From positions 372,001 to 436,000 of the forward strand of contig NZ_RBIQ01000009.1 of assembly GCF_003634105.1 (NCBI RefSeq): DNA of 64,000 nucleotides, written 5' to 3'. The translations under genes were made by a program, and so were the position numbers. Below the pieces are notes generated by a model. It did not search any database. It was given only the letters and a program-made list of their open reading frames with translations, and was not told where the DNA came from. This document shows, in pieces, positions 1-64,000 of this stretch. Every line of letters starts with the position of its first letter. Positions within the stretch are counted from its first letter, which is position 1. The stretch comes from Maribacter vaceletii (lineage in GTDB: Bacteria; Bacteroidota; Bacteroidia; Flavobacteriales; Flavobacteriaceae).

Positions 1-1366
1 AGTTACCTGTAATTTCTGAACGCCCTCCAGTAATTGGCCCTGTAGAAACTCCAGGTGCTGTGTACACTTTATTATCTAAAACAATTGCAATACCTGTTTG
101 ATTGCTATATGCATCTCCAGTTAATTTTTCCCATAATTTAGCACCTTTAGTGTTCATGGTCATAGAAACTGCAGGCTTGTTAAATTGGTCAAAATCATCT
201 CTTGCATCACTAACAACATCGCCGCTAATTCTTGGCGTAGCATCTCTGTTAGATTTTAAAGCATACAAATCTATAACCTCAACCTCTTCGCTAGTAGGAC
301 GTTCCCACACAAATTTTGTAAACTGAATATCTGCAGGTAATAAACGTCTAATTTCTGGCATTCTTAAATATGCTCCTAATTGTGCAGTATCTTTAATTGC
401 AGCTCTAAACATTGCATTTGTTCCTGGATTAGCAGGAATTAATAAATCGTATAAAGGATTTACTTGGCTTGCTAAATCTAAAGAATCTGCAGCTACATCA
501 GATAACAATGAATCTATTTCTGACTCTAAAACTTCTGGTTCTGGTTTCTTAATATCTACTATAGTTTTTAATTTCTCATTAGCAGAAATTAAAAAATTAT
601 TAAAACTTGGGTTTCCTTGTTTGTACGTTTCCCAGAATTCTAATTGTGCTGTACTTGATAATAAACTTTGCGCTCTAGCTATATCTCTTGCCCCAGGAAG
701 CTCTACTAAGATACGTCCAGAATTACCTTCTCTTTGTATGTTTGGTTGTGTAACACCAAAACCATCAATACGCTCTCTTAATACTTCGAAAGCAGAAACG
801 ATAGATTCGTCTATTTTCTTTCTAATTACTGGCTTAACAGCATCATCAGACATTTGAAAATTAACCTCTTCACTAAGTGCTTTATTTGCAAAAATATCTG
901 GTGAAGCTAATTTAGTTTCGCCTTTTATTTTATCAAAAGCTTCAAAAAACAACTCTACATACGTATCATCACTATCTTTAGACAAAGCATCTGCATCTGC
1001 TAACGCTTTATTAAAAACTGGATTTTTAGTATTATTTGCAAGCCCCTTTAAGATATCTTTTACCGAAATTTGAAGGGTAACATTAATACCCCCTTTAAGG
1101 TCTAACCCTTTATTTAATTCTTTCTTCTTTGCTTCATTGTAATTTGTGTAACCAAAAACACTATTACCACCTATAGAATCTAAATAGCTTGCCGCTAATG
1201 TTTCTCTTTTAGAAATATGGTCTGCTTCCGATTCTGAAATACGGCTAGCAGCAAAAACCTGTGCTTCCTTCTCTACTTTACTTGTAATAAAAGTGTAGGA
1301 AAGCTGGTATATACTTACTAACCCAAATAATAAAGCAAAAAGCTTTATAAGTCCTTTGTTTTGCAT
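1..1366 (-). CDS. secDF: Protein translocase subunit SecDF, N-terminal part (runs off left edge)
   Basis: SecD/SecDF pulls preproteins out of the SecYEG channel on the periplasmic side using the proton gradient. Reading the minus strand from the ATG at 1366 gives an N-terminal membrane segment (about residues 5-28), then the SecD signature GLDLKGGINVTLQ, and the first periplasmic (P1) domain with RERIDGFGVTQPNIQ and ILVELPGA. The frame is open to base 1, so the C-terminal SecD membrane part and any SecF half lie outside. In Bacteroidota SecD and SecF are normally one fused chain, which is why I call it SecDF; the fusion itself is not visible here. It is followed upstream by the small secreted protein at 1481-2104, which resembles the P1 domain. 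The many open frames on the plus strand here are antisense shadows. Confidence 0.93.
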   Translation of the reverse strand, partial: MQNKGLIKLFALLFGLVSIYQLSYTFITSKVEKEAQVFAASRISESEADHISKRETLAASYLDSIGGNSVFGYTNYNEAKKKELNKGLDLKGGINVTLQISVKDILKGLANNTKNPVFNKALADADALSKDSDDTYVELFFEAFDKIKGETKLASPDIFANKALSEEVNFQMSDDAVKPVIRKKIDESIVSAFEVLRERIDGFGVTQPNIQREGNSGRILVELPGARDIARAQSLLSSTAQLEFWETYKQGNPSFNNFLISANEKLKTIVDIKKPEPEVLESEIDSLLSDVAADSLDLASQVNPLYDLLIPANPGTNAMFRAAIKDTAQLGAYLRMPEIRRLLPADIQFTKFVWERPTSEEVEVIDLYALKSNRDATPRISGDVVSDARDDFDQFNKPAVSMTMNTKGAKLWEKLTGDAYSNQTGIAIVLDNKVYTAPGVSTGPITGGRSEITGN

Positions 1367-1480
1367 TTTAAAAATTTATTTAATTTATGTTGATTATGAT
1401 TGTATGAAATTTATAACCTAAAGCAAATTACTTTTATGTGAAGTAACTACAATCTTTAGTACTATTCTTTTTTAATGGAA

Positions 1481-2104
1481 TTAACTGTTTCCATTTTCAT
1501 AAGGCCCTGCCCTTACTTCTGGAATTATTTGTGAAGTGTTGTATTTTGCAATTGCAACGTTCTTATTATTTCTAAATGCTGCCTCTACAACAGCCAATTG
1601 TTTAAAAACAATTGTATTTTTAGAAGGTAAAACTACTAGTCTAGATAATTTATTTAAATCTTGCTTTACAATAAAAGCATACTTTCCATTTAAATTTTGA
1701 CCTTCTTTAACCTGCTGATGAAGGTCTGAAATTATTAAATTATAACTTTCTGGAAGTTCATCTATTGGAAAATCTAGAGGAAAACTATTTGCATCTTCCT
1801 TATTTAATGTAAGTTGGTTTTCTTTTGTAAGAAATTCTTTTACACTATCTGCATCAATAGCACTATAATAACGTATACTTAATTGCGACTTGTCGTTTTC
1901 TACTATTTCAATAGTATCTACACCTAAGACCTGTAGCTTTTTAGTAATGGTAGCCAAAACCTCATCATGAACAGTTTCTGAAGCTAATTCTACATCTGTA
2001 AATTGTAATAAAATTTGCTGATTAGAAGCTTTTGTTTGCTCTTGACTTAGCCCAAATAGGGCTAGAATAATAATTAAAGTACTTACGCACCATTTTGCAT
2101 TCAT
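1481..2104 (-). CDS. Small secreted protein resembling a lone SecD P1 domain
   Basis: A 207-residue protein with an N-terminal hydrophobic segment (about residues 7-20) that looks like a signal peptide or anchor. I do not recognise a named family. Residues about 50-100 read ITKKLQVLGVDTIEI, then LSIRYYSAIDADSVKEFL and ENQLTL, which parallels in order and spacing the P1 segment of the neighbouring SecDF (RERIDGFGVTQPNIQ, ILVELPGARDIARAQSLL, TAQLEF). That is inference from reading, not an alignment score. It lies 114 bp upstream of secDF on the same strand, so the two may be co-expressed. The start is well supported: a perfect -7 box TATATTTG ends 4 nt before the ATG, so the message is probably leaderless. 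The product ends GPYENGNS with no recognisable C-terminal sorting domain. Confidence 0.75.
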   Translation of the reverse strand: MNAKWCVSTLIIILALFGLSQEQTKASNQQILLQFTDVELASETVHDEVLATITKKLQVLGVDTIEIVENDKSQLSIRYYSAIDADSVKEFLTKENQLTLNKEDANSFPLDFPIDELPESYNLIISDLHQQVKEGQNLNGKYAFIVKQDLNKLSRLVVLPSKNTIVFKQLAVVEAAFRNNKNVAIAKYNTSQIIPEVRAGPYENGNS

Positions 2105-2108
2105 GCGG

Positions 2109-2116
2109 CAAATATA
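2109..2116 (-). promoter_or_regulatory. -7 promoter box TATATTTG, 4 nt before the ATG at 2104
   Basis: Perfect match to the Bacteroidota -7 consensus TANNTTTG on the minus strand, separated from the start codon only by CCGC. This geometry puts the transcription start on or next to the A of ATG. I see no clear -33 TTTG at the usual distance. Confidence 0.6.
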
Positions 2117-2185
2117 AAAAGAAAGATTATACTAGGTAGTATATTTTTTACAATATATGTTACTGCCCCCTATCTTGTTATAGAA

Positions 2186-2220
2186 AGAAAGCCTTTATAG
2201 CTAAACTATAAAGGCTTTCT
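2186..2220 (-). terminator. Terminator hairpin after mdh
   Basis: Perfect 15-bp inverted repeat (AGAAAGCCTTTATAG with its complement) around a 5-nt loop, 22 bp past the mdh stop on the minus strand, followed in that direction by a T-rich run (TTTCT). Confidence 0.8.
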
Positions 2221-2242
2221 TATGTGTTTATGAGTGTGTAAA

Positions 2243-3169
2243 CTACAACTCTAAAAGGCCATTAGTTTTAGTAACACCAGCAGCACTTTCTTGCATTTTT
2301 GCTTTTTCTGCATCACTTAAAGGAACATCTACGATACGTTCAATACCGTTTTTTCCTAAAATTACAGGAACACCAATACAAATATCATTTAAACCATATT
2401 CTCCTTCTAAATATGTAGAACAAGGGAACATTTTCTTTTGGTCACATGCAATTGCTTGTACTAAACCAGAAACTGCTGCACCTGGAGCATACCAAGCACT
2501 TGTTCCTAAAAGTCCAGTTAATGTTGCACCACCTACTTTAGTATCTGCAGCAACTTTTTCCAATCTTTCATCAGATAAAAACTCAGAAACTTTAATACTA
2601 TTTCTTGTAGCATGCGATGTTAAAGGAACCATTCCTTTATCACTATGACCACCAATTACCATTCCGTCTATATCAGAAATTGGAGCTTCCATAGCCTCTG
2701 CTAATCTATATTTAAAACGAGCGCTATCTAATGCGCCACCCATACCAATAATACGGTTTTTAGGTAGGTCTGTTGTTTTGTGTACTAAATAGGTCATAGT
2801 ATCCATAGGATTACTAACAACTATTAATATTACATTTGGAGAATGCTCTATTAAACTAGAAGAAACTGTTTTTACAATTCCTGCATTAATACCTATTAAC
2901 TCTTCACGAGTCATTCCTGGTTTTCTAGGAATCCCTGAAGTAATTACAGCAATATCACTACCTGCAGTTTTAGAATAATCATTAGTAACTCCAGTAATTT
3001 TTGTATCAAAACTGTTTAAAGAAGCGGTTTGCATTAAATCCATTGCTTTACCTTCTGCATAGCCTTCTTTAATATCTAATAAAACTACTTCAGATGCAAA
3101 ATCTTTAATAGCAATGTACTCTGCACAACTTGCCCCAACGGCACCTGCTCCTACTACGGTAATTTTCAT
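2243..3169 (-). CDS. mdh: Malate dehydrogenase
   Basis: NAD-dependent oxidation of malate to oxaloacetate in the TCA cycle, cytoplasmic. The 308-residue chain matches the LDH-like bacterial Mdh family in length. Visible motifs: Rossmann GAGAVGASCAEYIA at the N-terminus; an aspartate at the end of the second strand (LLDIKEG) typical of NAD rather than NADP use; the mobile substrate loop with two arginines GIPRKPGMTREEL (about residue 80-92); the VVSNPMD loop with the substrate-binding Asn; an Arg in DSARFKYRLAE; and the catalytic His in GGHSDKGMVPL (about residue 175). A -7 box (TACTTTTG) sits 35 nt upstream and a strong terminator follows, so it is a single-gene transcript. Confidence 0.97.
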   Translation of the reverse strand: MKITVVGAGAVGASCAEYIAIKDFASEVVLLDIKEGYAEGKAMDLMQTASLNSFDTKITGVTNDYSKTAGSDIAVITSGIPRKPGMTREELIGINAGIVKTVSSSLIEHSPNVILIVVSNPMDTMTYLVHKTTDLPKNRIIGMGGALDSARFKYRLAEAMEAPISDIDGMVIGGHSDKGMVPLTSHATRNSIKVSEFLSDERLEKVAADTKVGGATLTGLLGTSAWYAPGAAVSGLVQAIACDQKKMFPCSTYLEGEYGLNDICIGVPVILGKNGIERIVDVPLSDAEKAKMQESAAGVTKTNGLLEL

Positions 3170-3203
3170 ATACTTATATTTTTAAAATTTTCTTTTAACA
3201 TAC

Positions 3204-3211
3204 CAAAAGTA
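3204..3211 (-). promoter_or_regulatory. -7 promoter box TACTTTTG of mdh
   Basis: Perfect TANNTTTG match on the minus strand, 34 nt upstream of the mdh ATG at 3169. Confidence 0.5.
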
Positions 3212-3418
3212 CTGAATTATCCCTAAAAAGTAGGGAAGATATCCATCAAAATTTAACTTTTAAACCGATAAAATAAACGTATAATCTACCCTTTAACCCT
3301 AAAAAAAAGTCACTTAATCGATTATCTAACAATTTTAATGCAGTACGTCGAATTTTAGCAATACAATTTTCAATATTCTCGTTATAATATGGTAACCCCC
3401 AAATCTAATATCTACAAA

Positions 3419-3799
3419 ATGAAAAAAGTATTTTCATTCTTAGCTATTATAGCTATAATCTTAGTAAGTAATTGTTCTCGAATTGAAGAAAACAACGACC
3501 CAGTGATTGGTATTTGGTCAAATGCAAATACATCATCAGACAATGAAACAAATAAGCAAACGACAAGTAAACAAGAGTGGATTTTTAACGATGCTTATTT
3601 AGGAAGGTACCATGATTTACAAAATGGCTCTATTACTATGAAAACAGATTTTAAATGGACTCAGAAAAATGGAGTTTATACGGTCTCTTATCCTGGTTTA
3701 CCAGATAAGACTAATGATGTTTTTGTAATTGTAGATAAAAGTCCAGAAGGTGTTCTTTTACAAGATCAAAATGGTGGTTTAATTGCGCTGAGAGAATAA
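3419..3799 (+). CDS. Small hypothetical lipoprotein
   Basis: I do not recognise the family. The start is placed at the ATG at 3419, not the upstream ATG at 3389, because it gives a compact lipoprotein signal peptide MKKVFSFLAIIAIILVSNC with the lipidated Cys at about residue 19. The mature part (about 107 residues) has the pattern GIWSN, QEWIFND, GRYHDLQNGS, DFKWTQKNGVYTVSYPG, and KSPEGVLLQDQNG; short beta strands with conserved-looking Trp and Gly are typical of the small lipocalin-like lipoproteins common in Flavobacteriaceae. It converges on the gene at 3859-4863 and shares a bidirectional terminator with it. Function unknown. Confidence 0.7.
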   Translation: MKKVFSFLAIIAIILVSNCSRIEENNDPVIGIWSNANTSSDNETNKQTTSKQEWIFNDAYLGRYHDLQNGSITMKTDFKWTQKNGVYTVSYPGLPDKTNDVFVIVDKSPEGVLLQDQNGGLIALRE

Positions 3800-3821
3800 A
3801 AAAAACATAAAACGGTGATTA

Positions 3822-3853
3822 AAAAAGGAGCTTTTGTTTTAAAGCTCCTTTTT
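3822..3853. terminator. Bidirectional terminator between convergent genes
   Basis: Perfect 13-bp stem AAAAAGGAGCTTT/AAAGCTCCTTTTT with a 6-nt loop, flanked by A and T runs so that it can end both the plus-strand lipoprotein gene and the minus-strand gene at 3859. Confidence 0.85.
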
Positions 3854-3858
3854 CATTT

Positions 3859-4863
3859 TTATCTAAATCCAAAATTAATTCCCATAGATAGGGTATTAAA
3901 TTCTGCAAGCGTATAATCTGCATGTAATCTAAAAAAGCCAAGTTTTAATTTTGCTCCAACATTTCCGGTTACACCGCTTATTTTATTATTAATAGAAAAA
4001 GGGTCTGTTACACTACCAGCTAATAACCCCCCACTATAGGTTCCTAATACATCAATTTCTGATTTTCCGGTTACATACCCTAATCCACCATAAAAGTTAA
4101 TTATTGGTAATTTAGTAGACACTATAGCTTGAAAAACCCAAGTATTCATTTTTGCATCTAACTTTTGGTCTTCTCCTGCTATTACTCCTTGATCTGTAAA
4201 ATCATAAGAACCATTTAAATGAGTGTAACCAATTACTCCCGAAATAGCTATAGGCCAAATTTTTTCTGCTGGCAATAAACTAGTGAACTCATGTTGTAAA
4301 CCAACACCATAAAAACCTAATTTAGCTTCATCTGTATTAATCTTTGGTAAAAATCTTGCTTTAATTTCTGTGCCTTTTATTAAACCTAAACTTACCTGCA
4401 CAAAAGCTGAAGGCACAAAATTTATATTCTCTGATGACAATCCTGTTGGCAACTCAAAATCTTGACGATCTATATTACCCGCTAAAGGACCATCTACATA
4501 TACACCAACCCCTTCTATATCTCCAAGAGCAGTAGCTACTGTTTTTACAATACTACCATCTTGAAATTGCAAATTTTCATAATCTGCAGTATTTAATTCA
4601 AATCCTTTTTTATCCTCTTTATTTTTAAAAGAAGCCATATTACCAATTATAGATATTTCAAAACCTCCAAGGGGTTTTGCTTTTCCTGAATTATACCAGC
4701 CATTAGACATACTATATAGTAAGCCTTCGGACATTGGAGTTACATATGCATTTGTAAATTTTTCTGCATCGTTTACCCCTGCTGCAAATAAATCGTTAGC
4801 ATTAGATTGCGCCATTATTTGCAAACTAGATGCTAATGCTAATAAAAAAAGTATATTTTTCAT
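3859..4863 (-). CDS. DUF6588-type outer-membrane beta-barrel protein
   Basis: Secreted protein of about 334 residues with signal peptide MKNILFLLALASSLQIMAQ. The early mature part (AEKFTNAYVTPMSEGLLYSMSNGWYNSGKAKPLGG) and the barrel-like end with alternating strands finishing in a terminal aromatic residue (SMGINFGFR) are typical of the flavobacterial DUF6588 family of predicted outer-membrane proteins; role unknown. The start is set at 4863 because an in-frame extension to 4881 would overlap the -7 box (TAGTTTTG at 4879-4886), and because the signal peptide starts there. It follows gyrB on the same strand but is separated from it by a terminator with the promoter directly abutting. Confidence 0.75.
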   Translation of the reverse strand: MKNILFLLALASSLQIMAQSNANDLFAAGVNDAEKFTNAYVTPMSEGLLYSMSNGWYNSGKAKPLGGFEISIIGNMASFKNKEDKKGFELNTADYENLQFQDGSIVKTVATALGDIEGVGVYVDGPLAGNIDRQDFELPTGLSSENINFVPSAFVQVSLGLIKGTEIKARFLPKINTDEAKLGFYGVGLQHEFTSLLPAEKIWPIAISGVIGYTHLNGSYDFTDQGVIAGEDQKLDAKMNTWVFQAIVSTKLPIINFYGGLGYVTGKSEIDVLGTYSGGLLAGSVTDPFSINNKISGVTGNVGAKLKLGFFRLHADYTLAEFNTLSMGINFGFR

Positions 4864-4878
4864 GATTAAAATTTTCAC

Positions 4879-4886
4879 CAAAACTA
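4879..4886 (-). promoter_or_regulatory. -7 promoter box TAGTTTTG of the DUF6588 gene
   Basis: Perfect TANNTTTG match, 15 nt before the ATG at 4863, immediately after the gyrB terminator stem. It decides the start against the longer frame from 4881. Confidence 0.55.
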
Positions 4887-4915
4887 AAAAACTCGCCCTT
4901 TCGAGGCGAGTTTTT
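4887..4915 (-). terminator. gyrB terminator
   Basis: Stem AAAACTCGCC/GGCGAGTTTT with a 7-nt loop (positions about 4898-4904), beginning 20 bp past the gyrB stop on the minus strand; A/T flanks on both sides. Confidence 0.85.
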
Positions 4916-4934
4916 GTTGTGTAAATAGCTTTTT

Positions 4935-6893
<1,959 letters not shown>

Positions 6894-6919
6894 TTAAACT
6901 TATTGCAATAGCAACTTAA

Positions 6920-6927
6920 CAAAGATA
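6920..6927 (-). promoter_or_regulatory. -7 promoter box TATCTTTG of gyrB
   Basis: Perfect TANNTTTG match on the minus strand with a 44-nt leader to the gyrB ATG. Confidence 0.55.
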
Positions 6928-7291
6928 AAATAAAGGATATGTCTTTTTTAAATGATTTTAAGCCAATATCAAATAGTTATCAACAATTTACCTGATTTTA
7001 ACAAAAGCTCATAAAAAAGCCTTAAAAGTACCTTAAATCCATTTTAACAAAAAGAAAAAGAAAAACACAAAACAACTAAAATATCAAAAGTGCCTAAAAA
7101 ACCTTTTAAATTAATTTCCCTTTTTTCTAAAAAAATAATTACTCGCGCAAAGAAACTATTAACCACTTACCCTAACAAAAGAAGCACCCAATTGGGCGCT
7201 TCTTAAGGACTAATTAAAATAAAAAAACTGAGACTATTCTCTCGAATAGACAAACAGAATTATTGTTAACGTATAATTCACTATTTAATTG
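6928..7291. other. Intergenic stretch between asnB end and gyrB promoter
   Basis: Very A-rich non-coding DNA. Apart from the asnB terminator hairpin at 7179-7204 and a minor CTATTC/GAATAG hairpin near 7234-7249, I see no gene or structured element. Confidence 0.5.
7179..7204 (-). terminator. asnB terminator
   Basis: Near-perfect palindrome AAGAAGC-A-CCC-AATT-GGG-C-GCTTCTT with one internal A/C mismatch, followed on the minus strand by TTTTGTT. It is about 90 bp past the asnB stop. Confidence 0.7.
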
Positions 7292-8956
7292 TTAATACGC
7301 TTCGTCATGTACGTTAGCTATTGCTCTACCAGAAGGGTCGTTCATGTTCTTAAATGCCTCATCCCATTCTAAAGCTGTTGCTGTACTACATGCAACACTT
7401 GCTTCTTGTGGTACACTTAATGCCGCTGCATCACTTGGAAAGTGTCCTTCAAATATAGTTCTATAGTAATACTCTTCTTTATTTAATGGTGTGTTTATTG
7501 GAAAACGAAAAGCTGCATTTTCAATTTGCTCATCTGTAATTTCTTTTTCCACCAATTCTTTTAAGGTATCAATCCAACTATACCCAACACCATCACTAAA
7601 TTGTTCTTTTTGTCTCCAGGCAACACTTTCAGGTATCATATCTTCAAATGCCTTACGAACTACCCATTTTTCCATACGTTCCCCATTAATCATTTTATCT
7701 TTTGGGTTTATACGCATAGCAACATCCATAAATTCTTTATCTAAAAATGGCACACGTCCTTCAATTCCCCAAGCAGCTAAACTCTTATTAGCTCTTAAAC
7801 AATCATACATATGTAGCTTATCTAATTTACGTACGGTCTCTTCATGAAACTCTTGCGCATTTGGCGCTTTATGAAAGTACAAGTAACCTCCAAAAATTTC
7901 ATCTGCCCCTTCGCCAGATAATACCATTTTTATACCCATAGACTTAATAACTCTTGCCATTAAGTACATTGGTGTAGAAGAACGAATGGTAGTAATATCA
8001 TAGGTTTCTATGTTATAAATAACATCTTTAATAGCATCTAAACCTTCTTGTATGGTAAACTTAATTTCGTGGTGTACGGTACCAATATGGTCTGCAACTT
8101 TTTGTGCTGCTGCTAAATCTGGAGAACCTTCTAAGCCTACAGAAAAAGAGTGCAATTGTGGCCACCAAGCATCCTTAGTATCTCCAGACTCTACTCTCTT
8201 TTGTGCATATTTTTTAGCAACTGCAGATGTTACAGAAGAATCTAACCCTCCTGATAATAAAACACCGTAAGGAACATCAGACATTAATTGTCTATGTACT
8301 GCTGCTTCTAAAGCTTCTTTTACCTCCTTAATACTAGTTTCGTTTTCCTTAACTGCATCATACTCCATCCAATCTCTAGTATACCACTTCTTAAGTTCGC
8401 CGTCTTTACTATCTAAATAGTGTCCTGGAGGAAATAATTCAATTTTTGTACAAGTGCCTTCTAAAGCCTTTAACTCTGACGCTACATAAAAAGTACCGTT
8501 TTTATCCCATCCCATATATAAAGGGATAATTCCCATATGGTCTCTTGCAACAAAATAAGAATCCTTCTCTGTGTCGTAAATAGCAAATCCAAAAATACCA
8601 TTTAACTCGTCAATAAAGCTTGCACCTTTTTCTTGGTATAAAGCTAATATTACTTCACAGTCAGACTCTGTTTGAAAATTATAAGTACCTTCAAATTGCT
8701 TTCTTAACTCTCTATGGTTATAAATTTCACCGTTAGCAGCTAATACTAATTTTTTATCTTCACTAAACAAAGGCTGAGTACCTGAAGCTGGATCTACAAT
8801 AGCTAATCTTTCATGAGCTAAGATTGCTTTTTCATCTGCATATATTCCACTCCAATCTGGCCCTCTATGTCTAATCTTTTTAGACATTTCTAACAACTGA
8901 GGTCTTAAAACCTCCGTGCTTTCCTTTACATCAAACGCACATACAATTCCACACAT
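7292..8956 (-). CDS. asnB: Asparagine synthetase B (glutamine-hydrolysing)
   Basis: Converts aspartate, glutamine and ATP to asparagine, glutamate, AMP and PPi. The 554-residue protein begins MCGIVCAFD, so the Cys2 nucleophile of the class II glutamine amidotransferase domain is present once Met is removed. Further motifs: RHRGPDWSG and HERLAIVDP (residues about 30-60), NGEIYNHRELR (about 74), ESDCEVILALY. The synthetase half has the PP-loop LLSGGLDSSVTSAVA (about residue 233), VLSGEGADEIFGGYLYFHKAP (about 345) and RVPFLDKEFMDVAM. Length and all motifs agree with E. coli AsnB. A box with one mismatch (CATCTTTG) lies upstream at about 8985-8992 on the minus strand. Transcribed alone. Confidence 0.97.
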   Translation of the reverse strand: MCGIVCAFDVKESTEVLRPQLLEMSKKIRHRGPDWSGIYADEKAILAHERLAIVDPASGTQPLFSEDKKLVLAANGEIYNHRELRKQFEGTYNFQTESDCEVILALYQEKGASFIDELNGIFGFAIYDTEKDSYFVARDHMGIIPLYMGWDKNGTFYVASELKALEGTCTKIELFPPGHYLDSKDGELKKWYTRDWMEYDAVKENETSIKEVKEALEAAVHRQLMSDVPYGVLLSGGLDSSVTSAVAKKYAQKRVESGDTKDAWWPQLHSFSVGLEGSPDLAAAQKVADHIGTVHHEIKFTIQEGLDAIKDVIYNIETYDITTIRSSTPMYLMARVIKSMGIKMVLSGEGADEIFGGYLYFHKAPNAQEFHEETVRKLDKLHMYDCLRANKSLAAWGIEGRVPFLDKEFMDVAMRINPKDKMINGERMEKWVVRKAFEDMIPESVAWRQKEQFSDGVGYSWIDTLKELVEKEITDEQIENAAFRFPINTPLNKEEYYYRTIFEGHFPSDAAALSVPQEASVACSTATALEWDEAFKNMNDPSGRAIANVHDEAY

Positions 8957-9168
8957 ATTATTATAATTATATCAATTCTTAAACAAAGATGCGCATTAAC
9001 TTTCAATTAGAAAACACAAACAGCAATATTAATTTCACATTAAAACTTTAAATAACCATATAAATTAAAATATATCACTTATTAACTGCTTTATTCCTAT
9101 AATCCCTACATTATGTAAGTTATAAAAACTTTAACGACTTTTTATGTATCATTACATCTAGAACTCAC

Positions 9169-9176
9169 TAGATTTG
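9169..9176 (+). promoter_or_regulatory. -7 promoter box TAGATTTG of the DUF2911 gene
   Basis: Perfect TANNTTTG match 24 nt before the ATG at 9201. Confidence 0.5.
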
Positions 9177-9200
9177 ACTTTACATTAAATAATCTTTATC

Positions 9201-9740
9201 ATGAAAAACTTACTTGTACTTTTTACTTTAATGCTTTCATTAGCATTTACTACTAACACAAACGCCCAAAAATTTAACGACTTAGATAGAAGCCCTATGG
9301 ATATGGCTACTTTTCCTAGTAGTTATAAAATTTCTGAAAAAATAGTGCGTGTAATTTATAGTCGCCCGCAATTAAAAGGACGTTCTATTTCACAACTAGC
9401 TCCTGCAGGAGAAATATGGCGTACTGGAGCAAATGAAGCTTCTGAAATTACTTTTTATAAAGACGTTAAAATAGCAGATAATGATATTAAAGCTGGAACT
9501 TATGCTTTATTTACAATTCCTGGAGAAAAAGAGTGGACTATTATTCTTAACAGTAAATTAAATCAATGGGGCGCTTACACTTACGAAAAAGCTGATGATG
9601 TATTGCGTGTTAATGTAAATGCATCTACCGCAAAAGAAACCCTAGATGCTTTTTCCATAAGCTTTCAAGAGAAAGAAGATGGTGCTGCATTAGTAATGGG
9701 TTGGGATACTACCAGAGTTACTGTACCTGTATCATTATAA
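9201..9740 (+). CDS. Secreted DUF2911 protein
   Basis: 179 residues, signal peptide MKNLLVLFTLMLSLAFTTNTNAQ (cleavage after about 22). The rest is one DUF2911 domain: SYKISEKIVRVIYSRPQLKGR, APAGEIWRTGANEASEITFYKDVKI, AGTYALFTIPGEKEWTIILN, WGAY, and a closing beta-rich part. DUF2911 proteins are widespread exported proteins of Bacteroidota with no established function. The gene has its own -7 box and a strong hairpin terminator shared with the convergent gene at 9818. Nothing odd in length or composition. Confidence 0.88.
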   Translation: MKNLLVLFTLMLSLAFTTNTNAQKFNDLDRSPMDMATFPSSYKISEKIVRVIYSRPQLKGRSISQLAPAGEIWRTGANEASEITFYKDVKIADNDIKAGTYALFTIPGEKEWTIILNSKLNQWGAYTYEKADDVLRVNVNASTAKETLDAFSISFQEKEDGAALVMGWDTTRVTVPVSL

Positions 9741-9762
9741 CATTACAATTAAATAAAGTATA

Positions 9763-9796
9763 AAAAAACCAAGGCAAATTTACCTTGGTTTTTTAT
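9763..9796. terminator. Bidirectional terminator
   Basis: Stem AAAAAACCAAGG/CCTTGGTTTTTT around an 8-nt loop, between convergent genes ending at 9740 and 9818; A and T runs on both sides serve both directions. Confidence 0.88.
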
Positions 9797-9817
9797 ACTT
9801 TTATTTTTTACATACTA

Positions 9818-10234
9818 TCACTGTAATAAAACTTCTTTTACTCCTTCTACCTTAAAAGTTTTAGAAGCAGAACTACTTGTTCCAGAAATTTTATTATTAG
9901 CTGCAGAAAGAGAAAAGAAAACCTTCTCTTTATTTATAACTATTTCAAAAGAAATTTCATTATTATTTACTACTATGTTTTCTGCGTAAAGAGAACCAGC
10001 CTCTGCATTAAGCTTTACTACAAACTCTCCTTTAACTTTAGCAATAATTAATTGTCCTTCTGCATAAGATTTTGCTGCACCTTTTACTGCAAACATCCAT
10101 GCACCTTCTAAAGCATTTTCCTCATTAACATGCAAAGCAATACATTCTACAACTTCGCTATTCTTAATTGGTGATGCCACTATTGCAGTAAACCCGCTTA
10201 AAAAAGCAACGAACACAAATATTATCTTTTTCAT
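9818..10234 (-). CDS. Small secreted protein of unknown function
   Basis: 138 residues with a signal peptide MKKIIFVFVAFLSGFTAIVAS. The mature part is predicted all-beta by eye: GAWMFAVKGAAKSYAEGQLIIAKVKGEFVVKLN, then EISFEIVINKEKVFFSLSAANNKISGTSSS and a closing strand FKVEGVKE. The GAW start and the strand pattern suggest a small lipocalin-like or calycin-like barrel, which is inference. The internal pattern EGQLIIAKVKGEFVVKL / NNKISGTSSSASKTFKVEG reads like the proteins that report 'AEGxL ... GxxxxG' in flavobacterial secreted families, but I cannot name one. It stands alone with its own terminator. Confidence 0.7.
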   Translation of the reverse strand: MKKIIFVFVAFLSGFTAIVASPIKNSEVVECIALHVNEENALEGAWMFAVKGAAKSYAEGQLIIAKVKGEFVVKLNAEAGSLYAENIVVNNNEISFEIVINKEKVFFSLSAANNKISGTSSSASKTFKVEGVKEVLLQ

Positions 10235-10346
10235 TTTTCTAATTTATATTACACAAAATAATAACGCTAATAAGTCCTATTAATTATAAAAAATCTATTT
10301 AATATATCAGTCGTATTAATCTTCTATAAAATGCCATAGTTTTTGT

Positions 10347-10354
10347 TAGTTTTG
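10347..10354 (+). promoter_or_regulatory. -7 promoter box TAGTTTTG of the ABC-F gene
   Basis: Perfect TANNTTTG match 19 nt upstream of the ATG at 10374. Confidence 0.5.
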
Positions 10355-10373
10355 CTGTCTTAAAAAATTAACC

Positions 10374-12011
10374 ATGATTTCAGTAGATAATGTAGCCGTA
10401 GAATTTAGTGGAGAAACCTTATTTAGCGACGTTTCTTTTGTTATAAATGAACAAGATAAAATTGCCCTTATGGGTAAAAATGGTGCTGGAAAATCTACTC
10501 TAATGAAAATTATAGCAGGTATACAAAACCCAACAAAAGGTAACATTCGTTTCCCTAAAGATGCCGTAATTGCATACTTACCACAACATTTACTTACCGA
10601 AGATAATTGTACTGTTTTAGAAGAAGCATCTAAAGCTTTTGGTCATATTTTTGACATGCGTGATGAAATTGAAGAAATAAATAAAGCTTTAGAAACCCGC
10701 ACAGATTATGAGTCTAACGAATACATGAAACTTATACAAAAAGTGTCTGATTTAGGCGAAAAATACTATGCCTTAGAAGATATTAATTACGAAGCCGAAG
10801 TAGAAAAAGCTTTAGCCGGACTGGGTTTTAAACGGCATGATTTTCATAGACCAACAAGTGAGTTTAGTGGTGGTTGGCGTATGCGTATTGAGTTAGTAAA
10901 AATACTATTACAAAAGCCAGATTTAATACTTTTAGATGAGCCTACTAACCACGTAGATATAGAATCTGTTCTATGGCTAGAAGATTTTTTACTTAACAAA
11001 GCAAAAGCTGTAGTTGTAATATCTCATGACCGTGCTTTTATAGATAATATTACAAACCGTACTGTAGAAATAACTATGGGTAAAATTTATGATTACAAAG
11101 CAAACTACTCGCACTACCTACAACTAAGAGAAGAACGCAGAAGCCACCAAATTAAAGCCTACCAAGAACAACAAAAATTTATTGCAGACAACCAAGCTTT
11201 TATAGACCGTTTTAAAGGCACCTACTCTAAAACTAATCAAGTTTCTTCTAGAGAACGCATGCTAGAAAAACTACAAATTATAGAGATTGATGAAGTAGAC
11301 AATAGCTCCTTAAGGCTTCGTTTTCCTCCTGCACCACGTTCTGGAGATTACCCAGTTACCGCAATAGACCTTTCTAAAAATTATGACGATCATATAGTTT
11401 TTAAAAATGCTAATCTAAGTATTGCTAGAGGAGAAAAAGTTTCTTTTGTAGGTAGAAATGGAGAAGGAAAATCTACCATGATTAAAGCCATTATGGGGCA
11501 AATAGATTTTGAAGGCAGCTGTACTTTAGGGCACAATGCAAAGGTTGGATATTTTGCTCAAAATCAAGCATCTTTACTAGATCCAGACCTTACCGTTTTC
11601 CAAACTGTGGATGAAGTTGCTAAGGGCGATATAAGAAACCAAATAAAAAATGTACTTGGCAGATTTATGTTTAGTGGCGATGCAATTGATAAAAAAGTTA
11701 GTGTATTATCTGGAGGAGAAAAAACCAGATTAGCTATGGTAAAACTTTTATTAGAACCTGTAAATGTTCTAATATTAGATGAACCTACAAACCATTTAGA
11801 TTTAAAATCTAAAGATGTTTTAAAAGATGCTTTATTAGAGTTTGACGGAACTTTAATATTAGTTTCTCACGATCGTGATTTTCTACAAGGCTTATCTAAA
11901 AAAGTGTTTGAGTTTAAAGAAAAAAGAGTCATAGAACATTTTGAAACTATTGATGCTTTCTTAATTAGAAATAGAATTGAAAGTATAAAAGAAATGGATT
12001 TAAGTAAATAA
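10374..12011 (+). CDS. ABC-F family ATPase (ribosome-associated type)
   Basis: 545 residues with two ABC ATPase domains and no membrane segment, the layout of ABC-F proteins (EttA, YbiT, Uup, Vga/OptrA), which act on the ribosome E site. First domain: Walker A GKNGAGKST (about 35), signature FSGGWRMR, Walker B LILLDEPTNHVD, and SHDRAFID. A charged linker of about 80 residues follows (EERRSHQIKAYQEQQKFIADNQAFIDRFKGTYSKTNQ), the P-site tRNA interaction motif of the family. Second domain: Walker A GRNGEGKST, signature LSGGEKTRLAM, Walker B VLILDEPTNHLD, SHDRDFL. Length is closest to YbiT-like members. Whether it is housekeeping or antibiotic protection cannot be told; its position among core genes favours housekeeping. 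It ends at the base before the convergent ompA-like gene's stop, with no gap. Confidence 0.92.
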   Translation: MISVDNVAVEFSGETLFSDVSFVINEQDKIALMGKNGAGKSTLMKIIAGIQNPTKGNIRFPKDAVIAYLPQHLLTEDNCTVLEEASKAFGHIFDMRDEIEEINKALETRTDYESNEYMKLIQKVSDLGEKYYALEDINYEAEVEKALAGLGFKRHDFHRPTSEFSGGWRMRIELVKILLQKPDLILLDEPTNHVDIESVLWLEDFLLNKAKAVVVISHDRAFIDNITNRTVEITMGKIYDYKANYSHYLQLREERRSHQIKAYQEQQKFIADNQAFIDRFKGTYSKTNQVSSRERMLEKLQIIEIDEVDNSSLRLRFPPAPRSGDYPVTAIDLSKNYDDHIVFKNANLSIARGEKVSFVGRNGEGKSTMIKAIMGQIDFEGSCTLGHNAKVGYFAQNQASLLDPDLTVFQTVDEVAKGDIRNQIKNVLGRFMFSGDAIDKKVSVLSGGEKTRLAMVKLLLEPVNVLILDEPTNHLDLKSKDVLKDALLEFDGTLILVSHDRDFLQGLSKKVFEFKEKRVIEHFETIDAFLIRNRIESIKEMDLSK

Positions 12012-13136
12012 CTAATCGTCTTCAAATAAGGTTTCTGCGTAATTGTTCCTGCTTTTTGGTATAAATCTTTTTTCAGACAAAATAAACTCTGCTCTTCTAT
12101 TCTTTTGTTTGTCAACTAAAGACTTATTAGCTACTGCAGGTTTTTTTTCTCCATGACCATACCATTTTATACGGCTCTGTTTTACACCTAAAGCTATTAA
12201 ATAATTTGCAACAGATTTTGCTCTTTTGTTAGACAAACTTTTATTATAGGATAAATTACCATCATTATCTGTGTGCGCATGTATAGAAATAAACATTTCA
12301 GGATTTTTCTTAAGATGCTTGTAAAGTGATTTTAAATCGGTTTTTGAAACTACATCTAATCCATAATCATCTACAGGAAAATGAACTTTTTTAAATGCAT
12401 ATACCCTATCTACTTTTAAATTTTCATAGGAACTAGTTTCTATTGGTAGTACAGAAACCATGTCTATATAATAATATGAAGCATTTTTTGACCCATTCGC
12501 TTGCAAGGTTTTTGTGTCTCTATTATCCTTAAAATTTCCAATTATTAAAAAATTTTCAGTACCACAAGCTGTTATTTCTGTATAAACTTCTGTCCAACCT
12601 TTTTTATCTTTAAAAAAAGAAGGCTCTTTTATTTCTGCATAATTAAAGCTGTTATTTTTTTTACTTTTCACAGAAGGTCTTTTAATAACCTTAGTACTCT
12701 TTACATTTATTTCCTTGGCAGATAACAAAACTCCAATATCTCCAATTGCATAATTAGATTTTTCAGAAAGGCTTACATAAAAACTTACACCATAACGTTT
12801 TCCTTTCTCTAGAGTCTTAGTTAACTTTCCTTGTATGTATTCTCTATAATTATTAGGTGCTAAAAAATATGCTCCAGCATAAGCAGAACCAAAAGCAGCA
12901 GTTTGGCTACCATTAAAATTATTTGGCACGCCCATTTTAGAGCTACAGGTATTAAAATAATCTGAAGTTCCTTCTGTAGCCTTACTCCAACTTCCAACGT
13001 CTTCTGCTACATTACCATACTCATCTGGACAAACACTAAATTTCTCGAAACTAGGGTTTGTAATTAAATTTTGAGCATTAACAGTATAAAGCTGTAATCC
13101 TACAAAGACTATTAAAAGTTGAAAAACATTTTGCAT
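12012..13136 (-). CDS. OmpA-family protein with N-terminal carbohydrate-binding-like domain
   Basis: 374 residues, signal peptide ending near TVNAQ (about 21). The mature N-terminus LITNPSFEKFSVCPDEYGNV, followed by a beta-sandwich-like region (about 25-250, with GKRYGVSFYVSLSEKS and FLIIGNF), is a common flavobacterial module that often precedes an OmpA domain. The C-terminal OmpA/peptidoglycan-binding domain (about 255-355) shows FPVDDYGLDVVSKTDLKSL, HAHTDNDGNLSYNKSLSNKRAKSVANYL, GVKQSRIKWYGHGEKKP and KNRRAEFIL. Such proteins tie the outer membrane to peptidoglycan. The Asp and Arg of the NxxLSxxRA-type peptidoglycan site are present (N..SLSNKRA). It is convergent with the ABC-F gene with zero spacing, so the two messages must overlap. 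Confidence 0.88.
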   Translation of the reverse strand: MQNVFQLLIVFVGLQLYTVNAQNLITNPSFEKFSVCPDEYGNVAEDVGSWSKATEGTSDYFNTCSSKMGVPNNFNGSQTAAFGSAYAGAYFLAPNNYREYIQGKLTKTLEKGKRYGVSFYVSLSEKSNYAIGDIGVLLSAKEINVKSTKVIKRPSVKSKKNNSFNYAEIKEPSFFKDKKGWTEVYTEITACGTENFLIIGNFKDNRDTKTLQANGSKNASYYYIDMVSVLPIETSSYENLKVDRVYAFKKVHFPVDDYGLDVVSKTDLKSLYKHLKKNPEMFISIHAHTDNDGNLSYNKSLSNKRAKSVANYLIALGVKQSRIKWYGHGEKKPAVANKSLVDKQKNRRAEFILSEKRFIPKSRNNYAETLFEDD

Positions 13137-13217
13137 AAAAATTTTGTAAGTTTTTACCTACATTATTAATAAACGTTATCTAGAACAAAATAGTATTTAC
13201 TTTTAATTTTGAAATAA

Positions 13218-14978
13218 TTAAAAATCAAATTTATAGGTTGCTCCACCTAACACTTGTATTCCTTGTACTGGATAGTTTGCCCAGTTTTGATAATCTGAAT
13301 TGGTTAAATTAGCTCCTTTTATAAAAAAAGACCACTGGTCTGTGTACCTATAACCTACTTGCAGATTAACATCAAAATAACTCTCTAAGTTAATTAAAGT
13401 TGCTGGATAATCACTCTGTGGTATATTTTGTACTACTCTAGAAGAATAATCTTCGCGCTCTCCTACATAAAATAAATTGGCTCTAGCAAACCATTTTTTT
13501 CCTATTTGGTAATCTATAAACAACGAAGCTTTTGTTGTTGGTAAATTCCATGCAGGGTTTTCTGTTTCTGTAGAATAATCCAAAAATTCAGCATTGACAC
13601 CTAATGTAAAATTTCTATTTACATCTACATTTAATTCTGCAAAGAACCCAAGTGTTTTTATATCATCATAAAAAACTTCAAAAGAATTACCGTAGTAATA
13701 TCCTTTTTCATCATCCCTAAAATCATTTTCAGGATTTAATTTAAATAAAGGACTCTTGTTTTCTGCGCTATAAAATGCTTTTACATTATAGCTTAAGTTA
13801 GGTAATAATTGTCCTTTTAAACCCAAATATGCATTGTACTGCTTATCTGTTGGCGCAATAGTAATTGTTGGAGAAATGTATGGATTTTCTTCCACAAAGT
13901 CATAATAGGAGTTTTGCTTTAACTCTCCTACTATCCCTCCATAGGCAATTGCATTTTCTCCCAACAAACGATAGGATGCAGTTACTGCTGGGTATATATA
14001 AAAATTACTATCACTAGTATCTGCATCAGTATTAACACCATAAACTAAGTTTACTCCTAAACGCAGAGATAAATCATCACGTAACATGGTTAAACTTGGA
14101 TTAATACTTGCTTGCATATTTCGGTATTCTACACCTTCCAAATTAGTTGCACTGTTTACATCACTATTCTTAAAATTACCATTAACATAATCTACATTAA
14201 AACCAATATCTACAGTTTCATCATTTATAGGAAAAGAAGCTCCTGCGTTAAAAACCACTCTATTTTCTCCAGATTTAACAGCATCCCAAAACCTTCTATA
14301 GGCAATATCTGCATTTGTAAAAATTGCATCTTCTACATTTATATGTGCTTCCACTTCACCCATATAATAATTTTGACGCTCGTCTATAGAATCTATAATA
14401 GCGGGATCTGTAACTGTAGGAGGTAATCCATACCAATTATAAAGTTGGTGTTGTAAGGCTACATCTGCTCCCCAATCCATATCTCTATCTCTTTTAGAAT
14501 AAGAAGCATCTAATTTAGAGTCCGAAAATATATTACTTAAAACTACACCATCTAAATCTCCTCTAGACGAAATATGATTAAGACCTATATCTAATCTCTC
14601 ATCTCTATTCAAAGCTCTACTAGTATAAAAATCTGCTGTAGCATTACCGTAATTACCAACACCAACAGATGCATAGGAATTATACAACACTGGAGGTGGA
14701 AGCTTTTCTACTTTAGATGCTTTTCCTTTTGCAGGTGTAAAAGTAGAAGCTACAGGAACTGAAAAAATACTATAGTTTATAGGTTTTTTCTGCAACTCTA
14801 TAGAGTCATTTATACTTGGTGATGATTTAATTTTAAAAGCATCAGAAACCGTTGGGGAATAAGCTTTAGTTACGGTAACAGTTTCTGTTCCTAAATCATC
14901 CTCTTCTGTTTCTTGTGCTATTCCTATCTGAATACACCCAAAAAATGTAATAAGTGTAAATTTTATGTATGTGCGCAT
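13218..14978 (-). CDS. TonB-dependent-receptor-like outer-membrane barrel protein lacking a usual plug
   Basis: 586 residues with signal peptide MRTYIKFTLITFFGCIQIGIAQ. The start of the mature chain, GTETVTVTKAYSPTVSDAFKIK, resembles the TonB box/linker end of a receptor, but instead of a full plug domain it goes, after about 60 residues, into long antiparallel barrel strands (YASVGVGNYGNATADFYTSR, QLYNWYGLPP, KGYYYGNSFEVFYDDIKTLGFFAELNVD) and ends in the receptor-like segment GANLTNSDYQNWANYPVQGIQVLGGATYKFDF with a terminal Phe. About 590 residues is short for a receptor (700-1100). It sits 44 bp after the TPR gene and is presumably co-transcribed with it; this TPR-barrel pairing is common in Flavobacteriaceae. 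Substrate unknown. Confidence 0.78.
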   Translation of the reverse strand: MRTYIKFTLITFFGCIQIGIAQETEEDDLGTETVTVTKAYSPTVSDAFKIKSSPSINDSIELQKKPINYSIFSVPVASTFTPAKGKASKVEKLPPPVLYNSYASVGVGNYGNATADFYTSRALNRDERLDIGLNHISSRGDLDGVVLSNIFSDSKLDASYSKRDRDMDWGADVALQHQLYNWYGLPPTVTDPAIIDSIDERQNYYMGEVEAHINVEDAIFTNADIAYRRFWDAVKSGENRVVFNAGASFPINDETVDIGFNVDYVNGNFKNSDVNSATNLEGVEYRNMQASINPSLTMLRDDLSLRLGVNLVYGVNTDADTSDSNFYIYPAVTASYRLLGENAIAYGGIVGELKQNSYYDFVEENPYISPTITIAPTDKQYNAYLGLKGQLLPNLSYNVKAFYSAENKSPLFKLNPENDFRDDEKGYYYGNSFEVFYDDIKTLGFFAELNVDVNRNFTLGVNAEFLDYSTETENPAWNLPTTKASLFIDYQIGKKWFARANLFYVGEREDYSSRVVQNIPQSDYPATLINLESYFDVNLQVGYRYTDQWSFFIKGANLTNSDYQNWANYPVQGIQVLGGATYKFDF

Positions 14979-15022
14979 ATATGGTTCTTTTTTCCCAAAA
15001 AACGGGATACTATTAAAATCTA

Positions 15023-18000
15023 TTAATTAGGATTTACAGATGAGTTACTTTGTGCTTCTTTTGCCTTTATGATAGACAATTCTCCTTTTGCTTCTGCAAC
15101 TAAATCTGGATACTGACTAAAATTGGCAATTACACTTTCCAAAATATAAGTTGCTTGGTAAGCATCATTCAAAGCATAAAAATTCTTAGCCATTATAACC
15201 AAGCCTTTACCTCCCCACTCTTTATAACTAGAATAGTCTTTTGCTAATTTTTGCACCGCTATGTTAGAATCTTCATAACTAGAATCCTGGTACTTAAAAT
15301 AAGCATCATAATACAAAGCTTCAGCAGCTGTTTCTCCAGAGGCTATTTTTAAAACCTTAGCGTAAGCATCTTTTGCTCTAGGTGTATCATTAGTTTTTAT
15401 AGCAGAACGCGCTATCATTATCTGCGCGTCACTTTTAATTCTATTATCTATACTTGCTGTTGCCAATACCTTTTCTGCATAAGAAATAGTATTGCTGTAG
15501 TCTTTTTTCTGATAATAACCTTTCATTAAGTTAGACTGCGCAAATGTTCTGTTTTGCTGAATATTTGCAACTGATTCTAAACGCTTTAAATATGGCAATG
15601 CTTTATCGTAGTTTTTATCTGCAATATACACTTCACACACACGTGTTAAAGCCTGCTCAGAATATTCACTAGCGCCACTGTCTGCTACATATTGGTAGTA
15701 TGGTAACGCCTTTTCTTTTTGACCTTTTCCAAAATATAATTGTGCTACATTAAAATTAGCAGGTATACTATGCAATCCATTTGGAAATTGCTTTATGTAA
15801 TTAACATATCCTTTTATAGCAGCATCTTTATTACCTTCTAAATTTTGTTTATCTGCAGACTCATAACTAGCATTATCTAGCTCTGCATCGGTTACCTCAA
15901 CAAAATCTAAATCTTTTACCCAAGCAGCATACTCATTAACTTTCCCTAAATCTACATATACCAATTTTGCAGTTGCTACAGCCTGTATTGCTTCTTGCGT
16001 TTTTGGAAAATCTCTTACTACTGTTTTAAACTTAACCAAAGCTTGCTCATTTCTACTTGCATTATAATGTACTAAGCCCTGGCGCATTAAAGCCTGAGGA
16101 ACTAAAGAGCTTCCTCTAAAATCTGTAACCAATCTATTATACGCATTAAGACCCTTACTTTCTTGCCCTTCTGCTATGTAGGTGTTTCCAAGTTCAAACA
16201 ATGCGTCATCTCTAAGTGTAGATTTAGAGTAGGTAGAAACAAAACTATTTAACCCATCTATCTTTTTTGCTTTGCGATCTACAAAACCATAACTCATTGC
16301 TTTTTGATACGCAGCATAATCTTTTTCGGGGCCAGTTAATGCTAAAGATTTATTATAGGTTTCTATAGCAGGCCAATATTTTCTGGTAACAAAATAGCTA
16401 TCTCCTAAACGTAAATAAGCATCATTAAGTTTCTGGGTATCTGTAGATCCTTGCTTGGTAAAACTATCAAAATATGAAACTGCATTTGCATACTCTTTCT
16501 TTTTAAAATACGTGTAAGCCAAATTATAATCAACATCCTTATTCTCCTCTAACAAAGAAGCATTAGAACTTTGTTTAAAAGCTATAAATCCTGCTAGAGC
16601 AGCATCAAAATTATTTAATAGATAATCAGACTCTGCTTTCCAATAGCTTGCTCTGGCTTTAAAACTAGCATCTTCTGCACTTGCTAAAGATTTTGAAAAA
16701 ACTTCCGATGCATTTCCATAGTCCCCATCAACAAACAACTCTACACCTCTATAAAAAGCAACTTTTTGATAGGTAGTTTTGCTAGCATAATTTTTATTTT
16801 TTTCTAATAATTCCATTGCCCCAGCAAAATTCTTAGAAGTAATATAAGAATCTACTAAAAGTTCTTGCATTTCTTCTTTATGTGCATCATTAGGGTATTG
16901 CTTTAAGTAATTTGTGATTACTTGCGGTACTGGCTCATAAGCATTACCAACCTCATAACTTAAACGAGCATAATTTAAATAAGCATCTTTCTGTATTTCA
17001 GAAGAAAAATCCATTTGTGAAGCATTTCTAAATGCATTTAACGCCTCTTGTTTCTTCTCTAATTTTAAATAACACTCTGCTAAATGGTAATACGCATTTT
17101 GAGAAACACTATTTGTACCTCCAATTATTTTATTAAACTGTTGAATAGCATTGGCAAAATCTTGCTGTTTGTAATATGCATAGCCTAACAAATAGTAATC
17201 TGTATTATTCCATTTTCCTTTTTTTCCATTGTACTCCTCTAAATAAGGAACTGCATTTTGGTATTGCTTTAAATTAAAATAACTTTCCCCTATTATTTTA
17301 TTTAATTCGGATGTTTCTCTACGATCTGCTTTAGGTAATTGTTTTTTTGCTAAAGCGATAGCTTCTTCAAACTTTCCAAGCTTAAAATTCATATCTGCTT
17401 GGTAGTACGACAGTTTTTCCTCTAAAACCTTTTGATCTGTTATTTGGTCAAAACGTTCATTTGCCGCTTCATAATCATCTTGTTGATACGATATATATCC
17501 TAAATAATATTTAGCTTGCGAACCATACAATGGGGAAGAAGTTACTTGTGATAGGTATTTTTCTGCTTCTTTTGTTTTCTTTGAAGAAAATAGAGCATAA
17601 CCATAGTTAAAATTAAACTTATCCATCTCTTTTCTAGAAAGAGCTCCTTGATCTACTTTATTGTACCATTTTAGTGCATACGGATATTTTCCTGTTTCAA
17701 AATAATACTCTGCCACATCTGCATAAGCAGAGTTCCTTTTGGTAGAAGTTGGATAGCTTTCCACAAAATCTTCCATAAGACGGTCTGCTCCTAACTGGTT
17801 TAACCTAACCGCAGCATTTGCTGCATAATATGCACTATTAGCTGCTATCTCCTCATCGGTAGTAGAAACCGCTACTTTTTCAAAAACGGTTTGCGCAGCT
17901 TGGTATTGCTCATTATTATAAAGCGTTAAAGCATCCTGATATTGTTTGTCTTGGTGTGTGTGTATAGTTGTTTCTTGGGCACTCCCAAAAGAAACCATTC

Positions 18001-18040
18001 CCAAAAGTATGGGAAGTATTGTAGTACTTTTTTTAAACAT
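15023..18040 (-). CDS. Large periplasmic TPR-repeat protein
   Basis: 1005 residues: signal peptide MFKKSTTILPILLGMVSFGSAQ, then continuous tetratricopeptide repeats to near the C-terminus (examples YQDALTLYNNEQYQAAQTVFEKV, YPYALKWYNKVDQGAL, YALFSSKKTKEAEKYLSQV, YWPAIETYNKSLAL, YQKKDYSNTISYAEKVL). At 34 residues per repeat there is room for about 28. Such proteins are scaffolds for protein assembly; the export signal places it in the periplasm. It is followed after 44 bp by the plug-less barrel gene, so a TPR-barrel complex at the outer membrane is the natural inference. The last residues, AKEAQSNSSVNPN, are low-complexity. No enzyme motif is seen. Confidence 0.88.
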   Translation of the reverse strand: MFKKSTTILPILLGMVSFGSAQETTIHTHQDKQYQDALTLYNNEQYQAAQTVFEKVAVSTTDEEIAANSAYYAANAAVRLNQLGADRLMEDFVESYPTSTKRNSAYADVAEYYFETGKYPYALKWYNKVDQGALSRKEMDKFNFNYGYALFSSKKTKEAEKYLSQVTSSPLYGSQAKYYLGYISYQQDDYEAANERFDQITDQKVLEEKLSYYQADMNFKLGKFEEAIALAKKQLPKADRRETSELNKIIGESYFNLKQYQNAVPYLEEYNGKKGKWNNTDYYLLGYAYYKQQDFANAIQQFNKIIGGTNSVSQNAYYHLAECYLKLEKKQEALNAFRNASQMDFSSEIQKDAYLNYARLSYEVGNAYEPVPQVITNYLKQYPNDAHKEEMQELLVDSYITSKNFAGAMELLEKNKNYASKTTYQKVAFYRGVELFVDGDYGNASEVFSKSLASAEDASFKARASYWKAESDYLLNNFDAALAGFIAFKQSSNASLLEENKDVDYNLAYTYFKKKEYANAVSYFDSFTKQGSTDTQKLNDAYLRLGDSYFVTRKYWPAIETYNKSLALTGPEKDYAAYQKAMSYGFVDRKAKKIDGLNSFVSTYSKSTLRDDALFELGNTYIAEGQESKGLNAYNRLVTDFRGSSLVPQALMRQGLVHYNASRNEQALVKFKTVVRDFPKTQEAIQAVATAKLVYVDLGKVNEYAAWVKDLDFVEVTDAELDNASYESADKQNLEGNKDAAIKGYVNYIKQFPNGLHSIPANFNVAQLYFGKGQKEKALPYYQYVADSGASEYSEQALTRVCEVYIADKNYDKALPYLKRLESVANIQQNRTFAQSNLMKGYYQKKDYSNTISYAEKVLATASIDNRIKSDAQIMIARSAIKTNDTPRAKDAYAKVLKIASGETAAEALYYDAYFKYQDSSYEDSNIAVQKLAKDYSSYKEWGGKGLVIMAKNFYALNDAYQATYILESVIANFSQYPDLVAEAKGELSIIKAKEAQSNSSVNPN

Positions 18041-18227
18041 AGCGTTCTCTAACTATTAACTAAAATATACAACGACAAATATTGTTCCGAAGTATATATT
18101 ACAAGGTGGATAAGTCTTAAATTTTTATTAAAACTTAGATCAAAACTAATTAAAGAAAAAGATTTTTAAAAAAGCGTACTAGCTAATCCTTTAGAACTTA
18201 TTACTTTTATATTAACAATACTTGATT

Positions 18228-18917
18228 ATGGAAGAGAATGCAACTGTGCTAGAACTTAAAGATGTAGCTATATTTCAAAAAGATAGTTTAGTACTTAATG
18301 AAGTTAGTTTACATGTACAAAAAGGAGAATTTGTTTACTTAATAGGAAAAACAGGTAGCGGCAAAAGCAGTTTTATGAAAACCCTTTATGGCGATTTACC
18401 CCTAAAACAAGGCTCCGGAAAAATTGTGAATTTCGATTTAAAAACACTTAAAGAAAAAGACATTCCGTATTTAAGAAGAAAATTAGGGGTTGTATTCCAA
18501 GACTTTAAACTTTTACCAGATCGTAATATTAATAAAAATCTACTTTTTGTTTTAAAAGCTACAGGTTGGAAAGATGCAACTAAAATGAATACCCAAGTAG
18601 AAAAGGTTTTAGATAAAGTTGGCATGAAAACTAAAGGTTTTAAATTTCCTCATGAACTTTCTGGCGGCGAACAACAACGTATTGCCATAGCACGAGCTTT
18701 ACTAAATGACCCAGAACTCATTATTGCCGATGAACCCACAGGTAATCTTGACCCACAAACTAGTGTTGAAGTTATGAAGGTTTTACAAGAAATTAACAAA
18801 GCCGGCAGAACTATACTTATGGCAACACATGACTATGCTCTTATTCTAAAATACCCTGCAAAAACACTCAAATGTGATGCTAATAAAGTTTTTGAGGTAG
18901 TACAAAGGGCTGTTTAG
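18228..18917 (+). CDS. ftsE: FtsE-like ABC ATPase (cell division)
   Basis: 229-residue ABC ATPase. Motifs: Walker [13 protein letters not shown] (about 40), Q-loop [13 protein letters not shown] (about 90), signature [34 protein letters not shown] (about 147-180, Walker [10 protein letters not shown]), and ATHDYALI with the switch His. [10 protein letters not shown] and the length are characteristic of FtsE, which with FtsX controls peptidoglycan hydrolases at the septum. The start is placed at the ATG at 18228; an in-frame TTG at 18222 adds only two residues. FtsX is not adjacent, so a different partner cannot be excluded. The gene is divergent from the TPR gene and is followed 0-1 nt after its stop by a composite repeat element. 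Confidence 0.9.
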
Positions 18918-19106
18918 AGGTTGATGGTAAGAAAAATTATCTCAACTTAAAAACCTAAGCAAACGAGGAAAATTTTATTTAAAAAAAGAATAAAGAGAAG
19001 AGAGAATATAGATAATAGATTAAGGAGTCAAGACAAAAGACTCAGGACTTTGGACTTTGGACTTTGGACTTTGGACTTTGGACTTTGGACTTTGGACTTT
19101 GGACTT
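18918..19106 (+). repeat. Intergenic element: GGTTGATGG-type head and GGACTTT tandem repeat
   Basis: Begins directly after the ftsE stop with AGGTTGATGGTAAG, continues through A-rich DNA, and ends in an array of the heptamer GGACTTT (19045-19106, 8 full copies plus a final GGACTT), preceded by GACTC(A). Same architecture and same orientation relative to the upstream gene as elements at 42719-42878 and 55953-56080. Not CRISPR: units are 7 nt without spacers. Confidence 0.85.
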
Positions 19107-19198
19107 AATACAAAAATTTCCAAAAGCCAAATTAACAAGTACAAACAATCTTTTTATCATTCTTTTCGTTATTTTGGTAGTTCAATAAAAAATTACGT

Positions 19199-19948
19199 AT
19201 GATAGTTTTAGGAATAGATATAGGCGGCTCTGGTATGAAAGGAGCTTTGGTAGACACAATAACTGGTGAAATGACCACGGAGCGCTATAGAATACCTACA
19301 CCTCCCGATAGAAAGCCAAATGAAATGGCCGATGTAATAAAACAAATTGCAGAACATTTTGATTACAAAGGACCTATAGGGGTTGGTTTTCCATCCATAG
19401 TTAAACATGGCGTATGTAAAGCACCAGGAAACTTGCACAAATCTTGGGTAAATATAAATGTACATGAGTTGTTAAGCGAAGTAACAAAACTTCCTGTTAC
19501 AGTAATTAATGATGCAGATGCTGCTGGCTATGCTACCATGAATTATGGTACTGGAAAAGGAAAAGACGGTCTTGTTATTATGATTACTATTGGTACTGGT
19601 TTAGGAAGCGGCGTATTTTTAAACGGAGAACTACTACCTAATTTTGAATTAGGGCAAATACCATATAAAAAATATAAAAAAATTGAGCAATGGGCTGCAG
19701 GTTCTGCCAAAGACCGCGAAAACTTGTCTTATAAAAAATGGGGAAAGCGTTTTAACACGTTCTTAGAATATGTAGAAGTTATTACCTGTCCAGACTTAAT
19801 TATATTAGGTGGCGGCGCTTCTAAAGATTTTAAAGAATATAGCAAACAAATTACTATTGATACTCCTGTTATTCCTGCTGAATTAAAAAATCATGCTGGT
19901 ATTATAGGTGCTGCTGCAGCTGCTCTACATCAAGCTCCAAAAGATTAA
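19199..19948 (+). CDS. ppgK: ROK-family kinase, polyphosphate glucokinase type
   Basis: 249 residues. Phosphorylates glucose, in this branch of the ROK family using polyphosphate (and often ATP) as donor. Motifs: LGIDIGGSGMKGALVD phosphate-binding loop (3-18), IGVGFPSIV, the catalytic region VINDADAAGYATM (about 99-111, with the catalytic Asp), MITIGTGLGSGVFLNGELLPNFELGQI (about 125-155), and LIILGGGASKDF (about 200). The usual PPGK segment GHL is here GQI, so the His before the zinc-region is replaced; the zinc-binding Cys cluster of other ROK proteins is absent, as expected for PPGK. The polyphosphate donor is inferred from similarity to that subfamily. It follows the heptamer repeat element. 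Confidence 0.83.
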   Translation: MIVLGIDIGGSGMKGALVDTITGEMTTERYRIPTPPDRKPNEMADVIKQIAEHFDYKGPIGVGFPSIVKHGVCKAPGNLHKSWVNINVHELLSEVTKLPVTVINDADAAGYATMNYGTGKGKDGLVIMITIGTGLGSGVFLNGELLPNFELGQIPYKKYKKIEQWAAGSAKDRENLSYKKWGKRFNTFLEYVEVITCPDLIILGGGASKDFKEYSKQITIDTPVIPAELKNHAGIIGAAAAALHQAPKD

Positions 19949-19953
19949 AAAAT

Positions 19954-19996
19954 AAAAAAAGTTTCATTCTTTAGAATTAGAATGAAACTTTTTTAT
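19954..19996. terminator. Bidirectional terminator
   Basis: Long stem AAAAAAAGTTTCATTCT (with TTAGAATT loop region) paired to AGAATGAAACTTTTTT, between the convergent genes ending at 19948 and 20014. Confidence 0.88.
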
Positions 19997-20013
19997 TTTC
20001 TATTTAGCACAAA

Positions 20014-20904
20014 CTATTTTAAAATTTTTGCTCCCTCTGGTGCTGAAAAATAGTTTTCTGGCACACTAGGTGAAAAAGAAATATCACTAATTTCAATTTT
20101 AGTGATATACTCTCCTAAATCTCCATCTTTGGACCAGTGTGTTTTTAATTTTACTGGCAAATTAATCCCATCTATAGTTGCCCATTCTACAATTTCAAGA
20201 ATTTTTTCTGGCGCATGCCCTCCATTAGGAAAATAACCTGGATACGATACTATGTATAAAATAGCACTCATTTTATGTGTACTCTTATCAAAATATAATT
20301 TATAATAATCATCTGGAGCATCACCAGTACCAGAAGCAAATGTTACTTTAATAACATCTTGTAAAGCCCCCTTATATTCTTTGTCTTCTAAAAGTTCTAA
20401 ATTAACCCCTTCCCCATCTAATACAAATGGGTGTCCAAAAAGATATATTGGTGTTAAAGCCCAAAATTTAGTATCGTATTTAAATGCCAAACTATCTTTA
20501 GCGTTTACCCAAGCTTCTTCACCATCCCAACCAAAGGTTGCTGTTGTATCTTTTATACTATTATGCCTAGCTTTGTTATTCCAAGTATCTACTGTTTGGT
20601 AAGAGTTTCTACGTGTAGAACCATCTTCTGGTTGGTAATCAAAACGAAAAGAAAAAAAACCGTTTGCAAACCATTTTTCTAAACCACCTTGTGCTTCCAT
20701 TCCTTTCCATAAAACTTTTCCTGCATCGGTAGCATTTAATCTTGCTTTTGCATTTTCTACTCTTTTTTGAATCCAAGTATCTGGAATAGAATACCCCTCT
20801 TTCTCTATAATTACTTCTTTTGCTACTCCCTTTTTAGAAGCCTCTTTACAGGAAACAAATCCTACTATTAAAACTACAGTAATAATTTTAAATATATTTT
20901 TCAT
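20014..20904 (-). CDS. DUF6503-type lipoprotein
   Basis: 296 residues with lipoprotein signal MKNIFKIITVVLIVGFVSC (lipid Cys about 19). Mature part: MEAQGGLEKWFANGFFSFRFDY, ATFGWDGEEAWVNAKD, FGHPFVLDGEGVNLELL, DDYYKLYFDKSTHKMSAILYIVSYPG, SFSPSVPENYFSAPEGAKI. This layout (an outer-membrane-lipoprotein-sorting-like half barrel with YKLYFDK and PENYF) is that of the flavobacterial DUF6503 family of unknown function. It converges on ppgK through a shared terminator and starts 118 bp after the typA terminator, so it is likely a separate transcript. I cannot name a ligand. Confidence 0.78.
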   Translation of the reverse strand: MKNIFKIITVVLIVGFVSCKEASKKGVAKEVIIEKEGYSIPDTWIQKRVENAKARLNATDAGKVLWKGMEAQGGLEKWFANGFFSFRFDYQPEDGSTRRNSYQTVDTWNNKARHNSIKDTTATFGWDGEEAWVNAKDSLAFKYDTKFWALTPIYLFGHPFVLDGEGVNLELLEDKEYKGALQDVIKVTFASGTGDAPDDYYKLYFDKSTHKMSAILYIVSYPGYFPNGGHAPEKILEIVEWATIDGINLPVKLKTHWSKDGDLGEYITKIEISDISFSPSVPENYFSAPEGAKILK

Positions 20905-20970
20905 AATTAAAAGTGTTTATTAAAAATAATAGTCGCACTCCAATAGTAACCTAACATAAAAAGAAAAAAA

Positions 20971-20999
20971 AAATCTCAAGAAATAAATTCTTGAGATTT
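20971..20999 (-). terminator. typA terminator
   Basis: Perfect 12-bp stem AAATCTCAAGAA/TTCTTGAGATTT with loop ATAAA, followed on the minus strand by nine T residues; 23 bp past the typA stop. Confidence 0.9.
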
Positions 21000-21022
21000 T
21001 CTATAAAGTATCTTAATTATAA

Positions 21023-22822
21023 TTAAGCTATTTTATTACGCTTACGCTCATTTTCTGTTAAGTAAATTTTACGTAATCTTAAGTGAGATGGAGTTACTTC
21101 TACATACTCATCTTTTTGTATATATTCCAAAGCTTCTTCTAATGAGAATTTAATTGCAGGTACAATTTTAGCTTTATCATCTGCTCCTGAAGAACGTACA
21201 TTAGAAAGTTTCTTAGTTTTAGTGATATTCACCGTCATATCATCTCCTCTAGAATTTTCTCCAATAACTTGTCCTTCGTAAATATCTTCTCCTGGATCTA
21301 CAAAAAACTTACCTCTATCTTGTAATTTATCAATAGAATAAGGAATAGCTTTACCAAGTTCCATAGAAACTAAAGAACCATTTTGTCTTTGTGGAATATC
21401 TCCTTTCATTGGTTGATATTCTAAGAATCTGTGCGACATAATTGCCTCACCTGCTGTAGCAGTTAATAATTGGTTACGAAGACCTATAATACCTCTAGAC
21501 GGAATTAAGAACTCGCATACCATACGCTCCCCTTTTGCTTCCATACTAGTCATTTCTCCTTTACGCATAGAAACAAATTCTACCGCTTTTCCAGAAACGC
21601 TTTCTGGTAAATCTATAGTTAATGCTTCAATAGGCTCACATTTAACACCATCAATTTCTTTAATAATTACTTGTGGTTGTCCAATTTGAAGTTCATAACC
21701 TTCTCTACGCATAGTTTCTATTAAAACCGAAAGGTGTAATACCCCACGACCAAATACTAGAAACTTATCTGCGCTATCTGTTTCGTTTACACGTAAAGCT
21801 AAATTTTTCTCAAGCTCTTTTTGTAATCTTTCGTTAATATGTCTAGAAGTAACAAACTTACCATCTTTACCAAAGAATGGGCTATCATTAATAGTAAAAA
21901 GCATACTCATAGTAGGCTCATCTATAGCAATTGTTTTTAACCCTTCTGGCGCTTCAATATCTGCAACCGTATCTCCTATTTCAAAACCTTCAATACCTGT
22001 AATAGCACAAATATCTCCTGTAGCTACTTCTTTTACTTTTAGTTTTCCTAAACCTTCAAAAACAAAAAGCTCTTTTATTTTTGATTTTACAATGCTACCA
22101 TCTCTTTTTACTAAAGAAACTTGTTGCCCTTCTACTAAAGAACCTCTTTGCAATCTTCCAATTGCAATACGTCCTGTAAAAGAAGAAAAGTCTAAAGATG
22201 TAATTAACATTTGCGTGTTTCCTTCTTTTGGTTCAAAAGATGGCACATGCTCAATAACCATATCTAATAATGGCTCAATATTTTCTGTTTCGTTTTTCCA
22301 ATCGTCACTCATCCAGTTATTTTTAGCTGAACCGTATACTGTTGGAAAATCTAGCTGCCATTCTTCAGCACCTAACTCGAACATTAAATCAAAAACTTTT
22401 TCATGTACTTCATCTGGAGTACAGTTTTCTTTATCTACTTTATTAACAACCACACAAGGTTTTAAACCTAGGTCTATAGCTTTTTGTAATACAAAACGTG
22501 TTTGTGGCATTGGGCCTTCAAAAGCATCAACCAACAACAAAACACCATCTGCCATATTTAATACACGCTCTACTTCTCCACCAAAATCGGCGTGACCAGG
22601 AGTATCAATAATATTAATTTTTGTTCCTTTATAAACAACAGAAACATTTTTAGAGGTAATGGTAATACCACGCTCACGTTCCAAATCGTTATTATCCAAA
22701 ATTAAATCTCCTGTATTCTGGTTCTCGCGAAACAGTTGACAGTGATACATAATCTTATCTACCAAGGTTGTTTTACCGTGATCTACGTGCGCAATAATGG
22801 CAATATTCTTTGTTGTTGACAT
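21023..22822 (-). CDS. typA: Ribosome-associated GTPase TypA/BipA
   Basis: 599-residue translational GTPase of the EF-G class that binds the 70S ribosome and helps ribosome assembly and stress adaptation. G motifs: AHVDHGKTTLVD (G1), DLERERGITITSKNVSV (G2), DTPGHADFGGEVERV (G3), NKVDKENC (G4), and GSAKNNW (G5). The remaining domains include the EF-G domain II motif GRIAIGRLQRGSL and the BipA-specific C-terminal part with RGIIGLRNQLLTATAGEAIMSHRF and NVRSSGADDKAKIVPAIKFSLEEALEYI. Length matches the family (about 600-610). -7 box 44 nt upstream. Confidence 0.97.
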   Translation of the reverse strand: MSTTKNIAIIAHVDHGKTTLVDKIMYHCQLFRENQNTGDLILDNNDLERERGITITSKNVSVVYKGTKINIIDTPGHADFGGEVERVLNMADGVLLLVDAFEGPMPQTRFVLQKAIDLGLKPCVVVNKVDKENCTPDEVHEKVFDLMFELGAEEWQLDFPTVYGSAKNNWMSDDWKNETENIEPLLDMVIEHVPSFEPKEGNTQMLITSLDFSSFTGRIAIGRLQRGSLVEGQQVSLVKRDGSIVKSKIKELFVFEGLGKLKVKEVATGDICAITGIEGFEIGDTVADIEAPEGLKTIAIDEPTMSMLFTINDSPFFGKDGKFVTSRHINERLQKELEKNLALRVNETDSADKFLVFGRGVLHLSVLIETMRREGYELQIGQPQVIIKEIDGVKCEPIEALTIDLPESVSGKAVEFVSMRKGEMTSMEAKGERMVCEFLIPSRGIIGLRNQLLTATAGEAIMSHRFLEYQPMKGDIPQRQNGSLVSMELGKAIPYSIDKLQDRGKFFVDPGEDIYEGQVIGENSRGDDMTVNITKTKKLSNVRSSGADDKAKIVPAIKFSLEEALEYIQKDEYVEVTPSHLRLRKIYLTENERKRNKIA

Positions 22823-22866
22823 AAATAATTTATTTAATAGCAGTCTTAATAGCTATTTTAAGCGTG

Positions 22867-22874
22867 CAAAGATA
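22867..22874 (-). promoter_or_regulatory. -7 promoter box TATCTTTG of typA
   Basis: Perfect TANNTTTG match on the minus strand, 44 nt before the typA ATG. Confidence 0.55.
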
Positions 22875-23048
22875 CTTTTATTTTTTTGATGCTAGCTAAT
22901 AGTTGTGTTATTTTTATCTTATTGATTTTGAGAGACTTCCAATACAATCAGATAATATAAATTTTATTATAACAATTACCGTAAAAAAAAGTCTATTTAA
23001 GAAGAATAACCCACATGAAAGATTGTTATACTTGGCAGATAGAAATTG

Positions 23049-23056
23049 TATCTTTG
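23049..23056 (+). promoter_or_regulatory. -7 promoter box TATCTTTG of kdsA
   Basis: Perfect TANNTTTG match, 18 nt before the kdsA ATG. A TTG in GATTGTTATA (23023-23025) is a poor -33 candidate at 23 nt. Confidence 0.55.
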
Positions 23057-23074
23057 TATTAAACTACTTAAGAA

Positions 23075-23893
23075 ATGAAACTAGAACTTATACCGCAGCT
23101 AAAACATACCAATAGCAACAACTTTTTTCTTTTATCTGGGCCATGTGCTATTGAAGGAGAAGATATGGCATTAAGAATTGCTGAAAAAATAGTTTCTGTT
23201 ACTGATGCTCTTAAAATCCCTTATGTATTTAAAGGAAGTTTTAAAAAAGCTAACCGAAGTAGAGTAGATTCTTTTACAGGAATTGGCGATGAAAAAGCTT
23301 TGAAAATCTTAAGAAAAGTTTCCGACACTTTTAATGTTCCTACAGTTACAGACATTCATACTAATGAAGATGCAGAAAGAGCTGCGCAATATGTAGATAT
23401 TCTGCAAATTCCTGCTTTTTTAGTTCGCCAAACAGATTTGGTAGTTGCAGCGGCTAAAACAGGTAAAGTAGTTAACTTAAAAAAAGGACAATTTATGAGT
23501 CCAGAAAGTATGAAACATGCTGTTACTAAAGTAACCGATTCTGACAACCAACAAGTTATGGTTACAGATCGCGGAACTATGTTTGGCTACCAAGATATGA
23601 TTGTAGATTTTAGAGGCATCCCTACCATGAAGCAATTTGCTCCAGTGGTTTTAGATGTTACACATTCTTTACAACAACCAAACCAATCTTCTGGAGTTAC
23701 TGGCGGAAGACCTGATATGATTGAAACTATTGCTCGTGCAGGTATTGTTACTGGTGTAGACGGTATTTTTATGGAAACACATTTTGATCCCGCTAACGCT
23801 AAAAGTGATGGTGCTAATATGTTACATTTAGATCACTTAGAAGGACTCTTATCTAATTTAGTTGCTATTAGGAAAACTGTAAATGAGCTTTAA
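23075..23893 (+). CDS. kdsA: 3-deoxy-8-phosphooctulonate synthase (KDO-8-P synthase)
   Basis: 272 residues. Condenses PEP with arabinose-5-phosphate to KDO-8-phosphate, a lipopolysaccharide core precursor. Signature segments: LLSGPCAIEGEDMALRIAE, YVFKGSFKKANRSRVDSFTG (Lys and Arg of the PEP site), TVTDIHTNEDAERAAQYVDILQIPAFLVRQTDLV, NLKKGQFMSPESM, TDRGTMFGYQDMIVDFRGIP, VVLDVTHSLQQPN, and FMETHFDPANAKSDGANML. Residue C26 in GPCAIEG and the C-terminal metal-binding type residues suggest it could be a metal-dependent variant, but this needs a structure-based check. It is preceded by its own promoter; no other LPS gene lies near. Confidence 0.96.
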   Translation: MKLELIPQLKHTNSNNFFLLSGPCAIEGEDMALRIAEKIVSVTDALKIPYVFKGSFKKANRSRVDSFTGIGDEKALKILRKVSDTFNVPTVTDIHTNEDAERAAQYVDILQIPAFLVRQTDLVVAAAKTGKVVNLKKGQFMSPESMKHAVTKVTDSDNQQVMVTDRGTMFGYQDMIVDFRGIPTMKQFAPVVLDVTHSLQQPNQSSGVTGGRPDMIETIARAGIVTGVDGIFMETHFDPANAKSDGANMLHLDHLEGLLSNLVAIRKTVNEL

Positions 23894-23993
23894 TAATTAC
23901 TTTACAACTACACAACTTAATTTATACTATTTTTCTTACAACAAAATTAGATTGGAATCGTTACTATAAAAGCCCAAATTCTAATTCTAAAAA

Positions 23994-24650
23994 ATGAAAT
24001 CTACATTTTTACGTAATAACCCTTATTATATAAGGCTATTATTACTTTCTTTTTTATGTAGTCTTGCGTTATTATATAGAGTAATAACTACCCATAGTAT
24101 AGATTTCACTTTCTTATTATGGAATTTGTTTTTGGCTATTTTACCATTATTTCTATCTAAAATAATTAGGTACAATTCTAAAGTACAAGCTTCTAAACCA
24201 ACGCTTACAGTTTTTTTTATTTTTTGGCTTCTCTTTTTACCAAATAGCCCATATATAATAACAGATTTTATTCATTTAGAAACCGGAAAGTCTACTATGT
24301 GGGTAGACCTTTTCATGTTATTTATTTTTGCTCTTAATGGGGTATTATTAGGTGCTTTATCTATGATAGATATTTTTCATTTTCTTACTAAAAAGTATAC
24401 ACAAAAAATAGCTAACTATACATTATTTACAACTTGTTATTTAAGTGGTTTTGGTATTTTTATTGGTAGGTTCCTACGTTTTAATTCATGGGATATTATA
24501 GCTAGGCCAAAAATTTTATTTTACTGTCTTTACAAATGTCTTTTCTTATGGGAAGCATGGGTATGGACAATAGGCTTTGGCAGTTTCATGTGGATTTCAT
24601 TTTTGGTACTAAAACCTATAATGCGCGCTACAAAACAAAATACCCCCTAA
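23994..24650 (+). CDS. DUF1361 membrane protein
   Basis: 218 residues with about six hydrophobic membrane segments. The family features are visible: RLLLLSFLCSLALLYR (TM1), FTFLLWNLFLAILPLFL, FFIFWLLFLPNSPYIITDFIHL (the LPNSPYIITD motif of DUF1361), DLFMLFIFALNGVLLGALSM, LSGFGIFIGRFLRFNSWDII and a closing TM. No function is established for DUF1361. It follows kdsA by 100 bp on the same strand, and ends 3 bp before the convergent dehydrogenase gene, so transcripts overlap or terminate inside coding DNA. The start ATG at 23994 follows a leader without a clear -7 box. Confidence 0.85.
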   Translation: MKSTFLRNNPYYIRLLLLSFLCSLALLYRVITTHSIDFTFLLWNLFLAILPLFLSKIIRYNSKVQASKPTLTVFFIFWLLFLPNSPYIITDFIHLETGKSTMWVDLFMLFIFALNGVLLGALSMIDIFHFLTKKYTQKIANYTLFTTCYLSGFGIFIGRFLRFNSWDIIARPKILFYCLYKCLFLWEAWVWTIGFGSFMWISFLVLKPIMRATKQNTP

Positions 24651-24653
24651 GTC

Positions 24654-25859
24654 TTATTCTTTACCATCTACATAATCTTGCAAATAAGAATACCGTTCTG
24701 TTAGTTTTCCATTTTCTGTCATTCTTGCTCTGTGTAAAACACCATCCTTATCCGCATTAAAAAAAGCAGGAATTACATGCTTTACAAATGCTTCTCCAAA
24801 GCCGTTACTAGCATCTCTTGGAAGCTCACAAGGCAAATTATCTACCGCCATTACAGCAATAGCTTTAGGGTCTTTAAAATCTATTTCTTTTTCTGATTGT
24901 GGATCATAACCATATACAGGTTTTGCAATGGTTGAAGGTCTTATTGTTGTAGCCACAGGACCATCTATATCACAACTAACATCGGCTACTACTTTTATTT
25001 TAAAATCTGGATGCTTAGCATCTTCCCTAGTATATAAATAAGGAGCACCATCGCCATAAAAATGGCCAGCAATATAAAAATCGGTTACTTTAGTAAATCT
25101 TGTAAAATTAGTTTTGTATTCCTCAGGTTTTGCAAAAAAGTCTGCTTTATTACCACGCACACCATCTTTACGTTTATTATAATCCGATGCATCTATTTGG
25201 CAATACACAGGTTCTTTAAAATCTTCTTCTAAATATTGGGTAACATTTACTTTTCTAATCTGCATGGCATCTAACATTTCCCTAGCACCATTCCCTACTC
25301 TACCTCTACCGGTTAACATTATTTTTATATTAGGCAATGTTATCCCTTTTAGTTGTTTTATTAAATCTTCTTGATTAATTAATTCTTCTGCCTTTGGTAA
25401 TTGGAACAAATCATATTTTAAACCATAGGTTCTAAGTCCATTATATGCACCAACTATTCCTGCATACCGACCAAAAGCAACTACACGTTGCTCTTTTGTA
25501 TTAGTGATAACTTCATGGTCGTACATTTCTATATTCTTTTCTAAAATAGCTTTTAAAAGTTTTCTATTATAGGGCTGCTTTTTAATTGTATGCGAAAAGA
25601 AAAAGTATTTTTTATTCGAAATCAAAGATTCAACAGGAACCTCTTTTACACCAATAAGAACATCACACTCTTCCATTTTAGATGCCACTGTTATTCCAGA
25701 AGTACTGTACTCCTCATCTTTAAAAACACGAATGTTAGATGGCTCTACAATTATTTTTGCATCTTTAAACTTATTCTGTACTTGTACGCAAGCTTCTGGT
25801 GATAACACAACACGGCGATCTGGTGGATTTTTGCGTTCTTGAATAATTCCGAATTTCAT
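24654..25859 (-). CDS. Lysine/saccharopine-dehydrogenase-like NAD(P)-binding oxidoreductase
   Basis: 401 residues. The N-terminal half has the alanine dehydrogenase/transhydrogenase fold start MKFGIIQERKNPPDRRVVLSPE and FKDEEYSTSGITVASKMEECDVLIGVKEVPVE; the C-terminal half has a Rossmann loop KIMLTGRGRVGNGAREML (about 187-205) and the segment VVADVSCDIDGPVATTIRPSTIAKPVYGYDP. This arrangement is that of eukaryotic-like saccharopine dehydrogenase (NAD, lysine-forming) and its bacterial relatives. The reaction is inferred from family only; alanine dehydrogenase is less likely because its motifs differ. It is a single minus-strand gene, convergent with DUF1361 and 267 bp from the tmRNA. Confidence 0.78.
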   Translation of the reverse strand: MKFGIIQERKNPPDRRVVLSPEACVQVQNKFKDAKIIVEPSNIRVFKDEEYSTSGITVASKMEECDVLIGVKEVPVESLISNKKYFFFSHTIKKQPYNRKLLKAILEKNIEMYDHEVITNTKEQRVVAFGRYAGIVGAYNGLRTYGLKYDLFQLPKAEELINQEDLIKQLKGITLPNIKIMLTGRGRVGNGAREMLDAMQIRKVNVTQYLEEDFKEPVYCQIDASDYNKRKDGVRGNKADFFAKPEEYKTNFTRFTKVTDFYIAGHFYGDGAPYLYTREDAKHPDFKIKVVADVSCDIDGPVATTIRPSTIAKPVYGYDPQSEKEIDFKDPKAIAVMAVDNLPCELPRDASNGFGEAFVKHVIPAFFNADKDGVLHRARMTENGKLTERYSYLQDYVDGKE

Positions 25860-26125
25860 AATAATAATTTTATAACTTACTAAGCTATTTTAGTTGTAAA
25901 TATAACAATACAAGAGTCTAACCACAAAACTTTTTTTGGAATACTTTTTGAAGTACCTTTGTAAGCTACTTTTTAGTACAGGCTCAAAATTAATATAAGT
26001 TTTATAATTAATAGAGCATAGTTCTTTGAAAAAAATAAGGAGAGAATTGAGTATGAATGAATGCCCTTCGGCTTCGTTCAAGGCTTAATTCGTTTACAAT
26101 CGATAAAATCGATTTAACTCATTAA

Positions 26126-26520
26126 GGGGCCGACTGGTTTTGACAGCGAGACTAATTGGAATATAAGCATGCCGAGCTTTGTTATGTGGCTCGTTAATCT
26201 CATGTATCACACTTTTAATTGGCGAAAATAATTACGCTCTTGCCGCTTAATCTGAATTATAGTAAGATTAGCCTCGTCTCTACTAGGTAGAGAAGCGAGA
26301 TGTCCCTGAATAGCCTCTGTCGACGGCGATTCAAATCGGGGCACCATAAATGTCGATATAAGGATATTGTTGCTTTGGCAGTATCACTAAAACTTAAAGA
26401 AGCTAAGTATGTATTGGGCGGTTTCTAGTCAGGTACGTATCTAAAATTAAATAGAAACTAAGCACGTAGAAAGTATTGTAATTACTTGTTTGGACGAGGG
26501 TTCGAATCCCTCCGGCTCCA
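26126..26520 (+). ncRNA. ssrA: Transfer-messenger RNA (tmRNA)
   Basis: One-piece tmRNA that rescues stalled ribosomes by trans-translation. The 5' end GGGGCCG pairs with CGGCTCC at the 3' end to form a 7-bp acceptor stem; the third pair is G-U, the alanyl-tRNA synthetase identity element. The 3' end carries the T-arm GGTTCGAATCC and A26520 as discriminator; the following CAC is not CCA, so CCA must be added after transcription. The reading frame after the resume point encodes GENNYALAA and stop (26221-26250). Downstream, a perfect hairpin follows. A perfect TACCTTTG box at 25954-25961 is a candidate promoter, about 165 nt before the mature 5' end. Confidence 0.97.
26221..26250 (+). other. tmRNA tag reading frame, peptide GENNYALAA
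   Basis: GGC GAA AAT AAT TAC GCT CTT GCC GCT TAA: resume codon Gly, tag ending in ALAA as expected for ClpXP-type degradation. With the alanine charged on tmRNA the full tag is (A)GENNYALAA. Confidence 0.95.
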
Positions 26521-26525
26521 CACAA

Positions 26526-26550
26526 CCCCATAAATGAAAAATTTATGGGG
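26526..26550 (+). terminator. tmRNA terminator hairpin
   Basis: Perfect 10-bp inverted repeat CCCCATAAAT/ATTTATGGGG with loop GAAAA right after the tmRNA; only a weak T-rich tail follows. Confidence 0.7.
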
Positions 26551-26653
26551 TATATTAAAACTTATTCCCCTTAAATAGTTCTAAAAATATTCCCTATTGC
26601 TACTTATTAAAAAATAGCTTAAGTTTAAAAACTCTTAAATAAAATTTTAAAGA

Positions 26654-28327
26654 ATGAATAAGCTTTTTTTTGCCACCCTATTACTTTGTTTTATTACCTC
26701 TTGCGAAAGCAAAAAGGATATTCCTTCCGCTACCCTACCATCGCCAGACTCTAATAATGGAGACATTAGCTTACCAAAAGATTTTGGAGCTATAGTAGTT
26801 CATAACGGACTTGGAAAAATGGCAAGACATATAACGGTAAGAGATAATGGAGATATTTATGTGAAAATGCTAAAAAAAGTAACTAACAATGGTATTATAG
26901 CCTTTAGAGATACTACTGGGAATGGAAAATCTGACATTGTAAAAGAGTTTGGTAACTTCTCTGGTAGTGGAATAGATATTAACAATGGTTTTTTATACGC
27001 CTCCTCTACAACAGAAGTGTATAGATATGCACTAAAAAAAGACAACTTACTCCCAAACTTAGAACCAGAATTAGTAATATCTGGCTTTCCAAAACAAAAT
27101 GACCACTCTTCTAAACCTTTTACTTTTGATGACAAAGGGAACATATACGTAACCGTAGGTTCCCCTTCAAATGCTTGTCAAAAAGAAGCTCGTAGTCCAG
27201 GAAAAAGTGGAATGGACCCATGCCCGCATCTAGATTTACAGGCTGGTATCTGGAGCTTTAAAACCAATAAAACAAAGCAGGTACACGGTAAAGATGGTTT
27301 TAAATATGCAACAGGTATTCGTAATGCTATGGGGCTTGATTGGAATTTTGCTGCCAATAGTTTATATGCTATGCAACATGGTAGAGACCAATTACACCAA
27401 CTTTGGCCAGATTTATATACCAAAGAAGAAAATGCGCAACTACCGGCAGAAGAATTTTTACAAGTAAGTAAAGGCGATGATTTTGGATGGCCTTACTGTT
27501 ATTTTGACCAAAATAAAAACAAAAAAATGTTAGCTCCTGAGTATGGAGGAGATGGCATACAACAAGGAAAATGCGAGGGAATAAAAGCTCCTTTAATGGC
27601 ATTTCCAGGGCATATGGCTCCAAATGATTTATTATTTTATACCGGAAATCAATTTCCAGAACGATATAAAAATGGTGCTTTTATAGTATTTCATGGTTCC
27701 TGGAATAGATCTCCGCTGCCGCAAAAAGGGTTCTTTGTAGTTTTTGTTCCTATGAAAAATGGGAAACCATCTGGTAAATGGGAAATTTTTGCCGATAACT
27801 TTGCAGGCATGGAAGAAGTTAAAAATCCTGCAGATGCTATAAACAGACCTATGGGAATTGCCCAAGGCCCAGATGGCTCTCTATACGTTACTTCATCTGC
27901 TACCGGGAAAATATGGCGAATTATGTATTATGGAGAAAATTCTAACATAAAAGAAACCGTTATAACTTATAAAAAACCTGAAGAAATTACCAAGAAAACT
28001 ACCAATAATCCTAATGGAAAAAAAGTTTACGATACCTACTGCTTAGCTTGCCACCAAGCAAATGGAAAAGGGGTACAAGGTTTAAATCCACCATTAGTAA
28101 ATACCAATTGGGTAAAAGGAGATAAAAAGGCTCTTATTGGGGTATTACTTAATGGTATGGCTGGAGAAAAAGTAGATGGAGAAGTATATAGTAATGTAAT
28201 GGCTGCTCATGATTTTCTAACAGATGAACAAATAGCAGATGTACTAACGTATGTACGTTCAAATTTTGGAAATAACTATAGTAGTATTACAAAAGATGAA
28301 GTAAAAAAATTAAGAAACAATAATTAA
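26654..28327 (+). CDS. Sorbosone/glucose-dehydrogenase-type beta-propeller with C-terminal cytochrome c
   Basis: 557-residue lipoprotein (signal MNKLFFATLLLCFITSC, lipid Cys about 17). Residues about 35-430 form a propeller of the soluble aldose sugar dehydrogenase/sorbosone dehydrogenase type: GLGKMARHITVRDNGDIYVKML, FTFDDKGNIYVTVGSPSNAC, GIRNAMGLDWNF, KGDDFGWPYCYFD, APLMAFPGHMAPNDLLFYTG, IVFHGSWNRSP and PMGIAQGPDGSLYVTSS. Residues about 455-550 are a class I cytochrome c with haem motif CLACH at 463-467 and a likely axial Met. The fusion would pass electrons from a PQQ-type or similar cofactor to a periplasmic chain; the cofactor is not proved by sequence. It is a single gene with no dehydrogenase partner nearby. 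Confidence 0.85.
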   Translation: MNKLFFATLLLCFITSCESKKDIPSATLPSPDSNNGDISLPKDFGAIVVHNGLGKMARHITVRDNGDIYVKMLKKVTNNGIIAFRDTTGNGKSDIVKEFGNFSGSGIDINNGFLYASSTTEVYRYALKKDNLLPNLEPELVISGFPKQNDHSSKPFTFDDKGNIYVTVGSPSNACQKEARSPGKSGMDPCPHLDLQAGIWSFKTNKTKQVHGKDGFKYATGIRNAMGLDWNFAANSLYAMQHGRDQLHQLWPDLYTKEENAQLPAEEFLQVSKGDDFGWPYCYFDQNKNKKMLAPEYGGDGIQQGKCEGIKAPLMAFPGHMAPNDLLFYTGNQFPERYKNGAFIVFHGSWNRSPLPQKGFFVVFVPMKNGKPSGKWEIFADNFAGMEEVKNPADAINRPMGIAQGPDGSLYVTSSATGKIWRIMYYGENSNIKETVITYKKPEEITKKTTNNPNGKKVYDTYCLACHQANGKGVQGLNPPLVNTNWVKGDKKALIGVLLNGMAGEKVDGEVYSNVMAAHDFLTDEQIADVLTYVRSNFGNNYSSITKDEVKKLRNNN

Positions 28328-28402
28328 ATTTTCTAAAAGATTTTTCTTACCTAAACTAGGTGTAAAACCTATGCTCAGGTAATAAATACCCTCTAATAGG
28401 TA

Positions 28403-28433
28403 TTGTGTTATTAGATAATCAGTTCTATTTTTG
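28403..28433 (+). promoter_or_regulatory. Putative promoter TTG-N20-TATTTTTG in the PAS-LuxR upstream region
   Basis: TTG at 28403-28405, then 20 nt, then a perfect TANNTTTG box at 28426-28433. It would start transcription about 28440, nearly 385 nt upstream of the regulator's ATG. Confidence 0.4.
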
Positions 28434-28498
28434 TGAATAGTTTTAAAAACTACACTACATATAAATAATGCTATTAATTATAACGCATATAAACTAAC

Positions 28499-28563
28499 AA
28501 CCCTTTACAAAAAACTTAGTTAATACTCGGGGGAACTATTGCTAGGAAAGTATGTGAAGGGTT
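28499..28563 (+). ncRNA. Candidate structured leader RNA or small RNA
   Basis: AACCCTTTACA (28499-28509) can pair with TGTGAAGGGTT (28553-28563) with one G-U pair; inside, ATACT pairs with AGTAT (around CGGGGGAACTATTGCTAGGAA). This GC-containing block stands out from the AT-rich surroundings and lies downstream of the promoter at 28403. No known family recognised. Confidence 0.35.
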
Positions 28564-28685
28564 TATTTATTTATATTCTCTAACTTTATAGAATAAATAC
28601 CTACACTAAAACTCATTTATACAGACATTTATATATTTAATAAACCAAATAAAAACAGTACTTTTACAATAACGTTTTAGAATAT

Positions 28686-28728
28686 GATTATTTTTTGAAG
28701 AATTTACATACGTAAATTTTTCATAATC
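28686..28728. repeat. Interrupted palindrome GATTAT..GAAGAATTTAC / GTAAATTTTTC..ATAATC
   Basis: Imperfect inverted repeat with a TACGTA centre (ATTTACATACGTAAAT) in the 496-bp region 28328-28823 upstream of the PAS-LuxR gene. Apart from this, the promoter and the structured block, I see no gene in that region. Confidence 0.4.
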
Positions 28729-28823
28729 AAAACTAAATAACATTCTCCATACGTTCCCCAAATTTCCAATAAACAAAGCATTTAACCTATAAATGTCGTA
28801 TTTGTAATACTAGTTTATAACGA

Positions 28824-29564
28824 ATGAGAGAAAATGAGGAAATAAAAGATTTGCGCCAAAATATACAAGAAAATCTAGGTGTATCTCTTAAAAAATCTAA
28901 AGACTACGAATATTTTAATAATTTCCCTTTAAACAGTAAACAATGTTTATATGTTGCAAATTGGAGATCTAGAGGTATTGTATACGAAAAAGGCTTAGAA
29001 AATTTAACTGGTTACAAATTAGAAGAATTTAATACAGAAGATATTATTTCTTATACACATCCTGAAGATAGAGAACTTGTAAAAAACATTACAAAAGGGG
29101 TGGTAATGCATGTTGTTAATACTCCTATACAAAATGAAGAAGCCCATTTATTACTCTCTTTTAGATTTTTGAAAAAAGATGGCACCTACTGCAAACTTTT
29201 AGTGCAATCTTCTGTATTAGAAAGAGATGAAGAAGGTAAAATGATAAGTAATTTTTCATTACTTACAGATATTTCTTTTCTAGAAACTCATGATCGCGTA
29301 GAGTGGAATTTTCAAGCAAATGAATTAGATTTAATTGAGTTTAAAAAAGTAATTTATAAATTGTATACTAACTTTTATACTAAAAGAGAAAAAGAGATTA
29401 TACATTTAATTGAACAAAAAAAAACATCAAGAGAAATTGCAGACCAATTATCTCTAAGTAAATTAACAGTACAAACACATCGAAAAAATATTCTAAGAAA
29501 AGCTAAATCACATTCTATAGATGATGTTTTGTCTTTTTGTAAAAAGAATGGGATAATAGATTAA
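28824..29564 (+). CDS. PAS-LuxR family response regulator-like transcription factor
   Basis: 246 residues. The N-terminal half (about 40-160) is a PAS domain: RSRGIVYEKGLENLTGYKLEEFNTEDIISYTHPEDRELV is the classic PAS core; LLLSFRFLKKDGTYCKLLVQSSVLERDEEGKMISNFSLLTDIS is the PAC extension. The C-terminal about 60 residues are a LuxR/GerE helix-turn-helix (LTKREKEIIHLIEQKKTSREIADQLSLSKLTVQTHRKNILRKA, with KLTVQTHRKNI as recognition helix). Cytoplasmic, no receiver domain, no membrane segment, so it senses an intracellular signal. Such proteins are abundant in Flavobacteriaceae; targets unknown. A long leader with a possible RNA structure precedes it. Confidence 0.88.
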   Translation: MRENEEIKDLRQNIQENLGVSLKKSKDYEYFNNFPLNSKQCLYVANWRSRGIVYEKGLENLTGYKLEEFNTEDIISYTHPEDRELVKNITKGVVMHVVNTPIQNEEAHLLLSFRFLKKDGTYCKLLVQSSVLERDEEGKMISNFSLLTDISFLETHDRVEWNFQANELDLIEFKKVIYKLYTNFYTKREKEIIHLIEQKKTSREIADQLSLSKLTVQTHRKNILRKAKSHSIDDVLSFCKKNGIID

Positions 29565-29580
29565 GTCTATTATTCTTTTA
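29552..29580 (+). terminator. Terminator hairpin overlapping the PAS-LuxR stop codon
   Basis: ATAATAGA-TTAAG-TCTATTAT stem followed by TCTTTTA; the stop codon TAA of the regulator lies in the loop region. Confidence 0.65.
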
Positions 29581-29636
29581 TAGAGTTTTGCTAGAAAACA
29601 CATATATTTCTTAACTTTCCTATTAAGAAATAGAAC

Positions 29637-31022
29637 ATGTATACCATAATAGATATAGAAACTACTGGAGATGGAGTAAAAGGAAATAAAATTACCGAAA
29701 TCTCTATATTTAAGTATGATGGAAATGAAGTTGTAGAAGAGTATACAAGTTTAGTAAATCCAGAATGTGAAATTCCATATTTTATTACCAGACTTACAGG
29801 TATAGATAATGCAATGGTTCGTGACGCCCCTACTATACATGAAATTGCTCCAAAAATACTAGATATTACAAAAGACACCATATTTGTAGCGCATAGTGTA
29901 GGGTTTGATTATAATATAATTAAGAACGAGTTACAGAATATTGGAATACCCTTTAGCAGAAAAAAACTATGTACCGTTAGGCTATCAAGAAAATTAATCC
30001 CAGGGCTAAAGTCTTATAGTTTAGGAAAGTTATGTACTTCTTTAAATATTCCTTTAAGTAATAGACATAGAGCTCGTGGTGATGCCCACGCTACTTTACT
30101 ACTTTTTAAAAAGCTTTTAAACAGCAAAAATGCAACAGATGTTTTTAGTTCTTTTTTAAATTCTAGGTCACAAGAAAACACTTTACCACCAGCACTACCA
30201 AAAGAGGAGTTTAATAAACTACCTAATAAAGCGGGGATATATTATTTTAAAAATGAAGAAAATATAAGTATATATATTGGCAAAGCTATTGCAATAAAAA
30301 AAAGAGTACTAAGTCATTTTTATAATAAAACAACAAAAGAAATTGAAATGTGTTCCAAAACTGCACATTTAGATTTTAAGCCTTCTGGAAATGAACTTAT
30401 AGCATTATTAATGGAGTCTGCTGCTATAAAAAAAGAAATGCCAATCTACAACAAAGCGCAAAAAAGAACTGCTTTACAATATGGTATTTTTAGTTACGAA
30501 GACCGCAATGGTATTTTACATATTGCTTATAATAAAATAAAATCTGCTCCAAATGCTGTACAACATTTTTTTAGTATAACAGACTGTAGGCTTGCATTAG
30601 AAAAAATATGCGAAGCGTATAATTTATGCCCTAAGTATTGTCATTTACAAGAGAATATTACACACTGCTCCCATTACAAAATAAAAAAATGTAACGGTAT
30701 TTGTAAACAACAAGAAACCACAAAACAATATAATAAAAGAGTAACATTAGCACTAAAGGATTTAAAGACCTCTAATGATAGTTATTTTATAAAAGAACAA
30801 GGAAGGACTAAAGATGAAATAGGAATAGTAGCTGTTTTAGAAGGCCAATATAAGGGTTATGCTTTTATTCCTATAGAAGAGCAAATAAATAATATTGAGG
30901 AGTTAGAGTCTTTTATTATTCCACAAAAGAATAGTCTAGATGCACTTAAAATTATAGAAAACTATAAGTACAAAAAACCACAAAATGTAATTTCACTATC
31001 GGCAAAAGAAGCGCATATTTAA
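29637..31022 (+). CDS. DEDDh exonuclease fused to a UvrC-like GIY-YIG nuclease domain
   Basis: 461 residues. Residues 1-160: DnaQ-type 3'-5' exonuclease with IDIETTGDG (D4/E6-type metal ligands), FVAHSVGFDYNIIKNEL and HRARGDAHATLLLF (DEDDh). Residues about 190-280: GIY-YIG domain AGIYYFKNEENISIYIGKAIAIKKRVLSHFYN, as in UvrC N-terminus and Cho. Beyond it a cysteine cluster, CPKYCHLQENITHC and KKCNGIC (about 332-362), spaced like the UvrC iron-sulfur Cys set. The UvrC C-terminal endonuclease and HhH are missing. This fusion is known in several bacteria (Cho/UvrC-like exonuclease proteins), presumably in nucleotide excision repair. It ends 4 bp into the antisense 34-aa microprotein gene. Confidence 0.85.
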   Translation: MYTIIDIETTGDGVKGNKITEISIFKYDGNEVVEEYTSLVNPECEIPYFITRLTGIDNAMVRDAPTIHEIAPKILDITKDTIFVAHSVGFDYNIIKNELQNIGIPFSRKKLCTVRLSRKLIPGLKSYSLGKLCTSLNIPLSNRHRARGDAHATLLLFKKLLNSKNATDVFSSFLNSRSQENTLPPALPKEEFNKLPNKAGIYYFKNEENISIYIGKAIAIKKRVLSHFYNKTTKEIEMCSKTAHLDFKPSGNELIALLMESAAIKKEMPIYNKAQKRTALQYGIFSYEDRNGILHIAYNKIKSAPNAVQHFFSITDCRLALEKICEAYNLCPKYCHLQENITHCSHYKIKKCNGICKQQETTKQYNKRVTLALKDLKTSNDSYFIKEQGRTKDEIGIVAVLEGQYKGYAFIPIEEQINNIEELESFIIPQKNSLDALKIIENYKYKKPQNVISLSAKEAHI

Positions 31023-31123
31023 CTACGTGGTCTTTTAAATTTTTTAAGCATTTGATATGCAAACAAAAGCCACAAAACAAAAATAATAGATATAAGAACT
31101 ATATATAGTAAAATAAAATTCAT
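31019..31123 (-). CDS. 34-residue membrane microprotein
   Basis: MNFILLYIVLISIIFVLWLL then FAYQMLKKFKRPRS: one hydrophobic helix of about 20 residues and a basic cytoplasmic tail, the positive-inside pattern of a small single-span membrane protein. Too short for ordinary gene callers. It is the last gene of a minus-strand run but lies past the hairpin at 31300-31348, so it may be expressed on its own or by read-through. Its stop overlaps the stop of the exonuclease gene by 4 bp. Translation is unproved; the composition is what a real membrane microprotein would show. Confidence 0.4.
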   Translation of the reverse strand: MNFILLYIVLISIIFVLWLLFAYQMLKKFKRPRS

Positions 31124-31299
31124 ATCTCTTTTTAATTTAAAAGAGTTGATGCCTATAATTAGCTATATATAAATACAGACATCAACTAACCACTAACCAT
31201 TAATTTTTCTTCAATACTATAACTTACAAATATATTTTTTAGTATAAAATTTGTAATTATATTCCTACATAAATATAAGTAAATATTTCTAAAAAACCC

Positions 31300-31348
31300 A
31301 AAAAGGGTAATAAATTAATACATAATGTATTAATTTATTACCCTTTTT
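31300..31348 (-). terminator. Very long perfect hairpin terminator
   Basis: 24-bp perfect inverted repeat (AAAAAGGGTAATAAATTAATACAT and complement) with a 1-nt centre (minimal loop forms from the inner bases), 32 bp after the stop of the 42-aa microprotein on the minus strand, with a T run following in both directions. Confidence 0.9.
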
Positions 31349-31380
31349 TATCTAAAATAATTTATAAACTTGTAAAAGAG

Positions 31381-31509
31381 CTACTCCTTGTTTTTGCCGC
31401 TATTCATAAAAACTACTAATACTCCTATTAAAATTAAGACTACTACTCCAAAAACACCAATCATTATAATACCATTGGACCAGTCTACTAAAGGAAAAAT
31501 ATGTGCCAT
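31381..31509 (-). CDS. 42-residue membrane microprotein
   Basis: Reads MAHIFPLVDWSNGIIMIGVF, then GVVVLILIGVLVVFMNSGKNKE: one helix of about 22 hydrophobic residues flanked by an Asp/Trp-containing N-terminus and a short basic tail. It lies 83 bp downstream of the 69-aa gene on the same strand and is followed by a strong terminator, so it is probably the last gene of the sulfur/redox run. Family not recognised; a role as a small subunit or regulator of a membrane complex is inference only. Confidence 0.55.
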   Translation of the reverse strand: MAHIFPLVDWSNGIIMIGVFGVVVLILIGVLVVFMNSGKNKE

Positions 31510-31592
31510 TTTTTTAAAGTTTTATTATTTACATAAAATTATGCAAGTAAATCCTTAAAAAATATGATATATATCAGTTTGTATTTATAGTA

Positions 31593-31802
31593 TTAGAACA
31601 TTCTAAATAAATACATTACTAAAAATGTTCCTGCAGAGCTAACAAATATGGAACTTTGCCAGAAATAAACTTTATTCCCCCAAATGGTTAACCATTTTTT
31701 TCCAAATTCTTTTTTAACATATACTCTAAGAACTTTAGAATACAGAAAATTTATAACTAAAAAAGTTACTAACGCTATTGCTATTACACTCATTTTTTCC
31801 AT
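31593..31802 (-). CDS. 69-residue two-span membrane protein
   Basis: MEKMSVIAIALVTFLVINFL is the first span; then a basic loop VYVKKEFGKKWLTIWGNKVYFWQ and a second span SSIFVSSAGTFLVMYLFRMF. The loop carries the positive charges, so both ends would face the periplasm, or the reverse if the protein dimerises. 43 bp after the CstB-like gene on the same strand, suggesting one operon. Small membrane proteins often accompany sulfide or persulfide enzymes, but none of the known families (e.g. DUF2892, YeeE/YedE) is recognised here. Confidence 0.7.
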   Translation of the reverse strand: MEKMSVIAIALVTFLVINFLYSKVLRVYVKKEFGKKWLTIWGNKVYFWQSSIFVSSAGTFLVMYLFRMF

Positions 31803-31845
31803 AAACTAAATTTTTAAAGTTGTATTACTTATAAATTATTATTGC

Positions 31846-33255
31846 CTATAAAGTAGTTGGACAAACAAATTCTGATACTTTTATATTTGATTTTTTAATT
31901 GCAGCAAACCCACCAGCAACATCTACCAAATTATGTATACCTCTACTTTTTAAAATAGATGCAGCAATAACAGAACGATAGCCTCCTGCACAATGCACAT
32001 AAAAAGTTTCCTTTTCTGGAAATTCTCCTAAATAATTATTTAAATCGCTTAATGGCGTGTGCTTTGCATTTATAATATGTTCAGATTGGTATTCTCCAAT
32101 TTTACGAACGTCAAAAACAGGTGTAGTTCCATCATTTAATATTGCCTCTAAATTTGCTGCTGCAACAGAAGATATCGTATCAAAATCCTTTCCTGAATCT
32201 TTCCAGCTTTGCAGCCCACCTTTTAAAAAGCCAATAGTACCATCAAAACCTACTCTAGATAAACGTATTACAGCTTCTTCTTCTTTACCATCTGGTATTA
32301 CAAGTAATATTGGTTGTTTTACATCTGCTATTAAAGCGCCTACCCATGGGGCAAAATCGCCATTTAAACCAATAAATATAGAACGTGGCACATGCTCCTT
32401 TACAAACTCTGCCTGGGTTCGTACATCTAAAACAATAGCTCCTGTAGTATTTGCTAAATTTTCAAATTTATCTGGAGATAATGCTGTTTTTCCTCTATCC
32501 AAAACAACATCTATATCTTCATAACCTTCTTTATTCATTTTTACGTTTAAAGGAAAATATTTTGGTGGTGGCATTAATCCATCTGTCACCTCTTTTACAA
32601 ATTCTTCCTTAGTCATATCTGCTCTTAATGCATAATTCATTTTTTTCTGATTCCCCAAAGTATCCACCGTTTCTTTCATCATGTTTTTACCACATGCGGA
32701 ACCAGCACCATGTGCAGGGTATACTATAACATCATCTGCCAAAGGCATTATTTTATTTCGTAAACTATGAAACAATGTTTCTGCTAATTGTTCTTGTGTT
32801 AAATCTGCTGCTTTTTGAGCTAAATCTGGTCTACCAACATCCCCCAAAAACAAAGTATCTCCAGAAAAAATAGCATAGTCTTTACCATTTTTATCTTTTA
32901 TTAAATACGTAGTACTTTCCATAGTATGCCCTGGAGTGTGTAATACTTTAATTACTAATTCTCCCAATTTAAACTCTTGCTCATCATTAGCTATTATAGC
33001 ATCAAAAGTAGGATTTGCTGTAGGGCCGTAAATTATTGGCGCACCTGTTTCTTTAGACAAAGTAACATGGCCACTTACAAAATCTGCATGAAAATGGGTT
33101 TCAAAAATATATTTTATAGTAGCGTTGGCCTCTTTTGCCTTTTTAATGTACGGAGCCACCTCTCTAAGAGGATCAATAATTGCTACTTCACCTTTACTTT
33201 CTATATAGTAAGCACCTTGCGCTAAACAACCTGTATATATTTGTTCTATTTTCAT
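31846..33255 (-). CDS. CstB-like persulfide dioxygenase with pseudo-rhodanese and rhodanese domains
   Basis: 469 residues in three parts. (1) MBL-fold persulfide dioxygenase (about 1-225): THFHADFVSGH (His54, His56, Asp58, His63), VLHTPGHTMESTTYL, FSGDTLFLGDVGRPDLA, PAHGAGSACG; the iron-binding type without a second metal His, as in ETHE1/CstB. (2) Rhodanese-like domain (about 260-350): VLDVRTQAEFVKEHVPRSIFIGL, but with LLVIPDGKEE where the catalytic Cys loop should be, so inactive. (3) Active rhodanese (about 375-460): FDVRKIGEYQSEHIINA and HCAGGYRS with the catalytic Cys about 422. This order is that of Staphylococcus CstB, which oxidises persulfides and makes thiosulfate. Upstream is a SulP transporter. 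Confidence 0.9.
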   Translation of the reverse strand: MKIEQIYTGCLAQGAYYIESKGEVAIIDPLREVAPYIKKAKEANATIKYIFETHFHADFVSGHVTLSKETGAPIIYGPTANPTFDAIIANDEQEFKLGELVIKVLHTPGHTMESTTYLIKDKNGKDYAIFSGDTLFLGDVGRPDLAQKAADLTQEQLAETLFHSLRNKIMPLADDVIVYPAHGAGSACGKNMMKETVDTLGNQKKMNYALRADMTKEEFVKEVTDGLMPPPKYFPLNVKMNKEGYEDIDVVLDRGKTALSPDKFENLANTTGAIVLDVRTQAEFVKEHVPRSIFIGLNGDFAPWVGALIADVKQPILLVIPDGKEEEAVIRLSRVGFDGTIGFLKGGLQSWKDSGKDFDTISSVAAANLEAILNDGTTPVFDVRKIGEYQSEHIINAKHTPLSDLNNYLGEFPEKETFYVHCAGGYRSVIAASILKSRGIHNLVDVAGGFAAIKKSNIKVSEFVCPTTL

Positions 33256-33274
33256 AACTCTAAATTTAGTTTAC

Positions 33275-33282
33275 CAAAACTA
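33275..33282 (-). promoter_or_regulatory. -7 promoter box TAGTTTTG of the CstB-like gene
   Basis: Perfect TANNTTTG match on the minus strand, 19 nt before the ATG at 33255, in the 55-bp gap after the SulP gene; an internal operon promoter. Confidence 0.5.
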
Positions 33283-33310
33283 TAAATTAATTTAATCTTC
33301 TTTTGTAACA

Positions 33311-35041
33311 TTAGTCACTGTTCATCCTATTCTGGTGGGCTATTTTAAAACCCAATCCTGTCTCTCTTTTTGGATTATTAAATTGTAATACAGCTTCATT
33401 AGTTTTTACAAATAAATTTTCTCTTTTTAAAACTTCTATAATCCCGCTAGAATATAATATATCTCTTGTAGGCCCTATAGCACCTGCTATATAAAAGTTT
33501 ATGTGTTTACTTTCTAATTCTTTTATTAACTTCTTTAGCATATTAGCTGCTGTAGAATCTATATAATTAATTGCTTCTGCATTTAAAATAATACCCCTTA
33601 AATTTGCGCCTTTTGTTTCTATACATTTATAAATTTCCTTTTTAAAATAGGATGCATTTGCAAAATATAATTGTGCATCAAAACGAACTATTAATAAATT
33701 GTCTTGTATAAAAACATCTTCTCCAAATCTATTAATGTTTCTATAGTATTCTGTTCCTTTTATATTTCCTAGAACAGCAAAATGTGGATTAGAAGTACGG
33801 TATACCATTAATAAAAGTGAAATTAGGACCCCTACTAAGATTCCCTCTTTAATACCTATAAAAAGTGTTATAAAAAAAGTAATTAGCAGTACAAAAAATT
33901 CATCTTTTCTATGCTTTAATAACCTTTTGGCGTATTCCAAATCTATTAAACCAAAAACAGAAACCATTATTATACTTGCCAAAACAGCTTTAGGTAAATA
34001 ATAAAATACTGGAGTTAAATATAGTAACGTTATTACCACCATTACTACAGAAAACAATGCTGCCAAATTAGTTTTTGCTCCGGCTTCACTATTTATAGCC
34101 GACCTAGAAAAACTTGCAGTTACGGGGTAAGCCTGAAAAAAGGAGCCTATTACATTAGAAGAACCAATTGCTATTAATTCTTTATTAGCATCTATAGTTT
34201 CTTCACCTGTTTTTTCTTCTATAGCTTTACCTATAGAAATAGCCTCTAAATAACCCACCATTGCTAATGCTATTGCCATTACCCATAAGTCTTTCACTAC
34301 TGTTAAACTAATATTAGGTAGTTTAAAAGAAGGTAAACCACTTGGTACTTTCCCTACCAAACTAACTCCAAAATTTTCTAAATTAAAAAAGTAAACGGTT
34401 GCAATTCCTATAATTACTACTATAAGTATGGATGGTATTTTTTTATTTATTTTTTTAAGTAGAATAATTAATAGTATTCCTATTATACCTATTAGTAAAT
34501 CGAATTTATTTGTTTCCGAAATTTTAGAAAAAACATTAACTAATAGTTCATGAAAATAGGTTGCTCTTTCTACTTTTATTCCTAGTAAATGTTTTATTTG
34601 ACTAAAAATGATAATTAATGCTGCAGCAGAAGTAAAACCGCTTATAACAGGTCTTGATAAATAGTTTACTAAAAAACCCATTTTAAAAACACCTAACAGC
34701 ACTTGCGTTGCTCCTACTAAAAATGCAAGAACAATTACCATGGCAATATAATTTTCTATACTAGTTATTGCTAAAGTACCTAAACTGGCAGCTACCAAAA
34801 GAGAATCCATAGCAACAGGCCCTACGGCTACCTGTCTTGATGTTCCCAAAAAAACGTAAGTTAATATTGGTAATAAAGATGCATATAAACCGTATACAGG
34901 GGGTAAACCAGCAATCATAGCATACGCCATACCTTGCGGTATAAGAATAATACCAACAGTAAGCCCAGCAATTATATCTTTAGATAGATAAGCTTTTTTG
35001 TAGGTTCCTAACCATTGCAGAAATGGAAAAAATTTAAACAT
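33311..35041 (-). CDS. SulP/SLC26-family anion transporter with STAS domain
   Basis: 576 residues. N-terminal SulP signature: DIIAGLTVGIILIPQGMAYAMIAGLPPVYGLYASLLPILTYVFLGTSRQVAVGPVAM, then about 12-14 membrane segments, and a cytoplasmic STAS domain (about 435-560) with FDAQLYFANASYFKKEIY and GIILNAEAINYIDSTAANMLKKL. The family moves sulfate, bicarbonate, or other anions; the substrate cannot be read from the sequence. Next to a persulfide oxidation enzyme, sulfate/sulfite/thiosulfate is a natural guess, but many flavobacterial SulPs are thought to be bicarbonate carriers. A perfect TAAATTTG box ends 4 nt before the ATG, so the message is probably leaderless and has its own promoter. Confidence 0.9.
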   Translation of the reverse strand: MFKFFPFLQWLGTYKKAYLSKDIIAGLTVGIILIPQGMAYAMIAGLPPVYGLYASLLPILTYVFLGTSRQVAVGPVAMDSLLVAASLGTLAITSIENYIAMVIVLAFLVGATQVLLGVFKMGFLVNYLSRPVISGFTSAAALIIIFSQIKHLLGIKVERATYFHELLVNVFSKISETNKFDLLIGIIGILLIILLKKINKKIPSILIVVIIGIATVYFFNLENFGVSLVGKVPSGLPSFKLPNISLTVVKDLWVMAIALAMVGYLEAISIGKAIEEKTGEETIDANKELIAIGSSNVIGSFFQAYPVTASFSRSAINSEAGAKTNLAALFSVVMVVITLLYLTPVFYYLPKAVLASIIMVSVFGLIDLEYAKRLLKHRKDEFFVLLITFFITLFIGIKEGILVGVLISLLLMVYRTSNPHFAVLGNIKGTEYYRNINRFGEDVFIQDNLLIVRFDAQLYFANASYFKKEIYKCIETKGANLRGIILNAEAINYIDSTAANMLKKLIKELESKHINFYIAGAIGPTRDILYSSGIIEVLKRENLFVKTNEAVLQFNNPKRETGLGFKIAHQNRMNSD

Positions 35042-35045
35042 TCTA

Positions 35046-35053
35046 CAAATTTA
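35046..35053 (-). promoter_or_regulatory. -7 promoter box TAAATTTG, 4 nt before the SulP ATG
   Basis: TAAATTTG then TAGA then ATG on the minus strand. Same 4-nt geometry as at 2109, 37046 and 43526. Confidence 0.65.
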
Positions 35054-35072
35054 AGCTATTCTACGAAAACGA

Positions 35073-36254
35073 TTACTTAATATTTCCTCCTACTGGCAAA
35101 CCACTAGGCACTTTTTCTGGAATCTCCTTATCAAAATCTGTATCGTTTAACGTATTTAAGAACGATATTATAAGAGACATTTCTTTTACTGATAAATTTA
35201 ATTGCTTAATAAAAGGGTCGTAATTTTTAGGAGATACGTTTTTATTTATTGTTTTATTATTGGAAATATCTTCATAAAATTCTAACACTTTCTGAAGGCT
35301 TAAAAAACTTCCATTATGCATATAAGGAGCAGTAAATCTTAAATTACGCAAAGTTGGTGTTCTAAAAGCATAACTCCTATTTACGCCACTATCTATCTCT
35401 TTTATTTTTATATTTTCTGGAACTCCCAAAACATGTTCTTTATAATCTGAAAACATTGGACCATTATGGCAATTTGCGCAACCAACTTGTTTAAATAGAG
35501 AAAAACCTTCTTTTTCTGATAAGAGTATGGCATTTTCATCTTCCCGCATATATTGATCAAATCTAGAGTTAGTTGCTACCAAAGTTCTTTCAAAAGCTGC
35601 AATTGCTTTTCCTAAATTCTCTTCGCTTATTGCATTCTCTTCACTAAAAGCATTTTTAAAAAGTTTTTTATACTCTGGAATTTGCTTCAGCCTTTTTACT
35701 ACTTCTGGTAAAATAGTTTCTTCTGTAAATTTAGAACCTCGCATTTCCTCTAGAGTTTTAATTGGCATTAAAGCTTGCTCTTCTAAACTATTAGCCCTTA
35801 AATCCCAAAACATAGGGGCATTTTCTGGATCATACTCTAAATCTTGCCCCAACCCATTAAAAGCAGTATTTAAAACAGTATGTGCATTTCTTTTTACAAA
35901 TGGTATTGTATTGGGAGAGTTAAATACCCTTTTGCTTCCAAAACCTTTAGCATTAGTTCCTATAGATACGTCTAAAAACTCTGCGTAGCCAGTACTAGGA
36001 TGATGGCAAGTTACACAAGCAATATCTTTACTTCCCGACAAAATTGGATCATAAAATAATAACTTCCCTAAAGCAACTTTATCTTTAGTATTTTTATTAT
36101 TTATTGGGCTTTTTACCGTTCTGGGTAAGGCTGCAAATACAATGGTATCTATTTCTTTATTTGGAGAAATTATTCTTTCGGAAACTTTATCTCTACAGCT
36201 CCAAAAAACAAATAATAAAAAGAAAAAAGAAAAGGTTTTTTGGTAACTACTCAA
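35073..36254 (-). CDS. Di-haem cytochrome c peroxidase (MauG/CcpA family), lipoprotein
   Basis: 393 residues with signal peptide ending in the lipobox WSC (Cys20). Two haem motifs: CVTCHHPSTG (80-84) and CANCHNG (259-263), the arrangement of bacterial cytochrome c peroxidases; further family segments are GKLLFYDPILSGSKDIAC, MFWDLRANSLEEQALMPI, AFERTLVATNSRFDQYM, FRTPTLRNLRFTAPYMHNGSFLSLQKVLEFY. It reduces hydrogen peroxide or oxidises a partner in the periplasm. The start codon is TTG (36254); no internal ATG would keep the signal peptide. It starts 10 bp after the stop of the aldose-epimerase-like gene and so is probably translated from the same message. Confidence 0.88.
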   Translation of the reverse strand: MSSYQKTFSFFFLLFVFWSCRDKVSERIISPNKEIDTIVFAALPRTVKSPINNKNTKDKVALGKLLFYDPILSGSKDIACVTCHHPSTGYAEFLDVSIGTNAKGFGSKRVFNSPNTIPFVKRNAHTVLNTAFNGLGQDLEYDPENAPMFWDLRANSLEEQALMPIKTLEEMRGSKFTEETILPEVVKRLKQIPEYKKLFKNAFSEENAISEENLGKAIAAFERTLVATNSRFDQYMREDENAILLSEKEGFSLFKQVGCANCHNGPMFSDYKEHVLGVPENIKIKEIDSGVNRSYAFRTPTLRNLRFTAPYMHNGSFLSLQKVLEFYEDISNNKTINKNVSPKNYDPFIKQLNLSVKEMSLIISFLNTLNDTDFDKEIPEKVPSGLPVGGNIK

Positions 36255-36264
36255 TTTATATAAT

Positions 36265-37041
36265 TTAAAATACTTTTATGTGGACTTTAAAAGTATCTTC
36301 CTTTGCTTCTTGTGTTTTAAACCCATGGTGTAAATCATCTTGCGAAACAGCATAAGGGTAAAAAGATATAGGTTCCACACAAAGCATGTTAGATACTTCT
36401 GTCCAAAGCATAAAATTACTAAATCCCTGTGTCTTTATCTCTACTTTTTTTTCGTCAACTAAAGTTATTGTATCGCAATCTACTATAGGTAATGCTCTAC
36501 TACCAACTTTTAATACTTCTGGCAATGTAATCTTTGTATTATTTGCAATAATTTCCGGATTACTGGAATGAATTTTAAAAGCAGGGTGGTATCCTAACAT
36601 ATATGGCATTCCTTTATCACCATTAATTATAAATTTTATTTCTAGTCCTGTATCAGACAAATTAAAAACTTTTAAAAAACTAAAGTTATAAGGCCAGGAT
36701 AAAAACTCTACATTAGATTTACTAGGGTATTTTGAGTTTTTTACAACTTTACCTGGAAAATATTCTTTTTTAAATGTTGCCATAGTAGAGGTTACCTCCA
36801 TACGGCCATAAACCATTTCTCGTAATAAACCATGCTGATCTTGAGTTGCTGATCCTTTAGGTGTTTCTACTTTAAAACAAGCTTCATTTGTTGGTCCTAT
36901 AATAGGAAACATTTCTGTATCAGAATTTCGCCATCCTGGAGTCCCTTTTTGATGTATTACCTCATAGCCATTTACTTGGTAACTAACCAACTCTCCTGCA
37001 TCAATTTTTACAATCTGATTTCCTAAAATAAGTTCTACCAT
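36265..37041 (-). CDS. Aldose 1-epimerase/LacX-like protein
   Basis: 258 residues, cytoplasmic, no signal. Galactose mutarotase-like fold: NSDTEMFPIIGPT, QDQHGLLREMVYGRME, GLEIKFIINGDKGMPYMLGYHPAFKIH (with the conserved GYHPAF His motif), FSNFMLWTEVSNMLCVEPISFYPYAVSQDDLHHGF (with EPIS). It matches the LacX subgroup of about 290 residues and is slightly short. The role in sugar mutarotation or as a sugar-phosphate epimerase is inferred. The start is fixed by a perfect TAAATTTG box 4 nt upstream, predicting a leaderless mRNA. It heads a run with the peroxidase. Confidence 0.83.
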   Translation of the reverse strand: MVELILGNQIVKIDAGELVSYQVNGYEVIHQKGTPGWRNSDTEMFPIIGPTNEACFKVETPKGSATQDQHGLLREMVYGRMEVTSTMATFKKEYFPGKVVKNSKYPSKSNVEFLSWPYNFSFLKVFNLSDTGLEIKFIINGDKGMPYMLGYHPAFKIHSSNPEIIANNTKITLPEVLKVGSRALPIVDCDTITLVDEKKVEIKTQGFSNFMLWTEVSNMLCVEPISFYPYAVSQDDLHHGFKTQEAKEDTFKVHIKVF

Positions 37042-37045
37042 ATTA

Positions 37046-37053
37046 CAAATTTA
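37046..37053 (-). promoter_or_regulatory. -7 promoter box TAAATTTG, 4 nt before the ATG at 37041
   Basis: TAAATTTG then TAAT then ATG on the minus strand. Box and spacer length identical to the SulP promoter at 35046. Confidence 0.65.
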
Positions 37054-37504
37054 AAGTCCATATTTGAGTGTTAACTAGATATAGTTTATAAGAATATTCC
37101 TTCAAAAATACCTACAGTTTTTTAAACTGAGAAAATAAATACTAATTACTTTTTATATAATTTTTACCTAATAATCTTAAAAATTATAAGACTCTATTTA
37201 ACAACTATTTAAGGCTATAATTTTAAGAGTTTTAAAATAAAATTTTAAAAAAAAGTAGTGGTATTAGTTAAAATTTAAAAAAATAAATTTGTAAGACATT
37301 CATTATTTAAAATAGTATTTACAATATCATTAAAGAGACTATCTTTTACAAATAACAAACTACCTAATTGTATTAAAATTTACGATTATTATTAAAATAT
37401 TGCAAATATTTTAAATATTTAATTAAAAAATACACAATATTTCATATATTTCATAAATAAACCACACATTATGTTTTCTTAATTTTGTGGCTATTATGAA
37501 CAAT
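37054..37504. other. Very AT-rich intergenic region
   Basis: No gene recognised in this stretch. Two plus-strand matches to TANNTTTG occur (TAAATTTG at 37284-37291 and TAATTTTG at 37480-37487) but no convincing gene follows; see findings. Confidence 0.5.
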
Positions 37505-38746
37505 CTATTCGTATTTAATAGCCTTTACTGGAGAAATTTTTGTGATAATATAGGATGGTAATAACAACATAAGCAAGCACAATAATAGTACTCCAAGATT
37601 TAGGATACAGACACTAAAAAAATCTATGTGTACTGGTATGTATTCTATATAATATTCCTCAGGGTTTGGGAATTTAAAAAGATGGTATTTTTCTTGGGCC
37701 CATAAAAAACTCAACGCAATTAGGTTTCCCCAAAATAATCCTACACCAATTAAATAAGCCGCATTGTATAAAAATATTTTACGAATACTCCAATTACTAG
37801 AGCCAAGTGCTTTTAAAACACCAATCATTTGTGAGCGTTCTAGTATTAAGACTAACAATGCTGTTATCATATTAATACCGCCTACTAGTATCATAATACC
37901 AATGATTATAGCAATATTAAAATCAAATAAACCAATCCACTCAAAAATCTTATAGTATTTATCTGTAATATTTTGGGTATCTAAATTGGAAAGTGTTTGA
38001 CCGTAAATTTCATTACTTTTTTCCTTTATAGTATCAAAATCATCAAGAAACACCTCAAAATTACCAATTTCGTTTGTTTCCCATTTATTCATGCGTTGAA
38101 TATGGCGTATGTCTACAAAAATATAGGTGCCATCAAACTCTTCAAACCCGCTATCATAAATACCGGAAACTTTAAATTTTCTTTGGTTTGGAATTTTAGA
38201 AGGATCATCATCTTTCAAAAATATTGCAGGAAAAGTATCTCCAATTTTTAATTGTAGTCTATTAGCCATTATTTTAGAAACAAGGGCATCGCTATTTAAA
38301 TCTCCATTATAATTGGGCATACTCCCTTCTATAATATATTCTTTAAATACAGTACTATTAAAATCTGTTCCTATACCTTTAGCAATAATTCCTTCAAAAG
38401 TGTCTTCTAACCGAATAATACCTCCTTTAGTTGCTACAGCTTGCACATGAGAAATTCCTGAAATATTTTTAAACTCTGGGTAAAATTCTTGCTCTAAAGA
38501 AACGGGAACTACAGAAACTTCGGAAGCATTATTATCGTAATTATAAATTTGAATATGCCCATTAAAAGCGGTAATTTTTTCTCTTATTTTATGCTTAAGT
38601 CCTACCCCTGTTGCTATAGCAATTAACATCATAATAACTCCCAAAGAAATTGCTGCAATTGCAATTTTTATTATTGGTGCAGATATACTAATTTTATGCT
38701 CCTTACCTTTAATAAGTCGTTTGGCTATAAAGTATTCTAAATTCAA
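37505..38746 (-). CDS. LolC/LolE-type ABC permease (FtsX fold)
   Basis: 413 residues. N-terminal NLEYFIAKRLIKGKEHKISISAPIIKIAIAAISLGVIMMLIAIATGVGLKHKIREKITAFNGHIQIYNY contains TM1, then a periplasmic domain (about 70-270), then the FtsX core with three membrane segments (FNIAIIIGIMILVGGINMITALLVLILERSQMIGVLKALG is the signature with the Lol-type motif, then NAAYLIGVGLFWGNLIALSF and CILNLGVLLLCLLMLLLPSYI). This is the layout of LolC/LolE, which with LolD releases lipoproteins from the inner membrane to LolA. The start is TTG at 38746; no ATG fits. It ends ILNLGV..ISPVKAIKYE. Divergent from NamZ: start codons are only 3 nt apart. Confidence 0.88.
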   Translation of the reverse strand: MNLEYFIAKRLIKGKEHKISISAPIIKIAIAAISLGVIMMLIAIATGVGLKHKIREKITAFNGHIQIYNYDNNASEVSVVPVSLEQEFYPEFKNISGISHVQAVATKGGIIRLEDTFEGIIAKGIGTDFNSTVFKEYIIEGSMPNYNGDLNSDALVSKIMANRLQLKIGDTFPAIFLKDDDPSKIPNQRKFKVSGIYDSGFEEFDGTYIFVDIRHIQRMNKWETNEIGNFEVFLDDFDTIKEKSNEIYGQTLSNLDTQNITDKYYKIFEWIGLFDFNIAIIIGIMILVGGINMITALLVLILERSQMIGVLKALGSSNWSIRKIFLYNAAYLIGVGLFWGNLIALSFLWAQEKYHLFKFPNPEEYYIEYIPVHIDFFSVCILNLGVLLLCLLMLLLPSYIITKISPVKAIKYE

Positions 38747-38749
38747 ATT

Positions 38750-39988
38750 ATGATGTTTTTACCAAGTATCAAAAGTACATTTTTATTATGGTTTTTTGTA
38801 TTTACAGCATGCGGAAACCAAGGAAAAACATCCGATTCTAACAAAAAGAATAAAGATTTTGCTGTTGCCAACACCCAAAAAGACTCTATCCTAGTTGCTG
38901 CAAACCGCACAACAGATTACCTTCCATTACTAAAAGACAAGAAAGTAGGCATAGTTGCTAACCAAACTAGTGTGGTATTTAAAAAAAATGGTTATACCCA
39001 TCTAGTAGATTCTCTTATTAACCATTCTATTACAATTAAGACTGTTTTTTCTCCAGAACATGGTTTTCGTGGTAAGGCAGATGCTGGTGAGAAAGTTAAA
39101 AATAGCGTAGATACTAAAACAGGTTTACCTATACTATCGCTTCATGGAAAAAACAGAAAACCAACAAAAAAACAACTAGAAAATTTAGATATTGTTGTTT
39201 TTGACATTCAAGATGTTGGTGTTCGTTTTTACACATACATTGCCACATTACAATTAGTTATAGAAGCTTGTGCAGAAAATAATATTCCTGTTTTAGTTTT
39301 GGATCGCCCTAATCCAAACGCACATTATATAGATGGCCCAACTATGGAAGCAGCGCATACTAGCTTTTTGGGAATGACAGAAATTCCGTTAGTTTATGGA
39401 ATGACAATTGGCGAATATGCGCAAATGATAAATGAAGAAGGTTGGCTTTCTAATGGTGTAAAAGCAGATTTAAAGGTTATTCCTCTAAAAAATTGGACAC
39501 ATAAAACTCCTTATAATTTACCTATACGTCCTTCTCCTAATTTACCTAATGCAACTTCTATTGCTTTATATCCTAGCCTTGGGTTGTTTGAAGGAACTAC
39601 TATAAATGCAGGAAGAGGAACCGAATTTCAGTTTCAACGCTATGGTGCATCTTTTTTAGATAGCACACAGTATAGTTTTAAATTTTGGCCAAGACCTAAT
39701 TTTGGTTCTAAAAGCCCTAAAGAAAATGGAACTAAGTGTTACGGAAAAGACCTTTCTGATATTACTACTATGAATGAAGTTACTTTAAAATGGCTTATTG
39801 ATGCATATAATAATGCACATACAGAAAAAGGCATCTTTCTAAAAAGCGGATTTACAAAACACGCCGGAACCGAAAAATTACAACAACAAATTGGAGCCAA
39901 AAAAACAGAAAAAGCAATAAAAGAAACTTGGAAGCCCGGTATAGAAAAATTCAAAAAAATTAGAAAAAAATATCTTATCTATTCTTAA
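38750..39988 (+). CDS. NamZ-type exo-beta-N-acetylmuramidase (DUF1343) lipoprotein
   Basis: 412 residues, lipoprotein signal with Cys at about 22 (FTACGNQ). The family is DUF1343/GH171, of which characterised NamZ removes terminal MurNAc from muropeptide fragments. Motifs: KVGIVANQTSVV (about 64), TVFSPEHGFRGKADAGEKV (with EHG), GLPILSLHGKNRKPTKKQL, VVFDIQDVGVRFYTYIATL, VLDRPNPN, LVYGMTIGEYAQM, and RPSPNLPNATSIALYPSLGLFEGTTINAGRGTEFQFQRYGA. Length agrees with other members. A second in-frame ATG (38753) would shorten it by one residue. It abuts the TTG start of the LolC-like gene in the opposite direction, so promoters must lie inside the neighbouring coding sequences. Confidence 0.88.
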   Translation: MMFLPSIKSTFLLWFFVFTACGNQGKTSDSNKKNKDFAVANTQKDSILVAANRTTDYLPLLKDKKVGIVANQTSVVFKKNGYTHLVDSLINHSITIKTVFSPEHGFRGKADAGEKVKNSVDTKTGLPILSLHGKNRKPTKKQLENLDIVVFDIQDVGVRFYTYIATLQLVIEACAENNIPVLVLDRPNPNAHYIDGPTMEAAHTSFLGMTEIPLVYGMTIGEYAQMINEEGWLSNGVKADLKVIPLKNWTHKTPYNLPIRPSPNLPNATSIALYPSLGLFEGTTINAGRGTEFQFQRYGASFLDSTQYSFKFWPRPNFGSKSPKENGTKCYGKDLSDITTMNEVTLKWLIDAYNNAHTEKGIFLKSGFTKHAGTEKLQQQIGAKKTEKAIKETWKPGIEKFKKIRKKYLIYS

Positions 39989-39990
39989 AC

Positions 39991-40482
39991 TTATTTTATT
40001 CTCTTTTTCATTTCCTCAACAATATTATAGGCAGCAGGGCATATAGCAACATTTTTCATGGTTAAATTACTTATTTGCTGAAATTTTTTACGGTCGGTAT
40101 GTGGAAACTCTCTACACGCTTTGGGTCTTACATCGTAAATGGAACAATAATTATCTGCACCTAAAAAAGCACAAGGCACTTGTTGTAAAACATAGTCATT
40201 ATCCTCATCTACACGTAAATAATTTTCTATAAATTTTTGTGGTTTTTGCCTAAAATGTTTCGCAATACGTTCTACATCGGCATTTGTAAACAAAGGCCCA
40301 GTGGTTTTACAGCAATTTGCACATTCTAAACAATCTGTTTTTTTAAACTCTTCTTCATGCAACTCTTGCATAATATAGTCTAGATTCTTGGGTACTTTCT
40401 TTTTTAGTTTAGTAAAAAACTTTTTGTTCTCAGTTTGTTTTTCATCTGCCTTCTTACCTAATTCTTTAAGAAATTGTTCCAT
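39991..40482 (-). CDS. YkgJ-family cysteine-cluster protein
   Basis: 163 residues, cytoplasmic. The YkgJ pattern is clear: CLECANCCKTTGPLFTNADVERIAKHF, then QQVPCAFLGADNYCSIYDVRPKACREFPHTD, and a late Cys in NVAICPAAYNIVE: eight cysteines arranged to bind a metal or iron-sulfur cluster. The first 50 residues are highly charged (KKADEKQTENKKFFTKLKKKVPKNLDYIMQEL). Function of the family is not known for this branch; other members are tied to Fe-S or zinc. Ends 2 bp after the convergent NamZ stop. It starts in overlap with the stop of the DUF2059 gene (one-base overlap), so the two are one operon. Confidence 0.83.
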   Translation of the reverse strand: MEQFLKELGKKADEKQTENKKFFTKLKKKVPKNLDYIMQELHEEEFKKTDCLECANCCKTTGPLFTNADVERIAKHFRQKPQKFIENYLRVDEDNDYVLQQVPCAFLGADNYCSIYDVRPKACREFPHTDRKKFQQISNLTMKNVAICPAAYNIVEEMKKRIK

Positions 40483-40997
40483 TATTTTAATAAACTTAAA
40501 GCTGTTTCATACAAATCTCTACTCCACCCTTCCGATGCTTTAGAAATTTCAGTTCCAAGTATAGATTGCTTTTCAATGATTTTTTTTCCAACCTCAGAAT
40601 TATAAAAAGTATTTAGTTTCTCTTTCTGTGCCGGGTTCATTTTAGACCTATCTGTAAGTAATTGCTTTCCTGTAGCACTAGTGTAAAATGAAACCATTTT
40701 AGAAATATCTTCCTTCGTAAAATTAGTTTCATAAATAGGAATTAGCAAAGTTTTCATTTCCCCAACAGCTTTTGTTTTGTTTTCTTTTAAATATTTCCAA
40801 CCCTCTGCATTACTATTATTCTCTGGGTATCTTCCTTTCAACATTTTTAATAACTCATCATAAGCAAAGTTATATTGTCCCATGGAGCCATTTACCTCTA
40901 AATAATTGCCTACTAAAGCGGTTGTATTTTTATCTTGAGCATTAGAAAAAACAGGAATACATAAAAGAAATAATAAAAAATATTTTAACTGTTGCAT
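40482..40997 (-). CDS. Secreted DUF2059 protein
   Basis: Start set at the ATG at 40997, giving signal peptide MQQLKYFLLFLLCIPVFSNAQ; an alternative ATG at 41018 adds MQFKKKP and remains possible, while the frame further upstream to 41159 runs into the neighbouring gene and is rejected. The mature part carries DUF2059: LLIPIYETNFTKEDISKMVSFYTSATGKQLLTDRSKM, then EVGKKIIEKQSILGTEI. The pattern FxxxEixxmxxFYxSxxGkkl is typical of DUF2059. Function unknown, periplasmic. It overlaps the YkgJ start by one base and shares its promoter; it is divergent from the methyltransferase at 41054. Confidence 0.75.
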   Translation of the reverse strand: MQQLKYFLLFLLCIPVFSNAQDKNTTALVGNYLEVNGSMGQYNFAYDELLKMLKGRYPENNSNAEGWKYLKENKTKAVGEMKTLLIPIYETNFTKEDISKMVSFYTSATGKQLLTDRSKMNPAQKEKLNTFYNSEVGKKIIEKQSILGTEISKASEGWSRDLYETALSLLK

Positions 40998-41053
40998 GGG
41001 TTTCTTTTTAAACTGCATAAAAAATCTCACTTTTGTTACAAAGTACAAATATA

Positions 41054-41767
41054 ATGGATAATGACATTTACGGGCAGGCACTTTTAGATTATCAAAAAGG
41101 AAATTATACCGAAGATATAACAACATATTTATCCTTAGAAGAAGAAGATACATTACCATTACCGTACTTGTTTAGGAATTTTAAAGAAATGCCCGCTTTA
41201 GAAAAAAAAGCTTTAAAATTATGTAAAGGAACTATTTTAGATATAGGCTGCGGTGCTGGCAGTCATAGCTTAGAACTACAAAACAAAGAATTACCTGTTA
41301 CATCTATAGATTTTTCGAAAGGTGCAATAGAAGCTTCCGAACTTAGAGGAGTTAAAAATGCAATCCATACTAATTTGTATGATTTTAAAGGCCAAAAATT
41401 TGATACGCTTCTTTTGTTAATGAATGGAATTGGTATTGCAGAAAAAGTAAATAAATTAGATAAATTCTTCTCGCACTTAAAGTCCTTATTAAAACCGAAT
41501 GGACAAATTCTATTAGATTCTAGTGATATTATTTATATGTATGAAGATGATGAAGATGGCGGTTATTGGATTCCCGAAGGGATAGATTATTACGGAGAGG
41601 TTAGTTTTCATATGGAATATAAAGGAAAAAAAAGCAACACTTTCCCTTGGCTCTATTTAGATTTTAATACACTACAAAGAGCGGCCAATTATAACCATTT
41701 AGATTGCGAATTAGTTTTTGAAGGGGATCATTTCGATTTTTTAGCACGTTTAACACTTTCTTTATAA
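41054..41767 (+). CDS. Class I SAM-dependent methyltransferase
   Basis: 237 residues from the ATG at 41054; the upstream TTG at 41033 would add seven residues and is less likely. The motif I loop TILDIGCGAGSHSLEL (about 65-80) and the acidic VTSIDFSKGAIEASEL (motif II) are those of class I methyltransferases; KSLLKPNGQILLDSSDIIYMY is motif post II-III. Substrate unknown. A segment near the C-terminus, YEDDEDGGYWIPEGIDYYGEVSFHMEYKGKKSNTFPWLYLD, is a lineage-specific part seen in this flavobacterial group. It is divergent from DUF2059 with a 35-56 bp gap, and ends 54 bp before a lipoprotein gene on the same strand. Confidence 0.85.
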   Translation: MDNDIYGQALLDYQKGNYTEDITTYLSLEEEDTLPLPYLFRNFKEMPALEKKALKLCKGTILDIGCGAGSHSLELQNKELPVTSIDFSKGAIEASELRGVKNAIHTNLYDFKGQKFDTLLLLMNGIGIAEKVNKLDKFFSHLKSLLKPNGQILLDSSDIIYMYEDDEDGGYWIPEGIDYYGEVSFHMEYKGKKSNTFPWLYLDFNTLQRAANYNHLDCELVFEGDHFDFLARLTLSL

Positions 41768-41821
41768 TAGTAAGCATAGCTTATTCGTTACGACTTTATA
41801 TAAAACAATTATCTTTAGAAG

Positions 41822-42718
41822 ATGAATAAATTCCGTTTCTTAAGTATTATACTAGTATTAGGGCTACTTTTTTCATGTTCTAAAAAATCTGATAATGAAG
41901 ATGAAAAACCTACCAAACTTGTAAATAAAGCGGGCAACCTTAAAGGAACTGGAGAATCTGCAAACGATATTTTATCTAATGAAAATTTTGATGAACTTAT
42001 AATTGAAGTTGCATACGTTAAAGATTTTAAACCTACAGATGCTACAATAGATAATTTAACCCTCTTTTTAAAAGAACATTCTTTTAAACAAACTATAGAA
42101 GTTGTTTACAAAGAATTAAGCTCCCCGAATGAAGAAACCCTAACTTTAGAGGAAATAAATGAACTAGAGCAGGAAAATAGAACTGTATATAATGATGGAA
42201 AAACACTGGCTTTTTATATTTATTTTGCTGATGCTCCTTCCGATGAAGACGATGAAGAAGAGGATTTAGTAACTCTAGGAGCGGTATACCGAAATACTTC
42301 TATGGTTATTTATGAAAAAACAATTAAAAAATTATCTGCAAGGAGTTTTGTTATTACTACGGAAGATATTGAAACTGCAACATTAAATCATGAATTTGGG
42401 CACTTATTTGGTCTGGTAAATTTAGGTTTTGAAGATGAGCCAGAAAGTCCTTTAAAAACTAAAATGGTAAACCCGCATGAAGACCCGGAAGCTCAAAGTC
42501 ATTGCACCACAGATGGTTGTTTAATGCGTGCCGAGCTTTCTTTTCAGCAAACAAACAAAAGTGCTAAAAACAATTCTACAAACAACTTACAAGCAAGTTG
42601 CAGGTTAGACGGAATTAGTGTCTTAAAAATGCTAGAAAGCGGAAAAACAAGTAAATCTAAAGCTCAAAACTTAGGAGCTGAATGTATTTTAGATTTAAAA
42701 GCCAATGGTGGTAGGTAA
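41822..42718 (+). CDS. Metalloprotease-like lipoprotein (HEFGH)
   Basis: 298 residues; lipoprotein signal MNKFRFLSIILVLGLLFSC (Cys at about 19). It belongs to the flavobacterial membrane-metalloprotease group. The zinc motif is LNHEFGHLFGLVNLG (about 190-204), followed at a distance by a Met-turn-like CTTDGCLMRAEL (about 223). In metzincins the third ligand follows as HEXXHXXGXXH (or D); here the position is Asn (HEFGHLFGLVN), so either Asn or another residue completes the site, or the enzyme is altered. The first third (KDFKPTDATIDNLTLFLKEHSF, SPNEETLTLEEINEL) is presumably a prodomain. A composite repeat element starts just after its stop codon. Confidence 0.72.
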   Translation: MNKFRFLSIILVLGLLFSCSKKSDNEDEKPTKLVNKAGNLKGTGESANDILSNENFDELIIEVAYVKDFKPTDATIDNLTLFLKEHSFKQTIEVVYKELSSPNEETLTLEEINELEQENRTVYNDGKTLAFYIYFADAPSDEDDEEEDLVTLGAVYRNTSMVIYEKTIKKLSARSFVITTEDIETATLNHEFGHLFGLVNLGFEDEPESPLKTKMVNPHEDPEAQSHCTTDGCLMRAELSFQQTNKSAKNNSTNNLQASCRLDGISVLKMLESGKTSKSKAQNLGAECILDLKANGGR

Positions 42719-42878
42719 GTTGAGGGTTGATGGTTAGGTAAAATACAAATCGCAACAAAAAATATAGTAACTAGAATAAAAGTGATTGCTTATTTACCAA
42801 CGGCTAAGAGCCAAAAACCAAACAACTTTTTGACATTCGACTTTGGACTTTGGACTTTGGACTTTGGACTTTGGACTT
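42719..42878 (+). repeat. Intergenic element with GGTTGATGG head and GGACTTT tandem repeat
   Basis: Starts right after the stop codon with GTTGAGGGTTGATGGTTAGG, goes through A-rich DNA with CCAAACAACTTTTTGACATTCGA, and ends in GACTTTG repeats (42839-42878, about 5.7 copies of the 7-mer). Same plan and orientation as the elements at 18918 and 55953. Confidence 0.85.
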
Positions 42879-42888
42879 CTAAGAAATT

Positions 42889-43521
42889 TTACGGTATATT
42901 CAAATACTTATGTGTTTGTAAAGAAACTTTCCATTTTGGGTTTTGCATTACATAATCTACAATAAGAGGAACAACTTTGTCTTTTACACTCCATTCTGGT
43001 TGTAAGTATAAAATACAGTCTTTATTAGTTAATGTCGCTTGTTCTTCTGCAAAAATTAAGTCGTGCTTATTATACACAATCACTTTTAGTTCATGGGCTT
43101 TATCATAAATTTCTCCAAAAGGTAATTTGTTTTTTTTAGGCGATAAGCAAATCCAATCCCATTCTCCAGATAATTTATAAGCACCAGAAGTTTCTATATG
43201 GGTTTGTAAATTTTTAGCTTTTAATGCTTTTGTTATTGGCCCCATATCCCATGTTAAAGGTTCTCCTCCAGTAACTACAATAGTATCCGAATATTTTGCC
43301 GCCTTCTCGGCAATACCATCAATCTTTGTTGGCGGATGCGTTTCTGCATTCCAACTTTCTTTTACATCACACCAATGGCAACCAACATCACACCCTCCTA
43401 CACGTATAAAATATGCAGCGGTTCCCTTATGAAAACCTTCTCCTTGAATTGTATAAAATTCTTCCATTAAAGGAAGCATTTCTCCTTTATTTACCAATGC
43501 TAATACATCCTCATTTACCAT
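42889..43521 (-). CDS. queE: 7-carboxy-7-deazaguanine synthase (radical SAM, QueE)
   Basis: Queuosine pathway enzyme that rearranges 6-carboxy-tetrahydropterin to CDG, a precursor of preQ0. Start at the ATG at 43521 (MVNEDVLALVNKG); an upstream ATG at 43536 is in the same frame but overlaps the -7 box TATCTTTG. From there 210 residues. Motifs: MLPLMEEFYTIQGEGFHKGTAAYFIRVGGCDVGCHWCDVKESW with the radical-SAM cluster CX3CX2C (CDVGCHWC), VVTGGEPL (SAM-binding GGEP), and HIETSG. The Bacteroidota-type CX3CX2C is intact. QueE is isolated from other queuosine genes here. Its message appears leaderless (4-nt spacer CCAA). Confidence 0.95.
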   Translation of the reverse strand: MVNEDVLALVNKGEMLPLMEEFYTIQGEGFHKGTAAYFIRVGGCDVGCHWCDVKESWNAETHPPTKIDGIAEKAAKYSDTIVVTGGEPLTWDMGPITKALKAKNLQTHIETSGAYKLSGEWDWICLSPKKNKLPFGEIYDKAHELKVIVYNKHDLIFAEEQATLTNKDCILYLQPEWSVKDKVVPLIVDYVMQNPKWKVSLQTHKYLNIP

Positions 43522-43525
43522 TTGG

Positions 43526-43533
43526 CAAAGATA
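43526..43533 (-). promoter_or_regulatory. -7 promoter box TATCTTTG, 4 nt before the queE ATG
   Basis: TATCTTTG then CCAA then ATG on the minus strand; decides the start at 43521 against 43536. Confidence 0.65.
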
Positions 43534-43717
43534 CATTTAACTTCTTAGATTTATAATTTATGTAGCGCTCATAATTGGAAGTTTCTTAGGTTTAACAAAA
43601 AATTACAAGCAAATAAGACGCTAAATACCAGAACTTAAAAGAATAAAGTGTTAATTAGAATATAAACAGACTTTACAATTGCCTAAAAATCCCCTATTTT
43701 TATAAAAAATAATTTTC

Positions 43718-45226
43718 ATGGCTACCAAAGAAGAATTCTTTGCACATATAGAAAAAGGATACACTACCAAAGGAGATTTTATTACCATGGGCGCTGCAAT
43801 GTTAGAAAACGAAGCAGTAACTAATGCTTTAGTAAAAATCCCTTTAAAGACTCTAAACAGACACGGTCTTATTGCTGGTGCTACGGGTACTGGTAAAACC
43901 AAAACTTTACAAGTTTTGGCCGAGAACCTATCTGAAAAAGGTATTCCTGTAATGCTTATGGATCTAAAAGGGGATTTAAGCGGTTTGGAACAACCAAGTC
44001 CTGGGCATGCTAAAATTGATGAACGTCATGAAAAAATTGGAATTCCATTTGAAGCTAAAGGTTTTCCTGTAGAAATACTTTCTTTATCCGAACAAGATGG
44101 TGTAAAACTTAGAGCTACTGTTTCTGAATTTGGCCCTACGCTACTTTCTAGAATATTAGATTTAACAGAAACACAAACCGGAATTGTTGCTGTTGTTTTT
44201 AAATATTGCGATGATAAGAAACTACCTTTATTAGACCTTAAAGACTTTAAAAAAGTTTTACAATATGCTACTGGCACTGGTAAAGCAGAGTTCACTAAAG
44301 ACTATGGACGTATTTCTACTAGCTCTACCGGAACTATTTTACGTAAAATTATAGAGTTAGAACAACAGGGTGCCGACTTATTTTTTGGTGAAAAATCTTT
44401 TGATGTAGAAGATTTAACTAGGATTGATGAAAATGGGAGAGGATATATAAATATTCTTAGATTAACAGATATACAAGATAAACCAAAATTATTCTCCACA
44501 TTTATGCTGAGCCTTTTGGCCGAAATTTATGCTACTTTTCCTGAACAAGGAGATAGTGATAGACCAGAGTTGGTTTTGTTTATAGACGAAGCACACCTTA
44601 TATTTAAAGAAGCTTCTAAAGCATTACTAGACCAAATAGAAAGTATTGTAAAACTGATACGTTCTAAAGGAATAGGTTTATATTTTGTAACCCAAAACCC
44701 TACCGATGTTCCTAATGAAGTATTATCGCAATTAGGCCTTAAAGTACAACATGCCTTACGTGCTTTTACAGCAAGAGATAGAAAAGCAATAAAACTTACT
44801 GCGGAAAATTATCCAGAATCAGAATTTTATGACACTAAAGAGGTTTTAACCTCATTAGGAATTGGGGAAGCGCTAATTTCTGCTTTAGATGAAAAAGGAA
44901 GACCAACCCCACTTGCCGCTACCCTTTTAAGAGCTCCAATGAGTAGAATGGATGTTCTTACTTCTAAAGAACTAAAAGAAGCTATTGGCAAATCAGATTT
45001 AGTTAAAAAATACAATGAAGAAATAGACCGCGAAAGTGCTTATGAAATTCTAAATGAAAAAATAGAAAAAGCAGAGAAAGAAGCAGTAAAAGAAAAAAAT
45101 AAACCAAGAAGTAGAAAAACATCCTCCAGAAGAACTAGTACAAGACAAAATCCAATTGTTAAAGTACTAACCAGTGCTACATTTATTCGTGGTGTTTTAG
45201 GTGTTCTTAAAAAAGTTATTCGTTAA
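43718..45226 (+). CDS. HerA/YjgR-like (DUF853) P-loop ATPase
   Basis: 502 residues. Walker A GATGTGKT (54-61) in IAGATGTGKTKTLQVLAENLSEKGIPVMLMDLKGDLSGLEQPSPGHAKI; Walker B LVLFIDEAHLIFKEASKALLDQIESIVKLIRSKGIGLYFVTQNPTDVP (about 282-330), where the DE and QNP motifs are characteristic; then QLGLKVQHALRAFTARDRKAIKLTAENYP. This is the YjgR/DUF853 branch of the HerA-FtsK ATPases, whose function is unsettled. The C-terminus after about 440 is a lysine/arginine-rich tail (EKAEKEAVKEKNKPRSRKTSSRRTS) ending in a hydrophobic SATFIRGVLGVLKKVIR. It is followed 5 bp downstream by a small lipoprotein. Confidence 0.87.
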   Translation: MATKEEFFAHIEKGYTTKGDFITMGAAMLENEAVTNALVKIPLKTLNRHGLIAGATGTGKTKTLQVLAENLSEKGIPVMLMDLKGDLSGLEQPSPGHAKIDERHEKIGIPFEAKGFPVEILSLSEQDGVKLRATVSEFGPTLLSRILDLTETQTGIVAVVFKYCDDKKLPLLDLKDFKKVLQYATGTGKAEFTKDYGRISTSSTGTILRKIIELEQQGADLFFGEKSFDVEDLTRIDENGRGYINILRLTDIQDKPKLFSTFMLSLLAEIYATFPEQGDSDRPELVLFIDEAHLIFKEASKALLDQIESIVKLIRSKGIGLYFVTQNPTDVPNEVLSQLGLKVQHALRAFTARDRKAIKLTAENYPESEFYDTKEVLTSLGIGEALISALDEKGRPTPLAATLLRAPMSRMDVLTSKELKEAIGKSDLVKKYNEEIDRESAYEILNEKIEKAEKEAVKEKNKPRSRKTSSRRTSTRQNPIVKVLTSATFIRGVLGVLKKVIR

Positions 45227-45231
45227 GTATT

Positions 45232-45786
45232 ATGAGAAATTTATTAAAAACTATATTTCTATTTTCTATATTATTTGCCATTCAATGTAAAAAAGAAAAT
45301 GACCCTATTTTTTCTATAACAGAAGAACAAGTTGGTAAACTAAAAAAGGAAAGCCTTATTAGAGACCTAGAATTAATTTATTCCGAAGATTCTATAGTAA
45401 CCGATACCGTAAGAGGCAATTTTGGAAGAGGGGCTAGTAAAATAAAAATCTTTGAAAAAGGTGGTAAACATTTACTTACACTAACACCAAATACAGATAG
45501 TATTGCAACTATTGAAAATGTACAAATAAAAGACCCGCGCTATACTACAAGTAATGGTATAGGTATTAGTAGTACATTTAAAGATATTAAAGAAAAATAT
45601 ACTATACGTAAAGTAATTACATCTTTAAACAATGTATTAATTTTAATAAAAGATAGTGATGTGTATTTTACAATAGACAAAAAAGAACTACCCGAAAATG
45701 TACGCTACAACAATACCAATATAGAGGCTGTTCAAATTCCAGATTTGGCAAAAATTAAATACATGATGATTGGTTGGGATTTATAA
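45232..45786 (+). CDS. Small lipoprotein of unknown function
   Basis: 184 residues; signal MRNLLKTIFLFSILFAIQC (lipid Cys about 19). The middle segment EDSIVTDTVRGNFGRGASKIKIFEKGGKHLLTLTPNTDSIATIENVQIKDPRYTTSNGIGISSTFKDIKEKYTIRKV is typical of flavobacterial uncharacterised lipoproteins (a KFEKGGKHLLTLTP pattern). I do not recognise a named family. It begins 5 bp after the HerA-like gene and is presumably co-transcribed; no functional link is known. Confidence 0.7.
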   Translation: MRNLLKTIFLFSILFAIQCKKENDPIFSITEEQVGKLKKESLIRDLELIYSEDSIVTDTVRGNFGRGASKIKIFEKGGKHLLTLTPNTDSIATIENVQIKDPRYTTSNGIGISSTFKDIKEKYTIRKVITSLNNVLILIKDSDVYFTIDKKELPENVRYNNTNIEAVQIPDLAKIKYMMIGWDL

Positions 45787-45802
45787 TGAAAGAACCTTAC
45801 CA

Positions 45803-46321
45803 CTAATGCATGCTCTTAGCTATAAGTTTTAATAAAAAAGTTTCACGCTCAATAGACATTCCTTTTTTATCACCTGTTGCAAGAATTTTTTCGTTATGTT
45901 TAATAGCATCATTAACATTAATCCATAAGGGCGTCATACCGTTATTAGTTTCATATTTCTCCATATTGGGAGTGCCAAGTTCTTGGTTTATATCACATTT
46001 ATAGCAGTAAGAAATCATATGTTGCACATCATAATTTGGTTTATTCCAAGGTCTGTATTCTTCATAAACTCCAAAGGGAGTAATGTTTCTTATATCTTTA
46101 GCACCAGTTTCTTCTATAAGCTCCCGAATCATTCCTTTAATTTTATCTTCTCCCGCTTCTAAACCTCCACCTGGTAAACTATAATCATTATACCGTCTTG
46201 TATAAAGTAACAAAATAGTTTCTCCTTTCATAGCTATACTTCTAGTTGCTAGCCTTGTAAAAACAAATTTATTTTCTAATGTTTTTATCTCAGGGTGGTA
46301 GTGAGTTTTTAATTTTTGCAT
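45803..46321 (-). CDS. Nudix hydrolase
   Basis: 172 residues. The Nudix box is complete: GGGLEAGEDKIKGMIRELIEETGA (about 52-75, GX5EX7REUXEEXGU), so the metal-binding Glu residues (RELIEE) are present. The segment PEIKTLENKFVFTRLATRSIAMKGETILLLYTRRYNDYSLPGGGLEAGE is the N-terminal beta-sheet. Cleaves a nucleoside diphosphate linked to some moiety; substrate not readable. It ends in KGMSIERETFLLKLIAKSMH. Converges on the lipoprotein gene at 45232-45786 with 16 bp between. Stands alone. Confidence 0.85.
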   Translation of the reverse strand: MQKLKTHYHPEIKTLENKFVFTRLATRSIAMKGETILLLYTRRYNDYSLPGGGLEAGEDKIKGMIRELIEETGAKDIRNITPFGVYEEYRPWNKPNYDVQHMISYCYKCDINQELGTPNMEKYETNNGMTPLWINVNDAIKHNEKILATGDKKGMSIERETFLLKLIAKSMH

Positions 46322-46417
46322 GTATAAAGACTTCTAATTATTATGCTTTTGTGAAATATACAATAGTATATAAGTACTCTTATTTTGCATACCAAGTTAC
46401 TTAATTAAAAAGTTGAA

Positions 46418-46445
46418 AGCGGTTTAAATTTACATCCAAACCGCT
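46418..46445 (-). terminator. Possible terminator after the NmrA-like gene
   Basis: AGCGGTTT/AAACCGCT 8-bp stem, about 36 bp past the stop of the minus-strand gene ending at 46481; followed on that strand by a T-rich run. Confidence 0.5.
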
Positions 46446-46480
46446 ATAGTATCTAAACAATGTACTATAAAGCTTATTGC

Positions 46481-47113
46481 TTAATACCCAATTGTAAAAC
46501 GTTGTTTTGGGAAATCATAATTCTCAACTTCATTAAGAATTCCAACAGCAAAATCTTCCATAGAAATAGAACTTTCACCTTTTTCATTAACTAATAAATA
46601 ATCATCCCCAACTCTAAATTTATTAGTTCTTTCTCCTTCAAATATATAAGCCGATGGAGATACATTAGTCCAATTTAATTCCGATTCTTTCTGATATACA
46701 TTTTCTAATGCTTTTTTATGAGAAATAGCAATAGCTTTATGTTCAGTGGGAAAAGTAGGAGTAGCAACCAACACTAAATCCTCATTTACTTTTAAACTAC
46801 CAGCACCACCTACTGTAATTAATCTAACATTAGCTCTTTTAGCTGCCTCAACAAGTGACTTAGAGGCATCAATAATTAAATCTGTATTATCATGTGGTGG
46901 AGCATAAGCACTTATCACTACATCACTTCCATTTATAATTTCAGTTAATTTTTCAGTATCAAAAATGTTTCCATTTTGAATATTTGCATCATTTAATTCA
47001 AAAAAACTATTGTCTTTTGAACTAATTAATTTTAGATTATGTTTTCTTAATGTGGCCTCTTTTGTGATTCTTTGCCCAATTTTTCCACCAGCTCCAATAA
47101 TTGTAATCTTCAT
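46481..47113 (-). CDS. NAD(P)H-binding NmrA/SDR-a-like protein (YwnB type)
   Basis: 210 residues. MKITIIGAGGKIGQRITKEATLRKHNL is an atypical Rossmann loop (GXGGXIG) of the NAD(P)-binding NmrA/SDR-a group; VVISAYAPPHDNTDLIIDASKSLVEAAKRANVRLITVGGAGSLKV and TNVSPSAYIFEGERTNKFRVGDDYLL follow. Closest group: YwnB-like proteins of about 213 residues. It follows the alpha/beta hydrolase by 27 bp, and together with an Rrf2 regulator this resembles Bacillus ywnA/ywnB (from memory). Role in reductive detoxification is inferred; no catalytic Tyr-Lys of classical SDR seen. Confidence 0.82.
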   Translation of the reverse strand: MKITIIGAGGKIGQRITKEATLRKHNLKLISSKDNSFFELNDANIQNGNIFDTEKLTEIINGSDVVISAYAPPHDNTDLIIDASKSLVEAAKRANVRLITVGGAGSLKVNEDLVLVATPTFPTEHKAIAISHKKALENVYQKESELNWTNVSPSAYIFEGERTNKFRVGDDYLLVNEKGESSISMEDFAVGILNEVENYDFPKQRFTIGY

Positions 47114-47140
47114 AATTTATTTTTTATTAATTAATACCTA

Positions 47141-47992
47141 TTAGTTTATAAAATCTTTTATTTTTTCTGCAACTTCCACGGCATATTCATTAAGCAAAAA
47201 ATGTCCTCCATTGAAATAACATGAAGTAATATTTTTTATATCCTTGCTATATGCTTCACCTCCTGTTTTATTAAAAAACTTATCATTTATTCCCCAAACA
47301 ATTAAGGTTTTAGGTTGATGAATTTTAAAGTAGTTTTGCCATTCTGCATATTTCGAAAAATTTGAACCATAATTAAAAAACATAGCTGTTTGTATTTCTT
47401 TTGCACCTGCTCTACTTAAAAAAGCATTATCCATTAAATAGTATGAAGGGTCAATACTTAAAGGTTTTAAGGCTCCACCAAGATGTTGCTCTTTAAGTCC
47501 ATCTAAAGACAATAAATAATTTTTAAAATTGATAAGGCCATCTGTATCCTTATCTTTTTGAAACTTCCCAATTTTCATAGCCCATTCTCCCAATCCCTCC
47601 ATATAAGCATTGGCATTTTGAATAATTAATCCATTAATAAGATTAGGCCTTTTAACTGCAATTCTATATCCTATTGGTCCGCCGTAATCTTGAACAAATA
47701 GGTAAAAAGAATCTAATTGAAGAGCATCTATGAAATCTTCCATTATATTAGCCACATTATCAAATGTATAATCAAACTCTGATGTTGTTGGAGCTGAACT
47801 TAGACCAAAACCAGGAAAATCTGGAGCAATAAGATGATATTTTGTTGAAAGCTCTTTTATTAAATCTTTGTACATATACGAGGAAGAAGGAAAACCATGT
47901 AGCAAAATAATTTTTTCTTTGTTTTGTGCTCCTGCCTCCCTATAAAAAATAGAAAGACCATTAATTTTAATTGTTTTGTTTTGTGTATTCAT
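47141..47992 (-). CDS. Alpha/beta hydrolase (haloalkane-dehalogenase/epoxide-hydrolase-like)
   Basis: 283 residues. Oxyanion region LLHGFPSSSYMYKDLIKEL (HGFPSSS), nucleophile elbow LFVQDYGGPIGYRIAVKRP (VQDYGG: Asp in the place of Ser, the signature of haloalkane dehalogenases and epoxide hydrolases), NLINGLIIQNANAY, and a catalytic His near GGHFLLNEYAVEVAEKI. The nucleophile Asp is therefore clear; the exact substrate is not. It lies directly downstream of the Rrf2 regulator and upstream of the NmrA-like gene, with an Rrf2-type operator before its start. Confidence 0.86.
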   Translation of the reverse strand: MNTQNKTIKINGLSIFYREAGAQNKEKIILLHGFPSSSYMYKDLIKELSTKYHLIAPDFPGFGLSSAPTTSEFDYTFDNVANIMEDFIDALQLDSFYLFVQDYGGPIGYRIAVKRPNLINGLIIQNANAYMEGLGEWAMKIGKFQKDKDTDGLINFKNYLLSLDGLKEQHLGGALKPLSIDPSYYLMDNAFLSRAGAKEIQTAMFFNYGSNFSKYAEWQNYFKIHQPKTLIVWGINDKFFNKTGGEAYSKDIKNITSCYFNGGHFLLNEYAVEVAEKIKDFIN

Positions 47993-48011
47993 ATACTTCG
48001 TATTATTTTTA

Positions 48012-48035
48012 AATGTAACTTTTTTTATTACAGTT
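48012..48035. promoter_or_regulatory. Candidate Rrf2 operator before the hydrolase-nmrA pair
   Basis: ATGTAA-N9-TTACAG palindrome; shares the 13-nt string TTTTTATTACAGT with the operator in front of rrf2 (48467-48491). Located 20-43 bp upstream of the ATG at 47992. Confidence 0.6.
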
Positions 48036-48049
48036 TAAGTTAAAAAAAA

Positions 48050-48460
48050 TCAAAACTGATTTTTAAATTCTTCTAACGTTTGTTTTTGTAATTCATTACT
48101 AATGGCGTTATCAATATCATTTAATATAGTATCTAACTTAATATTTATTTGTTTACCTACCCTACAATTAGGATTTGGTTTATTTTTTAAAGAAGACAAA
48201 ACAGTATCTGATCCTTTTACAAGATTAAAAATTTCGGATAAATAAATTTTATCAGCACTCTTAAGTATTCTAATTCCGCCATTTTTACCTTCCTTACTTT
48301 CTATTAAACCACCTTCTTTAAGTGTTGCAAGTTCTTTCCTAACTAATACAGGGTTACAACTTAGACTACCAGCTATTAAGCTTGATGTTAACCAATCTTC
48401 CTTATACATAGCCAATAATGTCATTATATGCAATGCTATTGAAAATCTTGTTTTTACCAA
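48050..48460 (-). CDS. Rrf2-family transcriptional regulator (YwnA-like)
   Basis: 136 residues. Winged helix with TRFSIALHIMTLLAMYKEDWLTSSLIAGSLSCNPVLVRKELATLKEGGLIESKEGKNGGIRILKSADKIYLSEIFNLVKG (the Rrf2 recognition region), then a cysteine in PNCRVGKQINIKL. Only two cysteines (in LSCNP and PNCRV), not the three-Cys cluster set of IscR/NsrR, so a thiol-type redox switch fits better than an Fe-S cluster; this is inference. Self-regulated by a palindrome overlapping its promoter (48467-48491) and very likely controls the hydrolase-NmrA pair, which has the same half-site string. Confidence 0.88.
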   Translation of the reverse strand: MVKTRFSIALHIMTLLAMYKEDWLTSSLIAGSLSCNPVLVRKELATLKEGGLIESKEGKNGGIRILKSADKIYLSEIFNLVKGSDTVLSSLKNKPNPNCRVGKQINIKLDTILNDIDNAISNELQKQTLEEFKNQF

Positions 48461-48466
48461 TTTATA

Positions 48467-48491
48467 TACTGTATTAATTTTTATTACAGTA
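48467..48491. promoter_or_regulatory. Candidate Rrf2 autoregulatory operator
   Basis: 25-bp imperfect palindrome TACTGTA-N11-TACAGTA (7-bp arms perfect), starting 6 bp upstream of the rrf2 ATG and abutting the -7 box, so bound protein would block the transcription start. Confidence 0.65.
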
Positions 48492-48499
48492 CAAATATA
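48492..48499 (-). promoter_or_regulatory. -7 promoter box TATATTTG of rrf2
   Basis: Perfect TANNTTTG match, 31 nt before the rrf2 ATG at 48460; the operator fills the leader. Confidence 0.55.
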
Positions 48500-48556
48500 T
48501 AAATTTATCTTTTATATTATATTCTTTTTTATTCAAAAAACGAATTTTTTTTATTT

Positions 48557-48982
48557 TTAAATCTGAAACTTATCTTTATTTGCTAAAATCATGGGGTTAT
48601 TTTTTTGCATCCATTCCGTTAGCTCTAGTAATTTCTCTACATAGTTTTGACCAAATTCTGTTAAACTGTATTCTACACGAATAGGAACCTCGGCATATAC
48701 CTTCCTATCTAAATACCCATAAGTCTCCAATGCCTTAAGGCGCTCACTTAAAACTTTATTAGATATGCCGTAAACATATTTCTTTAATTTATTAAAACGA
48801 AGAATAGGAAAGTACCCCAAATATAAAATAATAAGAGTACTCCATTTATCGGAAGACAAAGAAAGCACGTCGCGAATGGTACACAACTCTGGCGGATTAC
48901 GATAATCTATATGCCCAAACATTTTTTTTAATTTTTTTTCGGTCTTAACACGCTGATTATCAACAATAGTTTCTTTTTCCAT
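48557..48982 (-). CDS. HxlR-family transcriptional regulator
   Basis: 141 residues. HxlR domain: YRNPPELCTIRDVLSLSSDKWSTLIILYLGYFPILRFNKLKKYVYGISNKVLSERLKALETYGYLDRKVYAEVPIRVEYSLTEFGQNYVEKLLELTEWM, with the typical Cys (ELC) and KW near the N-terminus; in HxlR proteins of this type that Cys is the redox/quinone sensor. It is divergent from the hydrolase at 49074, with several TTAC/GTAA palindromes between them (48990-49070), and lies next to the Rrf2 regulator. The N-terminal 30 residues (EKETIVDNQRVKTEKKLKKM) are charged. Probably controls itself and the divergent hydrolase. Confidence 0.9.
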   Translation of the reverse strand: MEKETIVDNQRVKTEKKLKKMFGHIDYRNPPELCTIRDVLSLSSDKWSTLIILYLGYFPILRFNKLKKYVYGISNKVLSERLKALETYGYLDRKVYAEVPIRVEYSLTEFGQNYVEKLLELTEWMQKNNPMILANKDKFQI

Positions 48983-48989
48983 ACCTAAT

Positions 48990-49005
48990 ATGTTATTTGT
49001 AACAT
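48990..49005. promoter_or_regulatory. HxlR-type palindrome 1: ATGTTA-TTTG-TAACAT
   Basis: Perfect 6-bp arms with a 4-nt spacer, 8 nt upstream of the hxlR ATG. Confidence 0.55.
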
Positions 49006-49042
49006 TGAAAAATGATAAAATGAATTTGTACTTTTAACTCTC

Positions 49043-49056
49043 CTTACTAGAGTAAG
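49043..49056. promoter_or_regulatory. HxlR-type palindrome 2: CTTACT-AG-AGTAAG
   Basis: Perfect 6-bp arms, spacer AG, 17 nt upstream of the ATG at 49074. Shares its last base with palindrome 3. Confidence 0.6.
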
Positions 49057-49070
49057 TTACTAAATGTAAC
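49056..49070. promoter_or_regulatory. HxlR-type palindrome 3: GTTAC-TAAAT-GTAAC
   Basis: Perfect 5-bp arms with a 5-nt spacer, ending 3 nt before the ATG at 49074, where it would mask initiation. Confidence 0.6.
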
Positions 49071-49073
49071 CAC

Positions 49074-49913
49074 ATGAAAAAACTTTTATACAAAATAATC
49101 CCATTAGCTTACGGCAAATATTTTGATCTAATGGCACTTTTTTCTCCCAAGAAAACTGCGGAAAAAGTATTTTATTTTTTCTGTACTATCCGTAAAGGTC
49201 GCGTTGGTGAGCATCAAAAAGAATACTTAGAAAATGCTAAAAAAGAGCAGCTTTCTATTGCTAAACACAGCATACAAACCTATCAGTGGGCTGGTGAAAA
49301 AGAAACAGTACTATTAGTTCACGGTTGGGAAAGCAATACGTTTCGATGGAGAAACCTCATCGAAAAATTAAAAGAAGAAAAATTTAATATTATTGCTTTT
49401 GATGCTCCAGGGCATGGACACTCTAGCGGAAAACATTTATATGTACCCTTATATGCAGAGGTTCTACAACAAATGGTAGAAAAACACCGTCCCAAACATA
49501 TTGTTGGACATTCTTTGGGCGGCATGACCATTCTTTACAATACGTATAAAAACCATAATGAAGACTTAGAGAAAATAGTTACCATAGGGTCTCCTTCTGA
49601 ATTTTATAAATTGGTAAACAACTTCCAGAATATTTTAAAATTTAACACTAGAGTATTAAAAGCTTTTGAAAACTATATTAAGGAGCGTTTTGATTTTTAT
49701 ATTAAAGATTTTTCTACTGCAGCATATGTACAAACCAATACGAATAAAGGACTTTTATTCCATGATAAATTAGATAAAATAGCACCTTATGAAGATTCTG
49801 AAAACGTGCATAAAAATTGGAAAAACAGTACTTTTATAACTACAGAAGGTTTAGGACATTCCATGCATCAAGAGCAAGTAAACAACCAAATCCTAGGTTT
49901 TTTAAAAGCATAA
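49074..49913 (+). CDS. Alpha/beta hydrolase (serine type)
   Basis: 279 residues. LLVHGWESNTFRWRNLIEKLKEEKFNIIAFDAPGHGHSSG gives the oxyanion region and strand, VGHSLGGMTILYNTYK is the nucleophile elbow with catalytic Ser (about 145), a later Asp and His are in GLGHSMHQEQV. No membrane segment apart from the N-terminal region YGKYFDLMALFSPKKTAEKVFYFF, which is hydrophobic but not a clear signal. Substrate unknown. It is divergent from hxlR, with two palindromes just upstream of its start, so HxlR-controlled quinone or aldehyde detoxification is plausible but unproved. Confidence 0.86.
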   Translation: MKKLLYKIIPLAYGKYFDLMALFSPKKTAEKVFYFFCTIRKGRVGEHQKEYLENAKKEQLSIAKHSIQTYQWAGEKETVLLVHGWESNTFRWRNLIEKLKEEKFNIIAFDAPGHGHSSGKHLYVPLYAEVLQQMVEKHRPKHIVGHSLGGMTILYNTYKNHNEDLEKIVTIGSPSEFYKLVNNFQNILKFNTRVLKAFENYIKERFDFYIKDFSTAAYVQTNTNKGLLFHDKLDKIAPYEDSENVHKNWKNSTFITTEGLGHSMHQEQVNNQILGFLKA

Positions 49914-49918
49914 GTTCT

Positions 49919-50128
49919 CTAGTTTTTTTTAGCAATAGTACTAGCTTTATATTTTTCTTTAGAAAAACTAAAATAATAAGGGTCATAACACCAAGGATCT
50001 CGAACTTCTAGGTATAATGCTTTTGCTATTTCCTTTTTAGTTAACTGCTCTTTTTTGTATTCCGATAGTAACTCCTGAATTTCAGGGCTATTAAAATCAA
50101 AATAGTAGGTTTCTTTTAAAAAATTCAT
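49919..50128 (-). pseudogene. Truncated N-terminal remnant of a transglutaminase-like protein
   Basis: 69 residues, FLKETYYFDFNSPEIQELLSEYKKEQLTKKEIAKALYLEVRDPWCYDPYYFSFSKEKYKASTIAKKN and stop. The segments ALYLEVRDPW and YDPYYFSFSKEKYKAS match the N-terminal part of flavobacterial transglutaminase-like proteins of about 200-250 residues, but the chain ends where the catalytic Cys region (usually GHCI...) should follow. The sequence after the stop on the minus strand is the 3' end of the convergent hydrolase gene, so the rest of the gene is missing, not frameshifted. It lies 12 bp after the esterase gene and could still be translated. Recognition is by eye; a homology search would decide. Confidence 0.6.
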
Positions 50129-50140
50129 GCTACATAAAAA

Positions 50141-51004
50141 TTAGTTCTGATGAAAAGTATCGGAAACAAACTCTAACACACTTGGTAAAGCAGATCGCCA
50201 ATATACCCAACTATGTTTACCTTCACGAACTCTGTACTCATGTGGAATATCCTTCTTTTTCATAGCAATATGCACTAAACTATTTCCTTCATATAAAAAA
50301 TCATCATCGCCACAATCTATATACCACTTTACAGATTTTATTTCCTCCACAGGCTTAGAAGCTATCAAATTTAAAGCATTATAATTTTCAAAATAACTTT
50401 GTATCTCCTCTTCTGTATAGGATTTACCCATCCTTGTTATTTGCATTTTTAAATCTTCAATTGTTAAAGCCCCCACATAAGCACTTAATGGACAAGAAGA
50501 AGAGAATAACTCTGGATGACGAAGTGCATACATAAAACTACCGCCACCTCCCATAGATAAACCTGCTACTGCTCTATATCTTTTCTCCTTTTTTATTCGA
50601 TATTTTTTTTCCACATAAGGCATAAATTCTTCAAAAAAGAAATCCTCATATTTCCAATCGCCTGCATTAAAATAACCTCTTTCTCCACTATTAGCATCTG
50701 GCATTATAATAATCATAGATGTTGCTGAGCCATTCTTTATAGCTTCATCTGTAATGCGTAGTACCTCTCCAAACTGTATCCAACCTGTTTGATCATCCCC
50801 TGCACCATGTAATAAATAAAGTACAGGATAGCTCCGCTCTGAGGTTTCATAATCTGGTGGCAAATAAACCGCATATTTACGCGCTCCTTTTAATATTTTA
50901 CTAGGCATTTCTAAATTATCAAAAACTTTACCTGTTTGGCTGTATGTAGATATAGTAAAAGTAAGAGCAAAAAATAAAACTATTAAAGGCGTAAACGTTT
51001 TCAT
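50141..51004 (-). CDS. Secreted esterase (alpha/beta hydrolase, feruloyl-esterase-like)
   Basis: 287 residues with signal peptide MKTFTPLIVLFFALTFTISTYSQ. Fold markers: YAVYLPPDYETSERSYPVLYLLHGAGDDQTGWIQFG (oxyanion strand), MIIIMPDANSGERGYFN, EKRYRAVAGLSMGGGGSFMYALRHPELF (nucleophile elbow GLSMGG with catalytic Ser), WYIDCGDDDFLYEGN (Asp) and EYRVREGKHSWVYWRSALP (His). This is the esterase D/feruloyl esterase group often found in polysaccharide use; the substrate is not readable. It is followed by a truncated gene remnant. No CAZyme gene is nearby. Confidence 0.86.
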   Translation of the reverse strand: MKTFTPLIVLFFALTFTISTYSQTGKVFDNLEMPSKILKGARKYAVYLPPDYETSERSYPVLYLLHGAGDDQTGWIQFGEVLRITDEAIKNGSATSMIIIMPDANSGERGYFNAGDWKYEDFFFEEFMPYVEKKYRIKKEKRYRAVAGLSMGGGGSFMYALRHPELFSSSCPLSAYVGALTIEDLKMQITRMGKSYTEEEIQSYFENYNALNLIASKPVEEIKSVKWYIDCGDDDFLYEGNSLVHIAMKKKDIPHEYRVREGKHSWVYWRSALPSVLEFVSDTFHQN

Positions 51005-51080
51005 CTTATATGGTTTTTATGACAAAAAGATACTTCTTTTTATTGTAAAAAATCCTTAATACTAAAAATGTTTTTAGCAC

Positions 51081-51110
51081 AAAAAAAGCCCTAAGGTTGT
51101 CCTTAGGGCT
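51081..51110 (-). terminator. folD terminator
   Basis: Perfect 10-bp stem AGCCCTAAGG/CCTTAGGGCT with loop TTGT, followed on the minus strand by seven T residues, 25 bp past the folD stop. Confidence 0.9.
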
Positions 51111-51134
51111 CTATCTTTATTTCTAAAAAAAAAA

Positions 51135-52022
51135 TTATGCTTTAGAGGCTCTATGTCTTTCTCTTGCTAATAACGTATTTTTTAATAACATAGCAATAGT
51201 CATAGGTCCTACTCCTCCAGGAACTGGAGTAATAAAAGATGCTTTTTTGCTTACATTATCAAAATCTACATCTCCTGTAATACGGTATCCTCTAGGCTTA
51301 GTTTCATCTGGCACTCTGGTTATACCAACATCTATAATAACAGCATCGTCTTTTACCATTTCTGCTTTTAAGAAATTAGGTACTCCTAAGGCCGAAATTA
51401 CAATATCTGCTTGTGATATTATCTGTGTAATATTCTTTGTTCTACTATGCGTAAGAGTAACAGTAGAATTTCCTGGCCACCCTTTTCTTCCCATTAAAAT
51501 ACTCATTGGGCGACCCACAATATGACTTCTACCAATTACAACGGTGTGTTTTCCTTGGGTTTCTACTTTATAACGTTCTAGTAACTCTAATATCCCAAAA
51601 GGCGTTGCTGGAATAAAAGTACTCATATCTAACGCCATTTTACCAAAGTTGGTTGGGTGAAACCCATCTACATCTTTATTTGGATCTACAGCTAATAAAA
51701 CTTTTTGCTCATTAATTTGTGGAGGTAATGGTAATTGTATAATAAAACCATCTATATCGTCATTCTGGTTTAACTCCTCAATTTTATTTAGCAATTCTAT
51801 TTCTGAAGTGGTACTAGGCAACTGCACCAAAGTAGATTCAAAACCTATACGTTCACAAGAACGAACTTTACTACCTACATAGGTTAAACTAGCCCCATCA
51901 TTACCTACTAAAACAGCGGCTAAATGTGGTACTTTCTCCCCTCTTTCCTTCATTTTTGCTACCTCAGCAGCAATTTCATCTTTAATTTCGTTTGATACTT
52001 TTTTACCGTCTAGTAATTCCAT
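51135..52022 (-). CDS. folD: Methylenetetrahydrofolate dehydrogenase/cyclohydrolase
   Basis: 295 residues. Bifunctional enzyme that oxidises 5,10-methylene-THF and hydrolyses the methenyl form to 10-formyl-THF. Motifs: LTYVGSKVRSCERIGF (YVxxK Lys, about 50-55), GFIIQLPLPPQINEQKV, NPNKDVDGFHPTN (VDGFH), PATPFGILELLERY, VVIGRSHIVGRPMSILM (GRSxxVGxP NADP loop), TVTLTHSRTKN, and the C-terminal TPVPGGVGPMTIAMLL. Length and motifs agree with bacterial FolD. It follows ffh by 67 bp on the same strand and ends in a strong terminator. Confidence 0.96.
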   Translation of the reverse strand: MELLDGKKVSNEIKDEIAAEVAKMKERGEKVPHLAAVLVGNDGASLTYVGSKVRSCERIGFESTLVQLPSTTSEIELLNKIEELNQNDDIDGFIIQLPLPPQINEQKVLLAVDPNKDVDGFHPTNFGKMALDMSTFIPATPFGILELLERYKVETQGKHTVVIGRSHIVGRPMSILMGRKGWPGNSTVTLTHSRTKNITQIISQADIVISALGVPNFLKAEMVKDDAVIIDVGITRVPDETKPRGYRITGDVDFDNVSKKASFITPVPGGVGPMTIAMLLKNTLLARERHRASKA

Positions 52023-52089
52023 TTTCTTGCAAAATACTGTTTAAAAAGGTGCATTAATAACACCATATATAGTTAATGTGTTTTGTTTT

Positions 52090-53430
52090 TTAAGGACGCA
52101 TTCCTTTCATGTTGCCCATCATTTGCATCATCTTTTTACCGCCACCACCTTGCATCATTTTCATCATTTTACTCATCTGGTCAAACTGCTTTAATAATTG
52201 GTTTACCTCTTGAATATTACGGCCACTACCCTTTGCAATACGTTTTTTACGACTAGCATTTAAGGAGGAAGGTGTAGACCTTTCACTTGGGGTCATAGAA
52301 TGTATAATAGCTTCTATGTGTTTAAAAGCATCATCATCTATATCTAACCCTTTTAAAGCTTTTCCAGCTCCAGGTATCATCCCCATTAAATCCTTAATGT
52401 TACCCATTTTTTTAATTTGCTGAATTTGCTTCAGGAAATCATCAAAACCAAACTTATTTTTGGCAATTTTCTTTTGGATTTTTCTAGCCTCTTCTTCATC
52501 AAACTGCTCTTGCGCGCGCTCTACTAAAGAAATAACATCTCCCATTCCAAGAATACGTTCTGCCATACGAGAAGGATGAAAAACGTCTATAGCTTCCATC
52601 TTTTCTCCTGTACCAATAAACTTTATTGGCTTATCTACAACAGACTTAATAGATATTGCTGCACCACCACGAGTATCCCCATCTAACTTAGTAAGTATAA
52701 CCCCATCAAAATTAAGAATATCATTAAAAGCTTTTGCTGTATTTACGGCATCTTGCCCAGTCATAGCATCTACCACAAATAAAGTTTCTTGCGGTTCTAT
52801 AGCTTTATGAATGTTAGAGATTTCGGCCATCATTTTTTCGTCTACGGCTAAACGACCGGCAGTATCTATAATTACTACATCATTACCATTTGCTTTGGCT
52901 TGTACTATACCTGCTTGTGCAATGGCAACTGGGTCATTATTTTCTTTATCCGAATAAACCTCAACATTTATTTGCCCCCCAACTACATGTAATTGATCAA
53001 TAGCTGCAGGACGATACACATCACAAGCTACTAATAAAGGATTTTTTGACTTTTTATTTTTTAAAAAATTTGCCAGTTTACCAGAAAAAGTTGTTTTACC
53101 AGAACCTTGTAAACCAGACATTAAAACTATTGTTGGTTTTCCCGAAAGGTTAATACCTTCGGTCTCACCACCCATTAATGCTGTTAACTCATCTTTTACA
53201 ATCTTAACCATTAATTGGCCAGGTTGTAATGTGGTAAGTACATCAGAACCTAATGCTTTTTCCTTTACCTTATTGGTAAATTCTTTTGCAATTTTAAAGT
53301 TAACATCGGCATCTAATAGTGCTCTACGCACTTCTTTAGTTGTTTCTGCAACATTAATTTCTGTAATCTGACCATGTCCTTTTAAGACGTGGAGTGCTTT
53401 ATCTAGCTTTTCACTTAAATTATCAAACAT
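52090..53430 (-). CDS. ffh: Signal recognition particle protein Ffh (SRP54)
   Basis: 446-residue SRP GTPase that delivers nascent membrane proteins to FtsY. N domain, then G domain: Walker A GLQGSGKTTFSGKLA (about 107), DVYRPAAIDQL, DTAGRLAVDEKMM, TKLDGDTRGGAAIS, GTGEKMEAIDVF. The C-terminal M domain is methionine-rich, with the RNA-binding end SMTPSERS, FDQMSKMMKMMQ and GGGGKKMMQMMGNMKGMRP. Length agrees with bacterial Ffh. A perfect TAAATTTG box lies 25 nt upstream of the ATG. The SRP RNA gene is not seen in this window. Confidence 0.97.
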   Translation of the reverse strand: MFDNLSEKLDKALHVLKGHGQITEINVAETTKEVRRALLDADVNFKIAKEFTNKVKEKALGSDVLTTLQPGQLMVKIVKDELTALMGGETEGINLSGKPTIVLMSGLQGSGKTTFSGKLANFLKNKKSKNPLLVACDVYRPAAIDQLHVVGGQINVEVYSDKENNDPVAIAQAGIVQAKANGNDVVIIDTAGRLAVDEKMMAEISNIHKAIEPQETLFVVDAMTGQDAVNTAKAFNDILNFDGVILTKLDGDTRGGAAISIKSVVDKPIKFIGTGEKMEAIDVFHPSRMAERILGMGDVISLVERAQEQFDEEEARKIQKKIAKNKFGFDDFLKQIQQIKKMGNIKDLMGMIPGAGKALKGLDIDDDAFKHIEAIIHSMTPSERSTPSSLNASRKKRIAKGSGRNIQEVNQLLKQFDQMSKMMKMMQGGGGKKMMQMMGNMKGMRP

Positions 53431-53455
53431 CTTCTTGCTATATTAAGAGGGAAGG

Positions 53456-53463
53456 CAAATTTA
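53456..53463 (-). promoter_or_regulatory. -7 promoter box TAAATTTG of ffh
   Basis: Perfect TANNTTTG match on the minus strand, 25 nt before the ffh ATG at 53430. Confidence 0.55.
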
Positions 53464-53512
53464 AGAATATCCGCTGTAAGTGGGTAGCTTACAGGCAAAA
53501 ATATGTGATACA

Positions 53513-53543
53513 AAAAGCGCCTATTATTAAAATAGGCGCTTTT
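53513..53543 (-). terminator. Terminator of the repeat lipoprotein gene
   Basis: 13-bp stem AAAAGCGCCTATT/AATAGGCGCTTTT with loop ATTAA, about 25 bp past the stop at 53569 on the minus strand. Confidence 0.88.
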
Positions 53544-53568
53544 CTTAAAAATGTGGGGTAAAAAAGGT

Positions 53569-55329
53569 TTATTTTTTTTCTAAAACAAGGTGATCATACC
53601 CACCATTATCGTTTTCATGTTTTAGTTCTAATCTATTTTCTTCTACTTCTAAAAGTATATAATCATTAGCTAAAGGATAAAAATTACTGTCTGCACCAAA
53701 GGTTATAATCATTTCTAACTTATTATCGCTATTTCTATATACCAACCATCTTCCTGTACTTACTTCTACTTGATTAGGATTATACACCGTTACTTTACCA
53801 TTTGCACTAAAAGAGAATTCATAATTTGTATACGCTTCTGTACTTGGGTCTTGGTTTTCTGAGAAAAGAGCAACTTCCCAAAGGCTATCGTTAAATAAAC
53901 CTCTTATCCATACTACATCTTCATCATCTACATCATTATCACAATTTCTCTCTAAAATAAGTTCATAACCAGTACCTGGGATTTCAAACTTTAAACGATT
54001 GTCTCTAAGATCAGACAAAGGCCATTCAAAACTAACACCTGGTTCATTGCCCATTGTTATTGCCATTACTAATCTTGCTTGTGCATTAAGTGTTATTTCC
54101 CATGTTCCTTCAGAAGAAACCTCTTCATTACTTAAAGTAACTACACCATCTGCCATAAAATTAAACTCGTATCCTAATAAACGATCTAACTCTTGATTAT
54201 CTCTTTTTACTTTTTTAATTATCCAACTACATTCTTTTAATACTTGTCGTAATGTATTTGGGTCTTTATCTATAACATTACAGGCTTTCTTCATGATAAT
54301 TTTATTACCACCTTCGGCAAATAATTTAATTTTACCCTCTTCTAATTCATATACAAACCAGTCTAAAGAAAAATCCATTAAAGCTGTAAATTCTAATTTT
54401 AATAAAACTCTATTATTAGAAACTCTGGTTGTCCATTCTCCTTCAATACTATTTCCTTCTCTATCTTTTGCAGTTACCGAACCATTTGCAGAAAAATTCA
54501 TTGCATATTCAAAATACTGCTCTGTTTGGTCTTGTTCATTTCTTTGCACATCATGTATTAACCATGGGCAAGCAACTAAATATGCATCTAAACGCTCTTT
54601 AGAAAAATCATCATCATTATGGTCATTATCATCATCTTCATCACAAGTTTCTTTTGCACTTTCTATAGCTACAGCCAATTCTGCATTCGTATTTACAACA
54701 ACCTCTGTACCATCATATAATTTTAGGGTTACAGGAAAATCCATACTCACTAATTGGTTCCCTTCTAACCCTGCAAAAAATCTTCTTAATTGCTTATCAC
54801 TTTCTATAGTAGCATTACCTGTTTGTTGGTTGTTAACATCAAACGTGAAAACCGTTAAAGGATATACAAAATCTATACATTCTATATCATCATCTTTACC
54901 ACCTTCTATACATTCTTTTGCTTTTTCTAGTAATGCTTCTTTTGATGCTATAGTAATTTCTGTATAATCTGCTAAAGTTATTGTTATTGGAAAAATAATA
55001 TCTACAATATCACTATCTAAATCAACCTTATCTAATAACTCTTCTACAGTTGCTAAATCTTCTTTAGAATCTAAAGTTACATCTAAGCCGTTTACATTAA
55101 CTGTGTAAGGGAATTCTATTGCAAAGCAACTTACACCATCTACAATATTATCAAAAGAACCATCTTGTGATGATGTATCTGTAATAAGTTTTGCCGCTGC
55201 AGAGTTTGCAGTAATTGACTCGTTTTCTTCTCCGTTAGATATTTCTTCAAATTCATCTTGGCATGAAGTAAATGATATTGCAAGTGCTAATAAACTTGCA
55301 AACAATGTGGTTTTAAAAAACTTTTTCAT
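53569..55329 (-). CDS. Repeat-built lipoprotein in the ECF-sigma island
   Basis: 586 residues, lipoprotein signal with Cys at about 23 (LAISFTSCQDE). No family recognised. Two sets of internal repeats are visible. N-terminal set, four copies of about 45-70 residues (about 68-250), each with a pattern like FPxTV...DGxxVxIxSxxEL: IEFPYTVNVNGLDVTL; IIFPITITLADYTEITI; FVYPLTVFTFDVNNQQ; MDFPVTLKLYDGTEVVV. An acidic linker CDEDDDNDHNDDD follows. C-terminal set, three lipocalin-like copies of about 100 residues each (about 255-585): FEYAMNFSANGSVTAKDREG, GYEFNFMADGVVTLSNE, NYEFSFSANGKVTVYNP. Surface binding is inferred. Divergent from the sigma gene and preceded by the AGTAGGGTATTT motif also found before fecR. 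Confidence 0.75.
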   Translation of the reverse strand: MKKFFKTTLFASLLALAISFTSCQDEFEEISNGEENESITANSAAAKLITDTSSQDGSFDNIVDGVSCFAIEFPYTVNVNGLDVTLDSKEDLATVEELLDKVDLDSDIVDIIFPITITLADYTEITIASKEALLEKAKECIEGGKDDDIECIDFVYPLTVFTFDVNNQQTGNATIESDKQLRRFFAGLEGNQLVSMDFPVTLKLYDGTEVVVNTNAELAVAIESAKETCDEDDDNDHNDDDFSKERLDAYLVACPWLIHDVQRNEQDQTEQYFEYAMNFSANGSVTAKDREGNSIEGEWTTRVSNNRVLLKLEFTALMDFSLDWFVYELEEGKIKLFAEGGNKIIMKKACNVIDKDPNTLRQVLKECSWIIKKVKRDNQELDRLLGYEFNFMADGVVTLSNEEVSSEGTWEITLNAQARLVMAITMGNEPGVSFEWPLSDLRDNRLKFEIPGTGYELILERNCDNDVDDEDVVWIRGLFNDSLWEVALFSENQDPSTEAYTNYEFSFSANGKVTVYNPNQVEVSTGRWLVYRNSDNKLEMIITFGADSNFYPLANDYILLEVEENRLELKHENDNGGYDHLVLEKK

Positions 55330-55362
55330 AACGATTTGGATTTTTATTTGTTTCTACAACTC

Positions 55363-55392
55363 TAAAACAACCAACTTTTAAAATACCCTACT
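55363..55392 (-). promoter_or_regulatory. Candidate ECF-sigma promoter of the repeat lipoprotein
   Basis: On the minus strand AGTAGGGTATTT (55392-55381), 11 nt, TGTTTTA (55369-55363); about 34 nt before the ATG. The same two blocks at the same spacing occur before fecR (56091-56120). Confidence 0.6.
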
Positions 55393-55415
55393 TCTGCTGT
55401 TAATTTTTTTTAAAA

Positions 55416-55423
55416 TATATTTG
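55416..55423 (+). promoter_or_regulatory. -7 box TATATTTG of the ECF sigma gene
   Basis: Perfect TANNTTTG match 16 nt before the TTG start at 55440; a housekeeping-type promoter for the sigma gene, unlike the AGTAGGGTATTT type used at the two flanking genes. Confidence 0.5.
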
Positions 55424-55439
55424 AGGTAAAATTAACCCC

Positions 55440-55952
55440 TTGAACAATAAAGAGCAAAACAACGTTTGTAAAGAAGAGGTATTTAGTGCTTTATTTTCTT
55501 CTCATTCTAAAACGGTATTTAACTACATATATTATAAGTATGGTAATGAAGAAAAAGCGTATGATGCTGTACAAGAAGCTTTTGTAAAGTTATGGGAGAA
55601 CTGTAGTAAAGTTGCACCTCCTAAGGCTAAGTCCTATGTATATACCATAGCCAACAACCTGTATTTAAATGTTATTAAAGCAGAAAAGGTTCGTTTTAAA
55701 CATAGGGATAAAGTAGCGACTACTACTAATGAGTCTCCAGAATTTTTAATGGAAGAGAATCAATTTAAAGAAAAACTAGAAGCTGCCTTAGATAGTTTAC
55801 CAGAAAACCAACGTACCACTTTTTTATTGAACAGGATTGATGGTAAAAAATATAAAGAGATTGCCGAAATGGAAGGCGTAAGTGTAAAGGCTATTGAAAA
55901 AAGAATGCATTTGGCACTAAAGTCTTTGCGCGAAAAGATTGATGGGATTTAA
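55440..55952 (+). CDS. RNA polymerase ECF-type sigma factor
   Basis: 170 residues, TTG start. Region 2: TVFNYIYYKYGNEEKAYDAVQEAFVKLWENC (about 22-52, with the DAVQEAFVKLW core) and KSYVYTIANNLYLNVIKAEK; region 4: ALDSLPENQRTTFLLNRIDGKKYKEIAEMEGVSVKAIEKRMHLALKSLREKIDGI with the recognition helix. No region 1.1 or 3, hence ECF (sigma-70 family group 4). It belongs with the FecR anti-sigma/transducer at 56140 and the STN-type TonB receptor at 57032, the classic FecI-FecR-FecA surface signalling chain. The gene has a housekeeping box, and a composite repeat lies between it and fecR. Confidence 0.93.
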   Translation: MNNKEQNNVCKEEVFSALFSSHSKTVFNYIYYKYGNEEKAYDAVQEAFVKLWENCSKVAPPKAKSYVYTIANNLYLNVIKAEKVRFKHRDKVATTTNESPEFLMEENQFKEKLEAALDSLPENQRTTFLLNRIDGKKYKEIAEMEGVSVKAIEKRMHLALKSLREKIDGI

Positions 55953-56080
55953 ATTTGGTTGATAGCTGTTGGTTGTTGGTGAAAAATTAAAAAATAGTAA
56001 AAGAAAAACAAAACAACTTTGGACATTGGACTTTAGACTTTAGACTTTAGACTTTAGACTTTAGACTTTAGACTTTAGAC
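55953..56080 (+). repeat. Intergenic element with GTTGATAG/GTTGGTTG head and GACTTTA tandem repeat
   Basis: Starts right after the sigma stop with ATTTGGTTGATAGCTGTTGGTTGTTGGTG, then AAAACAACTTTGGACATTG and a run of the heptamer GACTTTA (56029-56080, about 7.4 copies). Third member of the element family at 18918 and 42719; its heptamer differs by one base (A for G). Confidence 0.85.
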
Positions 56081-56090
56081 AAAATTAAAA

Positions 56091-56120
56091 AGTAGGGTAT
56101 TTACCTTTACAGGTGTTATA
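56091..56120 (+). promoter_or_regulatory. Candidate ECF-sigma promoter of fecR
   Basis: AGTAGGGTATTT (56091-56102), 11 nt, TGTTATA (56114-56120), ATG at 56140. Same architecture as 55392-55363 on the other strand. Confidence 0.6.
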
Positions 56121-56139
56121 AACATATAAGCTAGAAAAA

Positions 56140-57051
56140 ATGCAAGAAAATTACTTAGCAAAATGGCTCAACAATGAATTGACGGATACAGAACTCGCGG
56201 AATTTAAAAAATCTGATGAGTATGCTTCCTATATAAAAATAAAAGAGGCATCGTCTAATTTAGAAGCTCCTGCTTTTAATATAGATGCCGCTTGGAATGA
56301 ACATAAAAACAGACGTATAGTAGAAGAATCTAAAACCATACAACTAAAACCATACAAACGCTTTTTACAACTTGCTGCAGCCGTTGCGGTTTTACTAGTA
56401 GCGTCTTATTTTTATTTAGGAACTTTAGATCAATCTATAAGTACCCAATACGCGGAAAACAAAGAAGTAATTTTACCAGATACATCAGAAGTTTTATTGA
56501 ATGCAGAATCTTCTGTTTCATATAGTGAAAAAAACTGGGACAAAGAGCGTAACATTTCCTTAGAAGGAGAGGCTTATTTTAAGGTTGCTAAAGGAAAACG
56601 CTTTACCGTTGCTACAGATAATGGTACTGTGGCTGTTTTAGGTACGCAATTTAATGTTGAAAATAGAAATAACTTTTTTGAAGTTACTTGTTTTGAAGGT
56701 TTGGTACGTGTTACTTATAATAATAAAGAAACCAAACTAACTGCAGGCACTTCTTTTCTTGTTATAGATGGTAAAGAAATTGCCGTAAATGGCCCGGAGA
56801 ATACTGCCCCTTCTTGGATAAACAAAGAAAGTTCTTTTAATAGCATTCCTTTATCTTATGTTTTTAACGAATTTCAAAGACAACATAATGTAACAGTGGA
56901 AACTAAAAACATAGATACTAAGCAATTATTTACAGGTACTTTTAGCAATACCAACATTAATTTAGCGTTGCAAAGTATAAGCGTTCCTACTCAAATACAA
57001 TACACATTAGAGGGGAATAAAGTAGTTTTCTATGCTAAAAACGCAGAATAA
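56140..57051 (+). CDS. FecR-type anti-sigma/signal transducer
   Basis: 303 residues, inner-membrane protein. N-terminal cytoplasmic part (1-76, MQENYLAKWLNNELTDTELAEF) is the anti-sigma-like domain; a membrane segment FLQLAAAVAVLLVASYFYLG (about 71-92) is next; the periplasmic FecR domain (about 100-205) has EVILPDTSEVLLNAESSVSYSEKNWDKERNISLEGEAYFKVAKGKRFTVATDNGTVAVLGTQFNVENRNNFFEVTCFEGLVRV; and the DUF4974 domain (about 225-300) SSFNSIPLSYVFNEFQRQHNVTVETKNIDTKQLFTGTFSNTNINLALQSISVPTQIQY has the STN-like fold. It overlaps the receptor gene by 20 bp (57032-57051) and shares the operon. It likely senses the receptor STN domain. Confidence 0.93.
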   Translation: MQENYLAKWLNNELTDTELAEFKKSDEYASYIKIKEASSNLEAPAFNIDAAWNEHKNRRIVEESKTIQLKPYKRFLQLAAAVAVLLVASYFYLGTLDQSISTQYAENKEVILPDTSEVLLNAESSVSYSEKNWDKERNISLEGEAYFKVAKGKRFTVATDNGTVAVLGTQFNVENRNNFFEVTCFEGLVRVTYNNKETKLTAGTSFLVIDGKEIAVNGPENTAPSWINKESSFNSIPLSYVFNEFQRQHNVTVETKNIDTKQLFTGTFSNTNINLALQSISVPTQIQYTLEGNKVVFYAKNAE

Positions 57052-59584
57052 CAAATTAGCTTTTTTTCTTTTTGCACTGCTTTTTCTCTGTTATACTACA
57101 GGAAGTGCACAAGAAACACAAACTGCTACCTTACCTTTAAAAGAACAACTTAAAAAGTTAGAGAACACATACGCTATAAAATTTTCTTTTGTAGACTCTG
57201 CTATTTCTAATATAAAAACGAACCTTATAAGTACTGGTTCTTTACAAGAGCAATTAGAGAATATAGCAGAACAAACGAACCTTTCTATTCAAAAAATAAA
57301 CGACCGCTACTACGCCATAACTCTAAAAAAAACAATAACTATTTGCGGCACAATTTTAGATAATTTCAAAAATAAACCGCTTGCAAGTGCCACAATTCAA
57401 GTTATAAATAACACAAAGTCTACTATTGCAAATTCTAATGGAGAGTTTACTATTTCTAATATCCCTAGGGATGCATTACTTCAAATAAAATTTTTAGGAT
57501 ACAAGACCAAATTTATTACCGCAAAAGAGCTTATAAAAAAAGAAACTTGCACCAAAATTGTTATGGCGCAAAAGTATCAGGAATTAAATGAAGTTATAGT
57601 TTATAAATTTCTTACCACAGGGCTAAGTAAAAATAGCAATGGTAGTATTAGTATAAACACAGCAGATTTTGGAATTTTACCAGGCCAAATAGAACCCGAC
57701 ATTCTTAAAACCATACAAGCGCTACCAGGTATTAAAAGTATAGACGAAACTGTTTCTGATATTAATATTAGAGGTGGTACTAATGACCAAAACCTTATCC
57801 TCTGGGATGGTATAAAAATGTATCAATCTGGGCACTTTTTTGGTTTAATATCGGCATTTAACCCTTATTTAACAGACAAAATAACAAGTATAAAAAATGG
57901 AAGTAGCGCGCAATACGGTGATGGTGTTAGTGGCGTTTTAGATATTAAAACTAAAGACAACATAACAAGCACTATTAAAGGCGGAGCTGGTTTAAATTTT
58001 ATTACCGGAGACGCCTATGCAAGAATACCCATCACAAATAAAATAGGTTTTCAGTTTTCTGCAAGACGCTCTCTCACAGATTTTTTAGACACACCTACTT
58101 ACACTCGTTTTTCTGAAAAAGCTTTTCAAGACAGTAATGTATCTAAAGAAAATACAACAGCAGAAAATAAAAGAGATGCTATTTTCTATTTTTATGATTT
58201 TACGGGAAAACTACTTTATGATATGAATGCAAAACATAAAGTTCGTTTTAATGCTATGCGCACTAGCAACACACTTGATTATGTGGAGTCAAGAAATGAC
58301 AGCCTACAATCTACTAGTAACTTAGACCAAACAAATTTTTCTTTTGGAGGAACTTTATCTAGTAGTTGGAGCCCTTATTTTTCTACCAATTTAACAGGCT
58401 ACTATACACAGTATACCCTAAATGCTACTAACATTAACAACAACAATTCCCAAAACTTAGAACAGCGTAATGAGGTTTTAGAAACCGCACTAAAATGGAA
58501 TACTACCTACCAACCAAATGCTAACTTTATTTGGAAAAATGGGTATCACTTAAATGAAGTAGGGATAACCAACTTTACTTTTGTAACGCAGCCGCCTTTT
58601 AACAGTAATATAAAAGGAGTTATTAGAACCCACGCCTTATTTTCTGAAGTAACGTATAACACAGAAGAAGAAAAATTTTATGTGCAAGCTGGTGCAAGAT
58701 TAAACTTCATAGAAAATCTAGATACATTTAAAGAGACTATTTTAGAACCAAGACTAGCTGTTAGTTATAAGGTATCGGATGTTTTTAAGCTGGAAACCAA
58801 AGGAGAGTTTAAAAACCAAAGTACCAACCAGATAATAGATTTAGAGCAAAACTTTTTAGGTATTGAAAAAAGAAGATGGATTTTATCTGACGGGGAACAA
58901 CTACCTATTACAAAAAGCAAACAAGCTTCCTTTGGTATACACTATGACCGTAATAATCTATATATTGGATTAGATGGCTTTTTTAAAGAAGTAAAAGGTA
59001 TAAGTACGGCAACACAAGGCTTTCAAAACCAATACCAATTTAATGGAGAAATAGGGCAATATGCTGTTAAAGGGGTAGAGTTTTTAATTAATAAAAAGAG
59101 TATTTTTTATAGTGTATGGTTAAGTTACGCTTACAATACTAATACGTATACTTTTAAAACCTTAAATCCACAAAATTTTCCTAACAATCTAGATATAAGA
59201 CATACTGCTACAATTGCAGGGACTTATAGCTATAAAAAATTAAAAATAGGATTAGGCTTAAATTATAGAAGTGGTAAACCCTATACCCAGCCACAAGAAG
59301 GAGATAATGCTATAAACACTACTTTTTTCCCTTCTAGAATAAACTACCAAGAACCTAACAGCAGCCGCCTCCCCGAATATATTAGAGCAGACGGTTCTGT
59401 TACCTATAGCTTTAAACTTACACCTAAAATTAAAGCAATTGCAGGAGCAGCTATTCTTAATTTTACAGGCAGAAAAAACATACTTAACACCTATTACAGA
59501 GTAAACCAATCTAATGAAATAGAAACGATACAAAACCTATCTATTGGTGCTACTCCTAACGCTAGTTTTAGGATTAATTTTTAA
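57032..59584 (+). CDS. TonB-dependent receptor with STN signalling domain
   Basis: 850 residues, signal peptide ending near TTGSAQ (about 26). Then: STN domain (about 30-95, ENTYAIKFSFVDSAISNIKTNLISTGSLQEQLENIAEQTNLSIQKINDRYYAI), the secretin/TonB short N-terminal domain that relays signals to FecR; a carboxypeptidase-regulatory-like domain (about 105-185, GTILDNFKNKPLASATIQVINNTKSTIANSNGEFTISNIP); a plug (about 210-310, PDILKTIQALPGIKSIDETVSDINIRGGTNDQNLILWDGIKMYQSGHFFGLISAFNP and KNGSSAQYGDGVSGVLDI); and a barrel ending in ASFRINF with terminal Phe. No SusD gene follows, so it is an iron/siderophore or other nutrient receptor rather than a SusC. Confidence 0.92.
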   Translation: MLKTQNNKLAFFLFALLFLCYTTGSAQETQTATLPLKEQLKKLENTYAIKFSFVDSAISNIKTNLISTGSLQEQLENIAEQTNLSIQKINDRYYAITLKKTITICGTILDNFKNKPLASATIQVINNTKSTIANSNGEFTISNIPRDALLQIKFLGYKTKFITAKELIKKETCTKIVMAQKYQELNEVIVYKFLTTGLSKNSNGSISINTADFGILPGQIEPDILKTIQALPGIKSIDETVSDINIRGGTNDQNLILWDGIKMYQSGHFFGLISAFNPYLTDKITSIKNGSSAQYGDGVSGVLDIKTKDNITSTIKGGAGLNFITGDAYARIPITNKIGFQFSARRSLTDFLDTPTYTRFSEKAFQDSNVSKENTTAENKRDAIFYFYDFTGKLLYDMNAKHKVRFNAMRTSNTLDYVESRNDSLQSTSNLDQTNFSFGGTLSSSWSPYFSTNLTGYYTQYTLNATNINNNNSQNLEQRNEVLETALKWNTTYQPNANFIWKNGYHLNEVGITNFTFVTQPPFNSNIKGVIRTHALFSEVTYNTEEEKFYVQAGARLNFIENLDTFKETILEPRLAVSYKVSDVFKLETKGEFKNQSTNQIIDLEQNFLGIEKRRWILSDGEQLPITKSKQASFGIHYDRNNLYIGLDGFFKEVKGISTATQGFQNQYQFNGEIGQYAVKGVEFLINKKSIFYSVWLSYAYNTNTYTFKTLNPQNFPNNLDIRHTATIAGTYSYKKLKIGLGLNYRSGKPYTQPQEGDNAINTTFFPSRINYQEPNSSRLPEYIRADGSVTYSFKLTPKIKAIAGAAILNFTGRKNILNTYYRVNQSNEIETIQNLSIGATPNASFRINF

Positions 59585-62049
59585 AATTCTCTTTTACCAA
59601 ATTCACTTTCTATGAATTTAGAACGGTTTTTGTTTTTGTTAAATGAATAGGATAGGTTTAAGATAACCCTATCTACCTCTAACACATAATTGGTAGTAGT
59701 AAAAAACTCTCCTTCTCTACTAGTTGTTATTCTTTGTTCATTGGTGTTTAATAATCCCATGTCCATATTTTGCCATTGTAAAGTGGCTACCAACTTATTG
59801 TCCAAAAAGGTTTTTCTAAAGGTTAAATTTGGCAAATAAAATTCCGAATCTTCTCCTTGTGCTGTTTTACGATTAGATAAATAGTTTACCGTAAATTGTA
59901 ATGATGCTGTGTCATTAAAAGTATAGGTACTATTTGCATTTACAGAAAAAATTGTGGCATCGCTATCTACATTACGCCCATCATAAGAACCATCTATGGT
60001 GTAGTTATAAATATTACCTCCTATAAAATTAGACCAGTTTTCTGTTGCCTTAAATTGTGTGCCTAATTCTATACCTGTTACATGTGCTTTTCCTACGTTA
60101 GAATAAATCCTATCTAAAATAGTATCATTAAAAACCTGGTTAACTCTATTTACTAAATTCTTTACATCTCTATAATACGCGGTAGCATAAACCGAATTTC
60201 CATTTTTATATTTCTTAGTGATTCCTAATTCTACTAAATCTATAAATTCTGGACGTAAGGTTGGATCCCCTTGTTCTAAAGTTTCGGAATGTTCTCTTTC
60301 TCTAAACGGGTTTAATTTAAATGAGGCAGTACGTTCTACACGTTTGCTATATGCTATTTTTAATTTAGTAGCATCATTTATGCTGTATTGTAAAGAAGCC
60401 GATGGAAACAACTTAGTATAATTATAAGAATATGTAGTATCTACAGTTTGGGTTTTATCTTTTAAATCTAACACCCTATCCATTGCTTCTATACGAACAC
60501 CTGCAGCATAATCCCATTTACTTTTTTTACCGTTTAACTGTACATAACCCGAGTGTATAGTTCTTGTTAAATCTACCTGACTAGAAAATTCCGGAACCAA
60601 CTCAAACTCTTGCGTTGTATTATTACGTCTTTCATACACGAAATCTCCTTTATGGTCTAAGTTTCTATATTGGTAACCAGTTTCTATATTCCCAAAAGAA
60701 AAAGGAACAAAGCTATAATCTACCTGAGCACGTATTCCGTAAAGTGGGTTATCATTTGTATTAAACTCGTCCTGCAAAATTACTTGTGTATTAGGGTATG
60801 CCAAATTTCTATTTGTAGTTGGCCCTCCTAGCAATGTATACTCATACAGTAGAGAACTAGATAATTTAGATTTGTTAGTAAAAGTATGTTTGTAATCTAA
60901 GCTACCAAGAACAAAATCTCCTTTTCGTATTCTTAAGTTTTCATTGTAATATTGAAAAGTATAATCTCTTGTAGTACCATTAACTGGAGTAATAGAATGG
61001 TTGTCATAATACAAAATATCGGCCCTTCTATCTTTAGAACGCTTTCCTGCAAAAAAGCCAAGAGAAAATTCATTTTTTGTATCTGGTGTATAGTCTAGTG
61101 TAAACCTTCCGGAGTAGTTAGTTTCATCATAACTACGCTCTCCATCCGACGGAAATCTAGTAAACGTATCTCCTATAATGGTATATACATCTCCTTCTCT
61201 TCTACCAGTAACATCATTACGTTGGTAACTTGCTCCAAGAGAAACATTCCATGTATCGGAACGTACATTATACGTAATATCTGCTCCATAACGTTGCGCT
61301 GCCTCCCCATTATCATAATCTTCTATAGAAGGGAAACCACCTTTTACATTAACTTGCGTATACGTACCATTGATAGCACCTTTTTTTGTTATTATATTTA
61401 AAATACCACCTTTACCTTCTGGGTCATATTTTGCCGATGGTGCTGTAATTAACTCTACCCTTTCTACTGCATTTGCTGGTAATTGATTTAAAATAGTTGC
61501 CGCATTACCTTGTACTGGTTTCCCATTTAATAAAGCTACAAAACCTGTGGTTCCACGTACACTTATATCTCCCAAACCATTAACACTTACCGATGGTAAA
61601 TTTTTAATAACATCTGTAGCACTACCTCCTTGGCTATTTTGAAAAACCTTAGCATCATAAACCTGACGGTCTATTTTATTTATTACAGTTGCCCTATTTG
61701 CTTTAACCACAACCTCATCTAATTCATTACCTCCTATTCGTAACCCTAGAGTACCAACCTTTTTTGTACGGCTATTTTCTATAACAATATTTTCTATAGT
61801 TTTAGTTTCATATCCTAAAAAAGATACTTCTAAATAATAGGTTCCTTTTTTTAGATTAGAAATAGTAAATACTCCATTAATATCTGTAATAACTCCTGTT
61901 ACTAGTTCTTTATTCGCTTGCTTAAAAATGGCAGCAGTAGCATACTCTAATGGTTCTTGTGTATCTACATCTATTATTTTACCCGTTACTTGACCAAAGG
62001 TTGTAAGTATTGCAAGTAAAAAAAAAGCAATAAAATATTGGTATTTCAT
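59581..62049 (-). CDS. Outer-membrane beta-barrel/TonB-dependent receptor family protein
   Basis: Signal peptide MKYQYFIAFFLLAILTTFGQ from the ATG at 62049; the frame also opens at 62085, but a perfect -7 box TACATTTG (62083-62090) overlaps that extension, so 62049 is preferred. 822 residues. A carboxypeptidase-regulatory-like domain (about 20-100, GKIIDVDTQEPLEYATAAIFKQANKELVTGVITDINGVFTI) precedes a plug (VIKNLPSVSVNGLGDISVRGTTGFVALLNGKPVQGNAATILNQLPANAVERVELITAPSAKYDPEGKGGILNIITKKG) and a barrel with a C-terminal region. It is the outer_membrane_beta-barrel/TBDT subgroup, without a TonB box or STN domain. It converges on the receptor gene at 57032 with a 4-bp overlap. Confidence 0.88.
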   Translation of the reverse strand: MKYQYFIAFFLLAILTTFGQVTGKIIDVDTQEPLEYATAAIFKQANKELVTGVITDINGVFTISNLKKGTYYLEVSFLGYETKTIENIVIENSRTKKVGTLGLRIGGNELDEVVVKANRATVINKIDRQVYDAKVFQNSQGGSATDVIKNLPSVSVNGLGDISVRGTTGFVALLNGKPVQGNAATILNQLPANAVERVELITAPSAKYDPEGKGGILNIITKKGAINGTYTQVNVKGGFPSIEDYDNGEAAQRYGADITYNVRSDTWNVSLGASYQRNDVTGRREGDVYTIIGDTFTRFPSDGERSYDETNYSGRFTLDYTPDTKNEFSLGFFAGKRSKDRRADILYYDNHSITPVNGTTRDYTFQYYNENLRIRKGDFVLGSLDYKHTFTNKSKLSSSLLYEYTLLGGPTTNRNLAYPNTQVILQDEFNTNDNPLYGIRAQVDYSFVPFSFGNIETGYQYRNLDHKGDFVYERRNNTTQEFELVPEFSSQVDLTRTIHSGYVQLNGKKSKWDYAAGVRIEAMDRVLDLKDKTQTVDTTYSYNYTKLFPSASLQYSINDATKLKIAYSKRVERTASFKLNPFREREHSETLEQGDPTLRPEFIDLVELGITKKYKNGNSVYATAYYRDVKNLVNRVNQVFNDTILDRIYSNVGKAHVTGIELGTQFKATENWSNFIGGNIYNYTIDGSYDGRNVDSDATIFSVNANSTYTFNDTASLQFTVNYLSNRKTAQGEDSEFYLPNLTFRKTFLDNKLVATLQWQNMDMGLLNTNEQRITTSREGEFFTTTNYVLEVDRVILNLSYSFNKNKNRSKFIESEFGKREF

Positions 62050-62082
62050 TCTTCTATTAATTTTGTGAAAATTTAATCTCTG

Positions 62083-62090
62083 CAAATGTA
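62083..62090 (-). promoter_or_regulatory. -7 promoter box TACATTTG of the gene at 62049
   Basis: Perfect TANNTTTG match on the minus strand; leader 33 nt to the ATG at 62049. Confidence 0.5.
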
Positions 62091-62252
62091 TGCAACATAA
62101 AAAAGCAATGGTGTTCTATTAGAAAAAGGTATGGTCTTTTTTCTATAACATATCTTTAAAAATAATTTTCTAAGATGCGAATGTATATGTTTTATTAAAC
62201 AATAAATGTTAAAAATACGCTTAAATTTCTCCGTACTATCTATACAAATACA

Positions 62253-63029
62253 CTACTGTATCATTTTAGAGATAATAGAGTACAATTTTGGAAACTGAAT
62301 TTTAAACTCCTGCGGACTCTCTACAAAACATTCTACCGATACTGCAAAAAACTCATGAATATTTGTTTTACCATATTCTCTAAAATAGTTTGATGCATTT
62401 ACTCTTGCTATAAAATCTGGATTTTTAAACAACTTATTTATTTTACGCATCCCAAACATAAAAACATAAGACCTAAAGTTTAGTTTATTTGCAACGTTAA
62501 AACTTATAGCATGCGAAAACTCATGTACTGCCAAGTTAATATTGTCGTTAGGGATTTTAAACCCTTGTAATAAATTTTCTGCTGAAAATACTAACATTTT
62601 TAAAGACGGATTATATTCGCCATAATGCTTTTTCTTGGTATGAATAGAATAATACTCTTTTGGATATACGCGTATTTTTTCTACAGATAAAATTAGAAAA
62701 TCGGCCATACTTAAAGTTAGCATTGCAGCCGTAGCACTTAGTAAAAGTGTAATTTTTTCTTGCTGTTTTACATCTTCATGAAAAAGGATGGTTTTTCTTT
62801 CTCTAAAACGAACTACTCTTTTTCTAAAAAGCTTCTTTTTCTTTTTAGGTAAATCCTTAAAAAAAGGGAGATAATAAATTATAGTTTTCTCCTCCTCTGC
62901 CGTTAACGGAGGTATTCTTTTAAATGGATTAAGAAAAAATAAATCTAACGTATAATAAATAATATAGAGTAGATAGCCTAGAATAAAAGCCAAGGCAGTA
63001 AAACCAAAAATATGTATACCATCTAGCAT
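62253..63029 (-). CDS. MtfA-like (M90) zinc peptidase
   Basis: 258 residues. N-terminal membrane segment MLDGIHIFGFTALAFILGYLLYIIYYTLDLFFLNP; the peptidase domain has the zinc motif NLAVHEFSHAISF (HExxH, about 180-192) with further features PPLTAEEEKTIIYYLPFFKDLPKKKKKLFRKRVVRF, FLILSVEKIRVYPKEYY and a Glu in YGKTNIHEFFAVSVECFVESPQEF (EFFAVSVEXF, the third-ligand region of M90). MtfA binds and inactivates the Mlc repressor in E. coli; in Bacteroidota the partner is not known. The gene stands on its own before argS, with an intervening repeat. Confidence 0.85.
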   Translation of the reverse strand: MLDGIHIFGFTALAFILGYLLYIIYYTLDLFFLNPFKRIPPLTAEEEKTIIYYLPFFKDLPKKKKKLFRKRVVRFRERKTILFHEDVKQQEKITLLLSATAAMLTLSMADFLILSVEKIRVYPKEYYSIHTKKKHYGEYNPSLKMLVFSAENLLQGFKIPNDNINLAVHEFSHAISFNVANKLNFRSYVFMFGMRKINKLFKNPDFIARVNASNYFREYGKTNIHEFFAVSVECFVESPQEFKIQFPKLYSIISKMIQ

Positions 63030-63056
63030 ATTACTTATTGCGTTTTTTATGAACCC

Positions 63057-63115
63057 AAAACCCTATTCTCGATACACTTCTCCTTTGTCGAAGCACTCGA
63101 ATTGACGAATTTTTA
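63057..63115 (+). repeat. 59-nt direct repeat, copy 1
   Basis: Begins AAAACCCTATTCTCGATAC and contains TCCTTTGTCGAAGCACTCGA and ATTGACGAATTTTTA. Copy 2 (63208-63266) has the same 59 nt with about three differences. Between them, 63141-63193 is an inverted relative (AACGTC..CGAGTG..TATCGAGAA). Confidence 0.9.
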
Positions 63116-63140
63116 GTGAATTAATTAAACTTTTATAAAA

Positions 63141-63193
63141 AACGTCTTTTCGAGTGTTTTGACTCCTGAAAGAGAGACAAAATGTATCGAGAA
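63141..63193 (-). repeat. Inverted relative of the 59-nt repeat
   Basis: Its reverse complement reads TTCTCGATACA...CACTCGAA..GACGTT, matching the ends of copies 1 and 2; hence the 63.05-63.27 kb block can fold back on itself. Confidence 0.75.
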
Positions 63194-63207
63194 ACTTTTC
63201 CAAACCT

Positions 63208-63266
63208 AAAACCCTATTCTCGATATACTTCTCCTTTGTCGAAGCACTCGAATTGACGGGTTTTTA
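63208..63266 (+). repeat. 59-nt direct repeat, copy 2 (overlaps argS stop)
   Basis: Nearly identical to copy 1. Its last three bases (63264-63266) are the argS stop codon on the minus strand, so the element was present before or inserted exactly at the gene's end. Confidence 0.9.
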
Positions 63267-64000
63267 CATTCGCTCCGGCACCTCTACCCCTAATAAAGAA
63301 AAAGCATCTTGTATAACAGCGCTTACTTTTTTAGAAAGCTGTACTCTAAAAATTTTCTTTTGCTCGTCCTGCTCCCCTAAAATAGATACATTTTGGTAAA
63401 AGGAATTAAACTCCTTTACCAAATCATAGGTATAGTTTGCAATAATAGCCGGACTATAATTTTCTGCAGCCAATTGTATCGTTTCTGGGAAAATTTGTAA
63501 TTGTTTTATTAACTCTTTCTCCTTCTCATGTAAAGAGAAAGATGCATCTACAGCATCTTCTGTTGCCACACCCGTACTTTCTGCTTTACGCAAAATAGAT
63601 TGTATTCTGGCATAGGTGTATTGAATAAAAGGCCCTGTATTCCCTTGAAAATCTACCGACTCTTCTGGGTTAAACAAAATACGTTTTTTAGGGTCCACCT
63701 TTAAGATATAATATTTTAAAGCGCCCATACCAATCATATGGTACAATTTGTCTTTTTCTTCTGCAGAGTATTCCTCTAGTTTTCCTAACTCTTCGGATAT
63801 AGTAGCTGCCGTTTGCGCCATATCTTGCATAAGGTCATCGGCATCTACTACGGTACCCTCTCTACTCTTCATTTTTCCGCTAGGTAAATCTACCATACCA
63901 TAACTTAGGTGAAATAAATTTTTGGCCCAAGAGAAGCCTAATTTCTTTAGAATAAGGAATAGTACTTTAAAGTGGTAATCTTGCTCATTACCTACGGTGT
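63264..64000 (-). CDS. argS: Arginyl-tRNA synthetase, C-terminal part (runs off right edge)
   Basis: Charges tRNA-Arg. The frame is open from base 64000 (…VGNEQDYHFKVLFLILKKLGFSWAKNLFHLSYGMVDLP) to the stop at 63264, so about 245 residues are present. Motifs: SGKMKSREGTVVDADDLMQDM (KMSKS-type loop SGKMKSREGT), MGALKYYILKVDPKKRILFNPEESVDFQGNTGPFIQYTYARIQSILRKA (the ArgRS segment NTGPFIQYTYAR) and the anticodon-binding DALR domain end ending in SLLGVEVPERM. The internal Met at 63896 is not the true start. Ends with the stop overlapping repeat copy 2. Confidence 0.94.
   Translation of the reverse strand, partial: TVGNEQDYHFKVLFLILKKLGFSWAKNLFHLSYGMVDLPSGKMKSREGTVVDADDLMQDMAQTAATISEELGKLEEYSAEEKDKLYHMIGMGALKYYILKVDPKKRILFNPEESVDFQGNTGPFIQYTYARIQSILRKAESTGVATEDAVDASFSLHEKEKELIKQLQIFPETIQLAAENYSPAIIANYTYDLVKEFNSFYQNVSILGEQDEQKKIFRVQLSKKVSAVIQDAFSLLGVEVPERM

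Follow-up and report, generated by a model that had tools for sequence, protein, structure and literature searches.

A FecI-like sigma factor of Maribacter vaceletii and its predicted regulon with a small RNA arm

The window analysed here, a stretch of 64,000 nucleotides of the Maribacter vaceletii genome, holds a gene for an ECF sigma factor with a divergent lipoprotein gene on one side and fecR with a TonB-dependent receptor gene on the other (Table 1). A sequence-only reading had noted an identical 12-mer, followed after 11 nt by a second block, in front of both flanking units, had judged a chance origin unlikely, and had proposed the motif as the promoter of the local sigma, with the lipoprotein under the same sigma as fecR. 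A pattern scan of the 64-kb window finds AGTAGGGTATTT-N11-TGTT(T/A)TA exactly at both places and with the spacing described; the generalised form RGTAGGGTWTTT-N11-TGTTWTW is also exact at both, and no other copy of the 30-nt pattern at three or fewer mismatches occurs elsewhere in the window. Shuffled windows gave a mean of 0.25 matches at this tolerance, and two matches were reached in 4 of 100 shuffles.

Table 1. Features of the sigma locus in window coordinates, and class-pattern sites elsewhere in the same genome; promoters are predicted, and named loci are the best 80 of 263
Feature	Position	Strand	Remark
Lipoprotein ECF promoter, AGTAGGGTATTT-N11-TGTTTTA	55363..55392	-	80/80 named loci, at most 3 mismatches
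fecR-receptor operon ECF promoter, AGTAGGGTATTT-N11-TGTTATA	56091..56120	+	74/80 named loci
Sigma gene housekeeping TAnnTTTG box, TATATTTG	55416..55423	+	18-24 nt gap in 80/80
Repeat-built lipoprotein, 586 aa	53569..55329	-	
ECF sigma factor, 170 aa	55440..55952	+	PF04542, PF08281; listed with a TTG start, but where it truly begins is uncertain
FecR-type sigma regulator, 303 aa	56140..57051	+	PF04773, PF16344
TonB-dependent receptor, 850 aa	57032..59584	+	STN-like N-terminus, CarbopepD_reg_2, plug
Class-pattern site	G000:C2:223234		before 55-aa membrane protein
Class-pattern site	G000:C3:265120		before 33-aa membrane protein
Class-pattern site	G000:C2:738519		before 143-aa exported protein
Class-pattern site	G000:C8:50099		before ~105-nt small RNA

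The gene assignments of that reading (lipoprotein, ECF sigma, fecR and TonB receptor) are borne out. The sigma matches PF04542 and PF08281 (regions 2 and 4) above cutoff, and its best NCBIfam match, TIGR02985 (Sig70_bacteroi1), scores 123.1 bits, 3.3 below the curated cutoff of 126.4; the fecR product matches PF04773 with 69.8 bits and PF16344 with 37.8 bits. The receptor gene overlaps fecR by 20 nt. Its product had been called an STN receptor. The plug domain was matched; "STN-like" is a fair but uncertified label for the N-terminus, which matches the FecR C-terminal domain weakly and below cutoff (PF16344 FecR_C, E 8.6e-5, 22.9 bits against 24.4), with PF07660 not reported. An Rfam search over window positions 52000-60000 returned nothing at gathering score. 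Downstream and convergent to the receptor lies a second TonB-type outer membrane protein gene (OMP_b-brl_3, window 59581-62085, minus strand), with an M90 peptidase-like gene beyond it. We also note a 7-bp tandem array of ACTTTAG (9.3 copies, window 56016-56080) whose end is 10 nt short of the fecR promoter; in relatives this gap is occupied by 7-bp arrays that are shorter or of another sequence (AGGAGTT-type in G002 and G007), and the array could vary in length and tune the fecR promoter.

When named genomes of bacteria and archaea were scanned, 263 stretches with a relative of the sigma came up, of which the best 80 were kept; some of these named records seem to be the same genomes as ones in other samples of this analysis. 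The sigmas of the best 80 are 76-92% identical, and their hosts include Maribacter, Zobellia, Arenibacter, Allomuricauda/Flagellimonas, Eudoraea, Robiginitalea and others. On the lipoprotein side RGTAGGGTWTTT-N11-TGTTWTW lies within 450 nt in every one of these best 80 of 263, with 0, 1, 2 and 3 mismatches in 43, 31, 5 and 1 loci; 74 of the same 80 also carry it on the fecR side with no more than three mismatches (36, 27, 7 and 3 loci, plus an exact copy in L237). As for the six fecR-side misses, L175, L183 and L192 end soon after the sigma gene and L177, L208 and L244 carry other sequence there; in genome G005, fecR stands on another contig than the sigma gene and has an exact motif (L085). 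The reversed pattern, run on the same stretches as a control, reached best values of 3-7 mismatches on the lipoprotein side and 4-8 on the fecR side, mostly 5-7. GTAGGGT and TGTT are invariant in the 80 lipoprotein-side and 73 fecR-side aligned sites, while position 1 may be A or G and position 9 A, T or G in relatives, and thus the phrase "identical 12-mer" is correct for the window but understates the variation among relatives.

The sigma gene itself had been read as having a different, housekeeping box, and TATATTTG indeed fits TAnnTTTG, given as the flavobacterial housekeeping -7 consensus in a transcription start study of Flavobacterium psychrophilum (PMC9723704). All of the best 80 of 263 loci have such a box at a distance of 18-24 nt, measured from the 5' end of the lipoprotein ECF motif, and in 73 it is within 60 nt of the start of the sigma match. 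With this gap the ECF -35 element sits about where the housekeeping -33 element is expected, on the other strand, so that the lipoprotein and sigma-gene promoters overlap and occupancy of one should block the other. Such mutual exclusion, we infer, would restrain production of the sigma while its regulon is active. At the 27 paralogous loci described below, the gap was 17-23 nt in four and 74 nt in one, and none was found in the rest; the overlap is therefore established only for this ortholog group. Judged by sequence alone, the sigma gene stands under a housekeeping promoter and fecR and the receptor under the ECF motif.

A genome-wide motif search, which had been named as a check on the promoter proposal, widened its scope: the sites before the lipoprotein gene and fecR stand as claimed, but the motif also precedes further features of the genome. 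At the level of the full motif the genome holds 2 exact, 3 one-mismatch, 2 two-mismatch and 14 three-mismatch sites, 21 in all, as compared to 10 for the reversed control. The relaxed class pattern RGTAGG-N17-TGTYNTA has 7 sites in 3.89 Mb (reversed control 2), and six of the seven lie outside long frames and each point at a conserved feature. The seventh (G000:C5:115606) falls within a 165-codon frame and was set aside as probably due to chance. Other copies were likewise set aside: G000:C3:214874 overlaps what by eye is a likely dapD terminator hairpin, and the AATAGGG copies in G001, G003 and G006 fall within an 803-codon frame. The dapD-terminator copy is kept in two close genomes (L105, L092), again probably by chance.

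Among the features behind the new sites, the 55-aa and 33-aa membrane proteins match no Pfam or NCBIfam family. Proteins of the 33-aa type (27-34 aa) also stand behind the motif in G002, G006, G007 and G025, with a 30-aa form in G132, and in G258 the stretch behind the motif looks like one more of them, though it is absent from the listing of open reading frames. In G086, a relative with 51% identity to the 143-aa protein stands behind an exact motif. Motif copies in G213, G240, G018 and G008 (L388, L395, L115 and L118) are followed by a large secreted protein; those of L388 and L395 are 66% identical, the likeness of the other two was judged by eye, and we regard this protein as a possible regulon member outside the genus of the window.

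The 55-aa gene allowed a broader comparison. We sampled 299 genomes of the family, 47 of which carry a sigma ortholog at E 1e-65 (all at 1.4e-77 or better), and a profile of the gene (A5) at E 1e-5 found it in 40 of the 299, namely 38 of the 47 with the sigma and 2 of the 252 without it, a co-occurrence that partly reflects shared ancestry and for which Fisher p-values ignore the tree. The nine sigma-bearing genomes in which the gene was not detected are G080, G105, G133, G165, G180, G189, G193, G254 and G315. Of the 38 genes in sigma-bearing genomes, 32 have the motif upstream with three mismatches or fewer, and 36 have it with four or fewer. The reversed control upstream of the 55-aa genes had best values of 4-8 and 3-8 mismatches in two batches, and because it thereby reaches 3-4 mismatches, what weight the four-mismatch sites (G008, G018, G201, G318) and the five-mismatch site (G213) have comes solely from standing at the usual distance upstream; before the gene of G110 no recognisable motif was found (best six mismatches). 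Neither sigma-less genome with the gene, G299 or G126, has a motif before it (best 7 and 6 mismatches, respectively); the G126 protein is a distant one (E 3.3e-9), and G299 belongs to the same genus as the sigma-bearing G080. A gene kept without the motif where the sigma is absent would be the expected pattern if the motif serves this sigma, as seen in these two genomes. In G033 (L083) two 55-aa genes stand in tandem behind a single motif.

Behind the site at G000:C8:50099 stands the small RNA. In a set of 60 related genomes, all 11 that bear the sigma ortholog have a conserved, apparently non-coding stretch 3' of the motif, which begins at its 5' end with a TTGCTATGAAAAAG-like sequence and also contains an intrinsic terminator and a box, TTCATGTGTTTAGGTTGGTTTTTTGATTTTG, that hardly varies; the short ATG-frames within it end at different places by eye, so it was not read as a coding gene. 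A covariance model of the 67-position 3' part, with the promoter excluded, was built from these 11 genomes, and over the same 60 genomes it matched at E 4.3e-13 or better in exactly the 11 carriers. The next-best match was 6.9e-7, at a second site in G003, one of the 11, and the best in the 49 non-carriers was 1.1e-4 (G024), with 0.0017 in G004; at E 0.01 weak matches appear as well, with one in 31 of the 60 genomes. Over the 299 family genomes at E 1e-5, the model found the small RNA in 41 of the 47 genomes with the sigma vs none of the 252 without it, a co-occurrence that again owes something to shared ancestry. Of these 41 positives, which span 35 genera, 35 lie outside the model-building set (24 + 11) and 6 within it. 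The ECF motif is present at up to three mismatches within 260 nt upstream of all 41 copies, as compared to 5-8 mismatches for the reversed control, and an ECF promoter followed by a non-coding transcript with an intrinsic terminator can thus be read at 41 of 41 loci. The small RNA was not found at E 1e-5 in six sigma-bearing genomes, G086, G132, G165, G220, G232 and G254, some of which may hold diverged copies, since G132 has the motif followed by a similar 5' start (L390).

The terminator stem is paired in all cells of 32 distinct sequences, with 6 of its 10 pairs changed on both sides; its covariation score was reached by 0 of 500 shuffles, the count of double-changed pairs by 16 and the pair types by 78, in an alignment that had been fitted to the model. 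For the first 11 (9 distinct sequences), whose alignment had no such fitting, all cells are likewise paired, with 5 double-changed pairs, and there the shuffles reached the score in 0 of 500 cases, the double-changed pairs in 34 and the pair types in 491. The copy of the window's own genome folds 4.07 standard deviations below its shuffles. Rfam returned no match at gathering score for six of the loci, and two sub-threshold matches (up to E 1), both at L110. In 10 genomes, the complement of the box has 11 exact matches, all at the small RNA boxes themselves, and no shared target was found in these genomes, where one-mismatch complements number 11 and the reversed control also gives 11; nine of the former overlap frames of at least 80 codons, one overlaps none and one precedes a start. 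The last, G000:C1:1382190-1382203 (L331), is a single candidate target, with the start of a 192-aa membrane protein some 8 nt further on, the genes at one-mismatch sites in other genomes looking different by eye. In G033 the box occurs twice, 88 nt apart. The weaker matches of the model, in the 13 loci read, proved to be other elements, some of which look like bare terminators. Seven of them (L161-L167) represent a second conserved small RNA-like element (GGGTGGTTCCC ... GGTTGGTTATTTAGGAAAAGCCC terminator) with an apparent TAnnTTTG-type promoter, hosted by G000, G001, G002, G003, G005, G006 and G025, the own copy being at G000:C1:1320054-1320119 (L163).

Motif copies also follow the sigma in number. 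The 11 ortholog-bearing genomes of the set of 60 hold 59 motif sites at one mismatch or fewer (reversed control 3), the other 49 hold 23 (reversed control 7). G004, of the same genus as the window, is without the ortholog (its best sigma is 39% identical), has neither the 55-aa gene at E 1e-3 nor a strong small RNA match, and its single motif copy, with one mismatch, was set aside as it lies within a 282-codon coding frame. The association is not strict on either side: no exact motif copy was found in the sigma-bearing G110, G156, G201, G220 and G265, and exact copies exist in 17 of the 252 genomes without the ortholog. Among the latter that were followed, G072 and G063 have a paralogous ECF gene no more than 60 nt from the copy and G247 has one at 2-4 kb, and in G283, G120 and G325 no copy is near such a gene; some cross-reading by related sigmas is therefore likely, and some copies may be chance. 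G247 (L400) also has two exact motifs 186 nt apart in front of a 53-aa protein that contains a single hydrophobic stretch and might also start at another codon, and paralogous sigmas may also control micro-proteins.

Related sigmas provide a comparison of a different kind. At 27 paralogous ECF loci (19 + 8), with sigmas 39-57% identical to that of the window, the class pattern [AG]GTAGG[AGT]-N16-18-TGT[TC]N[TC]A was found at 18 lipoprotein sides and 25 fecR sides, its reversed form at none, and 5 of 10,800 shuffled stretches matched. The motif spellings differ among these loci (GGTAGGAnTTTT, AGTAGGGTAAAA, and TGTC for TGTT).

We consider that these comparative observations, namely the motif in 80/80 and 74/80 named loci, the enrichment, the paralog variants and the 55-aa genes that stand without the motif in two sigma-less genomes, strongly support the proposal that the motif is the promoter of the local ECF sigma; recognition by this sigma is inferred. 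Only the loose three-mismatch count in the window speaks for a chance likeness of two neighbouring promoters, and the conservation of the motif at both places in the named loci refutes it, as had been expected; we put its likelihood at practically nil. Alternatively, the motif might be the operator of a DNA-binding regulator that acts on ordinary housekeeping promoters, as the invariance of the GTAGGGT block and the presence of two blocks that could form an operator would allow. This seems to us very improbable, given that the TGTT block, at the place of a -10 element, is equally invariant, that all 44 paralog matches share one 16-nt spacer where 17 and 18 were also allowed, that the spelling varies from sigma to sigma, and that the window has no further regulator gene in the interval from the lipoprotein to the receptor. 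A promoter read mainly by another ECF sigma, or by several of which the adjacent one is a member, deserves more thought: paralogous ECF-FecR loci use close variants, the 17 genomes with exact copies and no ortholog fit it, and the own genome has 34 candidate sigma relatives at a loose threshold. Against it, a single sigma in that genome reaches E 1e-30, motif copies, small RNA and 55-aa gene all track this ortholog, and the sigma-less G004 and G299 are without the small RNA at carrier-level strength and have the 55-aa gene missing (G004) or without the motif (G299), so that we hold this alternative to be improbable.

The sequence-only reading had gone on to make the lipoprotein a surface partner of the receptor by virtue of co-regulation. 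This does not follow, as the same promoter type also stands before an unlinked small RNA and micro-proteins. The 45 lipoproteins aligned all start with Cys-Gln, and conserved acidic residues come next, a feature that may be read as a surface-export signal; no Pfam or NCBIfam family matched above cutoff and no relative of note was found among PDB sequences (best E 0.58). The predicted structure (mean pLDDT 78, pTM 0.51) may be read, from the order of its strands, as N-terminal alpha/beta repeats followed by three barrels. A physical partnership of the kind TbpB has with TbpA would be in keeping with the conserved acidic residues after the cysteine, with the divergent lipoprotein of the same type that, judged by eye, accompanies some 14 of the 19 paralogous sigma genes, and with the first place of TbpB in the Foldseek ranking. 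The TbpB matches are, however, poorly superposed (TM about 0.1, rmsd about 20) and thus reflect barrels in general, the structures that superpose better, the uncharacterised 5byp and the lipocalin-like 4qrl (target TM 0.53 and 0.61), each consist of one small barrel, and the predicted regulon also holds unlinked genes and a small RNA. The model structure permits, but does not support, the partner role, which we regard as rather unlikely, while a linked role of lipoprotein and receptor is still plausible from the divergent paralog lipoproteins and the Cys-Gln acidic start.

The best explanation overall, to which we would give a probability of roughly 0.86, is that a FecI-like sigma encoded here controls a regulon that includes an RNA arm and is probably subject to negative feedback. 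In this regulon the sigma gene would be expressed from its housekeeping promoter, and a signal at the TonB receptor would pass through FecR to free or activate the sigma. RNA polymerase with the sigma encoded between the two promoters would then read their -35/-10 elements, GTAGGGT ... TTGTTWTA, and the active sigma would drive the lipoprotein, the fecR-receptor operon, the small RNA of ~105 nt with its own terminator, and the 55-aa, 33-aa and 143-aa proteins. FecR, as a target of its own sigma, would represent a first brake, and the lipoprotein ECF promoter, by occluding the housekeeping promoter of the sigma gene, presumably a second. The small RNA would probably lower envelope-protein mRNAs; small RNAs of other envelope-stress sigmas lower the mRNAs of envelope proteins.

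This leads us to speculate that in marine flavobacteria a TonB-receptor/FecR sigma runs an envelope programme like that of sigma-E, with a repressing arm in the small RNA, a protein arm in the micro-proteins and the barrel lipoprotein, and a brake in the promoter overlap, and that GTAGG-N18-TGTY is the promoter code shared by a class of FecI-like sigmas that in many cases neighbour a lipoprotein of this type. We hold this broader proposal tentatively, at somewhat less than even odds. Flavobacteria carry many FecI-like sigmas with unknown targets, for which the motif offers a readable promoter code, and if the proposal is true, GTAGG-N18-TGTY makes such targets readable from sequence. The analysis also yields a concrete predicted six-site regulon in one genome, and a small RNA family matching no Rfam entry at the six loci searched. 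Two predictions can be tested: six RNAs should vanish on deletion of one gene, and higher sigma activity should reduce transcription of the sigma gene itself.

Several known systems resemble parts of this picture. The E. coli sigma-E regulon includes the small RNAs MicA, RybB and MicL, and what it would share with the Maribacter system is an envelope-linked ECF sigma with a small RNA in its regulon; anti-sigma type, promoter and phylum are different. With regard to flavobacteria, the transcription start mapping in F. psychrophilum describes one ECF motif, SM6, with a CGT box, and leaves other ECF starts open (PMC9723704). Both cases concern flavobacterial ECF promoters, and the Rfp18 RNA of that study, a conserved flavobacterial small RNA, may be likened to ours by description; SM6, however, has its CGT box in the -10 region where the Maribacter motif has an invariant TGTT, and the SM6 genes include T9SS components (PMC9723704). 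Group-specific promoter motifs are described for many ECF groups (PMC7406223), and the open-licence literature consulted gave no earlier description of this motif, small RNA or regulon. The nearest model is the FecI-FecR-FecA system of E. coli, where, according to PMC9249621, FecI drives the single promoter of fecA and fecIR is transcribed from a sigma-70 promoter without autoregulation. On that account the two systems share an ECF sigma, FecR and a TonB receptor, a sigma gene transcribed by the housekeeping enzyme and not autoregulated, and a receptor gene driven by the sigma, the last two as predicted from sequence in Maribacter. In E. coli, however, fecR goes with fecI, whereas in Maribacter it goes with the receptor behind the ECF motif, and to the one promoter of FecI the predicted Maribacter regulon adds a divergent lipoprotein, an unlinked small RNA and micro-proteins.
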